NCBI GenBank assembly: GCA_030625085.1 | Contig: DAOURK010000005.1 | Coordinates: 1-64,000, forward strand | From: Pseudomonadota bacterium | Lineage (GTDB): Bacteria > SZUA-182 > DTGQ01 | Direction: 5' to 3' | Length of the DNA stretch: 64,000 nucleotides | Shown: in pieces, positions 1-64,000 of the stretch | Layout: every line of letters begins with the position of its first letter | How positions within the stretch are numbered: position 1 is the first letter of the stretch | Notes under the pieces: model-generated | What the model was told of the DNA's origin: nothing | The model's input: only the letters and a program-made list of their open reading frames with translations | Database searches by the model: none | Program-made: the position numbers and the translations under genes

Positions 1-412
1 GATAGGCATGATAAAATTTATCAATGTAGTCTTTTGGTCTTTATAAAAATTTTTTTAGGGGATAGACTAAGCATTTATTAACTATTTGTTTTTATTATTT
101 AAACATAAGGAATCTGTTCATAACTAGGAAACTCGGGCTAGAGTTATTCTAGGTGTCCGAAGTGAAAAAGATAAAATTATACACGATATAACTGAAGCTA
201 AAAAACAAAATCAAAAATTGTCTAATCTTATTATTGAAGAAGCTACTGTCCATCGTAGCCTTTATCATATCAAACATACAAAAATTAAGGAGTTGTAGAA
301 AAATATCATTCTATTTAGCCCCGTTTCCTTTGAAATATTGCCCTGTATTCAAGATGAATAAGGAATTGCCATTAATACACATTAAATATAAAAGTAAATA
401 TCAAGAGCTAAA

Positions 413-652
413 GTGATAAAAAAAATCAAGGAAAAATTTAAAGAAGCTTTTAATGCAGATAATATTGGAATCACAATATGTTTCATTCTCTTTCTTGGGC
501 CTTTGGCATATGTTTATTTTAAAACCATTTCCCTAGGAGAACTAATATGGACTATAATTATTGGCTATTGCTGCTATATATGGGGCTATATTCGAGGTAT
601 AGATGTTGGTAAGGAAAAGCACTTAGAAGAAACGAGTGAACTTGATGAGTAA
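413..652 (+). CDS. Small hypothetical membrane protein
   Basis: 79 aa ORF with two hydrophobic segments; no family recognised. Confidence 0.45.
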   Translation: MIKKIKEKFKEAFNADNIGITICFILFLGPLAYVYFKTISLGELIWTIIIGYCCYIWGYIRGIDVGKEKHLEETSELDE

Positions 653-722
653 TACAGGAATTATCTCAACAAAATAAGAAAATAACTTTCATAATATTAG
701 GACAATAAGATATTCATATCAA

Positions 723-1538
723 ATGCATAATGTATATATAGTAGTTGGTTGGGTGGCTTGGATCATTACTGCTATTCTAGCAGGCACTTTTACTTATGGT
801 ATTCGAAAAAGCATAAGTAGCGGTGTTTCTTTTCAAATTGCCACAGCAATACAGGCATTTTCGTGGTGGGTTGCCTTACTTATTTTTCTTTTCACTCCCT
901 TGAATAAACTCCATCTACTCTGGATAGTGCCATTTTTATTTTTTTGTGTTTCATTTATCGTTCTTGGAAATGTAATTATTATTAAACCTTTATTACTTTT
1001 TCTAACTCGAATTTTTGTATGGTTAGTATCAGACCAAAAAAATAAGGTTCTTCCGGCAAATGTCTTTTCTAATAAAAATTACTCTCAAAAAGGAAATTTA
1101 TGTTTTGAAAAGGGTGATTATGACCAAGCCATTTACTATTATTCAAAAATTATAGAGATAGACCCAAGAGATTGGAGAGCTTACAATAATAGAGGTAATT
1201 CTTATTTTCAAAAAGGGGATTACGAAAAGGCTATAATGAATTTTACTAAATCTATAGGAATCCATCCAGGTGATATTTACGCTTATAATAATAGGGCAAA
1301 TGCGTATGACCTGATAGATAAATATGATTTGGCTTTATCTGATTATAACAGGGCTATTGAAATCAATCCAAATGATGCCGGGATTTACTTTAACAAAGCC
1401 CTTACCTATGAAAAAACAGGCAATAAATTTGAGGCAATAAGAGCCTTTAAAGAATTTCTCAATTATGCTTCGTCTTCACATATCTCATTTATTGAAGAAG
1501 CAAAGAAAAAAATAAAGGAACTTGAGAAATATATCTAA
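723..1538 (+). CDS. Membrane-anchored TPR-repeat protein
   Basis: N-terminal hydrophobic helices, then TPR repeats (GNLCFEKGDYDQAIYYYSKIIEIDPRDWRAYNNRGNSYFQKGDYEKAIMNFTKSI...). Confidence 0.85.
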   Translation: MHNVYIVVGWVAWIITAILAGTFTYGIRKSISSGVSFQIATAIQAFSWWVALLIFLFTPLNKLHLLWIVPFLFFCVSFIVLGNVIIIKPLLLFLTRIFVWLVSDQKNKVLPANVFSNKNYSQKGNLCFEKGDYDQAIYYYSKIIEIDPRDWRAYNNRGNSYFQKGDYEKAIMNFTKSIGIHPGDIYAYNNRANAYDLIDKYDLALSDYNRAIEINPNDAGIYFNKALTYEKTGNKFEAIRAFKEFLNYASSSHISFIEEAKKKIKELEKYI

Positions 1539-1716
1539 CTGCATTTATTAATCATTCCTCGCTTCCTCCCTAATAATAATCAAAAAACAGTGTATTGAAA
1601 GTAAAAATTTAACAGGCAAAAATCTAGCCCTGAAGAATTTCTGGGGCTAGTCTGGGGCTATAGTTTTTAGGGGTTACAATGAGCATAACCTATTGATTCT
1701 AAAAAGAAAAGATAAG

Positions 1717-1788
1717 AGCGGGCAACGGGATTTGAACCCGCGACTCCAAGCTTGGGAAGCTTGTACTCTACCACTGAGTTATGCCCGC
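1717..1788 (-). tRNA. tRNA-Gly, anticodon CCC
   Basis: Minus-strand cloverleaf GCGGGCAT..CTCAGTGGTAGAG..CAAGC-TTCCCAA-GCTTG..GCGGGTTCAAATCCCGT..TGCCCGC; CCA not encoded. Confidence 0.93.
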
Positions 1789-1942
1789 TTTTCATTGATA
1801 ATTGATTGATGATTATATAAATGGTAACTATAGATTGTCAATAAAATTGTTAAAATAAACAAACAGGATATGCTATAGTATTAGAAGAAAAATGCACTTA
1901 ATAGTTTAAAAAATTAGCTGTTCTGTTGAGGTTACGTCCAGG

Positions 1943-3970
1943 ATGAAATTGCCAAAATGGTTAATCCTTTGCGCCCTATTCTTCTTTATACTCGGAGGAA
2001 TGACAGCAGGAGTATTTATTTCCTACCTCCATAATCTTCCTCAACTAAAAGGATTAGAAGAATATCACCCTCCCCTTTCCAGCCTTGTTTATTCTTTAGA
2101 CGATCAATTGATTGCTCAGTTTTATCAGCAGAAACGTGTATTTATCCCTTTAGCCAAAACACCTCAAAATCTTATCCACGCTTTTCTTTCCGTAGAGGAT
2201 ACCAATTTTTATTCTCACCATGGAATTGATCTTTGGGCCATTCTTCGGGCTTTTTATGTAAATTTTAAGGCATGGAGAATCAAAGAAGGAGCTAGCACCA
2301 TCACCCAGCAATTGGCCAAGGTCTTATTTTTAACACCGGAAAAAAATTTTATTCGGAAAATAAAGGAAGCCGTCTTGGCTATTCAAATAGAAAAAAAATA
2401 TACCAAGAATGAAATATTAGAATTATATTTAAATCAAATCTATTTTGGAAATGGCGCCTATGGGGTAGAATCTGCAGCCGGAACACTCTTTGATAAAAGT
2501 GTTGAAGATTTGAGTTTGACTGAATTGGCCATGATTGCAGGATTACCCAACTCCCCCAATCGGTATTCACCGCACAATGATCTTGATCTGGCTATAAAAA
2601 GAAGGGGCCATGTACTGCGAAGGATGTTGAGTGAAAGATATATCTCAAAAGAGGCTTTTGATTCTGCAATTTCTTCTCCTTTAAACATTATTCCAAAAAG
2701 CAGAAAAACAATTGCCCCATATTTTATAGAATATATTCGCCAGTATTTGGAGGGAAAATACGGCGCCAATTTATTATATAAAAAAGGGCTTCATGTTTAT
2801 ACCACTCTGGATAGAGAAATGCAAAAAATCGCTAAAAAAGCTCTTATTGAAGGAGTAGAAAAAATAGACTTACGAAGAATGAATAAACAAAACCTCGAGA
2901 AACAGAAAAATAAAGAACAATACACTCAAGCAGCTCTCATTGCCATTGATCCCAAAACCGGCTTTGTGAAAACTATGATAGGGGGGAAAAATTTTGAGTT
3001 AAGCCAATTCAATCGAGCCACTCAAGCCAAAAGGCAACCTGGTTCTGCTATAAAACCAATCATTTATATGACTGCCCTTGAGTGTGGATTCTCAGCGGCA
3101 AATATTGTCTTTGATTCTCCCTTTATTTTGGAGAATGCTGATGGTAAAGGAAACACGTGGAAGCCTGAAAATTTCAGCAAACGATTTTATGGCCCCACTA
3201 CCTTGCGAACAGCCCTTGAAAAATCTCGAAATGTGGTGACAGTAAAACTATTAAACAAAATCGGCATTAAGACCACCATTTCCTACGCGCGGAAAATGGG
3301 CATTAAAAGCCCGTTGGCCCCATATCTGTCACTTGGTCTGGGCTCCTCTGAGGTTTCCTTATTAGAATTAACCTCAGCCTATGGAGTTTTAGCTAATGAG
3401 GGTATTCGAGTAAACCCCATCTTTATACGACAGGTAATAGACCAAAATAAAAAAGTACTGGAAAAAAATTTTATTCGAAAAGAAAGAGTTGTTTCATCTC
3501 AAACCGCTTATATTCTTACCAGTATGCTGCAAGGGGTAATTAAAAGAGGAACAGGGAAAACAGCCAACGTGTTACCCTATCCTTTAGCTGCAAAAACCGG
3601 AACTACAGACCGCTTTGCTGACGCCTGGTTTATTGGATATTGTCCGGATCTTCTGGCAGGAGTCTGGGTGGGGTTAGATGATAACCAGAGTCTGGGAAAA
3701 GAAGAGACAGGGGCTAAAGCAGCCTGCCCTATCTGGATAGATTTTATGGGACAGGTCCTCAAATCATGGAACAGTGTTTCAGATTTTACTGTTCCCGAAG
3801 GATTATCCTATGCGTATATTGATCCTGAAACCGGCCTTTTAGCGGATGGAAACTCACCAAGTAAATTTTTAGAGGTTTTTAAAAAAGGGAGTGAACCAAA
3901 AACCTACAGCAACAGGCTAAAAAATTTGAAATTTAAAGATAACGATTTTTACTTAAATTTCATTGAATAA
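1943..3970 (+). CDS. mrcA: Class A penicillin-binding protein 1A (GT51 transglycosylase plus transpeptidase)
   Basis: GT51 motifs EDTNFYSHHGID and GASTITQQLAK; transpeptidase motifs RQPGSAIKP and AAKTGTTDRFADAWFIGYCPDL. Confidence 0.95.
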   Translation: MKLPKWLILCALFFFILGGMTAGVFISYLHNLPQLKGLEEYHPPLSSLVYSLDDQLIAQFYQQKRVFIPLAKTPQNLIHAFLSVEDTNFYSHHGIDLWAILRAFYVNFKAWRIKEGASTITQQLAKVLFLTPEKNFIRKIKEAVLAIQIEKKYTKNEILELYLNQIYFGNGAYGVESAAGTLFDKSVEDLSLTELAMIAGLPNSPNRYSPHNDLDLAIKRRGHVLRRMLSERYISKEAFDSAISSPLNIIPKSRKTIAPYFIEYIRQYLEGKYGANLLYKKGLHVYTTLDREMQKIAKKALIEGVEKIDLRRMNKQNLEKQKNKEQYTQAALIAIDPKTGFVKTMIGGKNFELSQFNRATQAKRQPGSAIKPIIYMTALECGFSAANIVFDSPFILENADGKGNTWKPENFSKRFYGPTTLRTALEKSRNVVTVKLLNKIGIKTTISYARKMGIKSPLAPYLSLGLGSSEVSLLELTSAYGVLANEGIRVNPIFIRQVIDQNKKVLEKNFIRKERVVSSQTAYILTSMLQGVIKRGTGKTANVLPYPLAAKTGTTDRFADAWFIGYCPDLLAGVWVGLDDNQSLGKEETGAKAACPIWIDFMGQVLKSWNSVSDFTVPEGLSYAYIDPETGLLADGNSPSKFLEVFKKGSEPKTYSNRLKNLKFKDNDFYLNFIE

Positions 3971-3984
3971 TTCAGGAATGTCAA

Positions 3985-5013
3985 TTAGTTATTCCGAGAT
4001 GTTCTCCGGTAACTTTGATAATTGTATAAAAAATATCGCACTTTTTGGATATCTTTTTTTAAAGTATCTATCATAAGCTGGGTCAATTTCTGATTATGAC
4101 CTCCCTGGCCGGCATCCCGATCTATATAAGTATAATTTTTTTGGACCATTTCAAAAAGTGAGACGACTTGCTCCCAAGAAGAACCAACCCCTTTGATCTG
4201 AGAGAATAAGGATTGCGCCTCTTCGATTTGTTTTTTAATTTCATTCATACTTTGGTTATAACTTACCTTGAACTGTTGAAATTCACGAGTTATATTTTCT
4301 TCATGGCACTCAAAACAAGTTTTTTCAGCTGAATCATCAAAGCTTATATGGCAAACTTGACAAGCTCCATCTTCCTGATAATGAGGAGAGACGATTTTTG
4401 GAAATTTTCCGGGTGTTTCAGTACCGCTGAGCATTTGCCTTTGATAAATGTGACAAATATCACAATCATTTCGCGGGGCCTCTTCATCGTTGTGACATTG
4501 AAAGCAAAAATCCTTCATCATCGACAGATTTGAGACCATGCCATACTCTTCATGGGCTACCCGATCGTGGCAAATAACACATGAATACCCCATATTCATA
4601 TGCAAACCGTGGTTTACCCGAATCTTTTTCCCGTCCATTGACTTTTCCATTTGCTCATGGCATCCTTTTCGAGAGCAATATACTGGTTTGGCGGCTTTAA
4701 TATCATCTTCTTCAATACCAAAAAAATAGGTATAGGTATTTTGTAATCCATAGAAGGAAGCCTTTATCGGCCCGATAAGTCCTTTTTGAACATGGCAGAC
4801 ATTACAGCTATTTTTCGTATATTCCGGTTTATGTTGGGACTTTTGCCATGAATCATAGGGCAATTTAATAAGATGACAAGACGTGCAAAAAGAGGGGCGA
4901 TCCAAAACATAATTATTAAGAACCCAAAGAAAAGAGACAAAACAAATGACGATAATACTGGAAAAAATTGCCAGGCGGGTCTTTTTGTTTTTTAACAATT
5001 CGTTACCCTTCAT
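3985..5013 (-). CDS. NapC/NirT-like membrane-anchored multiheme cytochrome c
   Basis: N-terminal TM anchor; CTSCH, CNVCH, CVICH, CFQCH, CDICH, CQVCH, CFECH (seven CX2CH) plus CSRKGCH (CX4CH). Confidence 0.88.
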   Translation of the reverse strand: MKGNELLKNKKTRLAIFSSIIVICFVSFLWVLNNYVLDRPSFCTSCHLIKLPYDSWQKSQHKPEYTKNSCNVCHVQKGLIGPIKASFYGLQNTYTYFFGIEEDDIKAAKPVYCSRKGCHEQMEKSMDGKKIRVNHGLHMNMGYSCVICHDRVAHEEYGMVSNLSMMKDFCFQCHNDEEAPRNDCDICHIYQRQMLSGTETPGKFPKIVSPHYQEDGACQVCHISFDDSAEKTCFECHEENITREFQQFKVSYNQSMNEIKKQIEEAQSLFSQIKGVGSSWEQVVSLFEMVQKNYTYIDRDAGQGGHNQKLTQLMIDTLKKDIQKVRYFLYNYQSYRRTSRNN

Positions 5014-5076
5014 GCATATTCCTTATAAGCAAAATCACCATTCATCATATTTTTCCCCATAAAAATTTTTTTTACG

Positions 5077-7686
5077 TTAATTCTTAGATAATTTAGTCGG
5101 TGTATAGTGGTAGCAGCAAGGTGGCGTCCAGGCCATCCCCCCATTTTTTTGTTTAACCTGGATAAAATAGTGATAGTCATCCTTTTTATCTGAGGGTAAA
5201 TCCATATCTACAAATGTTATATCCGCTTCCTTTCCTTGAAAATTTTTTGAGCTATATATACATTTGGTATTACGAATAATATCGACCTGGTCCAAATCAT
5301 CGGTGCCGATGATTTTTGCCAGCATTCTTGGGTGGGGGTTGGAGCCTTCAAATTTGTCGCCCAAGGGATACCCTTCTATAGTAAAATCAAGAAGAATCCA
5401 ATCTGTAGCTACGTAATTTCGCTTTTTTTTCAAGGCCTCCACAAATGATTCATCGGTAAAATCCTTTACATACACGGCCGTAATTATCGGGGCGCCTTTG
5501 GGAATAGGTCTTTTCTGTAAAGAATGGCCCGCTGCTCGCTTATAAGGACTTTTCCCCTTAACATAAAAGGAGAGAAAATCCGGTTGAATGGAGTGAACAG
5601 AGGCGGCCTTTTTGGCCTCCCAGAGTGAATAATTTTCTGAACTAAACCAACCTGTGCTCCGGTGAGCATAATCAGTCACCCCTAAAAAATCATACTGCTG
5701 GTCATCCAGTGCGTATTTAAAAGCATCCACCACAAAACCGTCCATGGCCATTCGACCGCGTACATCGTGTTGTTCATGAACAGTTCCCCAATAGAGAAAA
5801 TATTTCTCCAGTCCCAGGTTTGATTCATACTTTCTATGGGGAATTGGAGTTATTTCAGTATAAGAGACTCGAGAAATAACCTTGGGTTGATTTTCCCAGG
5901 GCACAAGCTCTACATTGTGAGGAGCAATCTTTTCCATGTTCAGCATAGACACACAGACACTGGCCGGCTCCTGCTCTCTTGATCCGGTGCGACGTTCATC
6001 CCCGGCAAAGGTAATCCAGATTTCTCCGTCTTGTTTACTGGCACACACTGAGGAGGCAAAAATATTTCGCCAGGTGCTGTGTGAAAATTCAATGGGAGTA
6101 GACCAAGTGCGCCCATTGTAATAGGTCCCATAGACCTTCCAGATTTCCATGAGCTTATTGTGAATATAAAATGGTATTTTACCAATATAATGATGAAAAA
6201 ACATCCAGAGACGTCCACTGGAATCAATTTCTAACTGCGGCAAATCAGCGTATATTTTCATGGTAGCTCTAAATTTATCGTAAAAGTCCTCATAAGGTTT
6301 GTAGAATTTGCCCTTAAAATAGCAAACAAGTTCTATTTTACGGGAATTATATCTTCCCCGCCTTCCTACCATGGGGACTTTTAAATAATTAATCTCCGTT
6401 TCCACGGCTTCATATTTGTTTACCATAACAAATCGTTCTTCCTCATCTTCACCAAAACCCCAGTCACCTCCCGACTCATCCCAGGCTATCCAGACTCGGC
6501 CCTGGTCATCAGAAGTTACACTGGCATGAGCCACATAATTATCTGTGGATAACACCTCTATTTCCGGCAAAAAGCCACGACCAGTATATTCTCGAAGAAC
6601 TATGACATGTTTGTTATTCCGATAGGCATCCCAAGCCAGGTAAACATTGCCCTGAGCATCCACGGTTAGATCCGGTTGCCAATCATTTCCCGGATGATCG
6701 GTAACCTTAATGATCGAAGACCACCGGCCTTGCTCATAATATTTCATAAAAATATCGCCATTTCCAAATTGGAAACTCTGCCAGCAGACCCACAGGCGAT
6801 TATTTCTATCCACAAAAATCTGCTGATTCGTATCCGGAGTTGCATGATCACTCAAGCGGATTGTTTTTCCTCCGCGTCCATTTTTAAAATATCGAGCGTA
6901 AATATCCCAATTTTCCTTGACTCTACCAGACCAGCACACCCATAAACCGCCCTCATAATCACCTGCTAAAGAAGGCTGCACATAACACCCCGAACCGGAA
7001 ATCTCTATTTCTTTGCCCCATTTTTTCCCATCATATTTTTTGAGAACTAATCGCTCTTTTCCCCTCTTATATTTGGTCCAGGCAGCCCAAATATTATCAA
7101 GGCTGTCTATGGCAACTGCCGAATAGTTATTCCTTGTCTTCTTGTCACCAAAAATAAATTCACGAGGGGCCAACTCAATCTTAACGTTTTTTTCTAAGCG
7201 CTTCAGCGGACTTCCAAGGACTAAATCAGCCAGACAAAATGAAAAAACACCGCCCCTGGTGGCAATAGAGACACGAGCCTCTCGCGGTGCATGCAGGTCT
7301 AAAATAATTCCCTTGCCTATTCGCTCCTCAAGATATTCCCTTGGGGAGATGCCTCTTAATTCATCAGCGATCTCACGGCCACGCAGCCGGTCAATAGAAC
7401 ATTGCCATTGAAATTTTTCGGGAAATAATTTATCTTTTTTAGTAAAATTAATACCCTCTATTATTTCTATTTGTCCCTCGTTTACTGAGGCTTTCCCATC
7501 CCAAATTAAGGGTTTGGGACCGCGAAGTCCAAAGGTTATCCGGACCTTCCAAGGGACACTTTTTCTTTCCTCAAGTTTTCGATTTACCCCTTGGGCCGTG
7601 GGGGGAAGGAAAAGAAGAAAAGAAAGACAAAGAATGGTAATTTGAAAAGAAGAAAAACTCTTTTTGTAAATTAATTTTTTAAACAT
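5077..7686 (-). CDS. Secreted beta-propeller-like protein with C-terminal PHP/DUF3604-like domain
   Basis: Signal peptide; repeated LWVCW/VYLAWDA/RVWIAWDE blades; C-terminal FLYWGTVHEQHD..FKYALDDQQYDFLGVTDYAH and FVEALKKKRNYVATDWILLDFTIEGYPLGD. Confidence 0.7.
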   Translation of the reverse strand: MFKKLIYKKSFSSFQITILCLSFLLFLPPTAQGVNRKLEERKSVPWKVRITFGLRGPKPLIWDGKASVNEGQIEIIEGINFTKKDKLFPEKFQWQCSIDRLRGREIADELRGISPREYLEERIGKGIILDLHAPREARVSIATRGGVFSFCLADLVLGSPLKRLEKNVKIELAPREFIFGDKKTRNNYSAVAIDSLDNIWAAWTKYKRGKERLVLKKYDGKKWGKEIEISGSGCYVQPSLAGDYEGGLWVCWSGRVKENWDIYARYFKNGRGGKTIRLSDHATPDTNQQIFVDRNNRLWVCWQSFQFGNGDIFMKYYEQGRWSSIIKVTDHPGNDWQPDLTVDAQGNVYLAWDAYRNNKHVIVLREYTGRGFLPEIEVLSTDNYVAHASVTSDDQGRVWIAWDESGGDWGFGEDEEERFVMVNKYEAVETEINYLKVPMVGRRGRYNSRKIELVCYFKGKFYKPYEDFYDKFRATMKIYADLPQLEIDSSGRLWMFFHHYIGKIPFYIHNKLMEIWKVYGTYYNGRTWSTPIEFSHSTWRNIFASSVCASKQDGEIWITFAGDERRTGSREQEPASVCVSMLNMEKIAPHNVELVPWENQPKVISRVSYTEITPIPHRKYESNLGLEKYFLYWGTVHEQHDVRGRMAMDGFVVDAFKYALDDQQYDFLGVTDYAHRSTGWFSSENYSLWEAKKAASVHSIQPDFLSFYVKGKSPYKRAAGHSLQKRPIPKGAPIITAVYVKDFTDESFVEALKKKRNYVATDWILLDFTIEGYPLGDKFEGSNPHPRMLAKIIGTDDLDQVDIIRNTKCIYSSKNFQGKEADITFVDMDLPSDKKDDYHYFIQVKQKNGGMAWTPPCCYHYTPTKLSKN

Positions 7687-7740
7687 TTACTACTCTCCCC
7701 TCGATTATGAAATGAATGATTCTGCAAGATAACCCAGAAC

Positions 7741-7820
7741 TGTCATTTCGAGAAGTTTAAGCGACGAGAAATCTTATTAAATCAAACTGTTAAAATTTCT
7801 CACTCCCGCTCGAAATGAAA
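7741..7820. repeat. GTCATTTCGA-type imperfect palindromic repeat
   Basis: tgtcatttcgagaagtttaagcgacgagaaatctt ... aaaatttctcactcccgctcgaaatga; same family at 10724, 16029 and 16310. Confidence 0.75.
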
Positions 7821-8002
7821 AAATATCTATTTTTACAGAAGTCTTTTATATAAGGTTCAAGAATGGAATTTTATCCTTTTCAACGAGATTATGTCAATGG
7901 ATAATTTTACATGAATAATTTTTAACGTAATAAGTTTTTGTTGGGATCTGCAGGTAATTTTGCTATAATTGCCTTTCGATACAATATTCTGTATTATTGA
8001 AG

Positions 8003-8131
8003 GTTTTGCAAAATAAAATATCTAGTCATTTCAAGCTTGGGGAAAAGCCTTTAACTATTTGTTTTTATGATATGCTTTTCTCATCGCTTAAACTCTTTAA
8101 AATGACCATTTAAGGCTATTTTGCAAAAGTT
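8003..8131. repeat. Palindromic element with TTTTGCAAAATA / TATTTTGCAAAA arms
   Basis: ttttgcaaaataaaatatctagtcatttcaa ... ttaaaatgaccatttaaggctattttgcaaaagt; imperfect inverted arms. Confidence 0.55.
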
Positions 8132-8165
8132 TTAGTATGTTTTTATCAAGGAGAAAAATTACATT

Positions 8166-10706
8166 ATGGAAAATAAATATACCCCGCAGGCCATTGAGGA
8201 AAAGTGGCAAAAATACTGGATAAAAGAAAAAAAATATCAGGTAGGGGAAGATGAGAAAAGAAAAAAATATTATCTTCTCGAAATGTTCCCTTACCCTTCC
8301 GGTAGGATTCATATGGGACATGTTCGCAACTACTGCATTGGCGATTTGGTGGCCAGATACAAATTTATGCGGGGATTCAATGTTCTTCATCCCATGGGCT
8401 GGGATGCCTTCGGTCTTCCGGCAGAAAATGCCGCTATCAAGCACAAGGTACATCCTGCCCAATGGACGGAAAATAATATCAATTATATGCGCAAGCAACT
8501 TCAACGCATGGGCTTCAGTTACGATTGGGACCGGGAGCTTTCTACATGTGATCCGGTATACGCTAAATGGGAACAATGGATCTTTCTTAAAATGTTTGAG
8601 CATGGGCTGGTCTACCAAAAGGAATCTCCGGTTAACTGGTGTCCCACCTGCAGCACTGTTTTAGCCAATGAGCAGGTAGAAAATGGCTTGTGCTGGCGAT
8701 GTGAAGCCCAGGTGGTTCAAAAAAACCTTCGCCAATGGTTTTTCCGGATCACACATTATGCTGAAGAATTGCTGGCCTTTTGCGACCAATTAACCGGGTG
8801 GCCGGATCGTGTGCTGACCATGCAAAAAAATTGGATCGGCAAAAGCCACGGTGTTGAGGTCCTTTTTCCCCTTGCCGAATCCGATGAGGTTTTGCCCATA
8901 TTCACTACGCGGGTAGACACTATCTTCGGGGCAACTTTTATGTCAATTGCCCCTGAGCATCCCTTAGTTGAAAAATTAATACAGGGAAAAGAGCAAAAGT
9001 CTGAAGTACAAGATTTTGTTGAACGTATTTCCCGCCAGGATAAAATAGTACGCACGGCTGAGGACATAGAAAAAGAGGGTGTTTTTACCGGCTCTTATGC
9101 CATCAACCCCATGACACATGAAAAAATCCCTATTTATGTGGCTAATTTCGTATTAATGGAATACGGCACCGGTGCGGTGATGGCAGTGCCCACCCACGAT
9201 CAACGAGATTTTGAATTTGCTCAAAAATATCACCTCCCTCTTCGGGTGGTGATCCAGCCTGAACAACAAAAAATTTTAGAATCCGATATGGAAGCCGCCT
9301 ATGAAGGAGATGGATTACTGCTCAACTCCGGCCAATTCACCGGCCTTGATAATCAGACGGCCAAAGAAAAATTAGCTGATTTTATGGAAAAAGAAAAAAT
9401 CGGCCGTCGCTTGGTCAAATACCGTTTAAAAGATTGGGGTATTTCCAGACAAAGATACTGGGGCAATCCCATCCCCATTATTTATTGTTCCACCTGTGGC
9501 GCTGTACCAGTGCCGGCAGAAGATCTGCCGGTGAGTCTGCCGCGAGATATTACCTTTCGGGAAGACGGCAAGTCACCTCTCCCCGATCTTCCCGATTTTG
9601 TCAATTGTTCATGCCCCCAGTGCGGCGGTAAGGCGAAAAGAGAAACCGACACAATGGATACCTTTGTGCAATCATCCTGGTATTTTGCCCGCTATGCATC
9701 TGCCCATTGTGACACAGCTCCCTTTGATAGCCAGGCGGTAAAATATTGGATGCCGGTAGATCAATATATCGGCGGCATTGAACACGCTATTATGCACCTT
9801 CTCTATGCCCGCTTTTTCACCAAAGCGATGCGTGATATAGGGCTTTTGCCCTATGATGAACCCTTCACCAATTTACTGACTCAGGGAATGGTTATTAAAG
9901 ATGGGGCCAAGATGTCCAAATCCAAGGGAAACGTAGTGGACCCCAATGACTTGCTGGAAAAATACGGCGCAGACACGGTTCGCCTGTTTTCTCTCTTTGC
10001 CGCTCCTCCGGACAAGGACCTTGATTGGAGCGACCAAGGCGTGGAGGGTGCTTATCGTTTTATGGGGCGTTGTTGGCGCCTTGTGCATAATCATTCAGCA
10101 ATTCTTAAAGCAGCTCCGGCCAATCTGCCGCCGGGGGACCTGCCGCCCGATTGCAAACGCCTTCATCGTTTGACCCACCAGACAATCAAAAAAACCACTG
10201 ATGACATTGAATTGCGTTTTCACTTCAATACGGCTATCAGCGCTATTATGGAGTTGGTAAATGAGTTGTATGTATTTCCCCTGCCCACTGAAGATGAATG
10301 GAGGTCCCTGGAGTCCCTTGATACGAAAGACACTCGCCGGCAAGAGGGATTGGTCCGAATCAGCGTATTCCGGGAAGCCGTCTCCAGCATAATCTTCTTG
10401 CTGGCCCCATTCACGCCCCATATTGCTGAAGAATTACACGCTCTTCTTGGCGGGTGTGCCAGCATTTTTGATCAATCCTGGCCCTCATATGATCCCCAAG
10501 CTTTGAGCGTGGAGGAGATATTGATTGTTGTTCAGGTTAACGGCCGTGTACGCGATAAAATCATGATGTCTGCAGGAGCTTCGGAAGAAGAAATTAAAAC
10601 TTTTACCTTACAAAGCGAGAAAGTTAAGGAATTTACCTCAGGTAAAAAAGTACGCAAGATTATTTATGTTCCCGGAAAGCTTCTCAATATAGTAGTGAGC
10701 ACTTAA
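8166..10706 (+). CDS. leuS: Leucyl-tRNA synthetase
   Basis: [17 protein letters not shown] (HIGH motif), editing domain, [25 protein letters not shown]. Confidence 0.97.
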
Positions 10707-10723
10707 TGTAAAAGTCCTCTTTT

Positions 10724-10756
10724 TGTCATTTCGACTGAAAGGAGAAACCTTTACCA
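10724..10756. repeat. Half-copy of the GTCATTTCGA-type repeat
   Basis: gtcatttcgactgaaaggagaaaccttt; no right arm found. Confidence 0.5.
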
Positions 10757-10787
10757 CAAATACAAGAATAAGGACAAATATAGTATC

Positions 10788-10942
10788 TCAGATATTAAAT
10801 TTCATGCACTAATTTTTTATGTAGCGCAGGGCTTTAGCCCTGCCAATAAACATCCTTTTAACAGGAGACTAAGCAGGGCTAAAGCCCTACGCTACTATTT
10901 TATGAATATCGATTGTAAAATTATTTATCTAAAAATCTATAG
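10788..10942. repeat. MITE-like palindromic element, GTAGCGCAGGGCTTTAGCCCTGC core with CTATAG-type end
   Basis: Core arms gtagcgcagggctttagccctgc / gcagggctaaagccctacgctac (10821..10895); outer cagatattaaatttcat and aaaaatctatag shared with 13809..13938. Confidence 0.8.
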
Positions 10943-11027
10943 CTGCATTTGTACGCCGAGATTTTGCATCTAAAATGTATATACAATTAAGATAATATAG
11001 ATTAATTTTAGGAATTGAGGTAGAAAA

Positions 11028-11561
11028 ATGTTCAAGGCTTGCCGACTGATTATTTGCTTGATCTGCCTAATATCTTTTTCATTATCAATTGGATGCGGAT
11101 ATCAAATGATGCGGTCATTTCCTTCATGGCCGGAAAATGTTCGAAATGTCTATGTCAAGACCATTCAAAATCAAACCAAAGAACCGGGCTTGGAGGCCAT
11201 AATAACTGATGCCTTAATCCGGGAATTCTGGCGCTGGGGCAAAGTCAAGGTTGTTAATCGACCGGAGGCTGAGGCAGTCTTGTCCGGCAAAATCACCAAT
11301 TATATAGCCGATCGACCCCTCTCCTTTGATCAGGATCGAAATATCAGAGAATATGAATTAAGTATTCGTGTGAATATTCAATTGAAAGAACTATCTACAG
11401 GAAAAATTTTCTGGCAAAAAAAAGATGAAATAATAGAGGCAAGCTACCAATATTTTAAAAATGATCTGGCCAAAACACGAGCCGAAGAAAAAAGGGCCCA
11501 GGTGAAAGCTGCCCAGGATCTGGCCAAAAGACTGTTAGATAAAAACTTTACGGGATTTTAA
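11028..11561 (+). CDS. lptE: LPS-assembly lipoprotein LptE
   Basis: Lipobox before CGYQM; position between leuS and holA as in the conserved leuS-lptE-holA order. Confidence 0.85.
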   Translation: MFKACRLIICLICLISFSLSIGCGYQMMRSFPSWPENVRNVYVKTIQNQTKEPGLEAIITDALIREFWRWGKVKVVNRPEAEAVLSGKITNYIADRPLSFDQDRNIREYELSIRVNIQLKELSTGKIFWQKKDEIIEASYQYFKNDLAKTRAEEKRAQVKAAQDLAKRLLDKNFTGF

Positions 11562-11564
11562 CCA

Positions 11565-12575
11565 GTGCAGATAAAATACGAAGAATTAAAAAGACGATTA
11601 AAACAAAAAACATTAGATCCCTTATATTTATTTACCGGTGAAGAAATTTATCTTATTGATGAAGCCATCCGCTCTATCAAAAATGAATCCCTGACTGCCG
11701 AGGAACAAGAGGCCAATTTCCATACCTTTTACGCTGATGACGCAAACTGGGACGATCTATTTCCTTTGGCCCAAACCTTTCCCTTTGTTGGAAAAAATCG
11801 ATTAATTGTGCTCAAAGGATTGGAGAAAATGAAAAAGGGAAAAGAGGAAACCACGCGATTGCTTAATTTCCTCAAAAAAAAACGCCTCTCTCTTATTATA
11901 ATTTTAACGGCTGAAAAGATAGATCAACGAACAAAATTTGGCAAGTTTTTAACCGAAAAAGCAGCAGCAGTCCATTTTTATAAATTGTTCGAAAATCAGG
12001 TGCCTACATGGATTGTCCAAAGGGTAAAAAGCAGCGGCCGGAGTATTTCTCTTTCCTTGGCTCAGATTATGACCCAAATACTGGGAAACGATCTTTCCCG
12101 ACTTGACAATGAATTAACCAAGATTTATCTTTATATGGACCAGGATAAACAAATCACTCAAAAACATCTGGCTATAGTATCCGATGGGGCTCGAATTTTT
12201 TCGGTTTTTGACTTAGCAAAAAATCTGGGCGAAAAACGGCCTGAACCTTCTTTAAAGATTTTAAACAATCTTATGGATGAAGGTTCTAACGCCCTGCTGC
12301 TTTTATCCATGATTGTCAGGCAATTTCGCCATCTTTGTCTGACCAAATCCTTGATGCAGCAGGGGAAGGGAGCAGCCGAGGTGGCTAAATCCATTCACTT
12401 GCCCATGATATTCACTCGCCAAATTATCGAACAAGCCAAAATCTTTAGCTATGAGCGACTGCAAACCCTTTATGCCGAATTTCTTGAAACAGACCTAAAA
12501 TTAAAATCAAGCAGTTGCAGCCCTCGCTTGATCCTGGAAAATTTGGTCGTTGAGATCTGCAGGGACTCTCTTTAA
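11565..12575 (+). CDS. holA: DNA polymerase III delta subunit (GTG start)
   Basis: LYLFTGEEIYLIDEAIRSIK..; HolA-type length and position after lptE. Confidence 0.92.
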   Translation: MQIKYEELKRRLKQKTLDPLYLFTGEEIYLIDEAIRSIKNESLTAEEQEANFHTFYADDANWDDLFPLAQTFPFVGKNRLIVLKGLEKMKKGKEETTRLLNFLKKKRLSLIIILTAEKIDQRTKFGKFLTEKAAAVHFYKLFENQVPTWIVQRVKSSGRSISLSLAQIMTQILGNDLSRLDNELTKIYLYMDQDKQITQKHLAIVSDGARIFSVFDLAKNLGEKRPEPSLKILNNLMDEGSNALLLLSMIVRQFRHLCLTKSLMQQGKGAAEVAKSIHLPMIFTRQIIEQAKIFSYERLQTLYAEFLETDLKLKSSSCSPRLILENLVVEICRDSL

Positions 12576-12597
12576 TTTAACAATAAGGGCCTGATTT

Positions 12598-13758
12598 ATG
12601 ACAAAGAATAAAATCATTATTACCTGTCCCAAAAGTATCCCTCCTTTTTTAAAAGAAGAATTGTGTTTATTAAAGTTTCCCATAATATCAGAATCGATAG
12701 GGGCTGTTGAGACCGAAGGCACTCTTGAGCAGGCAATGATACTTAACCTGTATCTTCGCACAGGACATAAAGTTCTTTTTTTTCTTAAAGAATTTCGAGC
12801 AAAGACGCCAGATGAGCTTTACACCCAGGTAACGAAAATTAGATGGGAGAATTATATTGAGCAAGACGGGTATATAAGTGTAGTTTCCTCTGTTGATAAC
12901 CCAACCATTAAAGATTCACGATTTGCCAATGTAAAATGCAAAGACGCAATTGTTGACCGGATAATGGATAAATATAAACAGCGCCCCTATTCCGGCCCTC
13001 GAAAAAACAAGGCCGTAATTTTTCTTTATTGGAAACAAGATCAATGTAGTATATATCTTGATACCTCAGGCGAGCCATTATCTAAGAGAGGGTATAGAAA
13101 AATTCCCTTTACTGCCCCAATGCAGGAAACCCTGGCTGCGGCTGTTATCATGGCAACCGGCTGGAGGGGCCGGGGTAATTTTATTAATCCTATGTGCGGA
13201 AGCGGAACTTTAGCCATTGAAGCTGCTTTGATTGCGCTGGGGAAAGCCCCGGGGCTTTTGAGAAGTAATTATGCCTTTTTGCATCTTAAGGGATTTAATA
13301 AAGATTTCTGGAGGGAGCAAAGAATAAAAGCCAGATCAGCCGCTAAAAAATCAATAACTGGTAAAATCATAGCTACCGATATAAACCCAAGAGCTATTGA
13401 AGCTGCCAAAAAAAATGCTGCAACTGCAGGTGTTGATCATTTGATTGAATTTAACATTTGCCGTTTCTCAGATACCATTACACCCGTCGGTGGAGGAGTA
13501 GTGATGCTGAATCCTGAATATGGAGAAAGATTAGGTGAACAAAAAAAGCTTGAGGCGGTATATTCCGGTATTGGCGATTATTTTAAACAAAAATGCAAAG
13601 GGTACACAGGGTATGTATTTACCGGAAACCCCGATCTGGCAAAAAAGATAGGTTTAAGGGCAAAAAGAAAAATTACCTTTTTTAACAGTAAAATAGAATG
13701 TAGATTACTTGAATATGAAATGTATGAGGGCAGCAGAAAAAGGGACGAAAAAAAATAA
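12598..13758 (+). CDS. rlmL: THUMP-domain 23S rRNA guanine-N2 methyltransferase family protein (RlmL-like)
   Basis: THUMP N-terminus; SKRGYRK, INPMCGSGTLAIEAA and NPEYGERLG motifs. Confidence 0.88.
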   Translation: MTKNKIIITCPKSIPPFLKEELCLLKFPIISESIGAVETEGTLEQAMILNLYLRTGHKVLFFLKEFRAKTPDELYTQVTKIRWENYIEQDGYISVVSSVDNPTIKDSRFANVKCKDAIVDRIMDKYKQRPYSGPRKNKAVIFLYWKQDQCSIYLDTSGEPLSKRGYRKIPFTAPMQETLAAAVIMATGWRGRGNFINPMCGSGTLAIEAALIALGKAPGLLRSNYAFLHLKGFNKDFWREQRIKARSAAKKSITGKIIATDINPRAIEAAKKNAATAGVDHLIEFNICRFSDTITPVGGGVVMLNPEYGERLGEQKKLEAVYSGIGDYFKQKCKGYTGYVFTGNPDLAKKIGLRAKRKITFFNSKIECRLLEYEMYEGSRKRDEKK

Positions 13759-13808
13759 AAATTCCCATACTATTACATTAAAATCTTAAAACCTTACCGG
13801 ATTCTAGC

Positions 13809-13938
13809 CTATAGATTTTCAGATATTAAATTTCATACTGTAGCGCAGGGCTTTAGCCCTGTAGTTTGGCAGGGCTAAAGCCCTACGCTACTTTTATCTA
13901 AATATCGATTATGAAATTATTTTTATGAAAATCTATAG
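13809..13938. repeat. MITE-like palindromic element with about 28-bp imperfect terminal inverted repeats
   Basis: ctatagattttcagatattaaatttcat ... atgaaattatttttatgaaaatctatag (12 perfect terminal bp) flanking the tagcgcagggctttagccctg / cagggctaaagccctacgcta core. Confidence 0.85.
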
Positions 13939-14029
13939 CATTCAGAGTGAGGCAGGGATGAGAAAAAAATAAGAAGGCGCTTTGCCAAGGCAAAGCACCC
14001 TCCCCTATTACCTGAATTCTTAATAAGTA

Positions 14030-15526
14030 TTAATTACAGCCGCCCCCACATCCGCATCCACACCCGGAGGAAGGTCCTGTCATCGAGGCCAGGGCCTGAG
14101 GCATTTCTTTAGGAACCGCTTGCATATTAATATATTTTTCAATGAGTAACTGAGTATTGTCAGCCCCTAGTTTTTTAAATAAGAAATCGAATTTAGCTCC
14201 CAACTCTTCTCTAATAGCTTGCTTAATTTCCGATGCAAGGCCCCAGAATTCTTTTTTAAATGGGCCGAATCCTTTCTTTCGAGTCTTATAGATAAACTGT
14301 TCTTCGGTCTGCCCCTCTTTGCGGTCTGCGGCACAATTTGTCTTAAGCCATTCATATATATTGGCCTTTAACTCTGCAGGCAAAGCTTTACTTTCATAAA
14401 TAATATTCTGAAATCCTGTGGCCAGATGAACTTCCGAAGTCTCGGTTTCCGGAAATCGATGAAAAGCCTCATCCGGCAAAGTAGAGGCTCCATGCTGAAC
14501 AGCCCCGGACATGCCATATTTTTCTCTGGCAATCTTGGAAAGCTCTTCCAATGTGTTGAAATCTAATTTTACATCAGCAATACTCCCATCAGGCAAAACC
14601 ACACCTCCATGGGAAGTTCCGGTCTGAACACTGATTTTACTAAGTCCCTCAAGATCACTGCCAAGTTGGCTAAGGGTTTCCTTATAGCCCTCCATAAAAG
14701 CAGTTAACTCTTCAGGAGTGCTATTTTTGGTGCCTACTTCACCAATCTCTCCCCCCACGGAAACAGTAATACCTTTAGGTTGAATTTGTCGGATATAGGC
14801 GGTGAGTTGAGCACAAATACTATAGTTATCCTCTTGTTGTTCTTTAATAGTTGGCTTACTCAAATCAACCACAGTTGAACTATCAATATCAATATTATAA
14901 AAACCGGCATCTATAGCTTCCTTAATTAAATTTTTCAGTCCGGTAATTTCCGCTTCCGCATTTTCCTTATAATTTTTCGCCTTAACCTGAAAATGATCTC
15001 CCTGAATAAAAAGAGGGCCGATATAACCGGTCTTGATGGCTGCAGCTAAACATACAGATACATACTCCGCCGGACTTTGAAAGGTATAGCCGATTTCCGA
15101 TTTGGCGATTTCAAAAATAAAGGCTTTGGATTCGTTTTTGAGGCCGGTTTTAATAACCATCTGGGCTGTATCATAGGTAAAACCGCGAAGATTAATTGCC
15201 GGAACAGTAACACCATCAAATTCATCTCTTCCCCGGGCTTCATAAAACTCTTGAATTGAGGAAGGAAAAATCCCAAATTCACGTACAGCTTCCCAGATAA
15301 TCCATTGACATGATTCTTTAACTGAAGCGTCTTCGGTAATACTTAAATTAAAAACTAATTCGTCAATTAGTTGATCTCGGAATAGCTCTTTATTCGTAAT
15401 CCGTAATTTACCGCCCGAAATAGACGTCCCACTTTTCATACTGTTGAGCAATTCACCTAAATTCTGATATTCTTTCATATTTAAATCTATCCTTAAATTT
15501 ATATGTTTGATTGTAAAATTATTCAT
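14030..15526 (-). CDS. Class II fructose/tagatose-bisphosphate aldolase-like protein with Cys/Gly-rich C-terminal tail
   Basis: FIQGDHFQ, NIDIDSST, SVGGEIGEVG, TGTSHGG, VQHGAS class II aldolase-type motifs; ends SSGCGCGCGGGCN. Confidence 0.75.
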   Translation of the reverse strand: MNNFTIKHINLRIDLNMKEYQNLGELLNSMKSGTSISGGKLRITNKELFRDQLIDELVFNLSITEDASVKESCQWIIWEAVREFGIFPSSIQEFYEARGRDEFDGVTVPAINLRGFTYDTAQMVIKTGLKNESKAFIFEIAKSEIGYTFQSPAEYVSVCLAAAIKTGYIGPLFIQGDHFQVKAKNYKENAEAEITGLKNLIKEAIDAGFYNIDIDSSTVVDLSKPTIKEQQEDNYSICAQLTAYIRQIQPKGITVSVGGEIGEVGTKNSTPEELTAFMEGYKETLSQLGSDLEGLSKISVQTGTSHGGVVLPDGSIADVKLDFNTLEELSKIAREKYGMSGAVQHGASTLPDEAFHRFPETETSEVHLATGFQNIIYESKALPAELKANIYEWLKTNCAADRKEGQTEEQFIYKTRKKGFGPFKKEFWGLASEIKQAIREELGAKFDFLFKKLGADNTQLLIEKYINMQAVPKEMPQALASMTGPSSGCGCGCGGGCN

Positions 15527-15777
15527 AAGAAATATCTTGCTTAATTATGAGATGCTCAAATAATATCCTTATCAATACCCCCTTTCTTTACTTGAGACTA
15601 TTTTCACTAATATAAAATTTTATAAACCGAATGTAAAGAAAAATTTTGCCTTATGAATACAAAAAAACAATAACATTTATCAGCAATCCTTATTTTATCA
15701 TTTTGAAGAACAGCTTTAGCCCCTACCTAAAATTAGCCGTTTTTCTAGCCGCCAAGACCTTATTTTATGATTTCTAT

Positions 15778-15853
15778 GTAGTGCAGGGCTTTTAGCCCTG
15801 CTGAATAAAATCAGTTTTATGGGTGATCCTTGCAGGGATAAACCCGGCGCTAC
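15778..15853. repeat. Degenerate copy of the GTAGCGCAGGGCTTTAGCCCTGC palindrome
   Basis: gtagtgcagggcttttagccctgct ... tgcagggataaacccggcgctac. Confidence 0.7.
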
Positions 15854-15992
15854 CATGAGCATTTTAATGCTCACAGATCAAAATGACAATTGATTTAACT
15901 GCTGAACATTTCTATATTTATCGGACAAAACATGATATTATTTGAACTGTAGATTTTCTAAAAAATACTTTTGCCATTGATTTTGATTCATT

Positions 15993-16140
15993 ATTGATGG
16001 ATTCGTAAAAAATCAATTTTTAATATTTGTCATTTCGACCCCAGGGAGAAATCTTCTATTTTTCAGCATATTGTGCAATAAAGATTTCTCACACTTGTTC
16101 GAAATGACACGTTAATGAGACTCTTTACGATTGCATCATT
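15993..16140. repeat. Composite element: GATGNNNTCGTAAANANTC outer inverted repeats enclosing a GTCATTTCGA palindrome
   Basis: Outer attgatggattcgtaaaaaatc / gactctttacgattgcatcatt (17 of 22 complementary); inner gtcatttcga / tcgaaatgac at 16029..16108. Confidence 0.7.
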
Positions 16141-16279
16141 ATTATATGACTCTGTTGATTTAGTCCAAAATTGAGTGTTTTTTACGAAAAGAGCAATCAT
16201 AACATTTTGTTTTTATGAAAGTACAATTTAGGTAATTTTATAAAATCATAGTAAATCAACGAAGTCATTATATTCAGTT

Positions 16280-16448
16280 CAATGCCATTAACTTAAAGTA
16301 TTCTTTCTTGTCATTTCGAGGAGCTTTAGCGACGAGAAATCTTTAAACGTGGAGCATAACAAAATTTCTCCCGGAGTTTACACTGAACGTAGTGAATGTG
16401 TTCGAAATGACAAAGAAACAAAGATCAAAGCTTAAGTTAATGACATTG
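16280..16448. repeat. Composite element: CAATGCCATTAACTTAA outer inverted repeats enclosing a GTCATTTCGA palindrome
   Basis: Outer caatgccattaacttaa / ttaagttaatgacattg; inner gtcatttcgaggagctttagcgacgagaaatct ... ttcgaaatgac. Confidence 0.72.
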
Positions 16449-16544
16449 CAATTCAGTTAATAGTAGTGCCGGGATTGCAATCTGCTAAAATAACCGGGCT
16501 AACAGGTAAAGAGTGTTTTGCAGACTTCTTTCGGGGAATAAAAA

Positions 16545-17534
16545 ATGCAGAAAATTGGGATCACTACCACTGTTCCCATTGAGATTGTCTTGGCAGGGGG
16601 CTGTATCCCTATTGATCTTAATAACCTTTTTCTCAGTCAAGACAGCTTGCGGCTCGTTCATCAAGCTGAAATTCAAGGGTTTCCGCGCAATTTTTGCGCC
16701 TGGATTAAAGGAATTTACGCTGTCACCCTCCAAGAAAAAATTTCTCATATTATTGCCGTGACTCAAGGAGATTGTAGTAATACGCAGGCACTCATGGAAA
16801 CCTTGAGTATTGAAGGCGTTAAAACAATTCCCTTTGCCTATCCCTATGATCGCGATAAGGACTTGCTAAAGCTACAAATGGAGCGATTATTAAAAGCATT
16901 TAATTGCTCCTTTCAGAAGGCAATGGATACAAAAGGGCGATTGGATAAAATTCGCCAAAAGGTGCATACAATTGATCAATTGACCTGGAATGAGGGGCTG
17001 GTAACAGGATTTGAAAATCATTTCTTTCAAATCAGTTGCAGTGACATGCAAGGAGATCCGGAAAAATTTGAGATGAGAGTGGATAAATTCCTGGAAGAAA
17101 TCTCTTTGCGAGCTCCACTGCAAAATAGGATCAGACTGGGATATATTGGCGTACCCCCAATTTTTACTGATCTTTATTCCTTTATTGAATCTCAAGGAGC
17201 TCGTGTAGTTTTCAATGAAGTACAACGCCAATTTGCCATGCCTGAGTGCGGTCAAGGGGAAGACTTGGTAAAACAATATCTGAAATATACTTATCCATAC
17301 GATGTCTTTGCTCGAATCACCGATATTAAAAAACAGATAAGGATCAGACAGATAGACGGGGTGATTCATTATGTGCAATCGTTTTGTTTTCATCGTCTGG
17401 AAGATCTTATTATTCGAAAAGCCCTTTCAATTCCAATTCTCACACTGGAGGGTGAAAATCCGGGAAAACTTGACGCCAGGACTAAAATTAGACTGGAAAG
17501 CTTCCTTCAGATGTTGAATGGGAGGACAGATTAG
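16545..17534 (+). CDS. 2-hydroxyacyl-CoA dehydratase D-component/HgdB-like (double-cubane cluster protein-like) Fe-S protein
   Basis: MQKIGITTTVPIEIVLAGGCIPIDLNNLF.., NFCAWIKG, AVTQGDCSNTQAL, YIGVPPI; coupled to a BadF-type ATPase. Confidence 0.8.
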   Translation: MQKIGITTTVPIEIVLAGGCIPIDLNNLFLSQDSLRLVHQAEIQGFPRNFCAWIKGIYAVTLQEKISHIIAVTQGDCSNTQALMETLSIEGVKTIPFAYPYDRDKDLLKLQMERLLKAFNCSFQKAMDTKGRLDKIRQKVHTIDQLTWNEGLVTGFENHFFQISCSDMQGDPEKFEMRVDKFLEEISLRAPLQNRIRLGYIGVPPIFTDLYSFIESQGARVVFNEVQRQFAMPECGQGEDLVKQYLKYTYPYDVFARITDIKKQIRIRQIDGVIHYVQSFCFHRLEDLIIRKALSIPILTLEGENPGKLDARTKIRLESFLQMLNGRTD

Positions 17535-17536
17535 GC

Positions 17537-18325
17537 ATGGTCTGGGGTGTTGATTTTGGCAGCAGAGCTGTAAAAATTGTTTTGCTGGAAAATGGAAAAA
17601 TACAGAAAAAAGAAATCCATGAGACAATTTCCTTTTATCGGAAATGCCGATTGACTGAATCAGGCAAATTGCAAATTATAGACGAAACAATTGGCCCAGG
17701 TGGAAATAGTTCTCAGCAGCCTGTAGTGACCACCGGATATGGGAGAAATATGTTGATTTTAGAAAATTCTTACCAGATCCCGGAGACCTTGGCTCATGCC
17801 CTTGGCGGTCAATATTTGACCGGATTATCAGACTTTTTATTAATTGATATAGGCGGACAGGATTCAAAAGTTATCTTAGTTGAAAAGGGCAGAATAGCTG
17901 ATTTTATCATGAATGATAAATGCGCTGCCAGCAGCGGACGATATCTGGAAAATATGGCCAGAGTCCTGGGGGTAAGCCTTGAAGAGCTAGGAGAAAATGT
18001 AGACAATCCCATTGACTTGGATTCCACGTGTGCTATTTTTGGAGAATCCGAATTAATTAGCAAACTGGTTGAGGGCGCTCCCCTGCCCTCTTTATGCGCT
18101 GGGGTAAATTATTCCATTTTTAAACGTTTAACACCAATGCTGGCTCGCTTCTCCAGCCAGGTTATTCTTCTTTCAGGCGGGGTTTCACAAAATAAAGCCC
18201 TTCAACAGATCATTCGTGAAAACCTTGCTGCTAAGCAGGTAATAGTGCTCCCAAAGGCTCAATTTGCCGGAGCTATCGGTTGTGCGCAATGGTATTGGCA
18301 AAAGCAATCTTCATCTTTGTTGTAA
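17537..18325 (+). CDS. BadF/BadG/BcrA/BcrD-family ATPase (CoA-dehydratase activator/reductase type)
   Basis: VDFGSRAVKIVLL, LLIDIGGQDSKVI, NDKCAASSGRYLENMARVLG, STCAIFGESELI, LSGGVSQN. Confidence 0.92.
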   Translation: MVWGVDFGSRAVKIVLLENGKIQKKEIHETISFYRKCRLTESGKLQIIDETIGPGGNSSQQPVVTTGYGRNMLILENSYQIPETLAHALGGQYLTGLSDFLLIDIGGQDSKVILVEKGRIADFIMNDKCAASSGRYLENMARVLGVSLEELGENVDNPIDLDSTCAIFGESELISKLVEGAPLPSLCAGVNYSIFKRLTPMLARFSSQVILLSGGVSQNKALQQIIRENLAAKQVIVLPKAQFAGAIGCAQWYWQKQSSSLL

Positions 18326-18423
18326 GCAACAAATACTATGTATAGGTAACAAATAAATTATTTACATCTGTTTTGTTTAAAGGGAAAAAAAGAGTTAGGG
18401 CTCTCAGGTAAGGATTCTCAGGG

Positions 18424-18636
18424 ATGACTGAACCTGAAATAAAAAAAATATCCGAAAAAGGGCTTTCAAAACGAAAATGGATTGGTGTGCATTTTCAGTG
18501 TTGCCAAGCGTATAGTCGAATATATATCAATAAACAAAACACTACTTATGAGGGACAATGTCCCAGATGTTTGAAGAAAGTGAGAGTGCGGATAGGTGCA
18601 GAGGGGACAAAAAATCGATTTTTCAAGGCCTGGTAG
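18424..18636 (+). CDS. Small zinc-ribbon-like conserved hypothetical protein
   Basis: WIGVHFQCCQAYSRIYINKQNTTYEGQCPRCLKKVRVRIGAEGTKNRFFKAW; CC..CPRC cysteine pattern. Confidence 0.7.
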   Translation: MTEPEIKKISEKGLSKRKWIGVHFQCCQAYSRIYINKQNTTYEGQCPRCLKKVRVRIGAEGTKNRFFKAW

Positions 18637-19402
18637 CTTTCTTCCCTTTTAAGTACCAAAGCATATAAAGAGCGCTTAGAAAAAAAACAATGCTCAGCAC
18701 CTGAGTAAGAGTAAGAGCCTGAAAAAAGTAAACCCGAGTTCCATAGATTTGATCTCCCCGAAAAATATCTATTATAAACCTCATGATCGAATAGAGGACA
18801 ATATATAGCCAAAAAACCTGCCCTTCATAGGATTTTCTTTTTCGCAACCATAAAAGAAACCCGAATATACATAACGCACCGATTGATGTGTAAATTTGGG
18901 TGGGATGAAGAGGAACATCAAGAACGGCCAAACTATTGGCATCTGTGAAAACAATACCCCAGGGAAGAGTGGTTTTTTTTCCATAACAGCAGCCGGCCAT
19001 CAAACACCCAATTCTACCGATAGCTTGCCCCAGAATAAAAGCAGGGGCCAGAATGTCTGTGTATTTCCAAATGTTCAGATGGTGTTTTTTTAGATAATAA
19101 AACCCTACCACTATACTGGCGATTAATCCCCCGTGAAAAACCAACCCCCCTTCCCAGATTTTAATAATATTAAGCGGATGATTCAGATATTCTTTCATAT
19201 TAAGAAGCACAAAAAAAAGACGAGAGCCAATAATAGCAGCAATAATGAGGTAAAAACCCAAATCCATTATTTTTTCCGCTTCTTCGCCCAGGCGCTTAGC
19301 TTCCCAACAAGCCCACAGTATGCCTGTGACAAAGGCGAGAGCTATAAAAAATCCATATGTATAGATGGTCAAGGGACCTATTTTAAAGAGTATGGGGTGC
19401 AA
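18623..19402 (-). CDS. lgt: Prolipoprotein diacylglyceryl transferase
   Basis: GGLVFHGGLIASIVVG, GQAIGRIGCLMAGCCYG, HPTQIY. Confidence 0.95.
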   Translation of the reverse strand: MHPILFKIGPLTIYTYGFFIALAFVTGILWACWEAKRLGEEAEKIMDLGFYLIIAAIIGSRLFFVLLNMKEYLNHPLNIIKIWEGGLVFHGGLIASIVVGFYYLKKHHLNIWKYTDILAPAFILGQAIGRIGCLMAGCCYGKKTTLPWGIVFTDANSLAVLDVPLHPTQIYTSIGALCIFGFLLWLRKRKSYEGQVFWLYIVLYSIMRFIIDIFRGDQIYGTRVYFFQALTLTQVLSIVFFLSALYMLWYLKGKKATRP

Positions 19403-19902
19403 TCAGCATTATCCTTTTTATGAATGCAAAACATATCAATAATCAATATGCCTACTCCTATACAAATTACTGTATCAGCCACATTAAAAGCCGGCCAATA
19501 GTATTGATACCAATGAAAATACAAAAAATCAACCACTACGCCCATCCGCAGCCGATCGATAAAGTTACCTACTGCCCCTCCTAAAATAAAAAGAAGTCCT
19601 AAATGAAACCATGTGCTTCCTTCTGTTTTTAAATAAAAGACAGTAATAAAAATAATGGCCACTACAGAAACAATGATGAAAAACGGCGTTCGGAATCGGG
19701 AACTGGTTTCAGCTAAAAATCCGAAGGCTGCCCCTCTATTTTCCACATAGGTTAAATTAAAAAAATTGGGGATAATAACCAAAGAGTGGACTTTAGCCAA
19801 AAAAATTTGGGCTAAATATTTGGTGCTAAGATCCAAGGCCAAAATAGCAGATAATATTACTATTACTATTTTGGGCGACTTCATATTCGGTAATTTCATC
19901 AT
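19378..19902 (-). CDS. lspA: Signal peptidase II (lipoprotein signal peptidase)
   Basis: LDLSTKYLAQ, NLTYVENRGAAFG, GGAVGNFIDRL, VVDFLYF, FNVADTVICIG. Confidence 0.95.
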   Translation of the reverse strand: MMKLPNMKSPKIVIVILSAILALDLSTKYLAQIFLAKVHSLVIIPNFFNLTYVENRGAAFGFLAETSSRFRTPFFIIVSVVAIIFITVFYLKTEGSTWFHLGLLFILGGAVGNFIDRLRMGVVVDFLYFHWYQYYWPAFNVADTVICIGVGILIIDMFCIHKKDNADCTPYSLK

Positions 19903-19974
19903 TATTTATATTAATTATTTATAGATATCTGCTCAGTACCTATGGCCGATTTACAAATCAGGAATTTCTATTTT

Positions 19975-20029
19975 AACTCACAAAGACATAAAAAACATCC
20001 CTTTGTGCCCTTTGTGTCTTTGTGGTTTA
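19975..20029. repeat. Short inverted repeat of the CTTTGTGTCTTTGTGGTTTA type
   Basis: ctcacaaagacataaa ... tttgtgtctttgtggttta; related half-copy at 51811..51845. Confidence 0.5.
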
Positions 20030-20078
20030 ATATGGGGGCTTGAATATTATATTTATATCCTTTGCATGGTGAAGATCA

Positions 20079-22895
20079 TTATTTTTCAGCATCAATATTT
20101 TGTACCAATGAAATGCAGGTTTCGCATAACGTCGGGTGCTCGGAAACACGGCCAACAGAAAGATCATATTTCCAGCACCGGCCACATTTTTCACCTTCTG
20201 CGTGAGTAACTTTCACAAAGAGCCCATCGAAAAGCTCACTTTGTGTATACCCATTTGCTGGAGCAGTAGTGTTAACTGTAAGATCAACAGATGAAACAAT
20301 AAAAATGCATCGTAAAAGCTTCTCATATTCCTTTAAAAAATCATATAATCTGGAGTCTGTTAGGAACAGCTCCACGCATGCGTCCAAGGGATGCCCGATA
20401 ATTTTGTCTCCTCTGGCAGACTCAAGGACTTTAGAGACTTCCGAGCGAACCTGTAAAAGGGTCTCCCATTTTTTAGCCAATTCTTCATCCATATAAGCCT
20501 CCCGAGAGGTCGGGAATGAGGCCAGATGAACACTTTCCGGAAAATTTTCCAATCCGGGCAAATATTTCCATATCTCTTCAGCCGTAAAGCATAACACAGG
20601 CGCCATTAATCTTACCAGTCCCAGGATAATTTCATACATAGCTGTTTGCCCTGATCGACGAGAGAGAGAATCTTTCCCCTGAGTATACATTCGATCTTTA
20701 GAGGCATCCAAGTAGAATGAGCTGAGGTCCATAGTACAAAAATTGTATAAAGAGTGAAAAATAACATGAAATTCATAGGTTTCATAAGCCTTGCGGACTC
20801 TAGCAATCAATTTTTGAAATCTGTGCAAAATCCATCTATCCATCTCTTCCATACGCACATAAAGGATTCTATCTGTTTTTGGATTAAAATCTTGCAAGTT
20901 GCCTAAAAGGTATCGACAGGTGTTTCTAATGCGTCGATAAGCCTCTGATAGGCGGCTTAAAATATCTTCCGAGATTCGAATATCCTCTTTATAATCCTCA
21001 GAACAGGTCCAAAGTCGCAAAATCTCAGCGCCGAGTTTTTTAATCACTTCTTGAGGAGCAATGACATTTCCGGCTGATTTGGACATCTTTTTCCCTCCCC
21101 CATCCACTACGAATCCATGGGTCAGGACCGATCGATAGGGAGGTTCACCCCGCGTACCCACTGAGACTAATAAAGAACTGTGAAACCAACCACGGTGCTG
21201 ATCACTTCCTTCTAAATAAAGATCCGCCGGGTAATTAAGATCCGATCTTGCTTCAAGCACAGCAGCAAAACTGACTCCTGAATCAAACCATACATCCAGG
21301 ATATTCATATCCTTGGTAAATTCAGATCCTCCGCATTTGGGGCAGGTAAAGCCCTTGGGCAATAATTCTCCTGCCTCTTTTTGAAACCAGATGTCAATAC
21401 CTTCTTCGGCCACCATGTCAGCAATATGGTCGATAACATGATCCTCCAAAATGGTATATTGACAGCTTTTGCAATAAAAAACAGTAATAGGTACTCCCCA
21501 TGATCTTTGGCGGGAAATGCACCAGTCAGGCCGACTCTCAATCATATTGGTGATCCGATTCTCACCCCAGGATGGAATCCACTGAACATTTTTGATCTGC
21601 TTCAGGGCCTTGGTGCGAAGATTGTTTTCTTCCATAGAAATAAACCATTGCTCAGTAGCCCTGAAAATAACCGGTCTCTTACAACGCCAGCAGTGAGGAT
21701 ATGAATGAACAATTGTCTCTTGAAATACCAGCCGTCCCTTATCTTGGATGAGTTGAATGATGTCCGAATTAGCCTCAAAAACATACCTTCCGGCAAAGTG
21801 TTGCACTTCCTGGGTAAATTCTCCTGCATTGTTTACAGGTGCATAAGTATCAAGCCCATGTTTCAGACCTGTTTCATAATCTTCCTGTCCGTGTCCGGGG
21901 GCAATATGAACACATCCTGTTCCCTGATCAAGGGTCACATAGATAGCCGGAATAACCGGTGATTTTCTTTCATAAAAAGGATGTTGGCAAACGATCCCCA
22001 GCATATCTTTACCGGAAAAGGTTTTAAGGATTTGGTAGTCGGAGATATTGGCCATTTTCATGGTACTCTCTATCAATTCTTTGGCCAAGAACCAAATTTC
22101 TCCATTAACCTGGCAAGCACCATATTCAAAATCCGGATGCACGGCAATAGCCAGATTAGCAGGGATGGTCCACGGGGTGGTCGTCCAAATGAGCACAAAA
22201 CATGGCGCATCTGTAGACAAATCCGAAAACTTATCCTGCAGACCTTCAGTAACGGGAAATTTTATACATATAGAAGGGGATGAATGATCTTGATATTCCA
22301 CTTCAGCTTCGGCCAGGGCTGTTTGACAAGATGAACACCAATACACAGGTTTTAGTCCTTTATAGACGCCTTTGTTTTTAATAAATTTGCCGAACTCTCT
22401 AATAATGGTAGATTCGTATCCATGGCTCATAGTCAGGTATGGATTTTCCCAGTCTCCAAAAATGCCCAAACGTTGAAACTCCTCTTTCTGGATCTTGATA
22501 AATTTTTGAGCATATTCACGGCAAAGCTTACGAATATCATATTTACTCATTTGTTTCTTCTTGCTGCCCAAATTTTTAACAACCTGATGTTCAATAGGTA
22601 AACCATGACAATCCCAACCGGGAACATAGTTAGTCTGAAATCCGGCCATGCTCTTGGATCGTATAATAATATCCTTCAACATTTTGTTAAAGGCTGTCCC
22701 CAGGTGTATGTGCCCATTGGCATAAGGTGGGCCATCATGTAAGATAAAAGGAACCAGATCAGTCTGTTTCATTTTCAATTTTTCAAAAATATGCCCTTCT
22801 CTCCAGGATTTAAGTATTTCCAATTCCTTCTGGGAAAGATTCGCTTTCATTGGAAACTTCGTTTTGGGCAAATTAAGAGTAAGGCTGTAATCCAT
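20079..22895 (-). CDS. ileS: Isoleucyl-tRNA synthetase
   Basis: HDGPPYANGHIHLGTAFNK, WDCHGLPIEHQV, KMSKSAGNVIAP, C-terminal CGRCW..CETC zinc finger. Confidence 0.97.
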   Translation of the reverse strand: MDYSLTLNLPKTKFPMKANLSQKELEILKSWREGHIFEKLKMKQTDLVPFILHDGPPYANGHIHLGTAFNKMLKDIIIRSKSMAGFQTNYVPGWDCHGLPIEHQVVKNLGSKKKQMSKYDIRKLCREYAQKFIKIQKEEFQRLGIFGDWENPYLTMSHGYESTIIREFGKFIKNKGVYKGLKPVYWCSSCQTALAEAEVEYQDHSSPSICIKFPVTEGLQDKFSDLSTDAPCFVLIWTTTPWTIPANLAIAVHPDFEYGACQVNGEIWFLAKELIESTMKMANISDYQILKTFSGKDMLGIVCQHPFYERKSPVIPAIYVTLDQGTGCVHIAPGHGQEDYETGLKHGLDTYAPVNNAGEFTQEVQHFAGRYVFEANSDIIQLIQDKGRLVFQETIVHSYPHCWRCKRPVIFRATEQWFISMEENNLRTKALKQIKNVQWIPSWGENRITNMIESRPDWCISRQRSWGVPITVFYCKSCQYTILEDHVIDHIADMVAEEGIDIWFQKEAGELLPKGFTCPKCGGSEFTKDMNILDVWFDSGVSFAAVLEARSDLNYPADLYLEGSDQHRGWFHSSLLVSVGTRGEPPYRSVLTHGFVVDGGGKKMSKSAGNVIAPQEVIKKLGAEILRLWTCSEDYKEDIRISEDILSRLSEAYRRIRNTCRYLLGNLQDFNPKTDRILYVRMEEMDRWILHRFQKLIARVRKAYETYEFHVIFHSLYNFCTMDLSSFYLDASKDRMYTQGKDSLSRRSGQTAMYEIILGLVRLMAPVLCFTAEEIWKYLPGLENFPESVHLASFPTSREAYMDEELAKKWETLLQVRSEVSKVLESARGDKIIGHPLDACVELFLTDSRLYDFLKEYEKLLRCIFIVSSVDLTVNTTAPANGYTQSELFDGLFVKVTHAEGEKCGRCWKYDLSVGRVSEHPTLCETCISLVQNIDAEK

Positions 22896-22990
22896 TTTCT
22901 CGTCTCCTAACTATATCATTTTAAAACTTCTCTCTATAAATCTATATAAATGAGCAAGATATCATTTAATCAGGAGGATGTCAATCTATC

Positions 22991-23020
22991 GGAGATGTCA
23001 CTTTAGGAGATGTCATTTTA
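22991..23020. repeat. Two-copy 15-bp tandem repeat
   Basis: ggagatgtcacttta ggagatgtcatttta. Confidence 0.55.
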
Positions 23021-23505
23021 GGGTCAATTCACTCATTTTAACAATCTTTGAAAAACAGGGCTTTCAATTTTTTGCCTTTTTTTCATAATCTTGATAGGTT
23101 AAAAAATCCACGGTTAAAATAAGGAGAAGGTTTAAATCAAAAAAAGATTTGACCAAATAAAATAATGATTCTAGTATTATGAATTTCATTTCATATTTGG
23201 GCAAAGGTTTTCATAATAAGGTTAATCTATACCAATCGAATACCAAAGAAGCGCATAACGAATACATAAAACACGAATCAAAAATTTATAATTTTTATCC
23301 GGCAACCTGATTCCAGTTGATTTTATACATCTTTCAACAGGTTAAAATAACATTGCTTTTGAACATTATATATTATTGATAAGGTAGAAAAAGGAGCACT
23401 GTGGCATCAATATTGCAAAAAATAGAAAAGATATCATAAAATTTAAGCAATGAAAGTCCTACCTGAAATCGAGAAAGTGTACGAATAAATAAGGAGCTTT
23501 TTTCT

Positions 23506-26163
23506 ATGTATTTACGAAAACGATCTATAATCCAACTATATTATATACTTATCCCAATATTTTTCTTGATTTTTATGGTGCAAACACCGAGTTCCTTTGC
23601 ACAGACAGAAACATTGATTACGGGGCGAGTAGTAAAATATTCCAACCCAAATGAGGGTATCCCCAATATAGAAATTACAGCTCGTAAAGCTCAAACCGGC
23701 GAACCTACTAATGCCGCCAAAACCGATGCTAATGGTTATTATACAGTACAAGTAGACGCTCTTCTTACATCAACAAATGCTGAGGCAGATTTTTACGTTT
23801 GCGCTTATGATCCAAATAATATATACGTTCATGAATGCTATGATGGGTATTATTACGGAGCAATAGTAGCATTCGGCGAAGAGGAATTAGGGGAAGAGGT
23901 TACCCTCATTCACGTTAAGCTTAACCATGAATACCCAGATAAAGATTTTCAATTACAGAAAGGAGGAGGAAATATTTTAGCCACCTTAAATATACCTGAT
24001 GACCGAGGATATAAACTGTGTCTCGAGGGTGAAATCAATTTTAATAAAAAGGAAATGCATAAGGATTTTGTAATAGATCCAAATGATATACCCGGCCCTT
24101 TAAATATTAATAATGAACTATCCCCATTTCATATCCCTTTACCCAGAGCAAATTATTCAGCAAAAATAGAGAACATTAATTTGTCTATCTATCATAGAGA
24201 AATTTCCCTCCAAACAACTTATTATTATCAACTTAATAATTATAATTACCTTTTAAGTCAATATTGGGACCAAAAATATTCCATGGAGAATGCCGACCAA
24301 ATTAATGTATCATTCGGCCAAACTGAATCCATTACTTTTTCTTCTCTTCCTGAAGCGGGTATGCTTTATGGCATTATTAAAGGTCCGAATATGAATGAAA
24401 AAATATCTAAGTCATATACATACAGTGAGGTCCAAGGTGGTAAATCCTTTGTGTCCTATTATGGAGCGACAGATCCAGATACCAGTCAATGGACTGAGAT
24501 TATTAATATTGGGCATTGTCTCACCAACACAGCAATAGAAAATATTTATCTAAAAATTCTCCCTCAAAATGGTCAGCAGGTAATTGAGACTCTTATCCCA
24601 AGTAAAATATTGCACGACCCCAATTCTGCTTATCACATTGCCGCCAGTGAAGAATATGAATTCGGTTATGGAGGATATGCCTTTAAATTTTTAGAGCCTT
24701 CGGGCGGTTATAAAATTCAACTTTTGCGTCGAGTAGGAGACACGGATATCCTAAATATTTATTATAAAGACGCAACTTCAGTGACTCATGATCCTAATCA
24801 AGCCGGAATAATCAGCCTTAATTCAGAAGAAAAAGTCAAAATTGACATTAAAGTGCCGGCAAAAACAAACATTTATGGAGCTGTCGTTGATCCGAATAAT
24901 AGGCTAATTTGCGCCACCGTTACTCTGATGACCAATCCTTCCGAAGGAGTAAGCAAGAAAATCAGCGAAATCTTTTTTGACCCTAATTACCGTCAATACG
25001 ATACAAATTTAATACCTTACTACGATTCAAATTTTGCCTTCGAAGAACTTATTCATGGTGATTTTATTGTCCGTATTGAAATGAATGACCCAGAGATTGT
25101 TCAGGAATATAATGTAGAAAGAATTTTTGTAAATAATGTGGAGTTGGGACAAAACAGAAATCTTGGAACTATACAGCTTGTATCTTATGACCCCTGCTTA
25201 GGAAATAAAACGATTCTGGGACGAATCTTCAGTGAGGATAACCAGAATATTGGGATTGAAAACATTTGTGTACGAGTTATAAATATCAATGATCTTTCTC
25301 GCTCGGATCCTTGTCTTGAGGATATAACCGACCCCAATGGAAGGTATAGTATAACTAATCTACCCAATTCCAGCTATATTCTTCACACGGCATATGACCC
25401 GAGTGTTGTTACAGAAGGATATTTTAACGAAATGTATAAAAACGTTATTCTTTTTGGGGGACCTGATGATGAAGATAATGTGTTTTACCCTGAAAAAAAT
25501 AAAATAACCAACATGAAGGCAAATTTAGACCCTGTGGAACTAGATCCAAATATGCCAGCCACGCTGGTAAGGTTTAATGAAGGAGATGATGTTACAAATA
25601 TAAACGTGGGGTTATCAAATCATGTATATCATTTCCCTAAAGGTTTAAATATTTTTTCCTATCCAGGGACTCCGCCTATCAGATACGCCGGCACAAGCAA
25701 AAAAATTATAGAGCCATTTTCTTACACCTCCAACCCTGAAATTATGTCATTTATTACTAATGAAAATAAATGGGAAGTGGCCTATAGAGATCCCAATGGC
25801 GGTCAGATAAAAGGAGACGACTTCCCAATCAAAGCTGGTCAAGGATATGTCTTATATTTATATGAAGACGCATATGCCCAGCTTCCACCATTTACTATTG
25901 TCACTCCCACCTTTGATATGTCTCAAGGCCTCAATTTCATTTCTTTACCGGACAGCTTTGAAAAGGAATATTATTCTAAGAATATGTTATCCGATTTAGG
26001 AGGTGAGGAAGGAAAAGCTTGTAGTATAAATAATTATAATTGTCAGACAGGGAAATGGAAATCCACGACCTGTCTATGGGGATTGCCTGCAGGTGATAAT
26101 TTTAAATTTGAAAGACATCAAGGGTACTCAGTCTATATGAAAAGTCCTAACCTATGGCCGTAA
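23506..26163 (+). CDS. Large secreted protein with carboxypeptidase-regulatory-like modules
   Basis: Signal peptide; GRVVKYSNPNEGIPNIEITA..TDANGYYTV and GRIFSEDNQNIGIENICVRV..TDPNGRYSITNLP modules; C-terminal GLNIFSYP/GLNFISLP modules. Confidence 0.7.
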   Translation: MYLRKRSIIQLYYILIPIFFLIFMVQTPSSFAQTETLITGRVVKYSNPNEGIPNIEITARKAQTGEPTNAAKTDANGYYTVQVDALLTSTNAEADFYVCAYDPNNIYVHECYDGYYYGAIVAFGEEELGEEVTLIHVKLNHEYPDKDFQLQKGGGNILATLNIPDDRGYKLCLEGEINFNKKEMHKDFVIDPNDIPGPLNINNELSPFHIPLPRANYSAKIENINLSIYHREISLQTTYYYQLNNYNYLLSQYWDQKYSMENADQINVSFGQTESITFSSLPEAGMLYGIIKGPNMNEKISKSYTYSEVQGGKSFVSYYGATDPDTSQWTEIINIGHCLTNTAIENIYLKILPQNGQQVIETLIPSKILHDPNSAYHIAASEEYEFGYGGYAFKFLEPSGGYKIQLLRRVGDTDILNIYYKDATSVTHDPNQAGIISLNSEEKVKIDIKVPAKTNIYGAVVDPNNRLICATVTLMTNPSEGVSKKISEIFFDPNYRQYDTNLIPYYDSNFAFEELIHGDFIVRIEMNDPEIVQEYNVERIFVNNVELGQNRNLGTIQLVSYDPCLGNKTILGRIFSEDNQNIGIENICVRVININDLSRSDPCLEDITDPNGRYSITNLPNSSYILHTAYDPSVVTEGYFNEMYKNVILFGGPDDEDNVFYPEKNKITNMKANLDPVELDPNMPATLVRFNEGDDVTNINVGLSNHVYHFPKGLNIFSYPGTPPIRYAGTSKKIIEPFSYTSNPEIMSFITNENKWEVAYRDPNGGQIKGDDFPIKAGQGYVLYLYEDAYAQLPPFTIVTPTFDMSQGLNFISLPDSFEKEYYSKNMLSDLGGEEGKACSINNYNCQTGKWKSTTCLWGLPAGDNFKFERHQGYSVYMKSPNLWP

Positions 26164-26517
26164 GCTACTGAAATAAGTAATATTATATAATTCAACGATC
26201 GTAACCTTATCAAAACTTATTGTTAAACTATTCGATCTGTAATGCTCGCGAAAATTCCTCGTTTAATGAATTAGACATGTAAATAGACCTTTCCCGGTAT
26301 TGATTTTATTAATTAGAGAGTATCTTATTTATTTAAATTAGATCCCTTTTTTATTAAGGATCTATGATTTGCGACAATTAAGATTTACGTTCATTAAAAA
26401 AAATGATCGTTTGGAAAACTGCATAAATGAAATAATAATTCTTGATATCAAAATAAAAACAAAAAAATAAGGGGGAAAATAAACAGCCTTAAAAAAAATG
26501 AAAGGGGTATTGATATA

Positions 26518-28458
26518 ATGTGTAGAAGCTTTTTGAAAGAAAAAAATTTTTTGAGGCGTATATTACTCAAGTATATAATATACATATTAACACTTATACT
26601 TATGATCTTCTTGATTGGTTATAGAGTTTCGGCCGAAACGATCCAATGGCAAAATTTTGAATACTGGGACAGTCCTGAAAATCACGGTTGGGTACCCTCA
26701 AACTATCCATATCCCATTTGGGGACCAGGGGTAGGATATGGAACTATGCGAACTATTATTGATTATACCAAGGGCAGCAGGGTTTTAGAGATATGGAATC
26801 AATCTTCGGTGTTTAATCAATTGAAACGTTTTTATATTAGAAATTCCAGCTCTTCCCTGCAAAAGATTACTGCACCGACCATTTCCTTTGACATTGCCGG
26901 AAGGTTTGGGCTGGAACCATTTGACCGATTTGAATTTCAGGTTTGGCTTACCACCAGAAATGACGAATCGATCGTTTTACGTTATATTCCCATCGGGGAA
27001 AGTTATCAGTTAAATTATTCTTCTTCTTCAATTACCCGCCAGGAAGAAAACAAACCATCCTCCTTAGTATCCGGAGGAGACGCTGAAGCCGGGATACCTC
27101 CGGAATATAACTACACAGTCATCGAACTTGGCCGGCAATATCAGGATGGTACGTGGCACAAGGTGATTCGGGATATGGACAGGGATATTGATTTGGCTGA
27201 TGATGGGGACAGAAATTATTCTGACGGATTTGGGGAAGTTGAAGAAAATGGAACTCTTCATGAAGAAGGCGACTCTAAGATTCGAATGATTGGAATTATG
27301 GGCAATAGATATAAACTAGATGATATATTCTTTCATCAAGACCTAAGCACTTTTACTAATCATCCTCCCAAATTATATAGAATCGGCCCCATATTTGCTC
27401 AAATTTTTAAACCCCTCATTTTAGATATTGAGGCCAGCGATATTGATTATCTAAGGACTAACGATTATCCTGAAGGAAGAGAACCATCTTTACACCCGGA
27501 ACGTCACCAAAAAACTGCTGATACACCCTTACTCTATTTTGAAGCTTATATCGGGGGTAGAGGCAGTCGAGGAAGTTCCGCACCAAATTTAATAACGAGA
27601 GTGGACATGGAAAATAAACCTTGCAGCCTCAATGATGAAGATATTAATCCCTTTGCAGTCCAATTAGTGTATAATCCTCAGGTTTTGGAAAATTTGATAA
27701 TTACGATTTGTGTATATGATGAGAGAGGCCTCAGTGATATGGAGGTTTTCCCCTTAACGACAGTTAATTATCCAATACCAAATTATCCCCCTCAATTGGA
27801 GGAGCTTGAAGATGATGTTTATATTTTAGGTGATGATGATCCTTATTTTAAACAAATCCGCGTCCGTGATTATACTGATGAAGGAAAGACTGCCTATTTC
27901 GCCTATATTGATAAATTGCCTTATTATAGCTATGGTCCCTATCAAGAAGATTTGATTCCCGACCCTACATATCCGGTAATCACATTTACCCCTCAATTTG
28001 AAGGAGTTCACCGCATCACTGTAGTAGCCAGAGACACGCGAGGTTTAACTGCTGTTGATGAGTACACTTTGGTTGTAGCCAATCCTGGTGGATGGTACAA
28101 TCATCCGCCTATTCTGGGAGAAAATATTGACAGCCCTCAATTCACACGTGCCGGACAAATGTTTTCTATCCCTATCGAGTTTTTTGATCCTGATCTTGAG
28201 CCCATTTATTACTCTTGTAATATTGGGACGGTCTCTCATCTTATGGCCGAAGGAATAGAAACCCATACAGGAGGGGTGATCACCGCCTGGGGTGAATCCT
28301 ATGATTCAGGCTCCGGAATGTATCGTGGAGGAGCAGTTTATTTTTTTATGACTCATTTTCCCGGAATTTACCATATTGAAATTACGGCTTATGATGTTCG
28401 TGGAGGGAAAAATTCAGCTCGCTTTATTTTAGACGTGCAGCCGTGGTGGTCATTATAA
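26518..28458 (+). CDS. Large secreted protein with Ig/cadherin-like modules
   Basis: N-terminal hydrophobic signal; repeated NYPPQLEE..GVHRITVVARDTRGLTAVDEYTL and FPGIYHIEITAYDVRGGKNSARF segments. Confidence 0.6.
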   Translation: MCRSFLKEKNFLRRILLKYIIYILTLILMIFLIGYRVSAETIQWQNFEYWDSPENHGWVPSNYPYPIWGPGVGYGTMRTIIDYTKGSRVLEIWNQSSVFNQLKRFYIRNSSSSLQKITAPTISFDIAGRFGLEPFDRFEFQVWLTTRNDESIVLRYIPIGESYQLNYSSSSITRQEENKPSSLVSGGDAEAGIPPEYNYTVIELGRQYQDGTWHKVIRDMDRDIDLADDGDRNYSDGFGEVEENGTLHEEGDSKIRMIGIMGNRYKLDDIFFHQDLSTFTNHPPKLYRIGPIFAQIFKPLILDIEASDIDYLRTNDYPEGREPSLHPERHQKTADTPLLYFEAYIGGRGSRGSSAPNLITRVDMENKPCSLNDEDINPFAVQLVYNPQVLENLIITICVYDERGLSDMEVFPLTTVNYPIPNYPPQLEELEDDVYILGDDDPYFKQIRVRDYTDEGKTAYFAYIDKLPYYSYGPYQEDLIPDPTYPVITFTPQFEGVHRITVVARDTRGLTAVDEYTLVVANPGGWYNHPPILGENIDSPQFTRAGQMFSIPIEFFDPDLEPIYYSCNIGTVSHLMAEGIETHTGGVITAWGESYDSGSGMYRGGAVYFFMTHFPGIYHIEITAYDVRGGKNSARFILDVQPWWSL

Positions 28459-28476
28459 TTTAAAACAGCCAAAGGA

Positions 28477-29244
28477 TTAAAAATTTACTCCATCAACCCT
28501 CATATTTTTTAAAGCTTGGTGTGCCGCCTTCTGTTCGGCTTCTTTTTTACTACGCCCCTCTCCCATGCCATAGGTCTTTTTGTTGATCACCAATTTTACT
28601 TCAAACACTTTTTCATGATCCAACCCATTTTGCCCTGTTACCCGATAAATTGGAGTGCAGCTAAGTTTCCCCTGAGAGTATTCCTGTAAAATGGTTTTAA
28701 AATCAGGGATAAAATTATTTTGATCTGCCTCATCAATATAAGGTTGAAAATTCCTTATAATAAATTTCTTAACGGCCTCAAGGCCCTGATCCAAATAGAT
28801 CCCGGCCAGCAAGGCCTCAAGACTATTGGCCAAGATGGATTTTTTTGATCTTCCGCCGGTATTTTCTTCGCCTTTGCCAAGAAGAAGGTAGTCCCCAAGC
28901 TTATTTTGGCCGGCAATAGAAGCGAGTATATTTTCACTTACTATATGAGCCCTTAATTTTGAAAGCATTCCCTCCGTATGATTGGGGAATTTTCCCATAA
29001 AAAAATCGGTAATTATATAACCGAGAATAGCATCCCCCAGGAATTCCAACCGCTCATTGTCTTCGATCAACAAATTTCTGTCTTTAGATTCATTGGCGTA
29101 AGACTTATGAGTGAGGGATTGATTAAGAAAAAGTATATTTTTAAATTTGCACTTAATGTTTTTTTGTAATACTTCCAGACGATTAGCTCGAAATTCATCA
29201 ATTGGTAAATCATGGATTGGTTTTTTATTTGATTTAGTGAGCAT
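28477..29244 (-). CDS. rnc: Ribonuclease III
   Basis: NERLEFLGDAILGYIITD, LANSLEALLAGIYLD, C-terminal dsRBD. Confidence 0.95.
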   Translation of the reverse strand: MLTKSNKKPIHDLPIDEFRANRLEVLQKNIKCKFKNILFLNQSLTHKSYANESKDRNLLIEDNERLEFLGDAILGYIITDFFMGKFPNHTEGMLSKLRAHIVSENILASIAGQNKLGDYLLLGKGEENTGGRSKKSILANSLEALLAGIYLDQGLEAVKKFIIRNFQPYIDEADQNNFIPDFKTILQEYSQGKLSCTPIYRVTGQNGLDHEKVFEVKLVINKKTYGMGEGRSKKEAEQKAAHQALKNMRVDGVNF

Positions 29245-29279
29245 TACCTTCCTTGTATAAAAAAATTGATAAAAATTGA

Positions 29280-30524
29280 CTAAGGTTCAAATTTTTTAAA
29301 AACCAAAGAAGCATTGGTCCCCCCAAACCCAAATGAATTTGAAAGGGCAACTCTCGTATCCATCTTTTGTGATTGATTCGGAACATAGTTCAAATCACAA
29401 TAAGGGTCCTGAGTTTCATAATTAATAGTTGGGGGAACAATTCCATAAAAAATAGTTAAGGCAGTAGCTACTGCTTCCACACCACCGGCAGCGCCCAAGA
29501 GATGACCGGTCATAGATTTAATTGAACTGATAAGAAGTTTACGAGAGTGAGGGCCAAATAATTTCTTAAGGGCTTCTGTTTCTACTCGATCATTTAATTG
29601 CGTTGATGTTCCATGGGCATTAATATATTGGACTTCAGTGGAATCAACCCCGGCATCCTTTAAGGCAGTTTCTATACACATAAAAGCGCCTTCCCCTTTC
29701 GGGTCCGGTGCGGAAATATGATAAGCATCACAGGACATGCCATAACCTACAATTTCAGCATAAATTTTAGCCCCCCGTTTTAAAGCATGATTCATTTCTT
29801 CCAATAAAATAAGACCGGCGCCTTCCCCCATGACAAATCCATCACGCCCCTTGTCAAAAGGCCTGCTGGCTATGCTCGGCTCATCGTTTCGACAAGAAAG
29901 CGCCCTCATGGCACAGAATCCTCCAACTCCCATAGGAGTTATTACAGCCTCTGTACCACCGGTAATCATTCCATCCGCATCTCCCCGCTGAATAATTTTA
30001 AAGGCGTCGCCGATAGCATTGGTTGAAGTAGCGCAGGCGGTAACAACCGAAGAATTTGGGCCCCTCAATCCATGTCGAATGGCAACCTGGCCGGAGGCCA
30101 AATTGATAATCAACATGGGAATAAAAAATGGTGTGATCTTTTTTGGCCCATTATATTTCAATACCTTTTCATGATATTTTTCAATAGTAGAGAGCCCGCC
30201 AATACCCGCTCCAATTAATGCCCCAAACCGATGGGCTTCTTCTTTGCTAATAGTGAATCCGGCATCTTCCATAACCATAGTCGAGGCAGCAACTGCATAA
30301 TGGATAAAGGGATCCATTTTTTTTATTTCTTTTTTCGGTATGTAATCCTCTACTTGGAAACCTTTAACTTCACCGGCAATTCTACTGGGATAATTTTGGG
30401 CATCAAATCGGGTTATGGGTCCGATTCCCGATTTTCCTGCACAAATAGCCTCCCAAAAGTTTTGGGTCCCAACCCCTACTGGGGTTACTGCCCCCAAGCC
30501 GGTTATAACAACCCGTCTTTTCAA
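29280..30524 (-). CDS. fabF: Beta-ketoacyl-ACP synthase II
   Basis: [61 protein letters not shown]. Confidence 0.97.
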
Positions 30525-30537
30525 TTTTCCTCCTAAT

Positions 30538-30792
30538 TTATTTTTCCGAATTTTCTTTAGCTTTTCCCTGAATATAATTAGTTACATCACTTACCGTGAT
30601 AATCTTTTCTGCATCTTCGTCAGGAATTTCAACATCAAACTCCTCTTCTAAAGCCATAACCAACTCAACAGTATCCAAAGAATCCGCTCCTAAATCATTA
30701 ATAAAAGAGGCTTCCGGAGTTACCTCTTTTTGATCTACTCCCAACTGTTCTATGATAATTTCTTTCACCCGATTTTCAATTACTGATGACAT
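30538..30792 (-). CDS. acpP: Acyl carrier protein
   Basis: [35 protein letters not shown]. Confidence 0.97.
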
Positions 30793-30836
30793 CTTTACAA
30801 AATCCTCCTTATTAAAAACTTTCAGCCATTTTCCCT

Positions 30837-31577
30837 TTACATATACATACCGCCGTTTACATTAAGGACCTGTCCTGTGATGTAACTTGCCTCTTCGGAA
30901 GCCAGAAAAAGAATAGCGCAGGCCACATCGCGGACATTTCCTAGTCTTTTTAATGGTATTAAATCTTCCAATTTCGCTCTGCTTGCTTCAGGTAAGGCCC
31001 TGGTCATCTCTGTATCAATATAGCCCGGAGCTACCGCATTTACCGTGATCCCTTTAGCCGCCAACTCTCGAGCGGCTGTTTTAGTCAAGCCAATCAGCCC
31101 GGCTTTTGAAGCCGAATAATTAGCCTGTCCCGGATTGCCCATTAAGCCCACTACCGAAACCAAGTTAATAATTGTTCCTTTTCTTTGTTTTAACATGTAA
31201 CGACTAACTGCCTTAAGACAAAGAAAGGCCCCTTTTAAATTAATTGAAAGTACAGTATCCCAGGCAGCCTCCGACATTCGCAAAATAAGGGAATCCCTGG
31301 TAATCCCGGCATTGTTGACCAGAATATCAATTTTGCCGAATTTATGAACAGCCTCAGCCACAGATTCTTTTACTTCCTGTTCAATGGTTACATTCATGGT
31401 CAAAGGTAAGTATTCACCACCAAAAGATTCAAACTCATGGGTATTTTTACAAAGTAAATCTTCATTTACATCCACAGCCACAATATTTGCTCCCTTTTGA
31501 GCTAAAGTCAAGGCTGTTTCCTTGCCGATTCCCTGGGCCGCTCCGGTAATAAAAGCAACTCTACCACTTAAATCCAT
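30837..31577 (-). CDS. fabG: 3-oxoacyl-ACP reductase
   Basis: [41 protein letters not shown]. Confidence 0.96.
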
Positions 31578-31667
31578 AATGTATCCTTAATTATAAAACA
31601 ATCCACCTGCATCAGGAAAGAATCTATCTTTTTCCAATATTTAAGATGTTAAATCTAAAATCTCCTT

Positions 31668-32951
31668 TTATTGACTTTCGACCTCTTTCCAATTGCGAAT
31701 ATCTGAAAAAGAAGAAGAACCACCGCCAGTACCACCACTTTGGGATAAATCAGCATAAATAATCTGCCACCGGGGAGGATATGCGGCTTCTTTATACCAC
31801 ATTATAAAATTATGAGCAATCAAGGATCCTTCTATTTTAGCTCCTTCATGAATTATGAACTGATAATAGGGAGCTAAAATAATACCATATAATTGACTGT
31901 TTTTAAATATTTCAACCACTGGCAAAGGAGTATTTCGGGTATATCTATTAAAACCGAGCAGGGTAAAATCTCCGGGATTTCCATCTTTATTAATGAAACC
32001 ATCTTTTTGCAGCTTAAAGTCGTTCGTATGTTGTCTTGAATATAAAAAAATGGTAACCGGACCACTTACCCTCAATCGCGCACCTTGTTCTACAGTAAGT
32101 TTTTCTAAAAAATAGTTTCCAGAAGGGAGGGTATAGGTTTTATTTTTTTTTACTATTAATCGGGCAGTTTTAATTTCTCCAAAACCAATATTAAAATAAT
32201 ATTTAGCGCCACCAAGGTCTAACCATTGTTTAATATTAGAACTAGTATGCTCAATAATGTTAGAATTATCATTTTTATCAATAGATCGTATATCATCTTT
32301 ATATAATAAGTCATAGAATTCATTCCAAATTTTTATATACTCATCTCTTTTTGTCCTTTGAATAATAGGACCTCTAAATATAATATTCCTATAAAATGGA
32401 TCACTTATGACGATATCTCCAGTCTGAAGCGCATAGGAACTATCTTTTCCATCAATTAAGCCCGGAAGATTGATTGTGCTGAAGTCATTATGAACATAGA
32501 CTGCCCCCTCAATATACTTATCCCTGTAATAGACCCCCCAATCCGATTCAGTGTCTTGTTTTCCTATAATATCAGCCTTAAGGGTCCTTTTTACCCAAAT
32601 AGGAGATTTTACATCGCGCGGATACCATCCCTCGGACGTATATTCTGTTTTATCATTAGGGTCGTTCCATACATAATACTCTCCTCCTCCAAAATCTGGA
32701 TCAATAAGCTCAATATTATTCAAATAGGAAATCTTTTTTAAACCAGCCTGGGCAATATAAAAGGCCTTAATAGAGCTGATTCCTCTTTCCAGTTGACGAA
32801 CCTGATTTTCCTGAAAACTCAAATATGCCCCGGCAAAAAGGATTAGGGCAAAGGATATCAAACTTGAATAGACAATTAATATATAGCCCGCTTTATTATT
32901 GAATTTACAACACAAGGTAGTTTTTTCTGTATCTGCTGACATGAAAAACAC
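31668..32951 (-). CDS. Type IV pilus-associated (PilX/minor pilin-like) protein
   Basis: KAGYILIVYSSLISFALILFAGAYLSFQENQ..FYIAQAGLKKI pilin-like N-terminus; secreted beta-rich remainder. Confidence 0.6.
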   Translation of the reverse strand: MFFMSADTEKTTLCCKFNNKAGYILIVYSSLISFALILFAGAYLSFQENQVRQLERGISSIKAFYIAQAGLKKISYLNNIELIDPDFGGGEYYVWNDPNDKTEYTSEGWYPRDVKSPIWVKRTLKADIIGKQDTESDWGVYYRDKYIEGAVYVHNDFSTINLPGLIDGKDSSYALQTGDIVISDPFYRNIIFRGPIIQRTKRDEYIKIWNEFYDLLYKDDIRSIDKNDNSNIIEHTSSNIKQWLDLGGAKYYFNIGFGEIKTARLIVKKNKTYTLPSGNYFLEKLTVEQGARLRVSGPVTIFLYSRQHTNDFKLQKDGFINKDGNPGDFTLLGFNRYTRNTPLPVVEIFKNSQLYGIILAPYYQFIIHEGAKIEGSLIAHNFIMWYKEAAYPPRWQIIYADLSQSGGTGGGSSSFSDIRNWKEVESQ

Positions 32952-33033
32952 CGTGGTTTATTCTTTTGTTACAATAAATTCCCATAATTTCAAAAAAACT
33001 TTTTATTCATTCTCATATAAAAATCTTACGTAG

Positions 33034-33963
33034 CTAGGTTTGCAAATTGAGATACTTCTCTAAACCATCCAAATCTCCAATGGCCAAAGTTTGTGCTTGA
33101 TTATCAATTCGACGTAAAAGATTGGACAATACCTTTCCGGGACCAATCTCAACAAAAAGTTTAACGCCCCTGGCGATTAAAAAACGCATAGACTCTTCCC
33201 ATCTGAGGACAGAAGAAATCTGCCGGACAAGAGAAGGCCGAATTTCATCTTGCCTATTAATAATTTTGGCATCTACATTACTTATCACTGGAATTTGAGG
33301 CGCCTTTATTTGGATAGTGTCAAGATGTTCTTGTAATAATTCACCAGCTCTTTTCATCAATGGACAATGAGAGGGAACACTCACGTCCAGAATAATACAC
33401 CGTTTAGCCCCTGCCTTTTTTGCTTCAGCTATAAAACCTTCAACAGGGTCTTTTTCTCCGGCAATTACAATTTGCCCCAGGCAATTTTCATTGGCAATAA
33501 AAACTTGCCCTTCAATACCCAATATTTTGAAAAGATTAACAATTTTTTCTTTAGGCCACCCTAAAACAGCCGCCATTGCCCCGTTCCCCTCCTTCACAGA
33601 GGTTTGCATAAACTGGGCTCTTGAGCGCACTGTTTTTACTGCATCAGTAAAAGATAAAACCTCGGCAGCCACCAAAGCACTATATTCGCCCAAACTATGG
33701 CCGGATACAAAATCAGCCCGAAGCCGGCCTTTTTGTAATACCCTCAATATAGCTGTACTGACGGTCAATATAGCAGGTTGCGTATTTATTGTCAATCCTA
33801 ATTCTTTGTCCGGTCCTTCAAAACAAAGCCGCTTAATATCTTGTCCCAAAACTTCATTGGCCTCTTCAAATACAGCCCGCGCTTCCGGATAAACCTCACA
33901 GATATCCTTACCCATGCCTACAAATTGGGACCCCTGACCGGGAAAAAGAAAAGCTGTTTTCAA
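33034..33963 (-). CDS. fabD: Malonyl-CoA:ACP transacylase
   Basis: FLFPGQGSQFVGMG, SGHSLGEYSALVAA, VSVPSHCPLM, EIGPGKVL. Confidence 0.96.
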   Translation of the reverse strand: MKTAFLFPGQGSQFVGMGKDICEVYPEARAVFEEANEVLGQDIKRLCFEGPDKELGLTINTQPAILTVSTAILRVLQKGRLRADFVSGHSLGEYSALVAAEVLSFTDAVKTVRSRAQFMQTSVKEGNGAMAAVLGWPKEKIVNLFKILGIEGQVFIANENCLGQIVIAGEKDPVEGFIAEAKKAGAKRCIILDVSVPSHCPLMKRAGELLQEHLDTIQIKAPQIPVISNVDAKIINRQDEIRPSLVRQISSVLRWEESMRFLIARGVKLFVEIGPGKVLSNLLRRIDNQAQTLAIGDLDGLEKYLNLQT

Positions 33964-34059
33964 AACATCTCTCCCTAACCTAAATCTCTGCCTATATTTT
34001 TATGATCCAAAACCTCAATTTTAATGGGAGGCTTGCCAAAATATTCTGCCTTCACTCTC

Positions 34060-34161
34060 TTATAGAAATTTTCAAAAAAAATAATTTTACAATCCATATT
34101 TAGGTAATAGGTGCGCAGGGGTTTAGCCTTGAATTTTAGCAGGGCTAAAGCCCTGCGCTAC
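34060..34161. repeat. Reverse-orientation, partly degenerate copy of the CTATAG / GTAGCGCAGGG element
   Basis: tatagaaattttcaaaaaaaataattttacaatccatatt ... gtgcgcaggggtttagcctt ... agcagggctaaagccctgcgctac. Confidence 0.7.
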
Positions 34162-34289
34162 GACAAAAAAACAAGTAGATAAAACCCTGTTGAACAAAAT
34201 GACCATTAATTAATGAAAAAAGTAACATGAGAATTTCTGAACATTACCTGAAAAGCCTTAGAGGAAAAAAACATTCCTGTATTATTGAC

Positions 34290-35486
34290 CTAAAGCACTT
34301 CCTTGAATTTTTGGGTGAGAGAAGGGACAATTTCAAATAGATCTCCTACTAATCCATAATCAGCTACAGAAAAAATTGGCGCCTCAGGGTCTTTGTTAAT
34401 AGCCACAATGCGCTCAGAAGACTGCATTCCCACCAAATGTTGAATGGCCCCGGAGATACCGCATGCTATATACAGTTTGGGGCAGACAGTTTTGCCGGTT
34501 TGACCGACCTGATGGGAGTAAGGAATCCAATCAGCATCTACCGCGGCTCGAGAGGCGCCTACGGCTGCACCAAGAGTCTTGGCCAAATTTTGCAACAAGG
34601 TAAAATTTTTTGCCTCTCGTAACCCTCTTCCGCCGGCAACAATAATATCTGCTTCAGTTATATTTACCTGTTCGGTCAGATCCTTAACAAAAGAAACCAG
34701 ATTTGTTCTGGAAGAAAAAAGTTTTTCGGGGACAGACTCCACATGGACTTTTCCTGAACATATTGATGAATATAAGCCTTTTTTCATCACCTTAGGACGC
34801 ACAGTAGCCATTTGGGGACGATGCACGGGGGAAACAATAGTGGCCATAATATTGCCGCCAAAAGCTGGGCGAGTTTGTAATAAAAGCCGTTGCTCCAAAT
34901 CAATTTCCAACCCTGTACAGTCGGCTGTCAACCCTGCTTTGAGTCGAATGGCTACTCTGGGGATAAAAGATCGTCCAATGCTGGTGGCGCCGCTCAAAAC
35001 AATTTCCGGCTTGTATTTATTAATGAGATGACTTAATACATTTGTGTATGTATCATCATGAAAATCCCGCAGCTTTGGATGATCCACTAAGCAAACCCGA
35101 TCAACACCATAATGTAGCAATTTTTCAGCTTCCTCGCTCAGATTGGAACCTAAAGCAATTGCCCACAAAGGTGTTTGCAACTTCTCCGCCAAACGCCTCC
35201 CCTCGCCCAGTAATTCATAAACTACCTCAACAATATGTCCGTGTCGTTGTTCAGCAAAAACCCACACCCCCTCATACTCATATGAATTTTGTGTAGCGGA
35301 TTGAATCTTTGCTTCCTCCTCCACACGAATGGCCTCTGTTGGACAAATATCCACACATGCCCGGCAAAGGATACACTGGTCATTTACCTGAGCACGGTTT
35401 CCAACTAAATCGATAGCCGAATAAAGACAACTGGGGACACATTCTCCACAACCGGTACAAATTTCTTCCTGAATTATTATACCCAT
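34290..35486 (-). CDS. etfA: Electron transfer flavoprotein alpha subunit with N-terminal 2[4Fe-4S] ferredoxin domain
   Basis: CTGCGECVPSCLYSA and CILCRACVDICPTEA; GGRGLREAKNF, SRAAVDADWIPYSHQVGQTGKTVCPKLYIACGISGAIQH. Confidence 0.93.
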   Translation of the reverse strand: MGIIIQEEICTGCGECVPSCLYSAIDLVGNRAQVNDQCILCRACVDICPTEAIRVEEEAKIQSATQNSYEYEGVWVFAEQRHGHIVEVVYELLGEGRRLAEKLQTPLWAIALGSNLSEEAEKLLHYGVDRVCLVDHPKLRDFHDDTYTNVLSHLINKYKPEIVLSGATSIGRSFIPRVAIRLKAGLTADCTGLEIDLEQRLLLQTRPAFGGNIMATIVSPVHRPQMATVRPKVMKKGLYSSICSGKVHVESVPEKLFSSRTNLVSFVKDLTEQVNITEADIIVAGGRGLREAKNFTLLQNLAKTLGAAVGASRAAVDADWIPYSHQVGQTGKTVCPKLYIACGISGAIQHLVGMQSSERIVAINKDPEAPIFSVADYGLVGDLFEIVPSLTQKFKEVL

Positions 35487-35517
35487 TAAATTATCACCTA
35501 TGATTTCAAGAGAAACA

Positions 35518-36312
35518 TTAAATAATTTTTTGTGCTCTTATTCGCTCTAGCAAGGATTGGGCAATAATACTGGCTTCGCCGGTAAATATTTCACCTTTTG
35601 CTTTAGAGGGTGGAGCAAAAATTGTTTTTACTTGTGTTGGTGAAGCCGAAAGACCAAAGGCATCTTCACCTTCTTTCTCAAGATCAGTCGCTTCCCAAAT
35701 GGGAATTTCCGCCTTTCGAGCCCTCATTTTCCCTTTTAGGGAAGGGAGTCTTGGTTCATTAATTTCTTTTACTACCGTCAGCAAGGCCGGTATTTGGACT
35801 TCTAAACTTTCATAGCCGTCTTCCATCAGACGTTGAGCTTTTACTATGCCTTTATCTTGATCAATTTCTTCAATTTTTCTCACATAAGCAATATGTGGTA
35901 TGTTCAAATGCTCTGCTATACCAGGGCCAACCTGGGCAGTATCTCCATCAATAGCCTGTTTACCGCAGAAAATCAAGCCATAGGGAGCCAGTTTTCGAAT
36001 GGCCAGGGAAAGTGTATACGAGGTAGCATAGGTGTCCGCACCGGCAAATTTTTTATCACTTAAAAGGATGCCCCGGTCTATACCCATGGAAATAGCTTCC
36101 TTGAGAGCTTCTTGAGCTTGGGGTGGCCCCATGGTCATGACAGTAATAGACGCATCCAGTTTCTCCTTCCATCGTAAGGCTTCTTCAATAGCGTAAAGAT
36201 CCATGGGGTTGACAATGCTTGGAACTCCGCTTCGAATCAGTGTGTGAGTTTCCGGATCAATCTTTATATTCCCTGTTTCCGGTACTTGTTTAATACAAAC
36301 GATGATATTCAT
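35518..36312 (-). CDS. etfB: Electron transfer flavoprotein beta subunit
   Basis: IIVCIKQVPETG, NPMDLYAIEEALRWKE, GKQAIDGDTAQVGPGIAEHL, MRARKAEIP. Confidence 0.95.
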   Translation of the reverse strand: MNIIVCIKQVPETGNIKIDPETHTLIRSGVPSIVNPMDLYAIEEALRWKEKLDASITVMTMGPPQAQEALKEAISMGIDRGILLSDKKFAGADTYATSYTLSLAIRKLAPYGLIFCGKQAIDGDTAQVGPGIAEHLNIPHIAYVRKIEEIDQDKGIVKAQRLMEDGYESLEVQIPALLTVVKEINEPRLPSLKGKMRARKAEIPIWEATDLEKEGEDAFGLSASPTQVKTIFAPPSKAKGEIFTGEASIIAQSLLERIRAQKII

Positions 36313-37466
36313 TTTCCTTTGGCCTTCTCTTTAATAAGCTGTAAGGCGATGACATTACGCTGAATTTGATTGGTCCCCTCATAGATTTGGGTAATTTTAG
36401 CATCTCTCATCATTTTTTCAACAGGATAATCCCGCATATAACCATAGCCGCCCAAAATCTGCACCGCATCAGTGGTCACTTTCATGGCCACATCAGAAGC
36501 AAATACTTTGGCCATGGCTGAAATCTTTGAGATGTCCTTAGCACCACTGTCCACATATCGTGCTGCCCCATAAACAAGAAATCGAGCTGCTTCAATCTGG
36601 GTGGCCATATCGGCCATCATATGTTGAATAGCCTGAAAAGATATAATTGGCTTTCCAAATTGGATTCTCTCTCGGGCATAGACTAGGGCTTCATCCAATG
36701 CTCCCTGTGCTATTCCTATCGCTTGAGCCCCTATGCCCGGCCGAGAGGTATCTAAGGTTTTCATGGCTACAATAAACCCCATCCCTTCTCGAGCTAAAAG
36801 ATTTTCTTTGGGAATTTTACAGTCTGTAAAAATTAACTCTCGTGTGCTGGAAGACCTTATGCCCAACTTCTTTTCCTTTTTGCCGAATTCAAACCCTGGA
36901 GTACCCTTCTCCACAATAAAAGCGCTGGCCCCTCGACTCCCCCTTGCCTTATCCGTCATGGCAATGACTGTATAAATTTCAGCTTCGCCTCCATTAGTAA
37001 TCCATTGTTTGGTTCCATTAAGCACATATTCGTTCCCTTCCAAACGAGCTGTGGTTTGAATTCCTCCGGCATCGCTGCCTGCATTGGCTTCGGTTAAAGC
37101 AAAAGCAACCAATTTTTCCCCTTGGGCAATTGCCGACAAATATTTCTTTTTCTGCTGATCATTTCCGAACAAAAGAAGAGGAAAGGTCCCCAAGGCGCTG
37201 GTTGCAAAGCAAAGAGCCACACCGGCACACACGCGACTCAGCTCTTCCACAACCAGGCACAATTCAAAGCATCCTCCAGATGTTCCACCATATTCCTCTG
37301 GTAAATAAATGCCAAAAAGATCCGCTTCAGCCAAATTTTTCATAATTGACCACGGGAATTCCTCTTTTTCGTCTAATTCTACTCTAAGGGGCAAAATCTT
37401 TTCCTGAGCAATCCTTCGGGCTAAATCACGAATCATTTCTTGCTCTTCTGTCAGAAAATAATCCAT
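36309..37466 (-). CDS. Acyl-CoA dehydrogenase family protein
   Basis: FALTEANAGSDAGGIQTTA, NGTKQWITNG, RIQFGKPI, ILGGYGYMRDYPVEKMMRDAKITQIYEGTNQIQR. Confidence 0.96.
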   Translation of the reverse strand: MDYFLTEEQEMIRDLARRIAQEKILPLRVELDEKEEFPWSIMKNLAEADLFGIYLPEEYGGTSGGCFELCLVVEELSRVCAGVALCFATSALGTFPLLLFGNDQQKKKYLSAIAQGEKLVAFALTEANAGSDAGGIQTTARLEGNEYVLNGTKQWITNGGEAEIYTVIAMTDKARGSRGASAFIVEKGTPGFEFGKKEKKLGIRSSSTRELIFTDCKIPKENLLAREGMGFIVAMKTLDTSRPGIGAQAIGIAQGALDEALVYARERIQFGKPIISFQAIQHMMADMATQIEAARFLVYGAARYVDSGAKDISKISAMAKVFASDVAMKVTTDAVQILGGYGYMRDYPVEKMMRDAKITQIYEGTNQIQRNVIALQLIKEKAKGK

Positions 37467-37510
37467 TTCCGATTCCTTTTAATTTTATATTATATAATTT
37501 TGTTAATTAT

Positions 37511-37614
37511 AATGAACTCGTTAAAAGTCCCAAATTAACCATTTCAATTATTATAAGTATCTGATTTTATAAGACAATATTTTTATAAATCTGACTTTTT
37601 ACGATTGCATCAAT
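37511..37614. repeat. Inverted-repeat element with TCGTAAAAAGTC-type ends
   Basis: aatgaactcgttaaaagtc ... gactttttacgattgcatcaatt; same end family as 15993..16140. Confidence 0.6.
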
Positions 37615-37748
37615 TATAATTTTTATTAAAAATAACTCGCTTATCATTATATAATTATCATTCTCCAGATGTAAGTGGTCAAGATGAAATTCACAGGTTC
37701 TGAATTCTAATTTCTCAATCCTCACTTATTACTTTGTATTATACCTTC

Positions 37749-38729
37749 CTACCACCTAACTAAACTCGATGCCCAGGTCAATCCTCCACCAAAAGCAGCA
37801 AAACATACAATGTCTCCTTGATGAACTTTCCCGTTTTTATTTAATTCATCCAGGGTAATTGGCATACTGGCTGTAGAAGTATTTCCATATTTTTGTATGG
37901 TCAGAGGGATTTTATTCTCAGGGATTGACAACCTTTGGGCTACAGCATTAATAATACGAGTATTAGCCTGGTGAAAAATAAAAAAATCTATATTATCAAT
38001 GGGAATACCCACGGAAGAAGCAGCCTGTTCAATAGCCTCAGTCATGGCTTTAATAGCAGTTTTAAAAATTTCATTTCCCTTCATGGTAATATAGTGCAAC
38101 CGATTCTGCACTGTCTCCTCTGAAGCCGGCCTTAAGGATCCGCCGGCTGGCACTTGCAACATCTCACTCATCGCGCCATCGGAGTATAAGTGAGAACAAA
38201 GAACTCCTTGCTCTTTTTCCCTGGTTCTTAAAATCACTGCGCCAGCCCCATCTCCAAAAAGAATACAAGTATTACGATCAGTCCAATCGGTAATTTTTGA
38301 AAGTGTATCAGCCCCCAAAATGAGGATATTTTGATATTGACCGCTTTTTATTAATTGATCTCCAACCTCGAGTGCATAGAGAAAACCGGAACAAGCTGCA
38401 GAAATATCAAAGGCAGCGGCCTTTCGAGCGTCAATTTTTTTTTGGACCATGCACCCGGTTGAAGGAAAAAGCATATCTGGTGTTACTGTAGCCGTAATAA
38501 TTAAATCCAAGTCATTGGCCTCAAGCCCCGCATCCTCTAAGGCCGATTGAGCTGCTTTAACAGCCAAATCCGAAGTTGCCTCATCTTTTCTCGCAATATG
38601 TCGTTCAACAATACCGGTTCGTGTGCGTATCCATTCATCACTGGTATCAATCATTTTCTCCAGAGCGAAATTTGAAATTATCTCATCCGGAACATATGAT
38701 CCAGTTCCCGCAATGTAGGTATATTTCAT
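37749..38729 (-). CDS. fabH: Beta-ketoacyl-ACP synthase III
   Basis: DEWIRTRTGI, FDISAACSGFLYAL, FFIFHQANTRII, YGNTSTASMPI. Confidence 0.96.
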   Translation of the reverse strand: MKYTYIAGTGSYVPDEIISNFALEKMIDTSDEWIRTRTGIVERHIARKDEATSDLAVKAAQSALEDAGLEANDLDLIITATVTPDMLFPSTGCMVQKKIDARKAAAFDISAACSGFLYALEVGDQLIKSGQYQNILILGADTLSKITDWTDRNTCILFGDGAGAVILRTREKEQGVLCSHLYSDGAMSEMLQVPAGGSLRPASEETVQNRLHYITMKGNEIFKTAIKAMTEAIEQAASSVGIPIDNIDFFIFHQANTRIINAVAQRLSIPENKIPLTIQKYGNTSTASMPITLDELNKNGKVHQGDIVCFAAFGGGLTWASSLVRW

Positions 38730-38821
38730 CTCTCTCCATTTTTTTGTGTGTTCGTGTAATGATAAGGAGTCAAATTAAAGTACTTGCTGTCATAGTATTT
38801 GTTTTGTTTTCTCGTGACGCT

Positions 38822-39820
38822 CTAATCATTTATAGGGAGGGTTGAAATATTTTGGATATGACTATTTATATCACGCTGTATAAAACCCGTAGCTACTTTG
38901 ATGGCATTCTTAATCGCCTTTGCCCCTGATATTCCGTGACATATAATACAAACTCCATTAATTCCTAATAAAGGGGCCCCTCCATATTCATCATAATCAA
39001 TTTTTCTTTTGAACTTCCTAAAGCATGGCCGCATTAAAAAATAGCCAAGCTTCCAAAGAAATTTTTTAGGTATCTCTTGCTGAAAATAAATAGCGATCAT
39101 CTCAGCCACACTCTCGCTGATTTTAAGGGCTATATTTCCTGTAAACCCATCACAAACAACTACATCCACATTCCCTGTATATAAATTCTTCCCCTCAACA
39201 TTACCAATAAAATTTAATCCTTCATTTTTAATAGCTTTAAATGATTCCTTGGTTAGCTCATTGCCCTTGCTTTCTTCCTCTCCAATATTCAATAACCCTA
39301 CCTTCGGTTTCTTGATTCCAAGAAAATCTTTAGCATAAATATTGCCCATAATGGCAAATTGCAATAAATGACGTGGTCTGCAATCCACATTGGCCCCAAC
39401 ATCCAATAATAAAGCCACACCTTTAACTGTTGGCAAAATAGTAGCAATAGCAGGACGCTCCACACCCTTCAAAGCGCCCAAAAGTATTTTAGCAGTGGCC
39501 ATAGCCGCCCCTGTATTCCCTGCAGTAACAAGAGCGTCTGCCTCTCCGGATTTAACCAGCTCTATAGCCAGACGAATAGAAGACTTCTTTTTCTTTCGGA
39601 TGGCGGCAGCCGCTGATTCATCCATTTCAACAACTTCCGGGGCATGTTTGATATGAATTTTCAGGCCTTGAACATTGTGATGAGCTAACTCACTATTAAG
39701 GATATCTTGATCTCCAACTAAAATCACCTCAACACCAAACTCTTTAGCCGCCTGAATTGTCCCTTCCAGGATAACTTTGGGGCCCCGATCTCCTCCCATT
39801 GCGTCTATGGCTATTCTCAC
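38822..39820 (-). CDS. plsX: Phosphate acyltransferase PlsX
   Basis: MRIAIDAMGGDRGP, ALVTAGNTGAAMA, LLDVGANVDCRP, VCDGFTGNIALK. Confidence 0.96.
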   Translation of the reverse strand: MRIAIDAMGGDRGPKVILEGTIQAAKEFGVEVILVGDQDILNSELAHHNVQGLKIHIKHAPEVVEMDESAAAAIRKKKKSSIRLAIELVKSGEADALVTAGNTGAAMATAKILLGALKGVERPAIATILPTVKGVALLLDVGANVDCRPRHLLQFAIMGNIYAKDFLGIKKPKVGLLNIGEEESKGNELTKESFKAIKNEGLNFIGNVEGKNLYTGNVDVVVCDGFTGNIALKISESVAEMIAIYFQQEIPKKFLWKLGYFLMRPCFRKFKRKIDYDEYGGAPLLGINGVCIICHGISGAKAIKNAIKVATGFIQRDINSHIQNISTLPIND

Positions 39821-39829
39821 GGTTTCCTC

Positions 39830-40015
39830 TTATACCTTCTCTTTTACTTCAAGGACCTTCCGCCCATTATAATGACCACAGTTCAGACACACCGCATGAG
39901 GGAGTTTTGTTTCTTGACACTGCGGGCACGTTGTATAGGTAGGTGGAGATAATTTATAGTGAGTACGCCTCTTATCTCGTCTGGCCTTTGAGATTTTTCT
40001 TTTCGGTAAAGCCAT
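39830..40015 (-). CDS. rpmF: 50S ribosomal protein L32
   Basis: [31 protein letters not shown]. Confidence 0.95.
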
Positions 40016-40018
40016 ACT

Positions 40019-40570
40019 TTATTCCTCCTTAAATCTTCGACTTGGCATTGTTTTCTTAGAGACTAAATTCTGTAATTTAGACCAGCGAGGATCAATTGTT
40101 TTCCCGACACAAACGCATTTACACTGATTTAAATTTTGCCCGCAATATGGGCACAACCCTTTGCAGTCCTCGTTACAGATGGGTATCATCGGGACAGCCA
40201 ATATTATCTGTTCTCTTACTACCTCGGTTAAATCAATAATACCCTCTTTATAAAATCCGATATCCAAATCTTCTTTTTCCAGTTCCATTTCTTCTTCCTG
40301 GATGTCAGAAGAAAAAGGCTCAAAAACAACCTGAAAATCTTCCCCTATAGAATAGGGGAAATGTTCTAGACAGCGGCTACATTCCAAGTCTACTTGAGTT
40401 TCAATAGTCCCTTTTATCAAAATTTTATTATTGATTTTTCGAATTCTTGTCACAACTTGCACTTCTTTTTTTAATACGAGCTCATCAACAGAAAAATTAA
40501 ATTCTGATATGGGGGCATTAAAAACAACATCCGCTTCTGTGCCGGTTATATCGTTGACGTCAAGTTTCAT
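40019..40570 (-). CDS. yceD: DUF177 (YceD) family protein
   Basis: ECSRCLEHFPYSI, PICNEDCKGLCPYCGQNLNQCKC; position before rpmF. Confidence 0.88.
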   Translation of the reverse strand: MKLDVNDITGTEADVVFNAPISEFNFSVDELVLKKEVQVVTRIRKINNKILIKGTIETQVDLECSRCLEHFPYSIGEDFQVVFEPFSSDIQEEEMELEKEDLDIGFYKEGIIDLTEVVREQIILAVPMIPICNEDCKGLCPYCGQNLNQCKCVCVGKTIDPRWSKLQNLVSKKTMPSRRFKEE

Positions 40571-40814
40571 TTTTGATTCCCCCTTAGCACAAGGCTTAAA
40601 AAATGGGATTTTATTTTAAGGAGAAACTCTACATTTTGTCAAGTCAATTTTTGGCAATTTTCTTTTATGTAAATAAAATCCAGTCCCTTATCTCATTAAA
40701 AAAATTCAGCCTCGTGTTTTAAATATTCTTTCCCTTCCATGATAGAATAATATAAAAGTGCATCTTGGTCAATAGAAGACCCTAAAAATAAGCTTGACTG
40801 AGTAAAAAGATGGG

Positions 40815-40870
40815 TTCTATAATTTATAGGATTTCAGATATTACTTTTGATGCACTCATTTTTCTATAGC
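40815..40870. repeat. Solo end fragment of the CTATAG MITE-like family
   Basis: ttctataatttataggatttcagatattacttttgatgcactcatttttctatag, matching the left end at 10788 and 13809; no core. Confidence 0.5.
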
Positions 40871-40933
40871 TAATGGTGAAAAACTTATATTACTATCAAT
40901 CAATCCCAAAAATCATAGAAGGATATGTAACGA

Positions 40934-42430
40934 ATGAAGGATAAAAATCATTTATCCAAACCATCAGATCCGGATACTTCCGGTGAAATTCGTGTCCGCT
41001 TTGCCCCTAGTCCAACGGGCTATCTCCATCTTGGTGGAGCCAGAACCGCTTTATATAATTGGCTATTTGCCAGGCACAATAGAGGAATTTTTATTTTACG
41101 AATTGAAGATACAGACAGGGAGAGAAGTGAAAGTAGGTTCCAACAGCAAATTATTGAAGATTTGCAATGGTTAGGTTTAACCTGGGATGAAGGCCCATTT
41201 TTCCAGCATGCAAGAAAAAACCTTTATATACAACATATTCATACGCTCATTCAAAATCAGAAGGCTTATTATTGTTTTTGTTCTCCCGAAGAATTAGAAA
41301 AAAAAAAAGAAGAATATGCCCTTAAGCATCTTCCTCTCCACTATGATGGACAATGTAGAAAAATTCCTCCTGAAGATGCCATAAAAAGAATTAAGGCCGG
41401 CCAAACTCCATCAATTCGCTTCCGCACGCCCGACAATGGAAAAACAGAGCTACGGGATTTAATTAGAAAAAAAATCCTGTTTGACAATCGGGAATTTGAT
41501 GATTTTATTATCGTTAGATCTGATGGGGAGCCCACGTATAACCTAACAGCCGTAGTAGATGACGCTTTAATGGGGATTACCCATGTAATTAGAGGTGATG
41601 ACCACCTTTCCAATACACCCAAACAGATTTTACTCTATCAGGCCCTGGGATTCCGTATCCCACAATTTGCTCATATCCCCATGATTATGGGACCGGACAA
41701 TACTCGATTAAGCAAACGGCATGGGGCCGATTCGGTGAGCCAATATCGTGAACTGGGGTACCTTCCTTCAGCCTTAATCAATTATCTGGCTTTACTTGGT
41801 TGGTCTTATGATGACCGCCAAACTCTTTTTCCCATCTCAGAATTGATAAAAAAATTCGATTTAAAAAAAGTGAATAAAAAAGCCTCTATCTTTGCTCCCC
41901 AAAAACTGGATTGGATAAATGGAAAATACATTCGGCAATTAGCAGAGCCTGAGTTTATTTCTCTATCCTTGCCTTTTCTCTTTAAAGCGGGCCTTCTGGA
42001 TAAGGATACACTTAAGTGTCCATCACCCACAACTATTCGAATATTATTGAGCATGCGCGAAAGATTGAAAAAATTCTGTGATCTGCCGGCTCTCACTGAA
42101 TTTTTCTTTAGGGACTCAATTAAATTATCAGAAGAGGCTAAGCAACAAATTTTTTCAAAAAAAGATAATTTTTCTTTACTCCAGGAATTATATGAGCAGT
42201 TGCAAAAAATACCTGCCTTTGAAGAAAAAACTTTAGAAATTCTTTTTCAAGATTTAATCAAAAAAAAGGGCCTTAAATTGGGAGACGTAGTTCATCCTGT
42301 CCGTGCAGCCATTACTGGGAAAACTTCCAGCCCTGGAATTTTTTTAACTATGGTTTTATTGAGCAAAGATCGAGTATTAAAACGCCTAAAAACCATTTTA
42401 CAACAATTTGAGGTTATACATCCCGATTAA
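40934..42430 (+). CDS. gltX: Glutamyl-tRNA synthetase
   Basis: RFAPSPTGYLHLGGARTALYNWL, RIEDTDRERS, LSKRHGADSV. Confidence 0.97.
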   Translation: MKDKNHLSKPSDPDTSGEIRVRFAPSPTGYLHLGGARTALYNWLFARHNRGIFILRIEDTDRERSESRFQQQIIEDLQWLGLTWDEGPFFQHARKNLYIQHIHTLIQNQKAYYCFCSPEELEKKKEEYALKHLPLHYDGQCRKIPPEDAIKRIKAGQTPSIRFRTPDNGKTELRDLIRKKILFDNREFDDFIIVRSDGEPTYNLTAVVDDALMGITHVIRGDDHLSNTPKQILLYQALGFRIPQFAHIPMIMGPDNTRLSKRHGADSVSQYRELGYLPSALINYLALLGWSYDDRQTLFPISELIKKFDLKKVNKKASIFAPQKLDWINGKYIRQLAEPEFISLSLPFLFKAGLLDKDTLKCPSPTTIRILLSMRERLKKFCDLPALTEFFFRDSIKLSEEAKQQIFSKKDNFSLLQELYEQLQKIPAFEEKTLEILFQDLIKKKGLKLGDVVHPVRAAITGKTSSPGIFLTMVLLSKDRVLKRLKTILQQFEVIHPD

Positions 42431-42521
42431 ACTTAAATACAGTGGTGTTCAGCCTCTAATTTTCATATAAAAATCTTTACAAATCAGATAATATATGGTA
42501 GGTTATTTTGATTAATTTTGC

Positions 42522-42595
42522 TGCAGGATCGGCTAATGGTAGGCCGGATGACTCTGGATCATCTAATCCAGGTTCGAATCCTGGTCCTGCAGCCA
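42522..42595 (+). tRNA. tRNA-Gln, anticodon CTG, with encoded CCA
   Basis: TGCAGGATCGGCTAATGGTAGGCCGGATGACTCTGGATCATCTAATCCAGGTTCGAATCCTGGTCCTGCAGCCA. Confidence 0.93.
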
Positions 42596-42623
42596 TTTTT
42601 ATCAAAAAATAAAATTAGAAAAC

Positions 42624-42695
42624 GGCGCTATCGTCTAGGGGTTAGGACGGGTGATTCTCAGTCATCAAACCGGGGTTCGATTCCCCGTAGCGCTA
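42624..42695 (+). tRNA. tRNA-Glu, anticodon CTC
   Basis: GGCGCTATCGTCTAGGGGTTAGGACGGGTGATTCTCAGTCATCAAACCGGGGTTCGATTCCCCGTAGCGCTA. Confidence 0.93.
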
Positions 42696-42837
42696 CTACT
42701 TATCTTGTTGAAAAACAAAGTCTTTTATACCACCCTACCCTATCAAAATTACTGTCCAAAAATTGATAAATCAATATCCAATCTTTTATTTTTTTGTCTA
42801 AATTCTTCCCCCATATTAATTAAATTACCTTATTGAA

Positions 42838-43017
42838 TCACCTTATAGAGCTATGCTTATGGCTCAGATTCCGGTTTCCCTGATAGAAGTAAGGGGATAC
42901 CTGGTTACTTTGTGTTTTCCCCTCGACCATTAAAGCATGAAACAAATCTTTTAAATCGGTTGTATGGTTGGCAAAATGTTCGCTGAAGCGATATAGAGAG
43001 GCTTTTTGTAAAGCTTC
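42838..43017 (-). pseudogene. Possible degenerate coding remnant
   Basis: Minus-strand frame open between stops for about 59 codons without an initiating ATG: EALQKASLYRFSEHFANHTTDLKDLFHALMVEGKTQSNQVSPYFYQGNRNLSHKHSSIR. Confidence 0.3.
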
Positions 43018-43339
43018 TTAGCGAAGCAAAAACGAAAAAAAATTGCCGCTGTCTGAGCGAAGGGAGTTCGGCAATTTAGCTTTGGCAGGCTTAGTAACTT
43101 AAAAAAGACGACCGTCTAGCGAAGCTAATTTTCTGTCAACCATGCCCATCTCCTCTCCTTTACAGAACAGATTTGAAGTGCATACTATATTTTATTTTTA
43201 TTTCAGCAATAAATATGCTATATTAATATATTGATTCGTTATCTTAAATATTGTTTTTTAAATGTTTTTTAAAAGTCTTTCCGACAAGATAAGGGCTGAT
43301 TGGCCCTTTGTTTTGTCATAATAAGGGGGATTATATTTT

Positions 43340-43534
43340 ATGTTTGGTATTGGTATGACTGAGTTAATTATTATTTTAGTTATCATTTTGATCATTTTTG
43401 GCGCAGGCAAATTACCGGAAATCGGAAGTGGCTTAGGTAAAGCAATCCGGAATTTTAAGGGCGCTACTTCCGGTGAACTTGAAGAAAAAATTCAAGATAA
43501 AAATGAAGAGAAAAAAAAGATCGAAGAAAAATAA
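43340..43534 (+). CDS. tatA: Sec-independent translocase TatA/E
   Basis: [42 protein letters not shown]. Confidence 0.93.
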
Positions 43535-43631
43535 TTGTAGGATAAAAATAAATTTTTTAAGCAAAACGAATGAGACTGTTTACTAACCTCTGTTATTTTT
43601 GAGAGGTCCACCTCTGGAGTTACTATTGGAC

Positions 43632-44747
43632 ATGTCAAATGGTTTATCAACGAAGGTTTATTTTATTGATATCCATTCCTCGGCCACAAAAAATATTTTC
43701 CAAAAGCTGGCATCCTTATTAGACCTTCCGGATTTAAAAGAAAAACTATGTTTGGATGACTTATTGCCTATAAAGCTGCATTTTGGGGAACCAGGCGGAT
43801 GGGGATACATAAACCCTAAATTTGTCAAATGTCTCACAGATAAAATTAAAACAGCAGGGGGAAAACCATTTTTAACTGATTCGAGTACTGTATATATAGG
43901 AGGCCGCTCAGAGGCTGTAAGTCACCTTGAAACAGCTATTTTAAATGGATTTTCTTATTCTGTTGTTGGCGCACCGATTATTATTGCAGATGGGCTAAAA
44001 GGGGAAAGTAGTTACAAGGCTGTGGTAAATCTAAAGCATTATCGCCAGGTAGAGCTCGCTTCACTGGTTCATTCAGTAAAAAGTATTATATGCCTATCTC
44101 ATTTCAAAGGACATGAGCTGACCGGTTTCGGAGGCGCTTTGAAAAATATAGGTATGGGACTTGCCTCAAAGGCGGGAAAACTTTCCATGCATTCCACGGT
44201 TTCGCCTTATATCATTAAGGATTGTCTGGGATGTGGTCAATGCTTACTCCACTGTCCGGCTAAGGCTATCTATCTCAAGGCAAATCGAGCATGGATTGAT
44301 CCTGAAAAATGTATCGGATGCGGCCAATGCATTATTACCTGCCCCCATAAAAAAATAAAAATTCGCTGGGATGAATCAGTTGAAAATGTTCAAGAAAAAA
44401 TCTGCGAGCATGTATACGGGATTACCAAGACCCTTGGTATACCAGTTCTTTATATAAATTTTATTATTAATGTCACTCCTGATTGCGACTGCTGTAATCA
44501 TTCTGATGTGCCAATTGTTCCAAATTTGGGAATTTTAGCCTCTTTAGACCCTGTAGCTATTGATCAGGCTTCAGTAGATCTTGTTAACTCCAGCGAAGGA
44601 ATTAAAGGAACCGCCTTAAAAAACAATTTTGGTAAGGGAGGAGATAAATTTCGTGGAGTACATAAAAAAGTGGACTGGACTACGCAGTTAAGCTATGGTG
44701 AATATATTAGTTTAGGGACACGTAACTATAAATTGGTCCCTTACTAA
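43632..44747 (+). CDS. DUF362-family protein with 2[4Fe-4S] ferredoxin domain
   Basis: SHFKGHELTGFGGALKNIGMGLASKAGK; CLGCGQCLLHCPAKA, CIGCGQCIITCPHK; likely start at internal ATG 43632 of ORF 43599..44747. Confidence 0.9.
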   Translation: MSNGLSTKVYFIDIHSSATKNIFQKLASLLDLPDLKEKLCLDDLLPIKLHFGEPGGWGYINPKFVKCLTDKIKTAGGKPFLTDSSTVYIGGRSEAVSHLETAILNGFSYSVVGAPIIIADGLKGESSYKAVVNLKHYRQVELASLVHSVKSIICLSHFKGHELTGFGGALKNIGMGLASKAGKLSMHSTVSPYIIKDCLGCGQCLLHCPAKAIYLKANRAWIDPEKCIGCGQCIITCPHKKIKIRWDESVENVQEKICEHVYGITKTLGIPVLYINFIINVTPDCDCCNHSDVPIVPNLGILASLDPVAIDQASVDLVNSSEGIKGTALKNNFGKGGDKFRGVHKKVDWTTQLSYGEYISLGTRNYKLVPY

Positions 44748-44781
44748 AACGAGATATAACTTCCCTCTAACAAGTAATATA

Positions 44782-44828
44782 CTCGGGCCCAGGAAAATTC
44801 TCCCTTAAGGCCCGAGATGTTTTTTTAA
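44782..44828 (+). terminator. Intrinsic terminator downstream of the DUF362 gene
   Basis: ctcgggcc-caggaaaattctcccttaa-ggcccgag followed by atgttttttt. Confidence 0.8.
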
Positions 44829-44853
44829 TATAAATTAATATCAAAACTATTTT

Positions 44854-45039
44854 TTAACTAAGAATAATTGCTTCTTCCGGACAATTATCAACGCACACCC
44901 CACATTCCACGCATTCATCTGCATCTTTAACAATCGATTTATCATCCTTCATTACTAACACGTCGTTAGGGCAATCATCAATGCAGGCCCCGCATCCCGT
45001 GCATTTTTCGGTATCAATGACTGGCGGCATTCTCTTCAC
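44854..45039 (-). CDS. 2[4Fe-4S] ferredoxin
   Basis: CTGCGACIDDCPNDVLVM .. CVECGVCVDNCPEEAI. Confidence 0.95.
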   Translation of the reverse strand: MKRMPPVIDTEKCTGCGACIDDCPNDVLVMKDDKSIVKDADECVECGVCVDNCPEEAIILS

Positions 45040-45128
45040 CTCCTTTTATATAAAGTAGTAAGTAGAGTATATATCCCGGTCGGGACTCTCCAAGACGATA
45101 TATAATTTATTCTTGTGGTTACTCTAGA

Positions 45129-45192
45129 CAAGATATTTTCATCATAGAAAAAAAAAGTCAATTCTTTTTTTTTCTATGATGAAAATATCTTG
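45129..45192. promoter_or_regulatory. Perfect 28-bp inverted repeat hairpin (8-nt loop)
   Basis: caagatattttcatcatagaaaaaaaaa-gtcaattc-tttttttttctatgatgaaaatatcttg. Confidence 0.85.
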
Positions 45193-45265
45193 AATACTTC
45201 TTAAACTGAGCCCAGAAAATATTTTATTCTCTTTTAAGATAACTATTTATATTATTTAGCAAAAA

Positions 45266-45655
45266 TCAAGATAGTTTAGGGGTTTCCTCAAGGGCTTTTT
45301 TTATAACCCGTCTTAATTCTTCTAAATGAATAGGCTTATTTAAATATTCAAATGCACCAAGGTTCATTGCCGTTAAATAGGAATTAACCTCCCCATAAGC
45401 AGTAACAATTACAACTCCAATACTCTTATTTTTCTCTCTTACCTTTTTCAAAACCTCAATGCCATCCATATCAGGCATTCGAAGATCTGTTATAATTAAA
45501 TCAAATTTATAATCCTCAGCTTCCTGTAAAGCTTTTTCTCCATCTTCAGCAATATGAACTTTATAACCTTCTTTCGTTAAAATTTTACTTAACCCCTCTC
45601 TTGAATTCTGTTCATCATCAACAACAAGCACCTTTTGACCGGCCATCTCTCTCAC
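45266..45655 (-). CDS. Single-domain response regulator (CheY-like receiver)
   Basis: KVLVVDDEQNSREGL, DLIITDLRMPDMDGIEVL, VVIVTAYG, NKPIHLEEL. Confidence 0.95.
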   Translation of the reverse strand: MREMAGQKVLVVDDEQNSREGLSKILTKEGYKVHIAEDGEKALQEAEDYKFDLIITDLRMPDMDGIEVLKKVREKNKSIGVVIVTAYGEVNSYLTAMNLGAFEYLNKPIHLEELRRVIKKALEETPKLS

Positions 45656-46102
45656 TCCTCTCCTGCCCTAATAAATAGAGGTCAATGCAAATATATCTAA
45701 TCCGTAAAAAAGATTCTTCTAAACTTTTTAAAATCCTGTTCTGGTTGTTACTCTATTTCTATTATTACTGCCAAAATTTACTATCAAAATACCTTTTTCA
45801 TGTATGACTATACCATAAAATATCAGGTGATGTCAAATAAACTCAACCGATTAATTTAGACCTTCAAAGAGTTACAACTCATTGAAGTTAATAAAATATT
45901 TTACAACGCTTAGGACCTCCTTTTGGGATACAATAGCCACCCTTAAGAATAGGCTTTTGGAATAATAAAATAAAAAAATATTAGTCAAAAACTATTTTGA
46001 AAGACATTGACAGAAAAAAATCATAAACATATACTAAGACTTACACTTTTTTTTAATTTTACACTAAAATGTATAAATTTTTATTGTAGACTTAGTAGAC
46101 CT

Positions 46103-46852
46103 ATGCAATTTTTATATAGACGAACAAAAAGTATCGGATACTTCGTTTGCCGATCTCTTAATGGCTTAGTACCTCATGGATTTAGCACAAAACTTCCATT
46201 AATGGGCGGCCGTAGCCCCCATGAAAAAATACTTCATCAAAAACAACTATTCTGTGAGGCCTTAAAAATTGATATCCACTCTTTATTGCCTCTTCAGCAA
46301 ACCCACGGTGATAAAATATTTATAGTTAAAGAGCCAATAAAACAAATAACTCCCGGCGAATATGATGGAGCTGTTACTAATTCACCTCACATTGCTTTAT
46401 CAATACTCACTGCCGATTGTTTGCCGATATTACTCTATGAGAAAAAAACAAAGATTATAGGAGGAATTCATGCCGGTTGGCGTGGGACCTCTTTAGGTAT
46501 TCTTCAAAAAGCTTTAACCTCTATAGAAAAAGATTTTAATGGTAATCTCAAAGACTGCGTGATCCTTTTGGGGCCTTCCTTGATGCCTTGTTGCTTTGAG
46601 ATCCGGGAAGATGTTTTAAAAATTCTACAAAAACGTTTATCCTTCTGGCAAACAGTTATTCATAAAGTGGATAGCCGATTATACTTCGATTTAAAATTGG
46701 CCAATATCATGCAAGCCAAAGAAATGGGTGTACCTCAAGAAAACATTCATTCCTTAAATCTTTGTACTTTCTGTAACCCGGGATGGTTTCATTCTTATCG
46801 AAGAGATAAAACCCTCAACGAAAAAATAATCTCAATAATCAGCTTAAGTTAA
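46103..46852 (+). CDS. pgeF: Polyphenol oxidase/YfiH (YlmD/PgeF) family protein
   Basis: QQTHGDKIFIV, ILTADCLPILLY, GGIHAGWRGTSLGI, LGPSLMPCCFEI; likely start at internal ATG 46103 of ORF 46007..46852. Confidence 0.88.
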   Translation: MQFLYRRTKSIGYFVCRSLNGLVPHGFSTKLPLMGGRSPHEKILHQKQLFCEALKIDIHSLLPLQQTHGDKIFIVKEPIKQITPGEYDGAVTNSPHIALSILTADCLPILLYEKKTKIIGGIHAGWRGTSLGILQKALTSIEKDFNGNLKDCVILLGPSLMPCCFEIREDVLKILQKRLSFWQTVIHKVDSRLYFDLKLANIMQAKEMGVPQENIHSLNLCTFCNPGWFHSYRRDKTLNEKIISIISLS

Positions 46853-46945
46853 TTGAGTTTTTTGTTGAAATACTATAGCTGAGAATGTATAATTTAACAA
46901 GTTTAGGAAAAATAAGAAACTGAAAAAAAAGACGAAGAGAATAGG

Positions 46946-47752
46946 ATGAAAAAAATAGGTTTTATCGGTGCAGGGAATATGGCTGAGGCCATAATTAAAG
47001 GAATTTTGAAAGCAGGCCTATATCCCCCCTCAAATATTATCCTGGCTGACATAAACCAGGATCGATTACTCGATTTACATAAAAAATATGGGCCCCAAGC
47101 AGCGAAAAACAACTCGGATTTAGTTACCCAATCTGATATAATAATTTTCGCTGTTAAACCTCAAATTATCACCAATGTCTTAAAAGAAATTGCTCCTGAG
47201 ATAAATAAACACAAACTACTCATCTCAATTGCTGCAGGCATTAAATTATCCCTATTTAAGACTCATGTGGGCGAAGATATTCGCATTATTCGTGTAATGC
47301 CTAATACACCTGCTTTAGTGCTGAAGGGGATAACTGCTATCTGTTCTGATGGAGCAACCCAGGATGATATTGAAAAGACCAAACACATTTTTTCTTCTAT
47401 CGGTAGTATAGTAATTATTAAAGAAAATCTCATGGATGTGACAACTGGTTTGAGTGGAAGCGGGCCGGCTTATGTGGCCATGATAATTGAAGCATTGACT
47501 GATGGGGGAGTTTTAATGGGACTACCAAGAGAAATATCTCAAGAACTTGCCCTGCAGACAGTCTCGGGGACAGCCCATTTATTAATGGAATCAAAAAAAC
47601 ATCCTGCTTTATTAAAAGATATGGTAAGTTCTCCAGGGGGGACAACGATTCAAGGAATTTACGCTTTGGAAAAAGGAGGACTTCGAGCAAGTTTAATGGA
47701 GGCCATCAAATTAGCCACCATTCGTTCTCAAGAATTAGGCAAAGATCATTAG
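46946..47752 (+). CDS. proC: Pyrroline-5-carboxylate reductase
   Basis: KKIGFIGAGNMAEAIIKGI, IIRVMPNTPALV, TGLSGSGPAYV, SPGGTTIQGIYALEKGGLR. Confidence 0.96.
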   Translation: MKKIGFIGAGNMAEAIIKGILKAGLYPPSNIILADINQDRLLDLHKKYGPQAAKNNSDLVTQSDIIIFAVKPQIITNVLKEIAPEINKHKLLISIAAGIKLSLFKTHVGEDIRIIRVMPNTPALVLKGITAICSDGATQDDIEKTKHIFSSIGSIVIIKENLMDVTTGLSGSGPAYVAMIIEALTDGGVLMGLPREISQELALQTVSGTAHLLMESKKHPALLKDMVSSPGGTTIQGIYALEKGGLRASLMEAIKLATIRSQELGKDH

Positions 47753-47865
47753 GGCCCATTGGGTCATCTACCATATTTTATTGTATTAACCTGTTGACTA
47801 CAGCCTTTGATGTTCAATCTTACAACTTCCTGACGAGGCAAAATTAAAGCAGTGGGAGAAAGAAT

Positions 47866-48165
47866 ATGTTCATAATTGGGCATTTAGTAGTAGCAATTGC
47901 TAAAATCATTCAACTATTTGTTAATTTATATATGTTTATTATTATTATCAGCGCCTTAATTTCCTGGCTTCATGTAGACCCTTATAACCCCTTGGTTCAA
48001 ATACTCTATCAATTAACCGAACCTGTCCTGCGTCCTATCAGAAGGTATCTTCCCCTCATGGGTAGAGGAATTGATTTCTCGCCAATTATTGTTATCGCTA
48101 TATGTATATTTATTAATAATTTTCTGGTTAGCAGTTTGATTGATATAGGCATGCAACTGAGATAA
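47866..48165 (+). CDS. yggT: YggT family integral membrane protein
   Basis: DPYNPLVQILYQLTEPVLRPIRRYLP..GIDFSPIIVI. Confidence 0.92.
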   Translation: MFIIGHLVVAIAKIIQLFVNLYMFIIIISALISWLHVDPYNPLVQILYQLTEPVLRPIRRYLPLMGRGIDFSPIIVIAICIFINNFLVSSLIDIGMQLR

Positions 48166-48186
48166 AAATCGCTTAAAGGTAAAAAA

Positions 48187-48633
48187 ATGATTACTCCATT
48201 AGAGATGAAAGAAAAGCGATTCCGAGCAGGATGGTCCGGATTTAATAAAAAAGAGGTGATTGATTTTTTGGATTTGCTTTCTTCTGAATTTCAGGTAATC
48301 TTGAAAGAAAATCGCAAATTACAACAGCAATTAGAGGAGGAAAAGGGGAAACAAAAAGAATTGCTTAAACGAGAATCACTTATTAAAAGCGTACTTGTTA
48401 ATGCTCAAGATAATTCGGGAAAAATCCGGCAGGATGCTGAGCGGGAAGCAGAGTTAATGCTTAAAGAAACCGAGTTAAAGGTAGAAAAAATGCTGGCAGA
48501 GGCTCATCAAGGGGAAAACCGAATCTTACGACAACTTGAGGACCTCAAGTCTTCATATAAGCAATTAAAGGCCAAAATGCAATCGACTTTAGAAATGTAC
48601 AGTAAATTGCTGGCAGACGATGATGTTATATGA
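48187..48633 (+). CDS. divIVA: DivIVA-domain protein
   Basis: MITPLEMKEKRFRAGWSGFNKKEVIDFLDLLSSEFQVILKENRKLQ followed by coiled coil. Confidence 0.9.
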   Translation: MITPLEMKEKRFRAGWSGFNKKEVIDFLDLLSSEFQVILKENRKLQQQLEEEKGKQKELLKRESLIKSVLVNAQDNSGKIRQDAEREAELMLKETELKVEKMLAEAHQGENRILRQLEDLKSSYKQLKAKMQSTLEMYSKLLADDDVI

Positions 48634-48947
48634 AGAAAGATGAATATTTGCCCACAAAGGGTGAAGAAAAAATCTCTCTGACAGTGCGTATTCAACCAAA
48701 TGCATCAAAAAATGAAGTTTTAGGTATGGTCAACGAAATGGTAAAAATAAAAATTACTGCTCCTCCTGTTGATAATAAAGCCAATAAAGAGTGCCTTAAA
48801 TTCCTCTCTAAAATATTGGATATTCCTAAATCAAAACTTCATATTCTCAAAGGGCAAAAAACTCGCTCCAAAATAATTCAGATATCAGGAATTAACCCTG
48901 ATCTTTGCCGCCAGCGGCTAATACAAGAAACACGAGAAAAAAAATAA
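48630..48947 (+). CDS. yggU: DUF167 (YggU) family protein
   Basis: VRIQPNASKNEVLG, ITAPPVDNKANKECLKFLSKILDIPKSKLHILKGQKTRSKII. Confidence 0.92.
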   Translation: MKKDEYLPTKGEEKISLTVRIQPNASKNEVLGMVNEMVKIKITAPPVDNKANKECLKFLSKILDIPKSKLHILKGQKTRSKIIQISGINPDLCRQRLIQETREKK

Positions 48948-48989
48948 AGGTGGTATCTTTTTCCCATATAGAAAAAAATTAGAGGTAAT

Positions 48990-50069
48990 ATGAGGATGAA
49001 TCAAACCAATCTGGTTGCTGTCATTTTGGCTGCAGGTCAAAGTACCCGGATGAAATCTAAAATTAGTAAAATGTTACACCCCGTTTGTGGACGACCGATT
49101 ATCAGGTATGTAGTAGATCTGGTCGAAGCCTTGCAGGCTCAACAAACAATAATGGTGGTAGGATATCAGGCGGAAAAAATTAAAAAAGAATTCTCTCAAA
49201 GATCTATCGAATTTATTATCCAAAAAGAACAACTGGGAACAGCTCATGCAGTATCACAAACCAAGGAGGCCTTGTCTCATTTTTCCGGTACTGTGCTCGT
49301 TTTAAATGGAGATGTCCCACTTCTTACCTTAGAAGAAATAAAGAAACTGATTGATTTACATCATACATCACAGGCTGCTGCCACTATCTTAAGTGCTGAT
49401 ATACCAGAGCCTTTCGGGTATGGCCGTATCTTGCGAGACGAACCCGGATACGTTTTAGAAATTGTTGAAGAAAAGGATGCCTCAGAAGAGCAAAAAAAAA
49501 TCAAAGAAATTAATACTGGCACCTATTGTTTCGAATCTCGATTTTTATATAATACCTTAGGTAAAGTAAACAATCAAAATGTTAAAAAAGAATATTATTT
49601 AACAGATTTAATCGCTCTTTTACGTCAACAAGGAGAGTTGGTTCAAGCCCTAAAAGTTTCAGATTTCCGGACTGCTCTGGGGATTAATACCAGAGTGGAC
49701 TTGGCTGAGGTAAATCGAATTATGAGGTACAGATTAGTAACCCAATTGATGTTAGAAGGAGTTACCTTTATAGATCCAAATAATACCTACATTGATTTTG
49801 ATGTAAAAATAGGTCAGGATACAATTATCGGACCAGGGTCTATGATTGAGGGCGCCTCTTTTATTGGAGCAGAATGTTATATTGGTCCCTTTTCTCAGAT
49901 TATCAATTCCACTTTAGATGATCGTGTATATATACAAGGAGGATGCTTTATATCAAACAGTCACCTTCCAACAGGATTGCAAGTAGCTGCCTTGCGGCAA
50001 ATAGACCAAAGGCAACAGAATGAGCAGACTATCAGTTACAAAAATAAAAAAACTTATATCATAAAATAA
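48990..50069 (+). CDS. GlmU-like UDP-GlcNAc pyrophosphorylase lacking the full C-terminal acetyltransferase domain
   Basis: AVILAAGQSTRMKSKISKMLHPVCGRPII, EQLGTAHAV, LNGDVPLL, INTGTYCF, GINTRVDLAEVNRIMR; short left-handed beta-helix, 359 aa. Confidence 0.88.
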   Translation: MRMNQTNLVAVILAAGQSTRMKSKISKMLHPVCGRPIIRYVVDLVEALQAQQTIMVVGYQAEKIKKEFSQRSIEFIIQKEQLGTAHAVSQTKEALSHFSGTVLVLNGDVPLLTLEEIKKLIDLHHTSQAAATILSADIPEPFGYGRILRDEPGYVLEIVEEKDASEEQKKIKEINTGTYCFESRFLYNTLGKVNNQNVKKEYYLTDLIALLRQQGELVQALKVSDFRTALGINTRVDLAEVNRIMRYRLVTQLMLEGVTFIDPNNTYIDFDVKIGQDTIIGPGSMIEGASFIGAECYIGPFSQIINSTLDDRVYIQGGCFISNSHLPTGLQVAALRQIDQRQQNEQTISYKNKKTYIIK

Positions 50070-50082
50070 TTGAGAAGAGTAT

Positions 50083-51036
50083 ATGGATATGTTAGCAGAA
50101 CCTTTTTATAAATCGCCGGAAAGCCATAATCACCCCCAGGAAAATCATAAAAAAATTTGGGCTGTAGCGGGAGGAAAGGGCGGAACTGGAAAAAGTATTA
50201 TTGCCTCAAGTATTGCCGTCCAATTAGCCACCCGAGGCAAAAAAGTTGTTCTTATTGATGCTGACTTAGGGAGTGGAAATATTCATACTTACCTGGGTGT
50301 TTCTCCTGGGGTAATTAACCTGGCTAATTTTTTAAAAAATCGAACTTCCTGTTTATCAGATACCTTGGTTAGTACTCAATATGAAAATTTATACCTCATA
50401 AGTGATACCAATGAAGTGTTAGGACTGGCCAATATTAGTAGTCGAATGAAGGGAGAGATGATCCGGCAAATACACAGTTTGGATTTTGAGTATATTATCA
50501 TTGACCTAGGCGCCGGAACTTCTTACACGAATTTAGATTTTTTCCTCATTTCCGATCATGGTCTTTTAGTAGGCATACCTGACCCAGCTTCACTCGAGAA
50601 TATCTACCGATTTATCCGATCTTGTTTGAATCGAAAACTAATGTATAGATTCCATGGTTCTCCTTATCAATCATTGATAGAAAAAAGCGCCTACCCAAAA
50701 GAATCTGATGGGGTTAATTCCATTTATGATTTAGTAGAAAAAGTGTATCAACTCAACCCCTCGGCGGCAGAAAAAATGGTGGATGAAATTTTACAATTCA
50801 AACCAAGATTGATTATGAATCAAGTCCGCTCTCAAAGCGATATTCAAGTTGGAGAATCAGTTCGGGACGTGACCAAAAAATATTTAGGTTTAAATTTAAA
50901 TTATATTGGTTATGTTACCTACGATGATCACGTCAAACTATCAGCTAAAAAATGCGCCCCTATATTTCAAAAATATCCGAATAGTGGAGCCGCTGTTTGT
51001 ATTCGAAATATTGTTAATAAATTCCTTGGAGTTTAA
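50083..51036 (+). CDS. MinD/FlhG/ParA-family ATPase
   Basis: AVAGGKGGTGKSIIASSIAVQLATRGKKVVLIDADLGSGNIHTYLG; YIIIDLGAGTS. Confidence 0.93.
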   Translation: MDMLAEPFYKSPESHNHPQENHKKIWAVAGGKGGTGKSIIASSIAVQLATRGKKVVLIDADLGSGNIHTYLGVSPGVINLANFLKNRTSCLSDTLVSTQYENLYLISDTNEVLGLANISSRMKGEMIRQIHSLDFEYIIIDLGAGTSYTNLDFFLISDHGLLVGIPDPASLENIYRFIRSCLNRKLMYRFHGSPYQSLIEKSAYPKESDGVNSIYDLVEKVYQLNPSAAEKMVDEILQFKPRLIMNQVRSQSDIQVGESVRDVTKKYLGLNLNYIGYVTYDDHVKLSAKKCAPIFQKYPNSGAAVCIRNIVNKFLGV

Positions 51037-51179
51037 CCAAGTATTAATTCCTTGTTCATTATCGATATAGTTTCTCAGAAAAATAATTCCAGAATTGACA
51101 TACATGCAACAAAAGCGTATAAAAATGAGTACCTGAAAATCAATAGCTGATGGTTCTTAGAACAAGAGGTGAATGTATT

Positions 51180-51788
51180 ATGAAAAAAGTGCAGGATATG
51201 AATTACTATGAATTGTTAAATATTGAGCCAATAGCTAATAGTGAAGAAATTCAAAAAGCCTATTACTTGGCCTGCCAAACCTTTCAACCTGACTCCTTGG
51301 CTACGTATTCAGTGCTCTCAGAAACAGAGAGAGCAAAAATGATGAAAAAAATTGAAAAAGCTTATCAAACGTTAATGGACGAAGTTGAAAGAGAACGATA
51401 TAATCGCAAAATAGGTATTTCCCCCCCCAGCAAACAAAAAAAGGGTATAAGAGTTATCAAACATCCCTCAAACAATGTTTCCACTCAACCGGACCAACCT
51501 AAAGAGGATGAATGCCAAAAAGAGGAAGAACCTATGCCGGATCTTTCTGATCCACTATACCTGAAAAAACTCAGGAAGAAAAAGGGGATTTCCCTTCAGG
51601 AAATTTCAAATGTTACCAAGATTAGCGTCGGATCTTTAACGGCCCTGGAAAATGGTGAATATGAAAAATTTCCGGGACGGGTCTATATTGTTGGTTTTTT
51701 ACGCTCTTATTCTGAATATATTGGTGTCGATGTGCAACAAGCTAAGGCCCATTTTGAAATTTTATATACAAATAAATCAAAAAAATAA
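51180..51788 (+). CDS. J-domain-like protein fused to RodZ-type helix-turn-helix (HTH_25-like)
   Basis: MNYYELLNIEPIANSEEIQKAYYLACQTFQPD..AYQTLMDEVERERYN; LKKLRKKKGISLQEISNVTKISVGSLTALENGEYEKFPGRVYIVGFLRSYSEYIG; likely start 51180 of ORF 51150..51788. Confidence 0.85.
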   Translation: MKKVQDMNYYELLNIEPIANSEEIQKAYYLACQTFQPDSLATYSVLSETERAKMMKKIEKAYQTLMDEVERERYNRKIGISPPSKQKKGIRVIKHPSNNVSTQPDQPKEDECQKEEEPMPDLSDPLYLKKLRKKKGISLQEISNVTKISVGSLTALENGEYEKFPGRVYIVGFLRSYSEYIGVDVQQAKAHFEILYTNKSKK

Positions 51789-51810
51789 AAGTAATCATTC
51801 AGCCCACCCA

Positions 51811-51845
51811 TATTAAACCACAAAAGCGCCAAGAACATAAAGAGC
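51811..51845. repeat. Half-copy of the AAACCACAAAG-type repeat
   Basis: attaaaccacaaaagcgccaagaacataaagagct; reverse complement resembles 20006..20029. Confidence 0.4.
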
Positions 51846-51875
51846 TAAAAAAATAAAGATAATAACAAAATTAGG

Positions 51876-52874
51876 TTATGGTTTGGCCTCTCGCAAAAAC
51901 TTACAAGCATCTTCCGGAGGAGTAGGATTAATATAAAATCCGGTGCCCCATTCAAACCCGGCTACTTTCGTAAGTTTAGGGATAACTTCAATATGCCAGT
52001 GATAATAGCTAACATCTTTTTCATAAAATGGGGTGGTATGAATAAGAAAATTATACGGGGGATCATTGAGTGTAAGACTAATGCGCTGCAAAATATCTTT
52101 TAATATTTCGCCAAGTGATTGGAGTTGAGAAAAAGGGGTATCTTCAAAATAAACATTATGTTTTTTCGGCAGGACCCAAGTTTCAAAGGGAAAACGGGAG
52201 GCAAAAGGGCAAACAGCTATAAAATCTTTATTTTCAGTGACTATTCGTAGCATTGTTTCTATTTCTTGCTGAATAATATCGCAAAATATGCACCGGTCCC
52301 GATAAAGAAAATAGGTCTTTGCACCACGGATTTCTTCACTTACCCTTTTCGGAACAATAGGTAAGGCAATAAGTTGAGAATGAGAATGATCAAGTGATGC
52401 CCCGGCTGCCTGACCATTATTTTTAAAAATGAGGATATAGTGAAAGCGATGGTCTTTTTTTAGATCAATAATCCGATCCTTATAGGCCTGCAAAACTTGA
52501 AAAAAAATTTCTAAGGGTAAATCAGCTAATGACAAATTATGATCCGGCGTTTCAATAATGACTTCATGAGCTCCCACTCCATTCATGCGGTCATAAAGCC
52601 CAACTCCTTGTTTATTTAATCCACCCTCTATTTGAAGGGCGGGAAATTTGTTAGGCACCACTCTTACTGACCAGCCTGGAGTATCAGGTAATGTACCCTG
52701 TTTTCGATAGGCGAGGACCTCTGGAGGGGTTTTCCCCTCATTCCCTTTACAAAAAGGACAAAATCCAATGATAGGCTCCTCAGGCTTTGAGATAAAATCA
52801 GAAGGCCGTTTGGCTCGATCAGTAGCTATAATAATCCATCGACCAATAATAGGATCTTTTCGTAACTCAGGCAT
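51876..52874 (-). CDS. galT: Galactose-1-phosphate uridylyltransferase
   Basis: MPELRKDPIIGRWIIIATDRAKRP, CPFCKGNE, GASLDHSHSQLIALP, HWHIEVIPKLT. Confidence 0.92.
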   Translation of the reverse strand: MPELRKDPIIGRWIIIATDRAKRPSDFISKPEEPIIGFCPFCKGNEGKTPPEVLAYRKQGTLPDTPGWSVRVVPNKFPALQIEGGLNKQGVGLYDRMNGVGAHEVIIETPDHNLSLADLPLEIFFQVLQAYKDRIIDLKKDHRFHYILIFKNNGQAAGASLDHSHSQLIALPIVPKRVSEEIRGAKTYFLYRDRCIFCDIIQQEIETMLRIVTENKDFIAVCPFASRFPFETWVLPKKHNVYFEDTPFSQLQSLGEILKDILQRISLTLNDPPYNFLIHTTPFYEKDVSYYHWHIEVIPKLTKVAGFEWGTGFYINPTPPEDACKFLREAKP

Positions 52875-52890
52875 TGTGTATCCTTTTACT

Positions 52891-54063
52891 TCAATCTTTC
52901 GGTATTACTCGAACTATTTCCTGATAAATTTCTTTCAAAGGTCGCTTTGTTTTTAAAGCAATTTGACGACAATCCTCATATTCCGGAGAAGCGGTAACAA
53001 TTTTCCCATCTAATTTTCCTACCTTAACCCGCACGGGGCCAAAAGAAAATGGTACTGAAATAATTTCCCTTTGAATTGCTTTCCTCCAAACCTCTTTAAT
53101 TCGAATACCCAGCGTCGTGGTTTCTCGAATAATAACTGAGCAAAGCGCATCAATGAGATTAGGGTGGGAAAGAACAGTTAAACGGGTAGCCGGTCTATTT
53201 TTTTTCATGATGATGGGTGTAAGTGAAACATCCAGGGCCCCAGCATCGGAAAGCCGCGTCATGAGATAATCATAAAACTCAGGATTCATATCGTCAATAT
53301 CTGTTTCCAATAGTGAAAGCCTTTCTTCTTGCCAATCAGGCGAAGTAGTTCCTAAAACAGCTCGTAAAAGATTAGGGACCTGCTTCAAATCCCTAGTTCC
53401 TGCACCATAACCAATCTTTTGAATGCGCAACGCCGGCATAGGTCCAAAATCTACAGCAAGGCTAGAAATGAGAGCCGCTCCTGTGGGAGTAACCAATTCA
53501 TAAGAAAGTCCTGTCGAATATACAGGGATATCACTTAAAAGTTCCATAGTGGCTGGAGAGGGAATAGGAATAGTACCATGTTCTGTGGTGATTAACCCGC
53601 TTCCCAGGTGCAGTGGTGAGGAAAAAATTTTATCAATCCCAAGGGCTTTAATACCCACTAAAGTTCCAACAATATCAATAACAGAATCGAGGGAACCTAA
53701 CTCATGAAAATGAATGTTATGAATAGCTTCCCTATGCACTTTAGCTTCTGCTTGCGCAATTTTAGTAAAAATTTTGATGGCTGATTCTCGGATATCCGGG
53801 GGAAGATCACTTTGTTGTAAAAGACTGATGAAATCCTGGAGGGTCCTTCCCTGCCGCTTGGCCGAGTCAGATATCGATATTTCCATTTTGGTCCCTGACA
53901 AAGCTCCTCGTCTGACAGACTTGGGAGTCAAAGTGAGGCCGTTAAGAGGCAAAGATTGAAGTTCTTTGGTAATCCATTGAATATCCAAACCTAATTCTGC
54001 CAAAGTCCCGAGAATCATATCTCCACTAATTCCAGCGTAACAGTCAAAATAAAGAATTTTCAA
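52891..54063 (-). CDS. larC: LarC-family nickel insertion protein
   Basis: MKILYFDCYAGISGDMILGTL, HFHELGSLDSVIDIVG, TPTGAALI, ETDIDDMNPE. Confidence 0.92.
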   Translation of the reverse strand: MKILYFDCYAGISGDMILGTLAELGLDIQWITKELQSLPLNGLTLTPKSVRRGALSGTKMEISISDSAKRQGRTLQDFISLLQQSDLPPDIRESAIKIFTKIAQAEAKVHREAIHNIHFHELGSLDSVIDIVGTLVGIKALGIDKIFSSPLHLGSGLITTEHGTIPIPSPATMELLSDIPVYSTGLSYELVTPTGAALISSLAVDFGPMPALRIQKIGYGAGTRDLKQVPNLLRAVLGTTSPDWQEERLSLLETDIDDMNPEFYDYLMTRLSDAGALDVSLTPIIMKKNRPATRLTVLSHPNLIDALCSVIIRETTTLGIRIKEVWRKAIQREIISVPFSFGPVRVKVGKLDGKIVTASPEYEDCRQIALKTKRPLKEIYQEIVRVIPKD

Positions 54064-54309
54064 CTAAGTCCCCCTTTTTTTATCTAAACACTCATGAACG
54101 AATTATTCACCCCCGAAGATGAAATTTTTGACTTTTTCAGTAAAGTCTATTTTTCAAAATGCATTTTCATGGTAAACATTCTTGCCTCTTTAAGGCACCA
54201 CGAATTATGAAAATTATATTTTTCAAAGTGTTATATGGTTATTTTCGAAACAAAAAGGTACCTATACCAATACCGAATTGACATTTTGTAATTTTTATTG
54301 GCCATTGTG

Positions 54310-55098
54310 CTAACTTGTCGGCATATGTACTTCCTTTTGCCCATTTTCCAGCCAACCCGGAGAATTAATTAAATGGGCAATACAACCAGCAGAATAACCA
54401 TTATCAATATTAACCACGGCAACTCCCCCTGCACAACTATTAAGCATGGTCAAAAGCGCAGCCACTCCGCCAAAACTTGCTCCATATCCTACGCTCGTAG
54501 GTACGGCAATAACCGGACTATTGACCAGTCCGGCAACAACACTGGCCAAAGCTCCCTCCATCCCGGCTACCACCACAATAACTCGAGCGATATTGAGAAG
54601 CTGATGATGATCAAATAATCTATGAATTCCTGATACTCCCACATCAAAAAGGGTCGTCGTCTTGCTGCCATAAACCCGAGCCGTAACAGCCGATTCCTGG
54701 GCAATAGGAATATCAGCCGTGCCTGCCGATAAGACCACAACATGTCCTTTTTGTTCAGGAGGTTTTTTTTGAACCACAATCATCCGAGCTTCTTGATAAA
54801 ACTCAGCAGATGGATCAATTTCATGAATGGCTTTATAAATGGTTTTATCAGCTTTGGTGGCAAGAAGTGGGACTCCTTTCCCAATAATGTTTTTTGCGAT
54901 TTGTATAATTTGTTCGATAGATTTACCTGGACAAAAGACTGCTTCGGCAAATCCCCTGCGGAGTTGCCGATGATGGTCTAATTTGGCAAAACCAAGATCC
55001 TGATAAGGCAAATTTTTTAAATCATTAAGAGCCTCATCTATTCCGATAGTCCCCTTTTGGATAGATTCAAGTATTTTTCGAATATCGTCTGGATTCAT
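54310..55098 (-). CDS. larB: LarB-family (AIR carboxylase-like) protein
   Basis: HRQLRRGFAEAVFCPGKS, VLSAGTADIPIAQE, VVVAGMEGALASVVAGL, VPTSVGYGASFGGVAALLTMLNSC. Confidence 0.93.
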   Translation of the reverse strand: MNPDDIRKILESIQKGTIGIDEALNDLKNLPYQDLGFAKLDHHRQLRRGFAEAVFCPGKSIEQIIQIAKNIIGKGVPLLATKADKTIYKAIHEIDPSAEFYQEARMIVVQKKPPEQKGHVVVLSAGTADIPIAQESAVTARVYGSKTTTLFDVGVSGIHRLFDHHQLLNIARVIVVVAGMEGALASVVAGLVNSPVIAVPTSVGYGASFGGVAALLTMLNSCAGGVAVVNIDNGYSAGCIAHLINSPGWLENGQKEVHMPTS

Positions 55099-55318
55099 TT
55101 TATTTTATCCCAAAAAAATAATCATTTTATACATTTGGATTAAAAAATGTAGCAAGTTAAGATATATTTGTCAATCAATAAAGAAATTTTTTTCTTAAAA
55201 TATTTTTGCCTATTTATGCTAAATTTGGATATACTATTAGTATTGTATAAATCAATTTTATATTTTACAACAATTTTTATTTTAACCTAAATTGTTTACT
55301 AAGGGTGCCGAGGTAGCC

Positions 55319-56101
55319 ATGTTTCAAGATCAAAAAATCGTTGTGGTAATGCCGGCTTATAATGCCGCCAAAACATTGGAGCAAACCTATCAGGAAATCC
55401 CTTTTGACATTGTTGATGAAGTGGTTCTCGTAGATGATGCCAGTGAGGATAATACAATTAACGTAGCTCGCAGATTAGGTTTAACTCATATCATCCGGCA
55501 TTCTCTTAATCGAGGTTATGGCGGAAATCAAAAAACCTGCTATAAAAAGGCCCTTTTCTTAGGTGCGGATATTGTCATCATGTTGCACCCGGATTACCAA
55601 TATAATCCCAAATTGATCTATGCTATGACTTCTCTCATTGGTGTCGGGCAATATGATATTATTTTAGCTTCTCGTATCCTTGGGGATGGTGCTTTGCAAG
55701 GAGGAATGCCTCTCTATAAATATTTTGGGAATCGATTTTTGACCTTTTTTGAAAATTGTCTCCTTGGAAAAAAATTATCTGAATATCACACCGGATATCG
55801 AGCTTTTTCCAAAAAAGTACTTGAAAGCTTACCTTTGGAGGAAAATTCTAACAATTTTATCTTTGATAATGAAATGCTGGTCCAAGCAATTTTTTCCGGC
55901 TTTCGCATTGGGGAAGTTTCTTGCCCTACCCGCTATATTGCCGAAGAATCTTCCTCTATAAGCTTTCTTCAAAGCATTCGATATGGGTTGGGAGTTATAA
56001 AAATATCTTTAAAATTTCGCCTGCAAAAAATGGGGCTAATAGACTGTCCCATTTTTTCTTCCAAGGGAAAAAAATTAAAAATATATTCCCCAAAAGAATA
56101 A
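55319..56101 (+). CDS. Family 2 glycosyltransferase (dolichol-phosphate mannosyltransferase-like)
   Basis: VVVMPAYNAAKTLEQTYQEI, VVLVDDASEDNT, NRGYGGNQKTCY, MLHPDYQYNP, YHTGYRAFSKKVLE; likely start 55319 of ORF 55292..56101. Confidence 0.9.
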   Translation: MFQDQKIVVVMPAYNAAKTLEQTYQEIPFDIVDEVVLVDDASEDNTINVARRLGLTHIIRHSLNRGYGGNQKTCYKKALFLGADIVIMLHPDYQYNPKLIYAMTSLIGVGQYDIILASRILGDGALQGGMPLYKYFGNRFLTFFENCLLGKKLSEYHTGYRAFSKKVLESLPLEENSNNFIFDNEMLVQAIFSGFRIGEVSCPTRYIAEESSSISFLQSIRYGLGVIKISLKFRLQKMGLIDCPIFSSKGKKLKIYSPKE

Positions 56102-56255
56102 GCAGTTAGGAGAAATTTCCCTTGCAGAATTTTTTTTCCTATGATATGTTTTACAGACTTTGGATATTTAATTAAAGTCATAAACGATCGTACGAGAGGT
56201 ATTACATTATATTATTGAATATATAGCAAGGTTTCAATTCTTAAAAAGGAGGTGA

Positions 56256-57026
56256 TTGTTATCGATGAGAGTATCTATGAAACAACTATTGGAAGCGGGG
56301 GTCCATTTTGGTCATCAGTCAAAAAGATGGAATCCGCGTATGAAAAAATACATTTTTGGAGAGCGAAACGGGATCTATATAATTGATCTTCAAAAAACAT
56401 TACGCCATTTTAAAGAGGCTTATCAATTCACCCGTTCTACAGCGGCCAAGGGCGAGACAGTCCTTTTTGTCGGCACGAAAAAACAATCTCAGGATATTAT
56501 CCTGGAAGAAAGTAAACGTTGCGAGATGTTTTTTGTTCAAAATCGTTGGTTAGGGGGAATGTTAACCAACTTTTCTACAATTAGAAAAAGCATCGATCGC
56601 ATGAAAAAAATGGAAGAGATGAAAAACAATGGAGTCTTTGAGTCTCTGACAAAAAAGGAAGTCCTGAAGCTGGAAAAACGCCGAGAGAAAATGGAAAAAA
56701 TTCTGGGTGGAATTAGAGATATGGATAAATTGCCTAGCGTACTGTTTATAGTAGATCCAAAACGGGAACGAATCGCAGTGACTGAAGCCAACAAGCTCCA
56801 TATTCCGGTTGTTGCCATAGTTGATACTAACTGTGACCCGGAAGGAATCGATTATGTAATTCCCGGAAACGACGATGCAATACGCTCTATCAAGTTGATT
56901 ACTTCTAAAATTGCCGAGGCTGTTTGTGAGGGACGTGCTGAATTTCTCTCTAATATCGAGATAGCTGCCAAAAAAGAACAGCAAGAACGAGCGGAGCAAC
57001 AAGAGGCTAATGCCGCTACTCAATAA
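56256..57026 (+). CDS. rpsB: 30S ribosomal protein S2
   Basis: [41 protein letters not shown]. Confidence 0.97.
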
Positions 57027-57063
57027 CCTATTATTTCGACAATTAAAATCAGGGAGATATTGA

Positions 57064-57666
57064 ATGAGTATTTCAGCCCAACTGGTGAAGGAACTGCGTA
57101 ATAAAACAGGCATCGGTTTTATGGATTGTAAAAAGGCCCTAATGGAATGTGGCACAGATTTGGAAAAGGCAGTAGAATATTTGAGAAAAAAGGGTTTGTC
57201 TACTGCAGCAAAAAAAGCTGGGAGGACTGCTGGACAAGGGCTAGTTGCCTCATATATTCATGGTAATGGAAGAATCGGAGTACTTTTAGAACTTAATTGT
57301 GAAACGGATTTTGTGGCGCGGACTACTGATTTTCAAGAATTGACCAAAGATATAGCCATGCAAATTGCAGCTTCCAACCCCATCTATATAACGAGAGAAG
57401 AAATCCCATCTGAACTTATTGAAAAAGAAATGGAAATCGTTAAAGCACAATTAGGCGATACCAATAAACCGGAAAAAATTTTAGAAAAAATTATTGCAGG
57501 GAAAATGGAAAAAAGTTTTTATACAAAAGTATCCTTACTGGATCAACCCTTTATTAAAGATGACAGCAAAAATGTAAAATCACTTATTATGGATGCCATC
57601 TCTAAATTGGGAGAAAATATTGTAGTGAGCAGATTTGTTCGTTATGCTCTTGGAGAGCAAGAATAA
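57064..57666 (+). CDS. tsf: Elongation factor Ts
   Basis: VKELRNKTGIGFMDCKKALMECGTDLEKAVEYLRKKGL. Confidence 0.97.
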   Translation: MSISAQLVKELRNKTGIGFMDCKKALMECGTDLEKAVEYLRKKGLSTAAKKAGRTAGQGLVASYIHGNGRIGVLLELNCETDFVARTTDFQELTKDIAMQIAASNPIYITREEIPSELIEKEMEIVKAQLGDTNKPEKILEKIIAGKMEKSFYTKVSLLDQPFIKDDSKNVKSLIMDAISKLGENIVVSRFVRYALGEQE

Positions 57667-57707
57667 AGGAAAATAAACTTGAGTGTGATTATGAATGAGT
57701 ACGATTA

Positions 57708-58424
57708 ATGGATAAAGCCTTTCAAAGGATACTATTAAAGTTGAGTGGAGAGGCTCTCAAGGGTGACAGGGAACACGGAATTGACAGCACTACAGTAATG
57801 AAAATCGCCGCCGAGATTAAAGATATAAAAAATTTAGGTGTGGAGATAGCATTAGTAATTGGAGGAGGGAATATCTATCGAGGAGCTTCCGGAGATGTTG
57901 AGTGCGTTGAGAAAACCTCTGCAGATTATATGGGAATGCTGGCCACTGTTATCAATGGATTGGCTTTGCAAGGAGCTTTAGAAAAATTAGGGGTTTATAC
58001 ACGCGTTCTCAGCGCTATTGAGATGCATCAATTAGCAGAACCTTATATTCGCCGAAGGGCTATTCGTCATGTTGAAAAGGGAAGGGTAGTTATTCTGGTA
58101 GGGGGAACAGGCAATCCATATTTTACAACTGATACGGCGGCTGCCTTACGGGCCATTGAAATTGGCGCGGAAGTAATACTCAAGGCTACTAAAGTGGATG
58201 GTGTTTATAGTTCAGATCCTATCAAAGATCAAACGGCTGTTAAATATGATAAATTGACGTATATGGAAGCTTTAAATAAACAAATTTGTGTAATGGACAA
58301 TACGGCCATTTCATTATGCATGGATAATCATCTGCCCATAATTGTCTTTAATTTTAAGAAAAAGGGAAATATTCAAAAAATTGTATTAGGACAAAAAATA
58401 GGCTCTATTATTAGAGGAGATTAA
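57708..58424 (+). CDS. pyrH: Uridylate kinase
   Basis: [40 protein letters not shown]. Confidence 0.97.
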
Positions 58425-58426
58425 TT

Positions 58427-58984
58427 ATGCGGCTTGATCTCTATGATGAAATAACAAAAAAAATGAAACAACGTGTTGAAGGCTTGGGAAGGGAATTGAA
58501 ACAAATCCGAACAGGAAGAGCCTCATCCGCCCTGCTGGAAGGAATTAAAGTTGATTATTATGGAACACTTACACTAATCAATCAAATGGCTTCGATAACC
58601 ATCCCGGAGGCGCGTACTATGGTAATTCAACCCTGGGATATCTCCATCATTAATCAAATCGAAAAGGCGCTTTTAAAAGCTGATCTAGGGATTAATCCAA
58701 ACAACGATGGTAAAGTAATACGTTTAAACATACCTATGCTCACTGAAGAGCGGCGAAAGCAGTTGGCTAAAATGCTGAAAAATATTGCGGAAGAAGCTAA
58801 AATCACTATTCGTAATTTTAGGCGGGAAGCCAACGAGAAATTGAAAGAAATTGAAAAAGCCAAAGAAATTACTGAAGATGACTATCGCAATGGATTAAAA
58901 GAGATGCAAAAAATTACTGATAATTTCATAGATCAGATTGGAAAAATATCCCAAAATAAAGAAAAGGAAATCATGGAAATATAA
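58427..58984 (+). CDS. frr: Ribosome recycling factor
   Basis: RTGRASSALLEGIKVDYYGTLTLINQMASITIPEARTMVIQPWD. Confidence 0.97.
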   Translation: MRLDLYDEITKKMKQRVEGLGRELKQIRTGRASSALLEGIKVDYYGTLTLINQMASITIPEARTMVIQPWDISIINQIEKALLKADLGINPNNDGKVIRLNIPMLTEERRKQLAKMLKNIAEEAKITIRNFRREANEKLKEIEKAKEITEDDYRNGLKEMQKITDNFIDQIGKISQNKEKEIMEI

Positions 58985-59158
58985 CAGAAATGAGAGTGAT
59001 AACCTATCCACTTCGGGTATATTATTAATAAAACCTGTTCCTCACCTTTTCAAAGTATTCTACCCCAAATGCATTTATTCTTATCTAATGTATTATTACA
59101 TAGATCATCATAAGCCTCTCTATTATTAAGGGGGAATATAATAATTCAGCGTAAAAAG

Positions 59159-59184
59159 CACAGAGGAAATATTATGCCTCTGTG
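59159..59184. other. Hairpin in the frr-tgt intergenic region
   Basis: cacagagg-aaatattatg-cctctgtg; no T-tract, so not called a terminator. Confidence 0.5.
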
Positions 59185-59342
59185 GATTCTAAAATCTCCG
59201 GAGTGCATAATAAGGGATATTTTAAGTGAATTCATATCTGTAATGTTGACATTAGTGAAGGTTATTAGTAAAATCCTTGCATAATATAATCACCCAACTC
59301 GAATAAAAACCGGAACTGGAACTTGGCTAAAATTTTTTCTAA

Positions 59343-60482
<1,140 letters not shown>

Positions 60483-60513
60483 ATACTTAATTAATCTTAA
60501 GGAAAGGAATTTT

Positions 60514-60825
60514 ATGTTTAATGTCATTTTGGCTATGGCCAACAATCCTTCGGGTCAACAGCAAGGAGGCGGTTTTGCCCCCTCATTAATGGTTTTGATT
60601 GCCATCTTTATTATTTTTTATTTTCTTTTAATTCGTCCCCAACAAAAACAACAAAAAAAATTGCAAGAGATGCGAACAGCCCTTAAAAAAGGGGATAAAG
60701 TGCTCACCAGCGGGGGTATCTATGGTACAGTTCAAAATGTTACTGATGATATTGTTAGCCTTCAGATTGCCGATAAAGTAAAAGTTGAGGTTGCTAAAAA
60801 TTCTGTCGCCGGGAAAAGAGAATAA
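60514..60825 (+). CDS. yajC: Preprotein translocase subunit YajC
   Basis: IFYFLLIRPQQKQQKKLQEMRTALKKGDKVLTSGGIYGTV. Confidence 0.95.
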   Translation: MFNVILAMANNPSGQQQGGGFAPSLMVLIAIFIIFYFLLIRPQQKQQKKLQEMRTALKKGDKVLTSGGIYGTVQNVTDDIVSLQIADKVKVEVAKNSVAGKRE

Positions 60826-60905
60826 ATACCCCAGTAAGAAGCTGGGATTAAAAATCGCTCATGACGAATTTTGACAAGTGAATTCTGAATGCAAGGAGTT
60901 ACTAG

Positions 60906-61571
60906 TTGTCACCTATTGATATGGAATTTTTAAAACAAAATTCTAAGATTCAGGTTTATTTGGAACGAGCAGATAAACATTTGGAAGGAATTGGTTATAC
61001 AGAGCATGGATTACGCCATGCAAGCATAACGGCCATGCTCAGTGAAAAAATATTGAGGTGTCTTGACCATCCACCCGATGATGTTCGCTTGGCTGGTGTG
61101 GCCGGATTTTTACACGATATAGGCAATGTTTGCGGTCGGATGAATCATTGCCAATCCGGTGCTATTATTGCCCATAGCCTTCTTTCAGAAATTGGTATGT
61201 GCAGCGAGGAAATTGTAGGCATTATGGAAGCTATTGGCAATCACGAAGAAGATTTTGGCCAGCCGACAAGTAAAATCTCTGCTGCCCTTATTCTGGCGGA
61301 TAAATCTGATGTTCACCGTTCACGTGTCAGAACTCGCCGATTTATCAGCTTTGATATTCATGATCGAGTTAATTACGCAGCCGAAAAATCTGACTTACAA
61401 ATATCAAATAAAAAAAAGACCATTTCCTTGATGATTAAAATCAATACCGATATTTCACAGGTGATGGAATATTTTGAAATTTTTTTATCTAGAATGATTA
61501 TTTGTCGCAAAGCAGCCAAAGTGCTCTCTTGCGAATTTGAATTAATCATCAATGGGAACAAATTACTATAA
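60906..61571 (+). CDS. HD-domain phosphohydrolase (TTG start)
   Basis: EHGLRHASITAMLSEKIL, AGFLHDIGNVCGRMNHCQSGAIIAHSLL, NHEEDFG, ILADKSDVHRSRVR. Confidence 0.88.
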   Translation: MSPIDMEFLKQNSKIQVYLERADKHLEGIGYTEHGLRHASITAMLSEKILRCLDHPPDDVRLAGVAGFLHDIGNVCGRMNHCQSGAIIAHSLLSEIGMCSEEIVGIMEAIGNHEEDFGQPTSKISAALILADKSDVHRSRVRTRRFISFDIHDRVNYAAEKSDLQISNKKKTISLMIKINTDISQVMEYFEIFLSRMIICRKAAKVLSCEFELIINGNKLL

Positions 61572-61607
61572 TTTATAATTTGGATAAATCAAACCACAGG
61601 GAGGAAA

Positions 61608-63209
61608 ATGGTGAAAGGTAATTTGAGAGTGAGGTTTTGGATAATAGCGATAATTAGTATTCTCTCAGTAATATATGTGATTCCTTCAATATTCGGATCT
61701 AAGCTTCCATATTGGTGGAAGAAGCCCTTACCAAAGGATAAGATTCATTTGGGTTTAGATCTGCAGGGGGGCATGCATCTTGTTTTAGGGGTAAAATTGG
61801 AAAAGGCTGTTGAAAATTCCCTTGAAGCAAATGTCACAGCGCTAAAAGATAGTATGCGTAAAGAAGGCGTTGTCTATGATGAAGTAAAACGAATCGATGG
61901 AAAATCAATTGAATTAAAGGTAGTTAAAGAAGCCTTTGTTTCACAACTTAATGATGAGGTTTTACGGGATTATTATAATTTCAATATTACCTCTCCTTAC
62001 CAAGGAGATAATACAAAATTTTTACTGACCTTAAAAAGCGAAGAAATCGATCGTATCCGAAGATCAGCCATCGATCAGGCAAAAAAAACCATAACCGATA
62101 GAATAGATCAATTTGGGGTCACAGAACCAACTGTAGCCAAACAGGGAGAAAATCGAATTCTGATTCAGTTGCCTGGGGTAAAAGATACTCAAAGGGCCAT
62201 TGCCTTAATTGGAAAAACGGCACAATTGGAATTCAAACTGTTAAATGATGACTACAGTATGGATAAAGCCCTGCAGGGCGATGTGCCTGAGGGAAGTGAA
62301 ATATTATATGAGCGATATCGTGATAAGGTTACCGGTCAATTAATGAAAAAACCTTATTTGATTAAAAAAACCGTTCTCATGACCGGCGATGTCTTAACCG
62401 ATGCAAGAATTCAACCGGGCGAATATGCAATACCATATGTTACTATGAATTTCAATAAAGCCGGTGGAAAATTATTCGGACAAATCACCGGAGAAAATGT
62501 GGGTAAACGATTGGCTATTGTTCTGGATGACAATGTCTACTCAGCGCCGGTAATCCGGGAAAAAATAGCCGGCGGCAGGGCCCAAATCACCGGACAATTC
62601 ACGGATGAAGAAGCCCGGGACCTTGCTATTGTCCTTAGAGCCGGCGCACTGCCGGCCCCGGTAGAAATTTTAGAACAAAGAACTGTCGGGCCTTCTCTTG
62701 GCAAGGACTCTATCCGTTGGGGATTTAGGGCGCTCTTGTTCGGAACAATCCTTGTCCTCGTTTTCATGGTTATGTATTATAAATTATCCGGACTCATAGC
62801 AGATTTTGCCGTCTTTTTAAACCTTTTAATCGTCATGGCCTTTTTAGCTGCTTTTAAAGCCACGCTTACTTTGCCGGGTATAGCCGGCCTTATTTTAACC
62901 ATAGGTATGGCTGTAGATAATAACGTGCTCGTTTTTGAAAGAATTCGTGAAGAGCTTGATCTTGGTAAAACAATAAGAGCCGCCATAGATGGTGGATATG
63001 ATAAGGCTTTTATTACCATTATTGATTCCACCTCTACCACCCTGATCGCTGCCCTTATTCTTTATCAATTCGGTACAGGTCCAATCAAAGGATTTGCCCT
63101 CACCTTAAGCATAGGGTTGATCGGCAGCGTTTTTACTGCTGTGGTAGTAAGCCGCTTTATCTATGATTGGTTCTTAGACAAAAGAAAGATTGTCAAACTG
63201 AGTATATAA
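61608..63209 (+). CDS. secD: Protein translocase subunit SecD
   Basis: IHLGLDLQGGMHLVLGV, ITDRIDQFGVTEPTVAKQGENRILIQLPG, GMAVDNNVLVFERIREEL. Confidence 0.96.
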   Translation: MVKGNLRVRFWIIAIISILSVIYVIPSIFGSKLPYWWKKPLPKDKIHLGLDLQGGMHLVLGVKLEKAVENSLEANVTALKDSMRKEGVVYDEVKRIDGKSIELKVVKEAFVSQLNDEVLRDYYNFNITSPYQGDNTKFLLTLKSEEIDRIRRSAIDQAKKTITDRIDQFGVTEPTVAKQGENRILIQLPGVKDTQRAIALIGKTAQLEFKLLNDDYSMDKALQGDVPEGSEILYERYRDKVTGQLMKKPYLIKKTVLMTGDVLTDARIQPGEYAIPYVTMNFNKAGGKLFGQITGENVGKRLAIVLDDNVYSAPVIREKIAGGRAQITGQFTDEEARDLAIVLRAGALPAPVEILEQRTVGPSLGKDSIRWGFRALLFGTILVLVFMVMYYKLSGLIADFAVFLNLLIVMAFLAAFKATLTLPGIAGLILTIGMAVDNNVLVFERIREELDLGKTIRAAIDGGYDKAFITIIDSTSTTLIAALILYQFGTGPIKGFALTLSIGLIGSVFTAVVVSRFIYDWFLDKRKIVKLSI

Positions 63210-63264
63210 AAAAACTAATTGCACAAGCTTTAAAATTTCAAATAGCTAAAAATGGAGGATAATA

Positions 63265-64000
63265 ATGAGGTTTTTCAAAGACACGCATATTGATTTTTTA
63301 GGATATTGGAAATGGGCTTTCATTGGATCAAGTGTTTTAATTATTATTGGGCTTGTCTCTCTCATTATCAAGGGGCCCAAATATGGTATAGATTTTGCCG
63401 GTGGTACAATAATACAGGTAAAATTTACTGACGAGGTTGACCTAGCCAAAATCCGCAAAGGACTACAAGACATTCAACTGGGTGATAGCGTTATTCAACA
63501 ATATGGACCCAAAAATCAAAATGAAGTACTTATCAGTTTAAAAAAAACAACCAGTTCACTTAAGGGGATAGGTGAAAACATCAAGGAGGTTCTCACTACC
63601 TTATTTACTGAAAAAGGATTTGAAATCCGCCGGGTGGAAATGGTCGGCCCAAAGGTTGGAAAAGACTTGCGCCAACAAGGGTTATGGGCTATCATTTTCG
63701 CCATTATAGGAATTCTGCTTTATGCCTGGTGGCGATTTGAGTTTTCTTTTTCTATAGGGGCTATTGTGGCTTTAGTTCATGATACCTTAATCACCATAGG
63801 AGCCATTTCCTTAACCAATAGAGAATTTAGTCTTCCCGTGGTAGCCGCTTTATTGACGATTGTAGGATACTCCATTAATGATACCATTGTTGTTTATGAT
63901 CGCGTGCGTGAAAACGTTCGCTTGAATCGTGACAAAAGCCTATTCAATACTCTCAACCTTTCCATCAATGAAACCTTGGGACGTACTTTTTTAACTACCT
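63265..64000 (+). CDS. secF: Protein translocase subunit SecF, truncated by window end
   Basis: MRFFKDTHIDFLGYWKW..KYGIDFAGGTIIQVKF..VGYSINDTIVVYDRVREN; absent from ORF track because there is no in-window stop. Confidence 0.93.
   Translation, partial: MRFFKDTHIDFLGYWKWAFIGSSVLIIIGLVSLIIKGPKYGIDFAGGTIIQVKFTDEVDLAKIRKGLQDIQLGDSVIQQYGPKNQNEVLISLKKTTSSLKGIGENIKEVLTTLFTEKGFEIRRVEMVGPKVGKDLRQQGLWAIIFAIIGILLYAWWRFEFSFSIGAIVALVHDTLITIGAISLTNREFSLPVVAALLTIVGYSINDTIVVYDRVRENVRLNRDKSLFNTLNLSINETLGRTFLTT

Follow-up and report, generated by a model that had tools for sequence, protein, structure and literature searches.

What kind of mobile sequence is the 130-bp repeat at positions 13809-13938 of the 64,000-nucleotide stretch analysed here (the window), and what carried its copies through the genome? 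The window is part of a draft metagenome-assembled genome (MAG) of 4.94 Mb in 247 contigs, 95.6% complete, in which it forms contig C106. A first-pass annotation had described the repeat as either a dispersed MITE or a REP-like family. Both descriptions turn out to apply: the family combines IS630-type terminal inverted repeats, TA duplication, a high copy number and the absence of any ORF with a core made of a REP pair. The reading favoured here, with a probability of about 85%, is that of a non-autonomous MITE of the IS630 family (Tc1/mariner-type) whose interior is a GTAG-tagged inverted REP pair, probably acquired once.

Anatomy of the element and its copies

The repeat is present as first described and does carry terminal inverted repeats, with arms of 29 nt that are 83% complementary. 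Comparison of about 37 copies sets its exact borders at 13810-13937 (128 bp, TATAG...CTATA), and the outer C and G at 13809 and 13938 are flanking sequence outside the repeat. Alignment of the copies divides the element into three parts, a GC-rich core of 52 nt preceded by an arm of 30 nt and followed by one of 46 nt. The core consists of a 23-nt palindrome, GTAGCGCAGGGCTTTAGCCCTGC, and an inverted partner with 6 nt between them. The element strand is predicted to fold into a single long hairpin, with a folding energy of -61.7 kcal/mol against a mean of -23 for shuffled sequences (z = -10). The parts of this element and the other copies in the window are as follows.

13810-13937, plus strand: best-preserved composite element, 30-nt arm, 52-nt REP pair and 46-nt arm (sequence and copy comparison)
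13810-13811, no strand: left TA, presumed to be one copy of the duplicated target site (sequence; analogy with the KS41 IS and L077)
13810-13839, plus strand: short arm; 24 of 26 nt equal the left end of the Methylobacter KS41 IS630
13840-13862, plus strand: REP 1 (GTAGCGCAGGGCTTTAGCCCTGT)
13863-13868, no strand: 6-nt spacer of the REP pair, whose orientation flips among copies
13869-13891, minus strand: REP 2, inverted (GTAGCGTAGGGCTTTAGCCCTGC)
13892-13937, minus strand: long arm; the family consensus arm agrees in 23 of 26 nt with the right end of the KS41 IS
13936-13937, no strand: right TA, presumed to be the other copy of the duplicated target site (sequence; analogy with the KS41 IS and L077)
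10779-10941, plus strand: second composite copy, with type B arms and a REP pair at 10821-10895 that has a 29-nt spacer
15778-15853, plus strand: GTAG REP pair, diverged and lacking IS630-type arms
34061-34161, minus strand: composite copy comprising a single arm (34061-34109) and the REP pair (34110-34161) but lacking the other arm
40825 to about 40865, plus strand: solo type B arm
51066-51145, plus strand: 80-bp copy that has the two arms but lacks the REP core

The copies previously listed in the window are all genuine, and their limits need small corrections. The copy given as 10788-10942 had its left end placed 9 bases short, the reverse copy given as 34060-34161 starts one base later, and the solo end given as 40815-40870 shrinks to the arm above. 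The entry at 15778-15853, described as core only, is indeed a core pair lacking arms, while the armed but core-less copy at 51066-51145 had been missed. Other repeats also occur in the window. One dispersed family, TGTCATTTCGA...GAGAAATCTT, is found at 7741, 10722, 16026 and 16309, and a perfect inverted repeat of 29 bp around a 6-nt loop (CAAGATATTTTCATCATAG...) lies at 45129-45192 and is unrelated to the IS630-REP composite family.

The initial estimate of at least five copies or fragments in the window falls far below the size of the family. With up to three mismatches allowed, GCAGGGCTTTAGCCCTGC has 12 matches in the window against 0.01 expected. The genome-wide search that the first-pass annotation had proposed returned many further copies, the end pattern (up to three mismatches) matching 278 times in the 4.94-Mb genome against 7 times for a reversed control. 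In BLAST against the same genome, 40 of 315 candidates were scored as copies at E <= 2.4e-28. The family numbers well over a hundred copies in this genome, where counts derive from searches and a 1.5-Mb sample. No Rfam family matches the element. Copies are mostly 104-163 bp long and share a median identity of 83% (maximum 96%). Because copies differ by about 17%, most of the spread looks old, with no fresh burst. The family is also strongly extragenic: in a 735-kb sample with a coding density of 0.76, ORFs contain 1 of the 56 ends and none of the 51 cores.

Arms of an IS630-type transposon

The arms are related to the ends of a complete insertion sequence found elsewhere. The phylum is sparsely sampled, and the phylum-level search spanned nine genomes. 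In a genome from the same family as the window genome (G002, JAUWIR01), IS630 ends of this type are located on contig ends, one of them lying behind the 3′ terminus of a DDE_3 transposase gene. This transposase led to Methylobacter sp. KS41, which carries two identical 1433-bp IS copies bounded exactly by TATAG...CTATA and encoding an intact 429-aa IS630 transposase (DDE_3, NF033545). The family arms agree with the KS41 IS ends at 22-24 of 26 nt, compared with an average of 7.4 for random 26-mers from the window. The short arm is closest to the left end of the KS41 IS and the long arm to its right end, as expected of an internal-deletion derivative. A similar IS copy, partly decayed, is found in M. 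psychrophilus Z-0021. The transposase-bearing relatives with both ends belong to another class (Methylococcales).

In the 95.6%-complete MAG itself, no transposase with matching ends was found, nor any match to a KS41-like transposase. The DDE_3 genes of this genome were considered as the autonomous partner and ruled out, as their ends are unrelated. An autonomous partner in the same genome is not strictly required for an IS630-type MITE, and the MAG is incomplete. Movement in trans, as originally suggested, is inferred: IS630 elements with matching ends exist in the same-family genome and in Methylobacter, although the MAG yielded no such transposase.

Insertion duplicates a TA, as observed for the KS41 IS and for one element of the window genome. 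One KS41 IS copy interrupts a GGDEF-domain gene (L135 1176-3518), and the reading frame is restored when the gene is rejoined with one TA but not with zero or two. The element of the window genome (L077 2665-2898; G000:C117:12164-12397) has the same arms around a different passenger in place of the REP pair. Its flanks are multi-copy sequence, and four empty paralogs (L224, L256, L192 and L015) contain a single TA. The L077 passenger is a repeat of the GTCATTTCGA...GACTTTTTACGA family. TA duplication is known for IS630 and Tc1/mariner elements (ISY100, PMC2170065).

The only clean case of empty sites is L077, with its different passenger; none was identified for copies that carry the REP pair. 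One candidate (L072 2641-2760) was left uncounted, since its right flank is unmatched and the flanking repeat stops at the junction. Restoration of ORFs by removal of elements from this genome was not used either, the matches being short or the resulting fusions implausible. An approximately 80-bp repeat, TAACCCGGACAAGCCGGAACC...GAACTAAGTGCCTA, often adjoins the elements, with examples at L072 2560-2640, L198 8888-8992, L221 3046-3126 and L263 6915-7040.

In the favoured mechanism, the TATAG arms would serve as binding sites for an IS630-family transposase acting in trans, which would excise the whole unit at its TA borders and paste it into another TA, thereby duplicating that TA. The same enzyme would presumably have acted on the REP-bearing copies. 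The matching transposase may since have been lost, or may lie in a part of the genome outside the assembly.

A GTAG REP pair joined to the arms

The core is a separate repeat. The 41 REP pairs collected from the window genome (G000) are inverted, and most begin with GTAG. Free GTAG inverted pairs without arms are found in this genome as well, 64-72 bp long and in unrelated flanks (L186, L190, L202 and L210), and core pairs without TATAG ends are present in G005 (same class) and G046. Comparison of the copies upholds the earlier remark that the core varies less than its loop, here the spacer.

The element thus joins two unrelated repeat families, of which the palindromic one inside is normally independent, and the combination has spread as a single unit. 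Exact arm-GTAG junctions occur 53 times in the window genome and 0 times in 385 other genomes, and the arms measure exactly 30 and 46 nt in 22 of 30 pair-core copies. Given these shared junctions, a single founding fusion is most likely, with the product then multiplied as a unit. Core-less elements of 104-105 bp with the same end type are known from G004 (same order, other family) and from the window genome. The founding event was probably the insertion of a REP pair into a MITE, an order of events that is inferred, since none of the core-less elements found shares the inner arm sequence.

Alternatively, the REP pair could itself be the mobile unit, moved by a RAYT-type HUH transposase, with the arms serving as a preferred target or as hitchhiking flank. 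This scheme is modelled on GTAG-15 dimers inside TATAG palindromes of Anabaena (PMC3733652). It draws on the GTAG at both outer ends of an inverted pair, as in REPINs, on the existence of free pairs, and on two RAYT-like genes in the window genome, both just below the NCBIfam cut-off. However, the identical arm junctions across copies point to one fusion rather than repeated insertion, the arms share their ends with an IS630 that looks active, and in four genomes (G000, G002, G005 and G046) the surroundings of the Y1_Tnp genes, out to about 1.5 kb, contain no core. Mobility of the REP pair as the main cause of the spread is thus very unlikely. Of the transposase types initially put forward, IS630 fits the ends, whereas a link between the core and a REP-associated (RAYT) transposase was not found. 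The core is termed REPIN-like only, because no RAYT gene flanked by the same REP was found. A RAYT-like transposase at L035 871-1863 (G000:C43) has a DnaA-like C-terminal helix-turn-helix.

Between constant arms, the interior takes several forms: a REP pair whose spacer is about 29 or 6 nt long, one palindrome alone (104 bp), other cargo (L077), or none (L074). Under the IS630 MITE reading, the REP interior would have been altered inside the arms after the fusion. This diversity, together with the free REP pairs in the same genome, could also indicate two engines, an IS630 transposase that moves the unit and a RAYT that separately moves or excises the REP pair, so that interiors change. Yet L074 resembles a deletion that took flanking arm bases too, not a clean excision, truncated copies gave no clear excess of breakage at REP borders, and replication slippage can turn a pair into a single palindrome. 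A separate RAYT engine is accordingly judged quite unlikely. A related version, in which the IS630 transposase inserts the unit at TA while either RAYT or template switching at the hairpin rewrites, inverts or removes the REP interior, is likewise considered unlikely. If true, a two-engine element would make the MITE a vehicle with exchangeable palindromic cargo.

The core itself varies in two further ways. Read relative to the arms, 19 copies have ATTTTG as the 6-nt spacer and 11 have CAAAAT (L001-L030). These orientations do not cluster on the arm tree, itself weak, which requires 6 changes compared with 7.0 after shuffling. The flips suggest repeated inversion of the loop. In the 41 pairs, the same mutation appears in both REPs of a pair 12 times, against 4.2 +/- 1.8 expected, hinting at template-switch correction inside the palindrome.

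The paired mutations, along with the strong fold and the extragenic placement, could instead mean that copies are retained because they work as RNA or DNA structures, such as terminators, mRNA stabilisers or gyrase/IHF sites, with dispersal being secondary. Many copies are truncated or decayed, however, and selection against gene disruption already yields an extragenic bias; maintenance for such a function is highly improbable. Terminator prediction does not call the element a terminator.

Comparison with known systems

REP pairs are usually thought to be spread by RAYT enzymes. A REP pair widely spread as the passenger of unrelated DDE transposon ends would represent another route to high REP number, and might account for genomes that are rich in REPs yet have no linked RAYT. 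Since both parent repeats are found apart, the fusion is datable and testable.

IS630 MITEs and GTAG REP dimers were each already known separately. ISY100 provides the comparison for the IS630/Tc1-mariner family, whose insertion sequences and MITEs share with the present element the terminal inverted repeats, TA target, TA duplication and ORF-less short form (PMC2170065). The arms here match both ends of a real IS630. In contrast to these MITEs, the interior is a foreign REP pair, and no autonomous partner was found in the genome. Like REPINs and BIMEs with GTAG REPs, the core has two inverted GTAG palindromes and a spacer, is extragenic and multicopy, and is also found free-standing (PMC3116915, PMC3733652). 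Unlike in those systems, most pairs examined here are inside IS630-type arms with a 6-nt spacer, and no adjacent RAYT gene was found.

Nesting of mobile sequences has been described in other bacteria. In Thiomargarita nelsonii, a TATAG-ended IS630-like MITE is likewise combined with another mobile unit, but the partner there is a group I intron instead of a REP pair (PMC4853749). In Anabaena variabilis, a one-sentence mention describes GTAG-15 dimers inside TATAGGA...TCCTATA palindromes, which were not found without REPs; the text does not name IS630 (PMC3733652). That arrangement is similar in having a GTAG REP dimer within a TATAG-ended palindrome, although its ends differ and it carries no IS630 link, whereas here both parents are found apart. 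By analogy, the Anabaena nesting suggests that such a fusion may have arisen more than once. Beyond this precedent, the present family offers parents that each occur apart, arms identified as IS630-type, and evidence on TA duplication.
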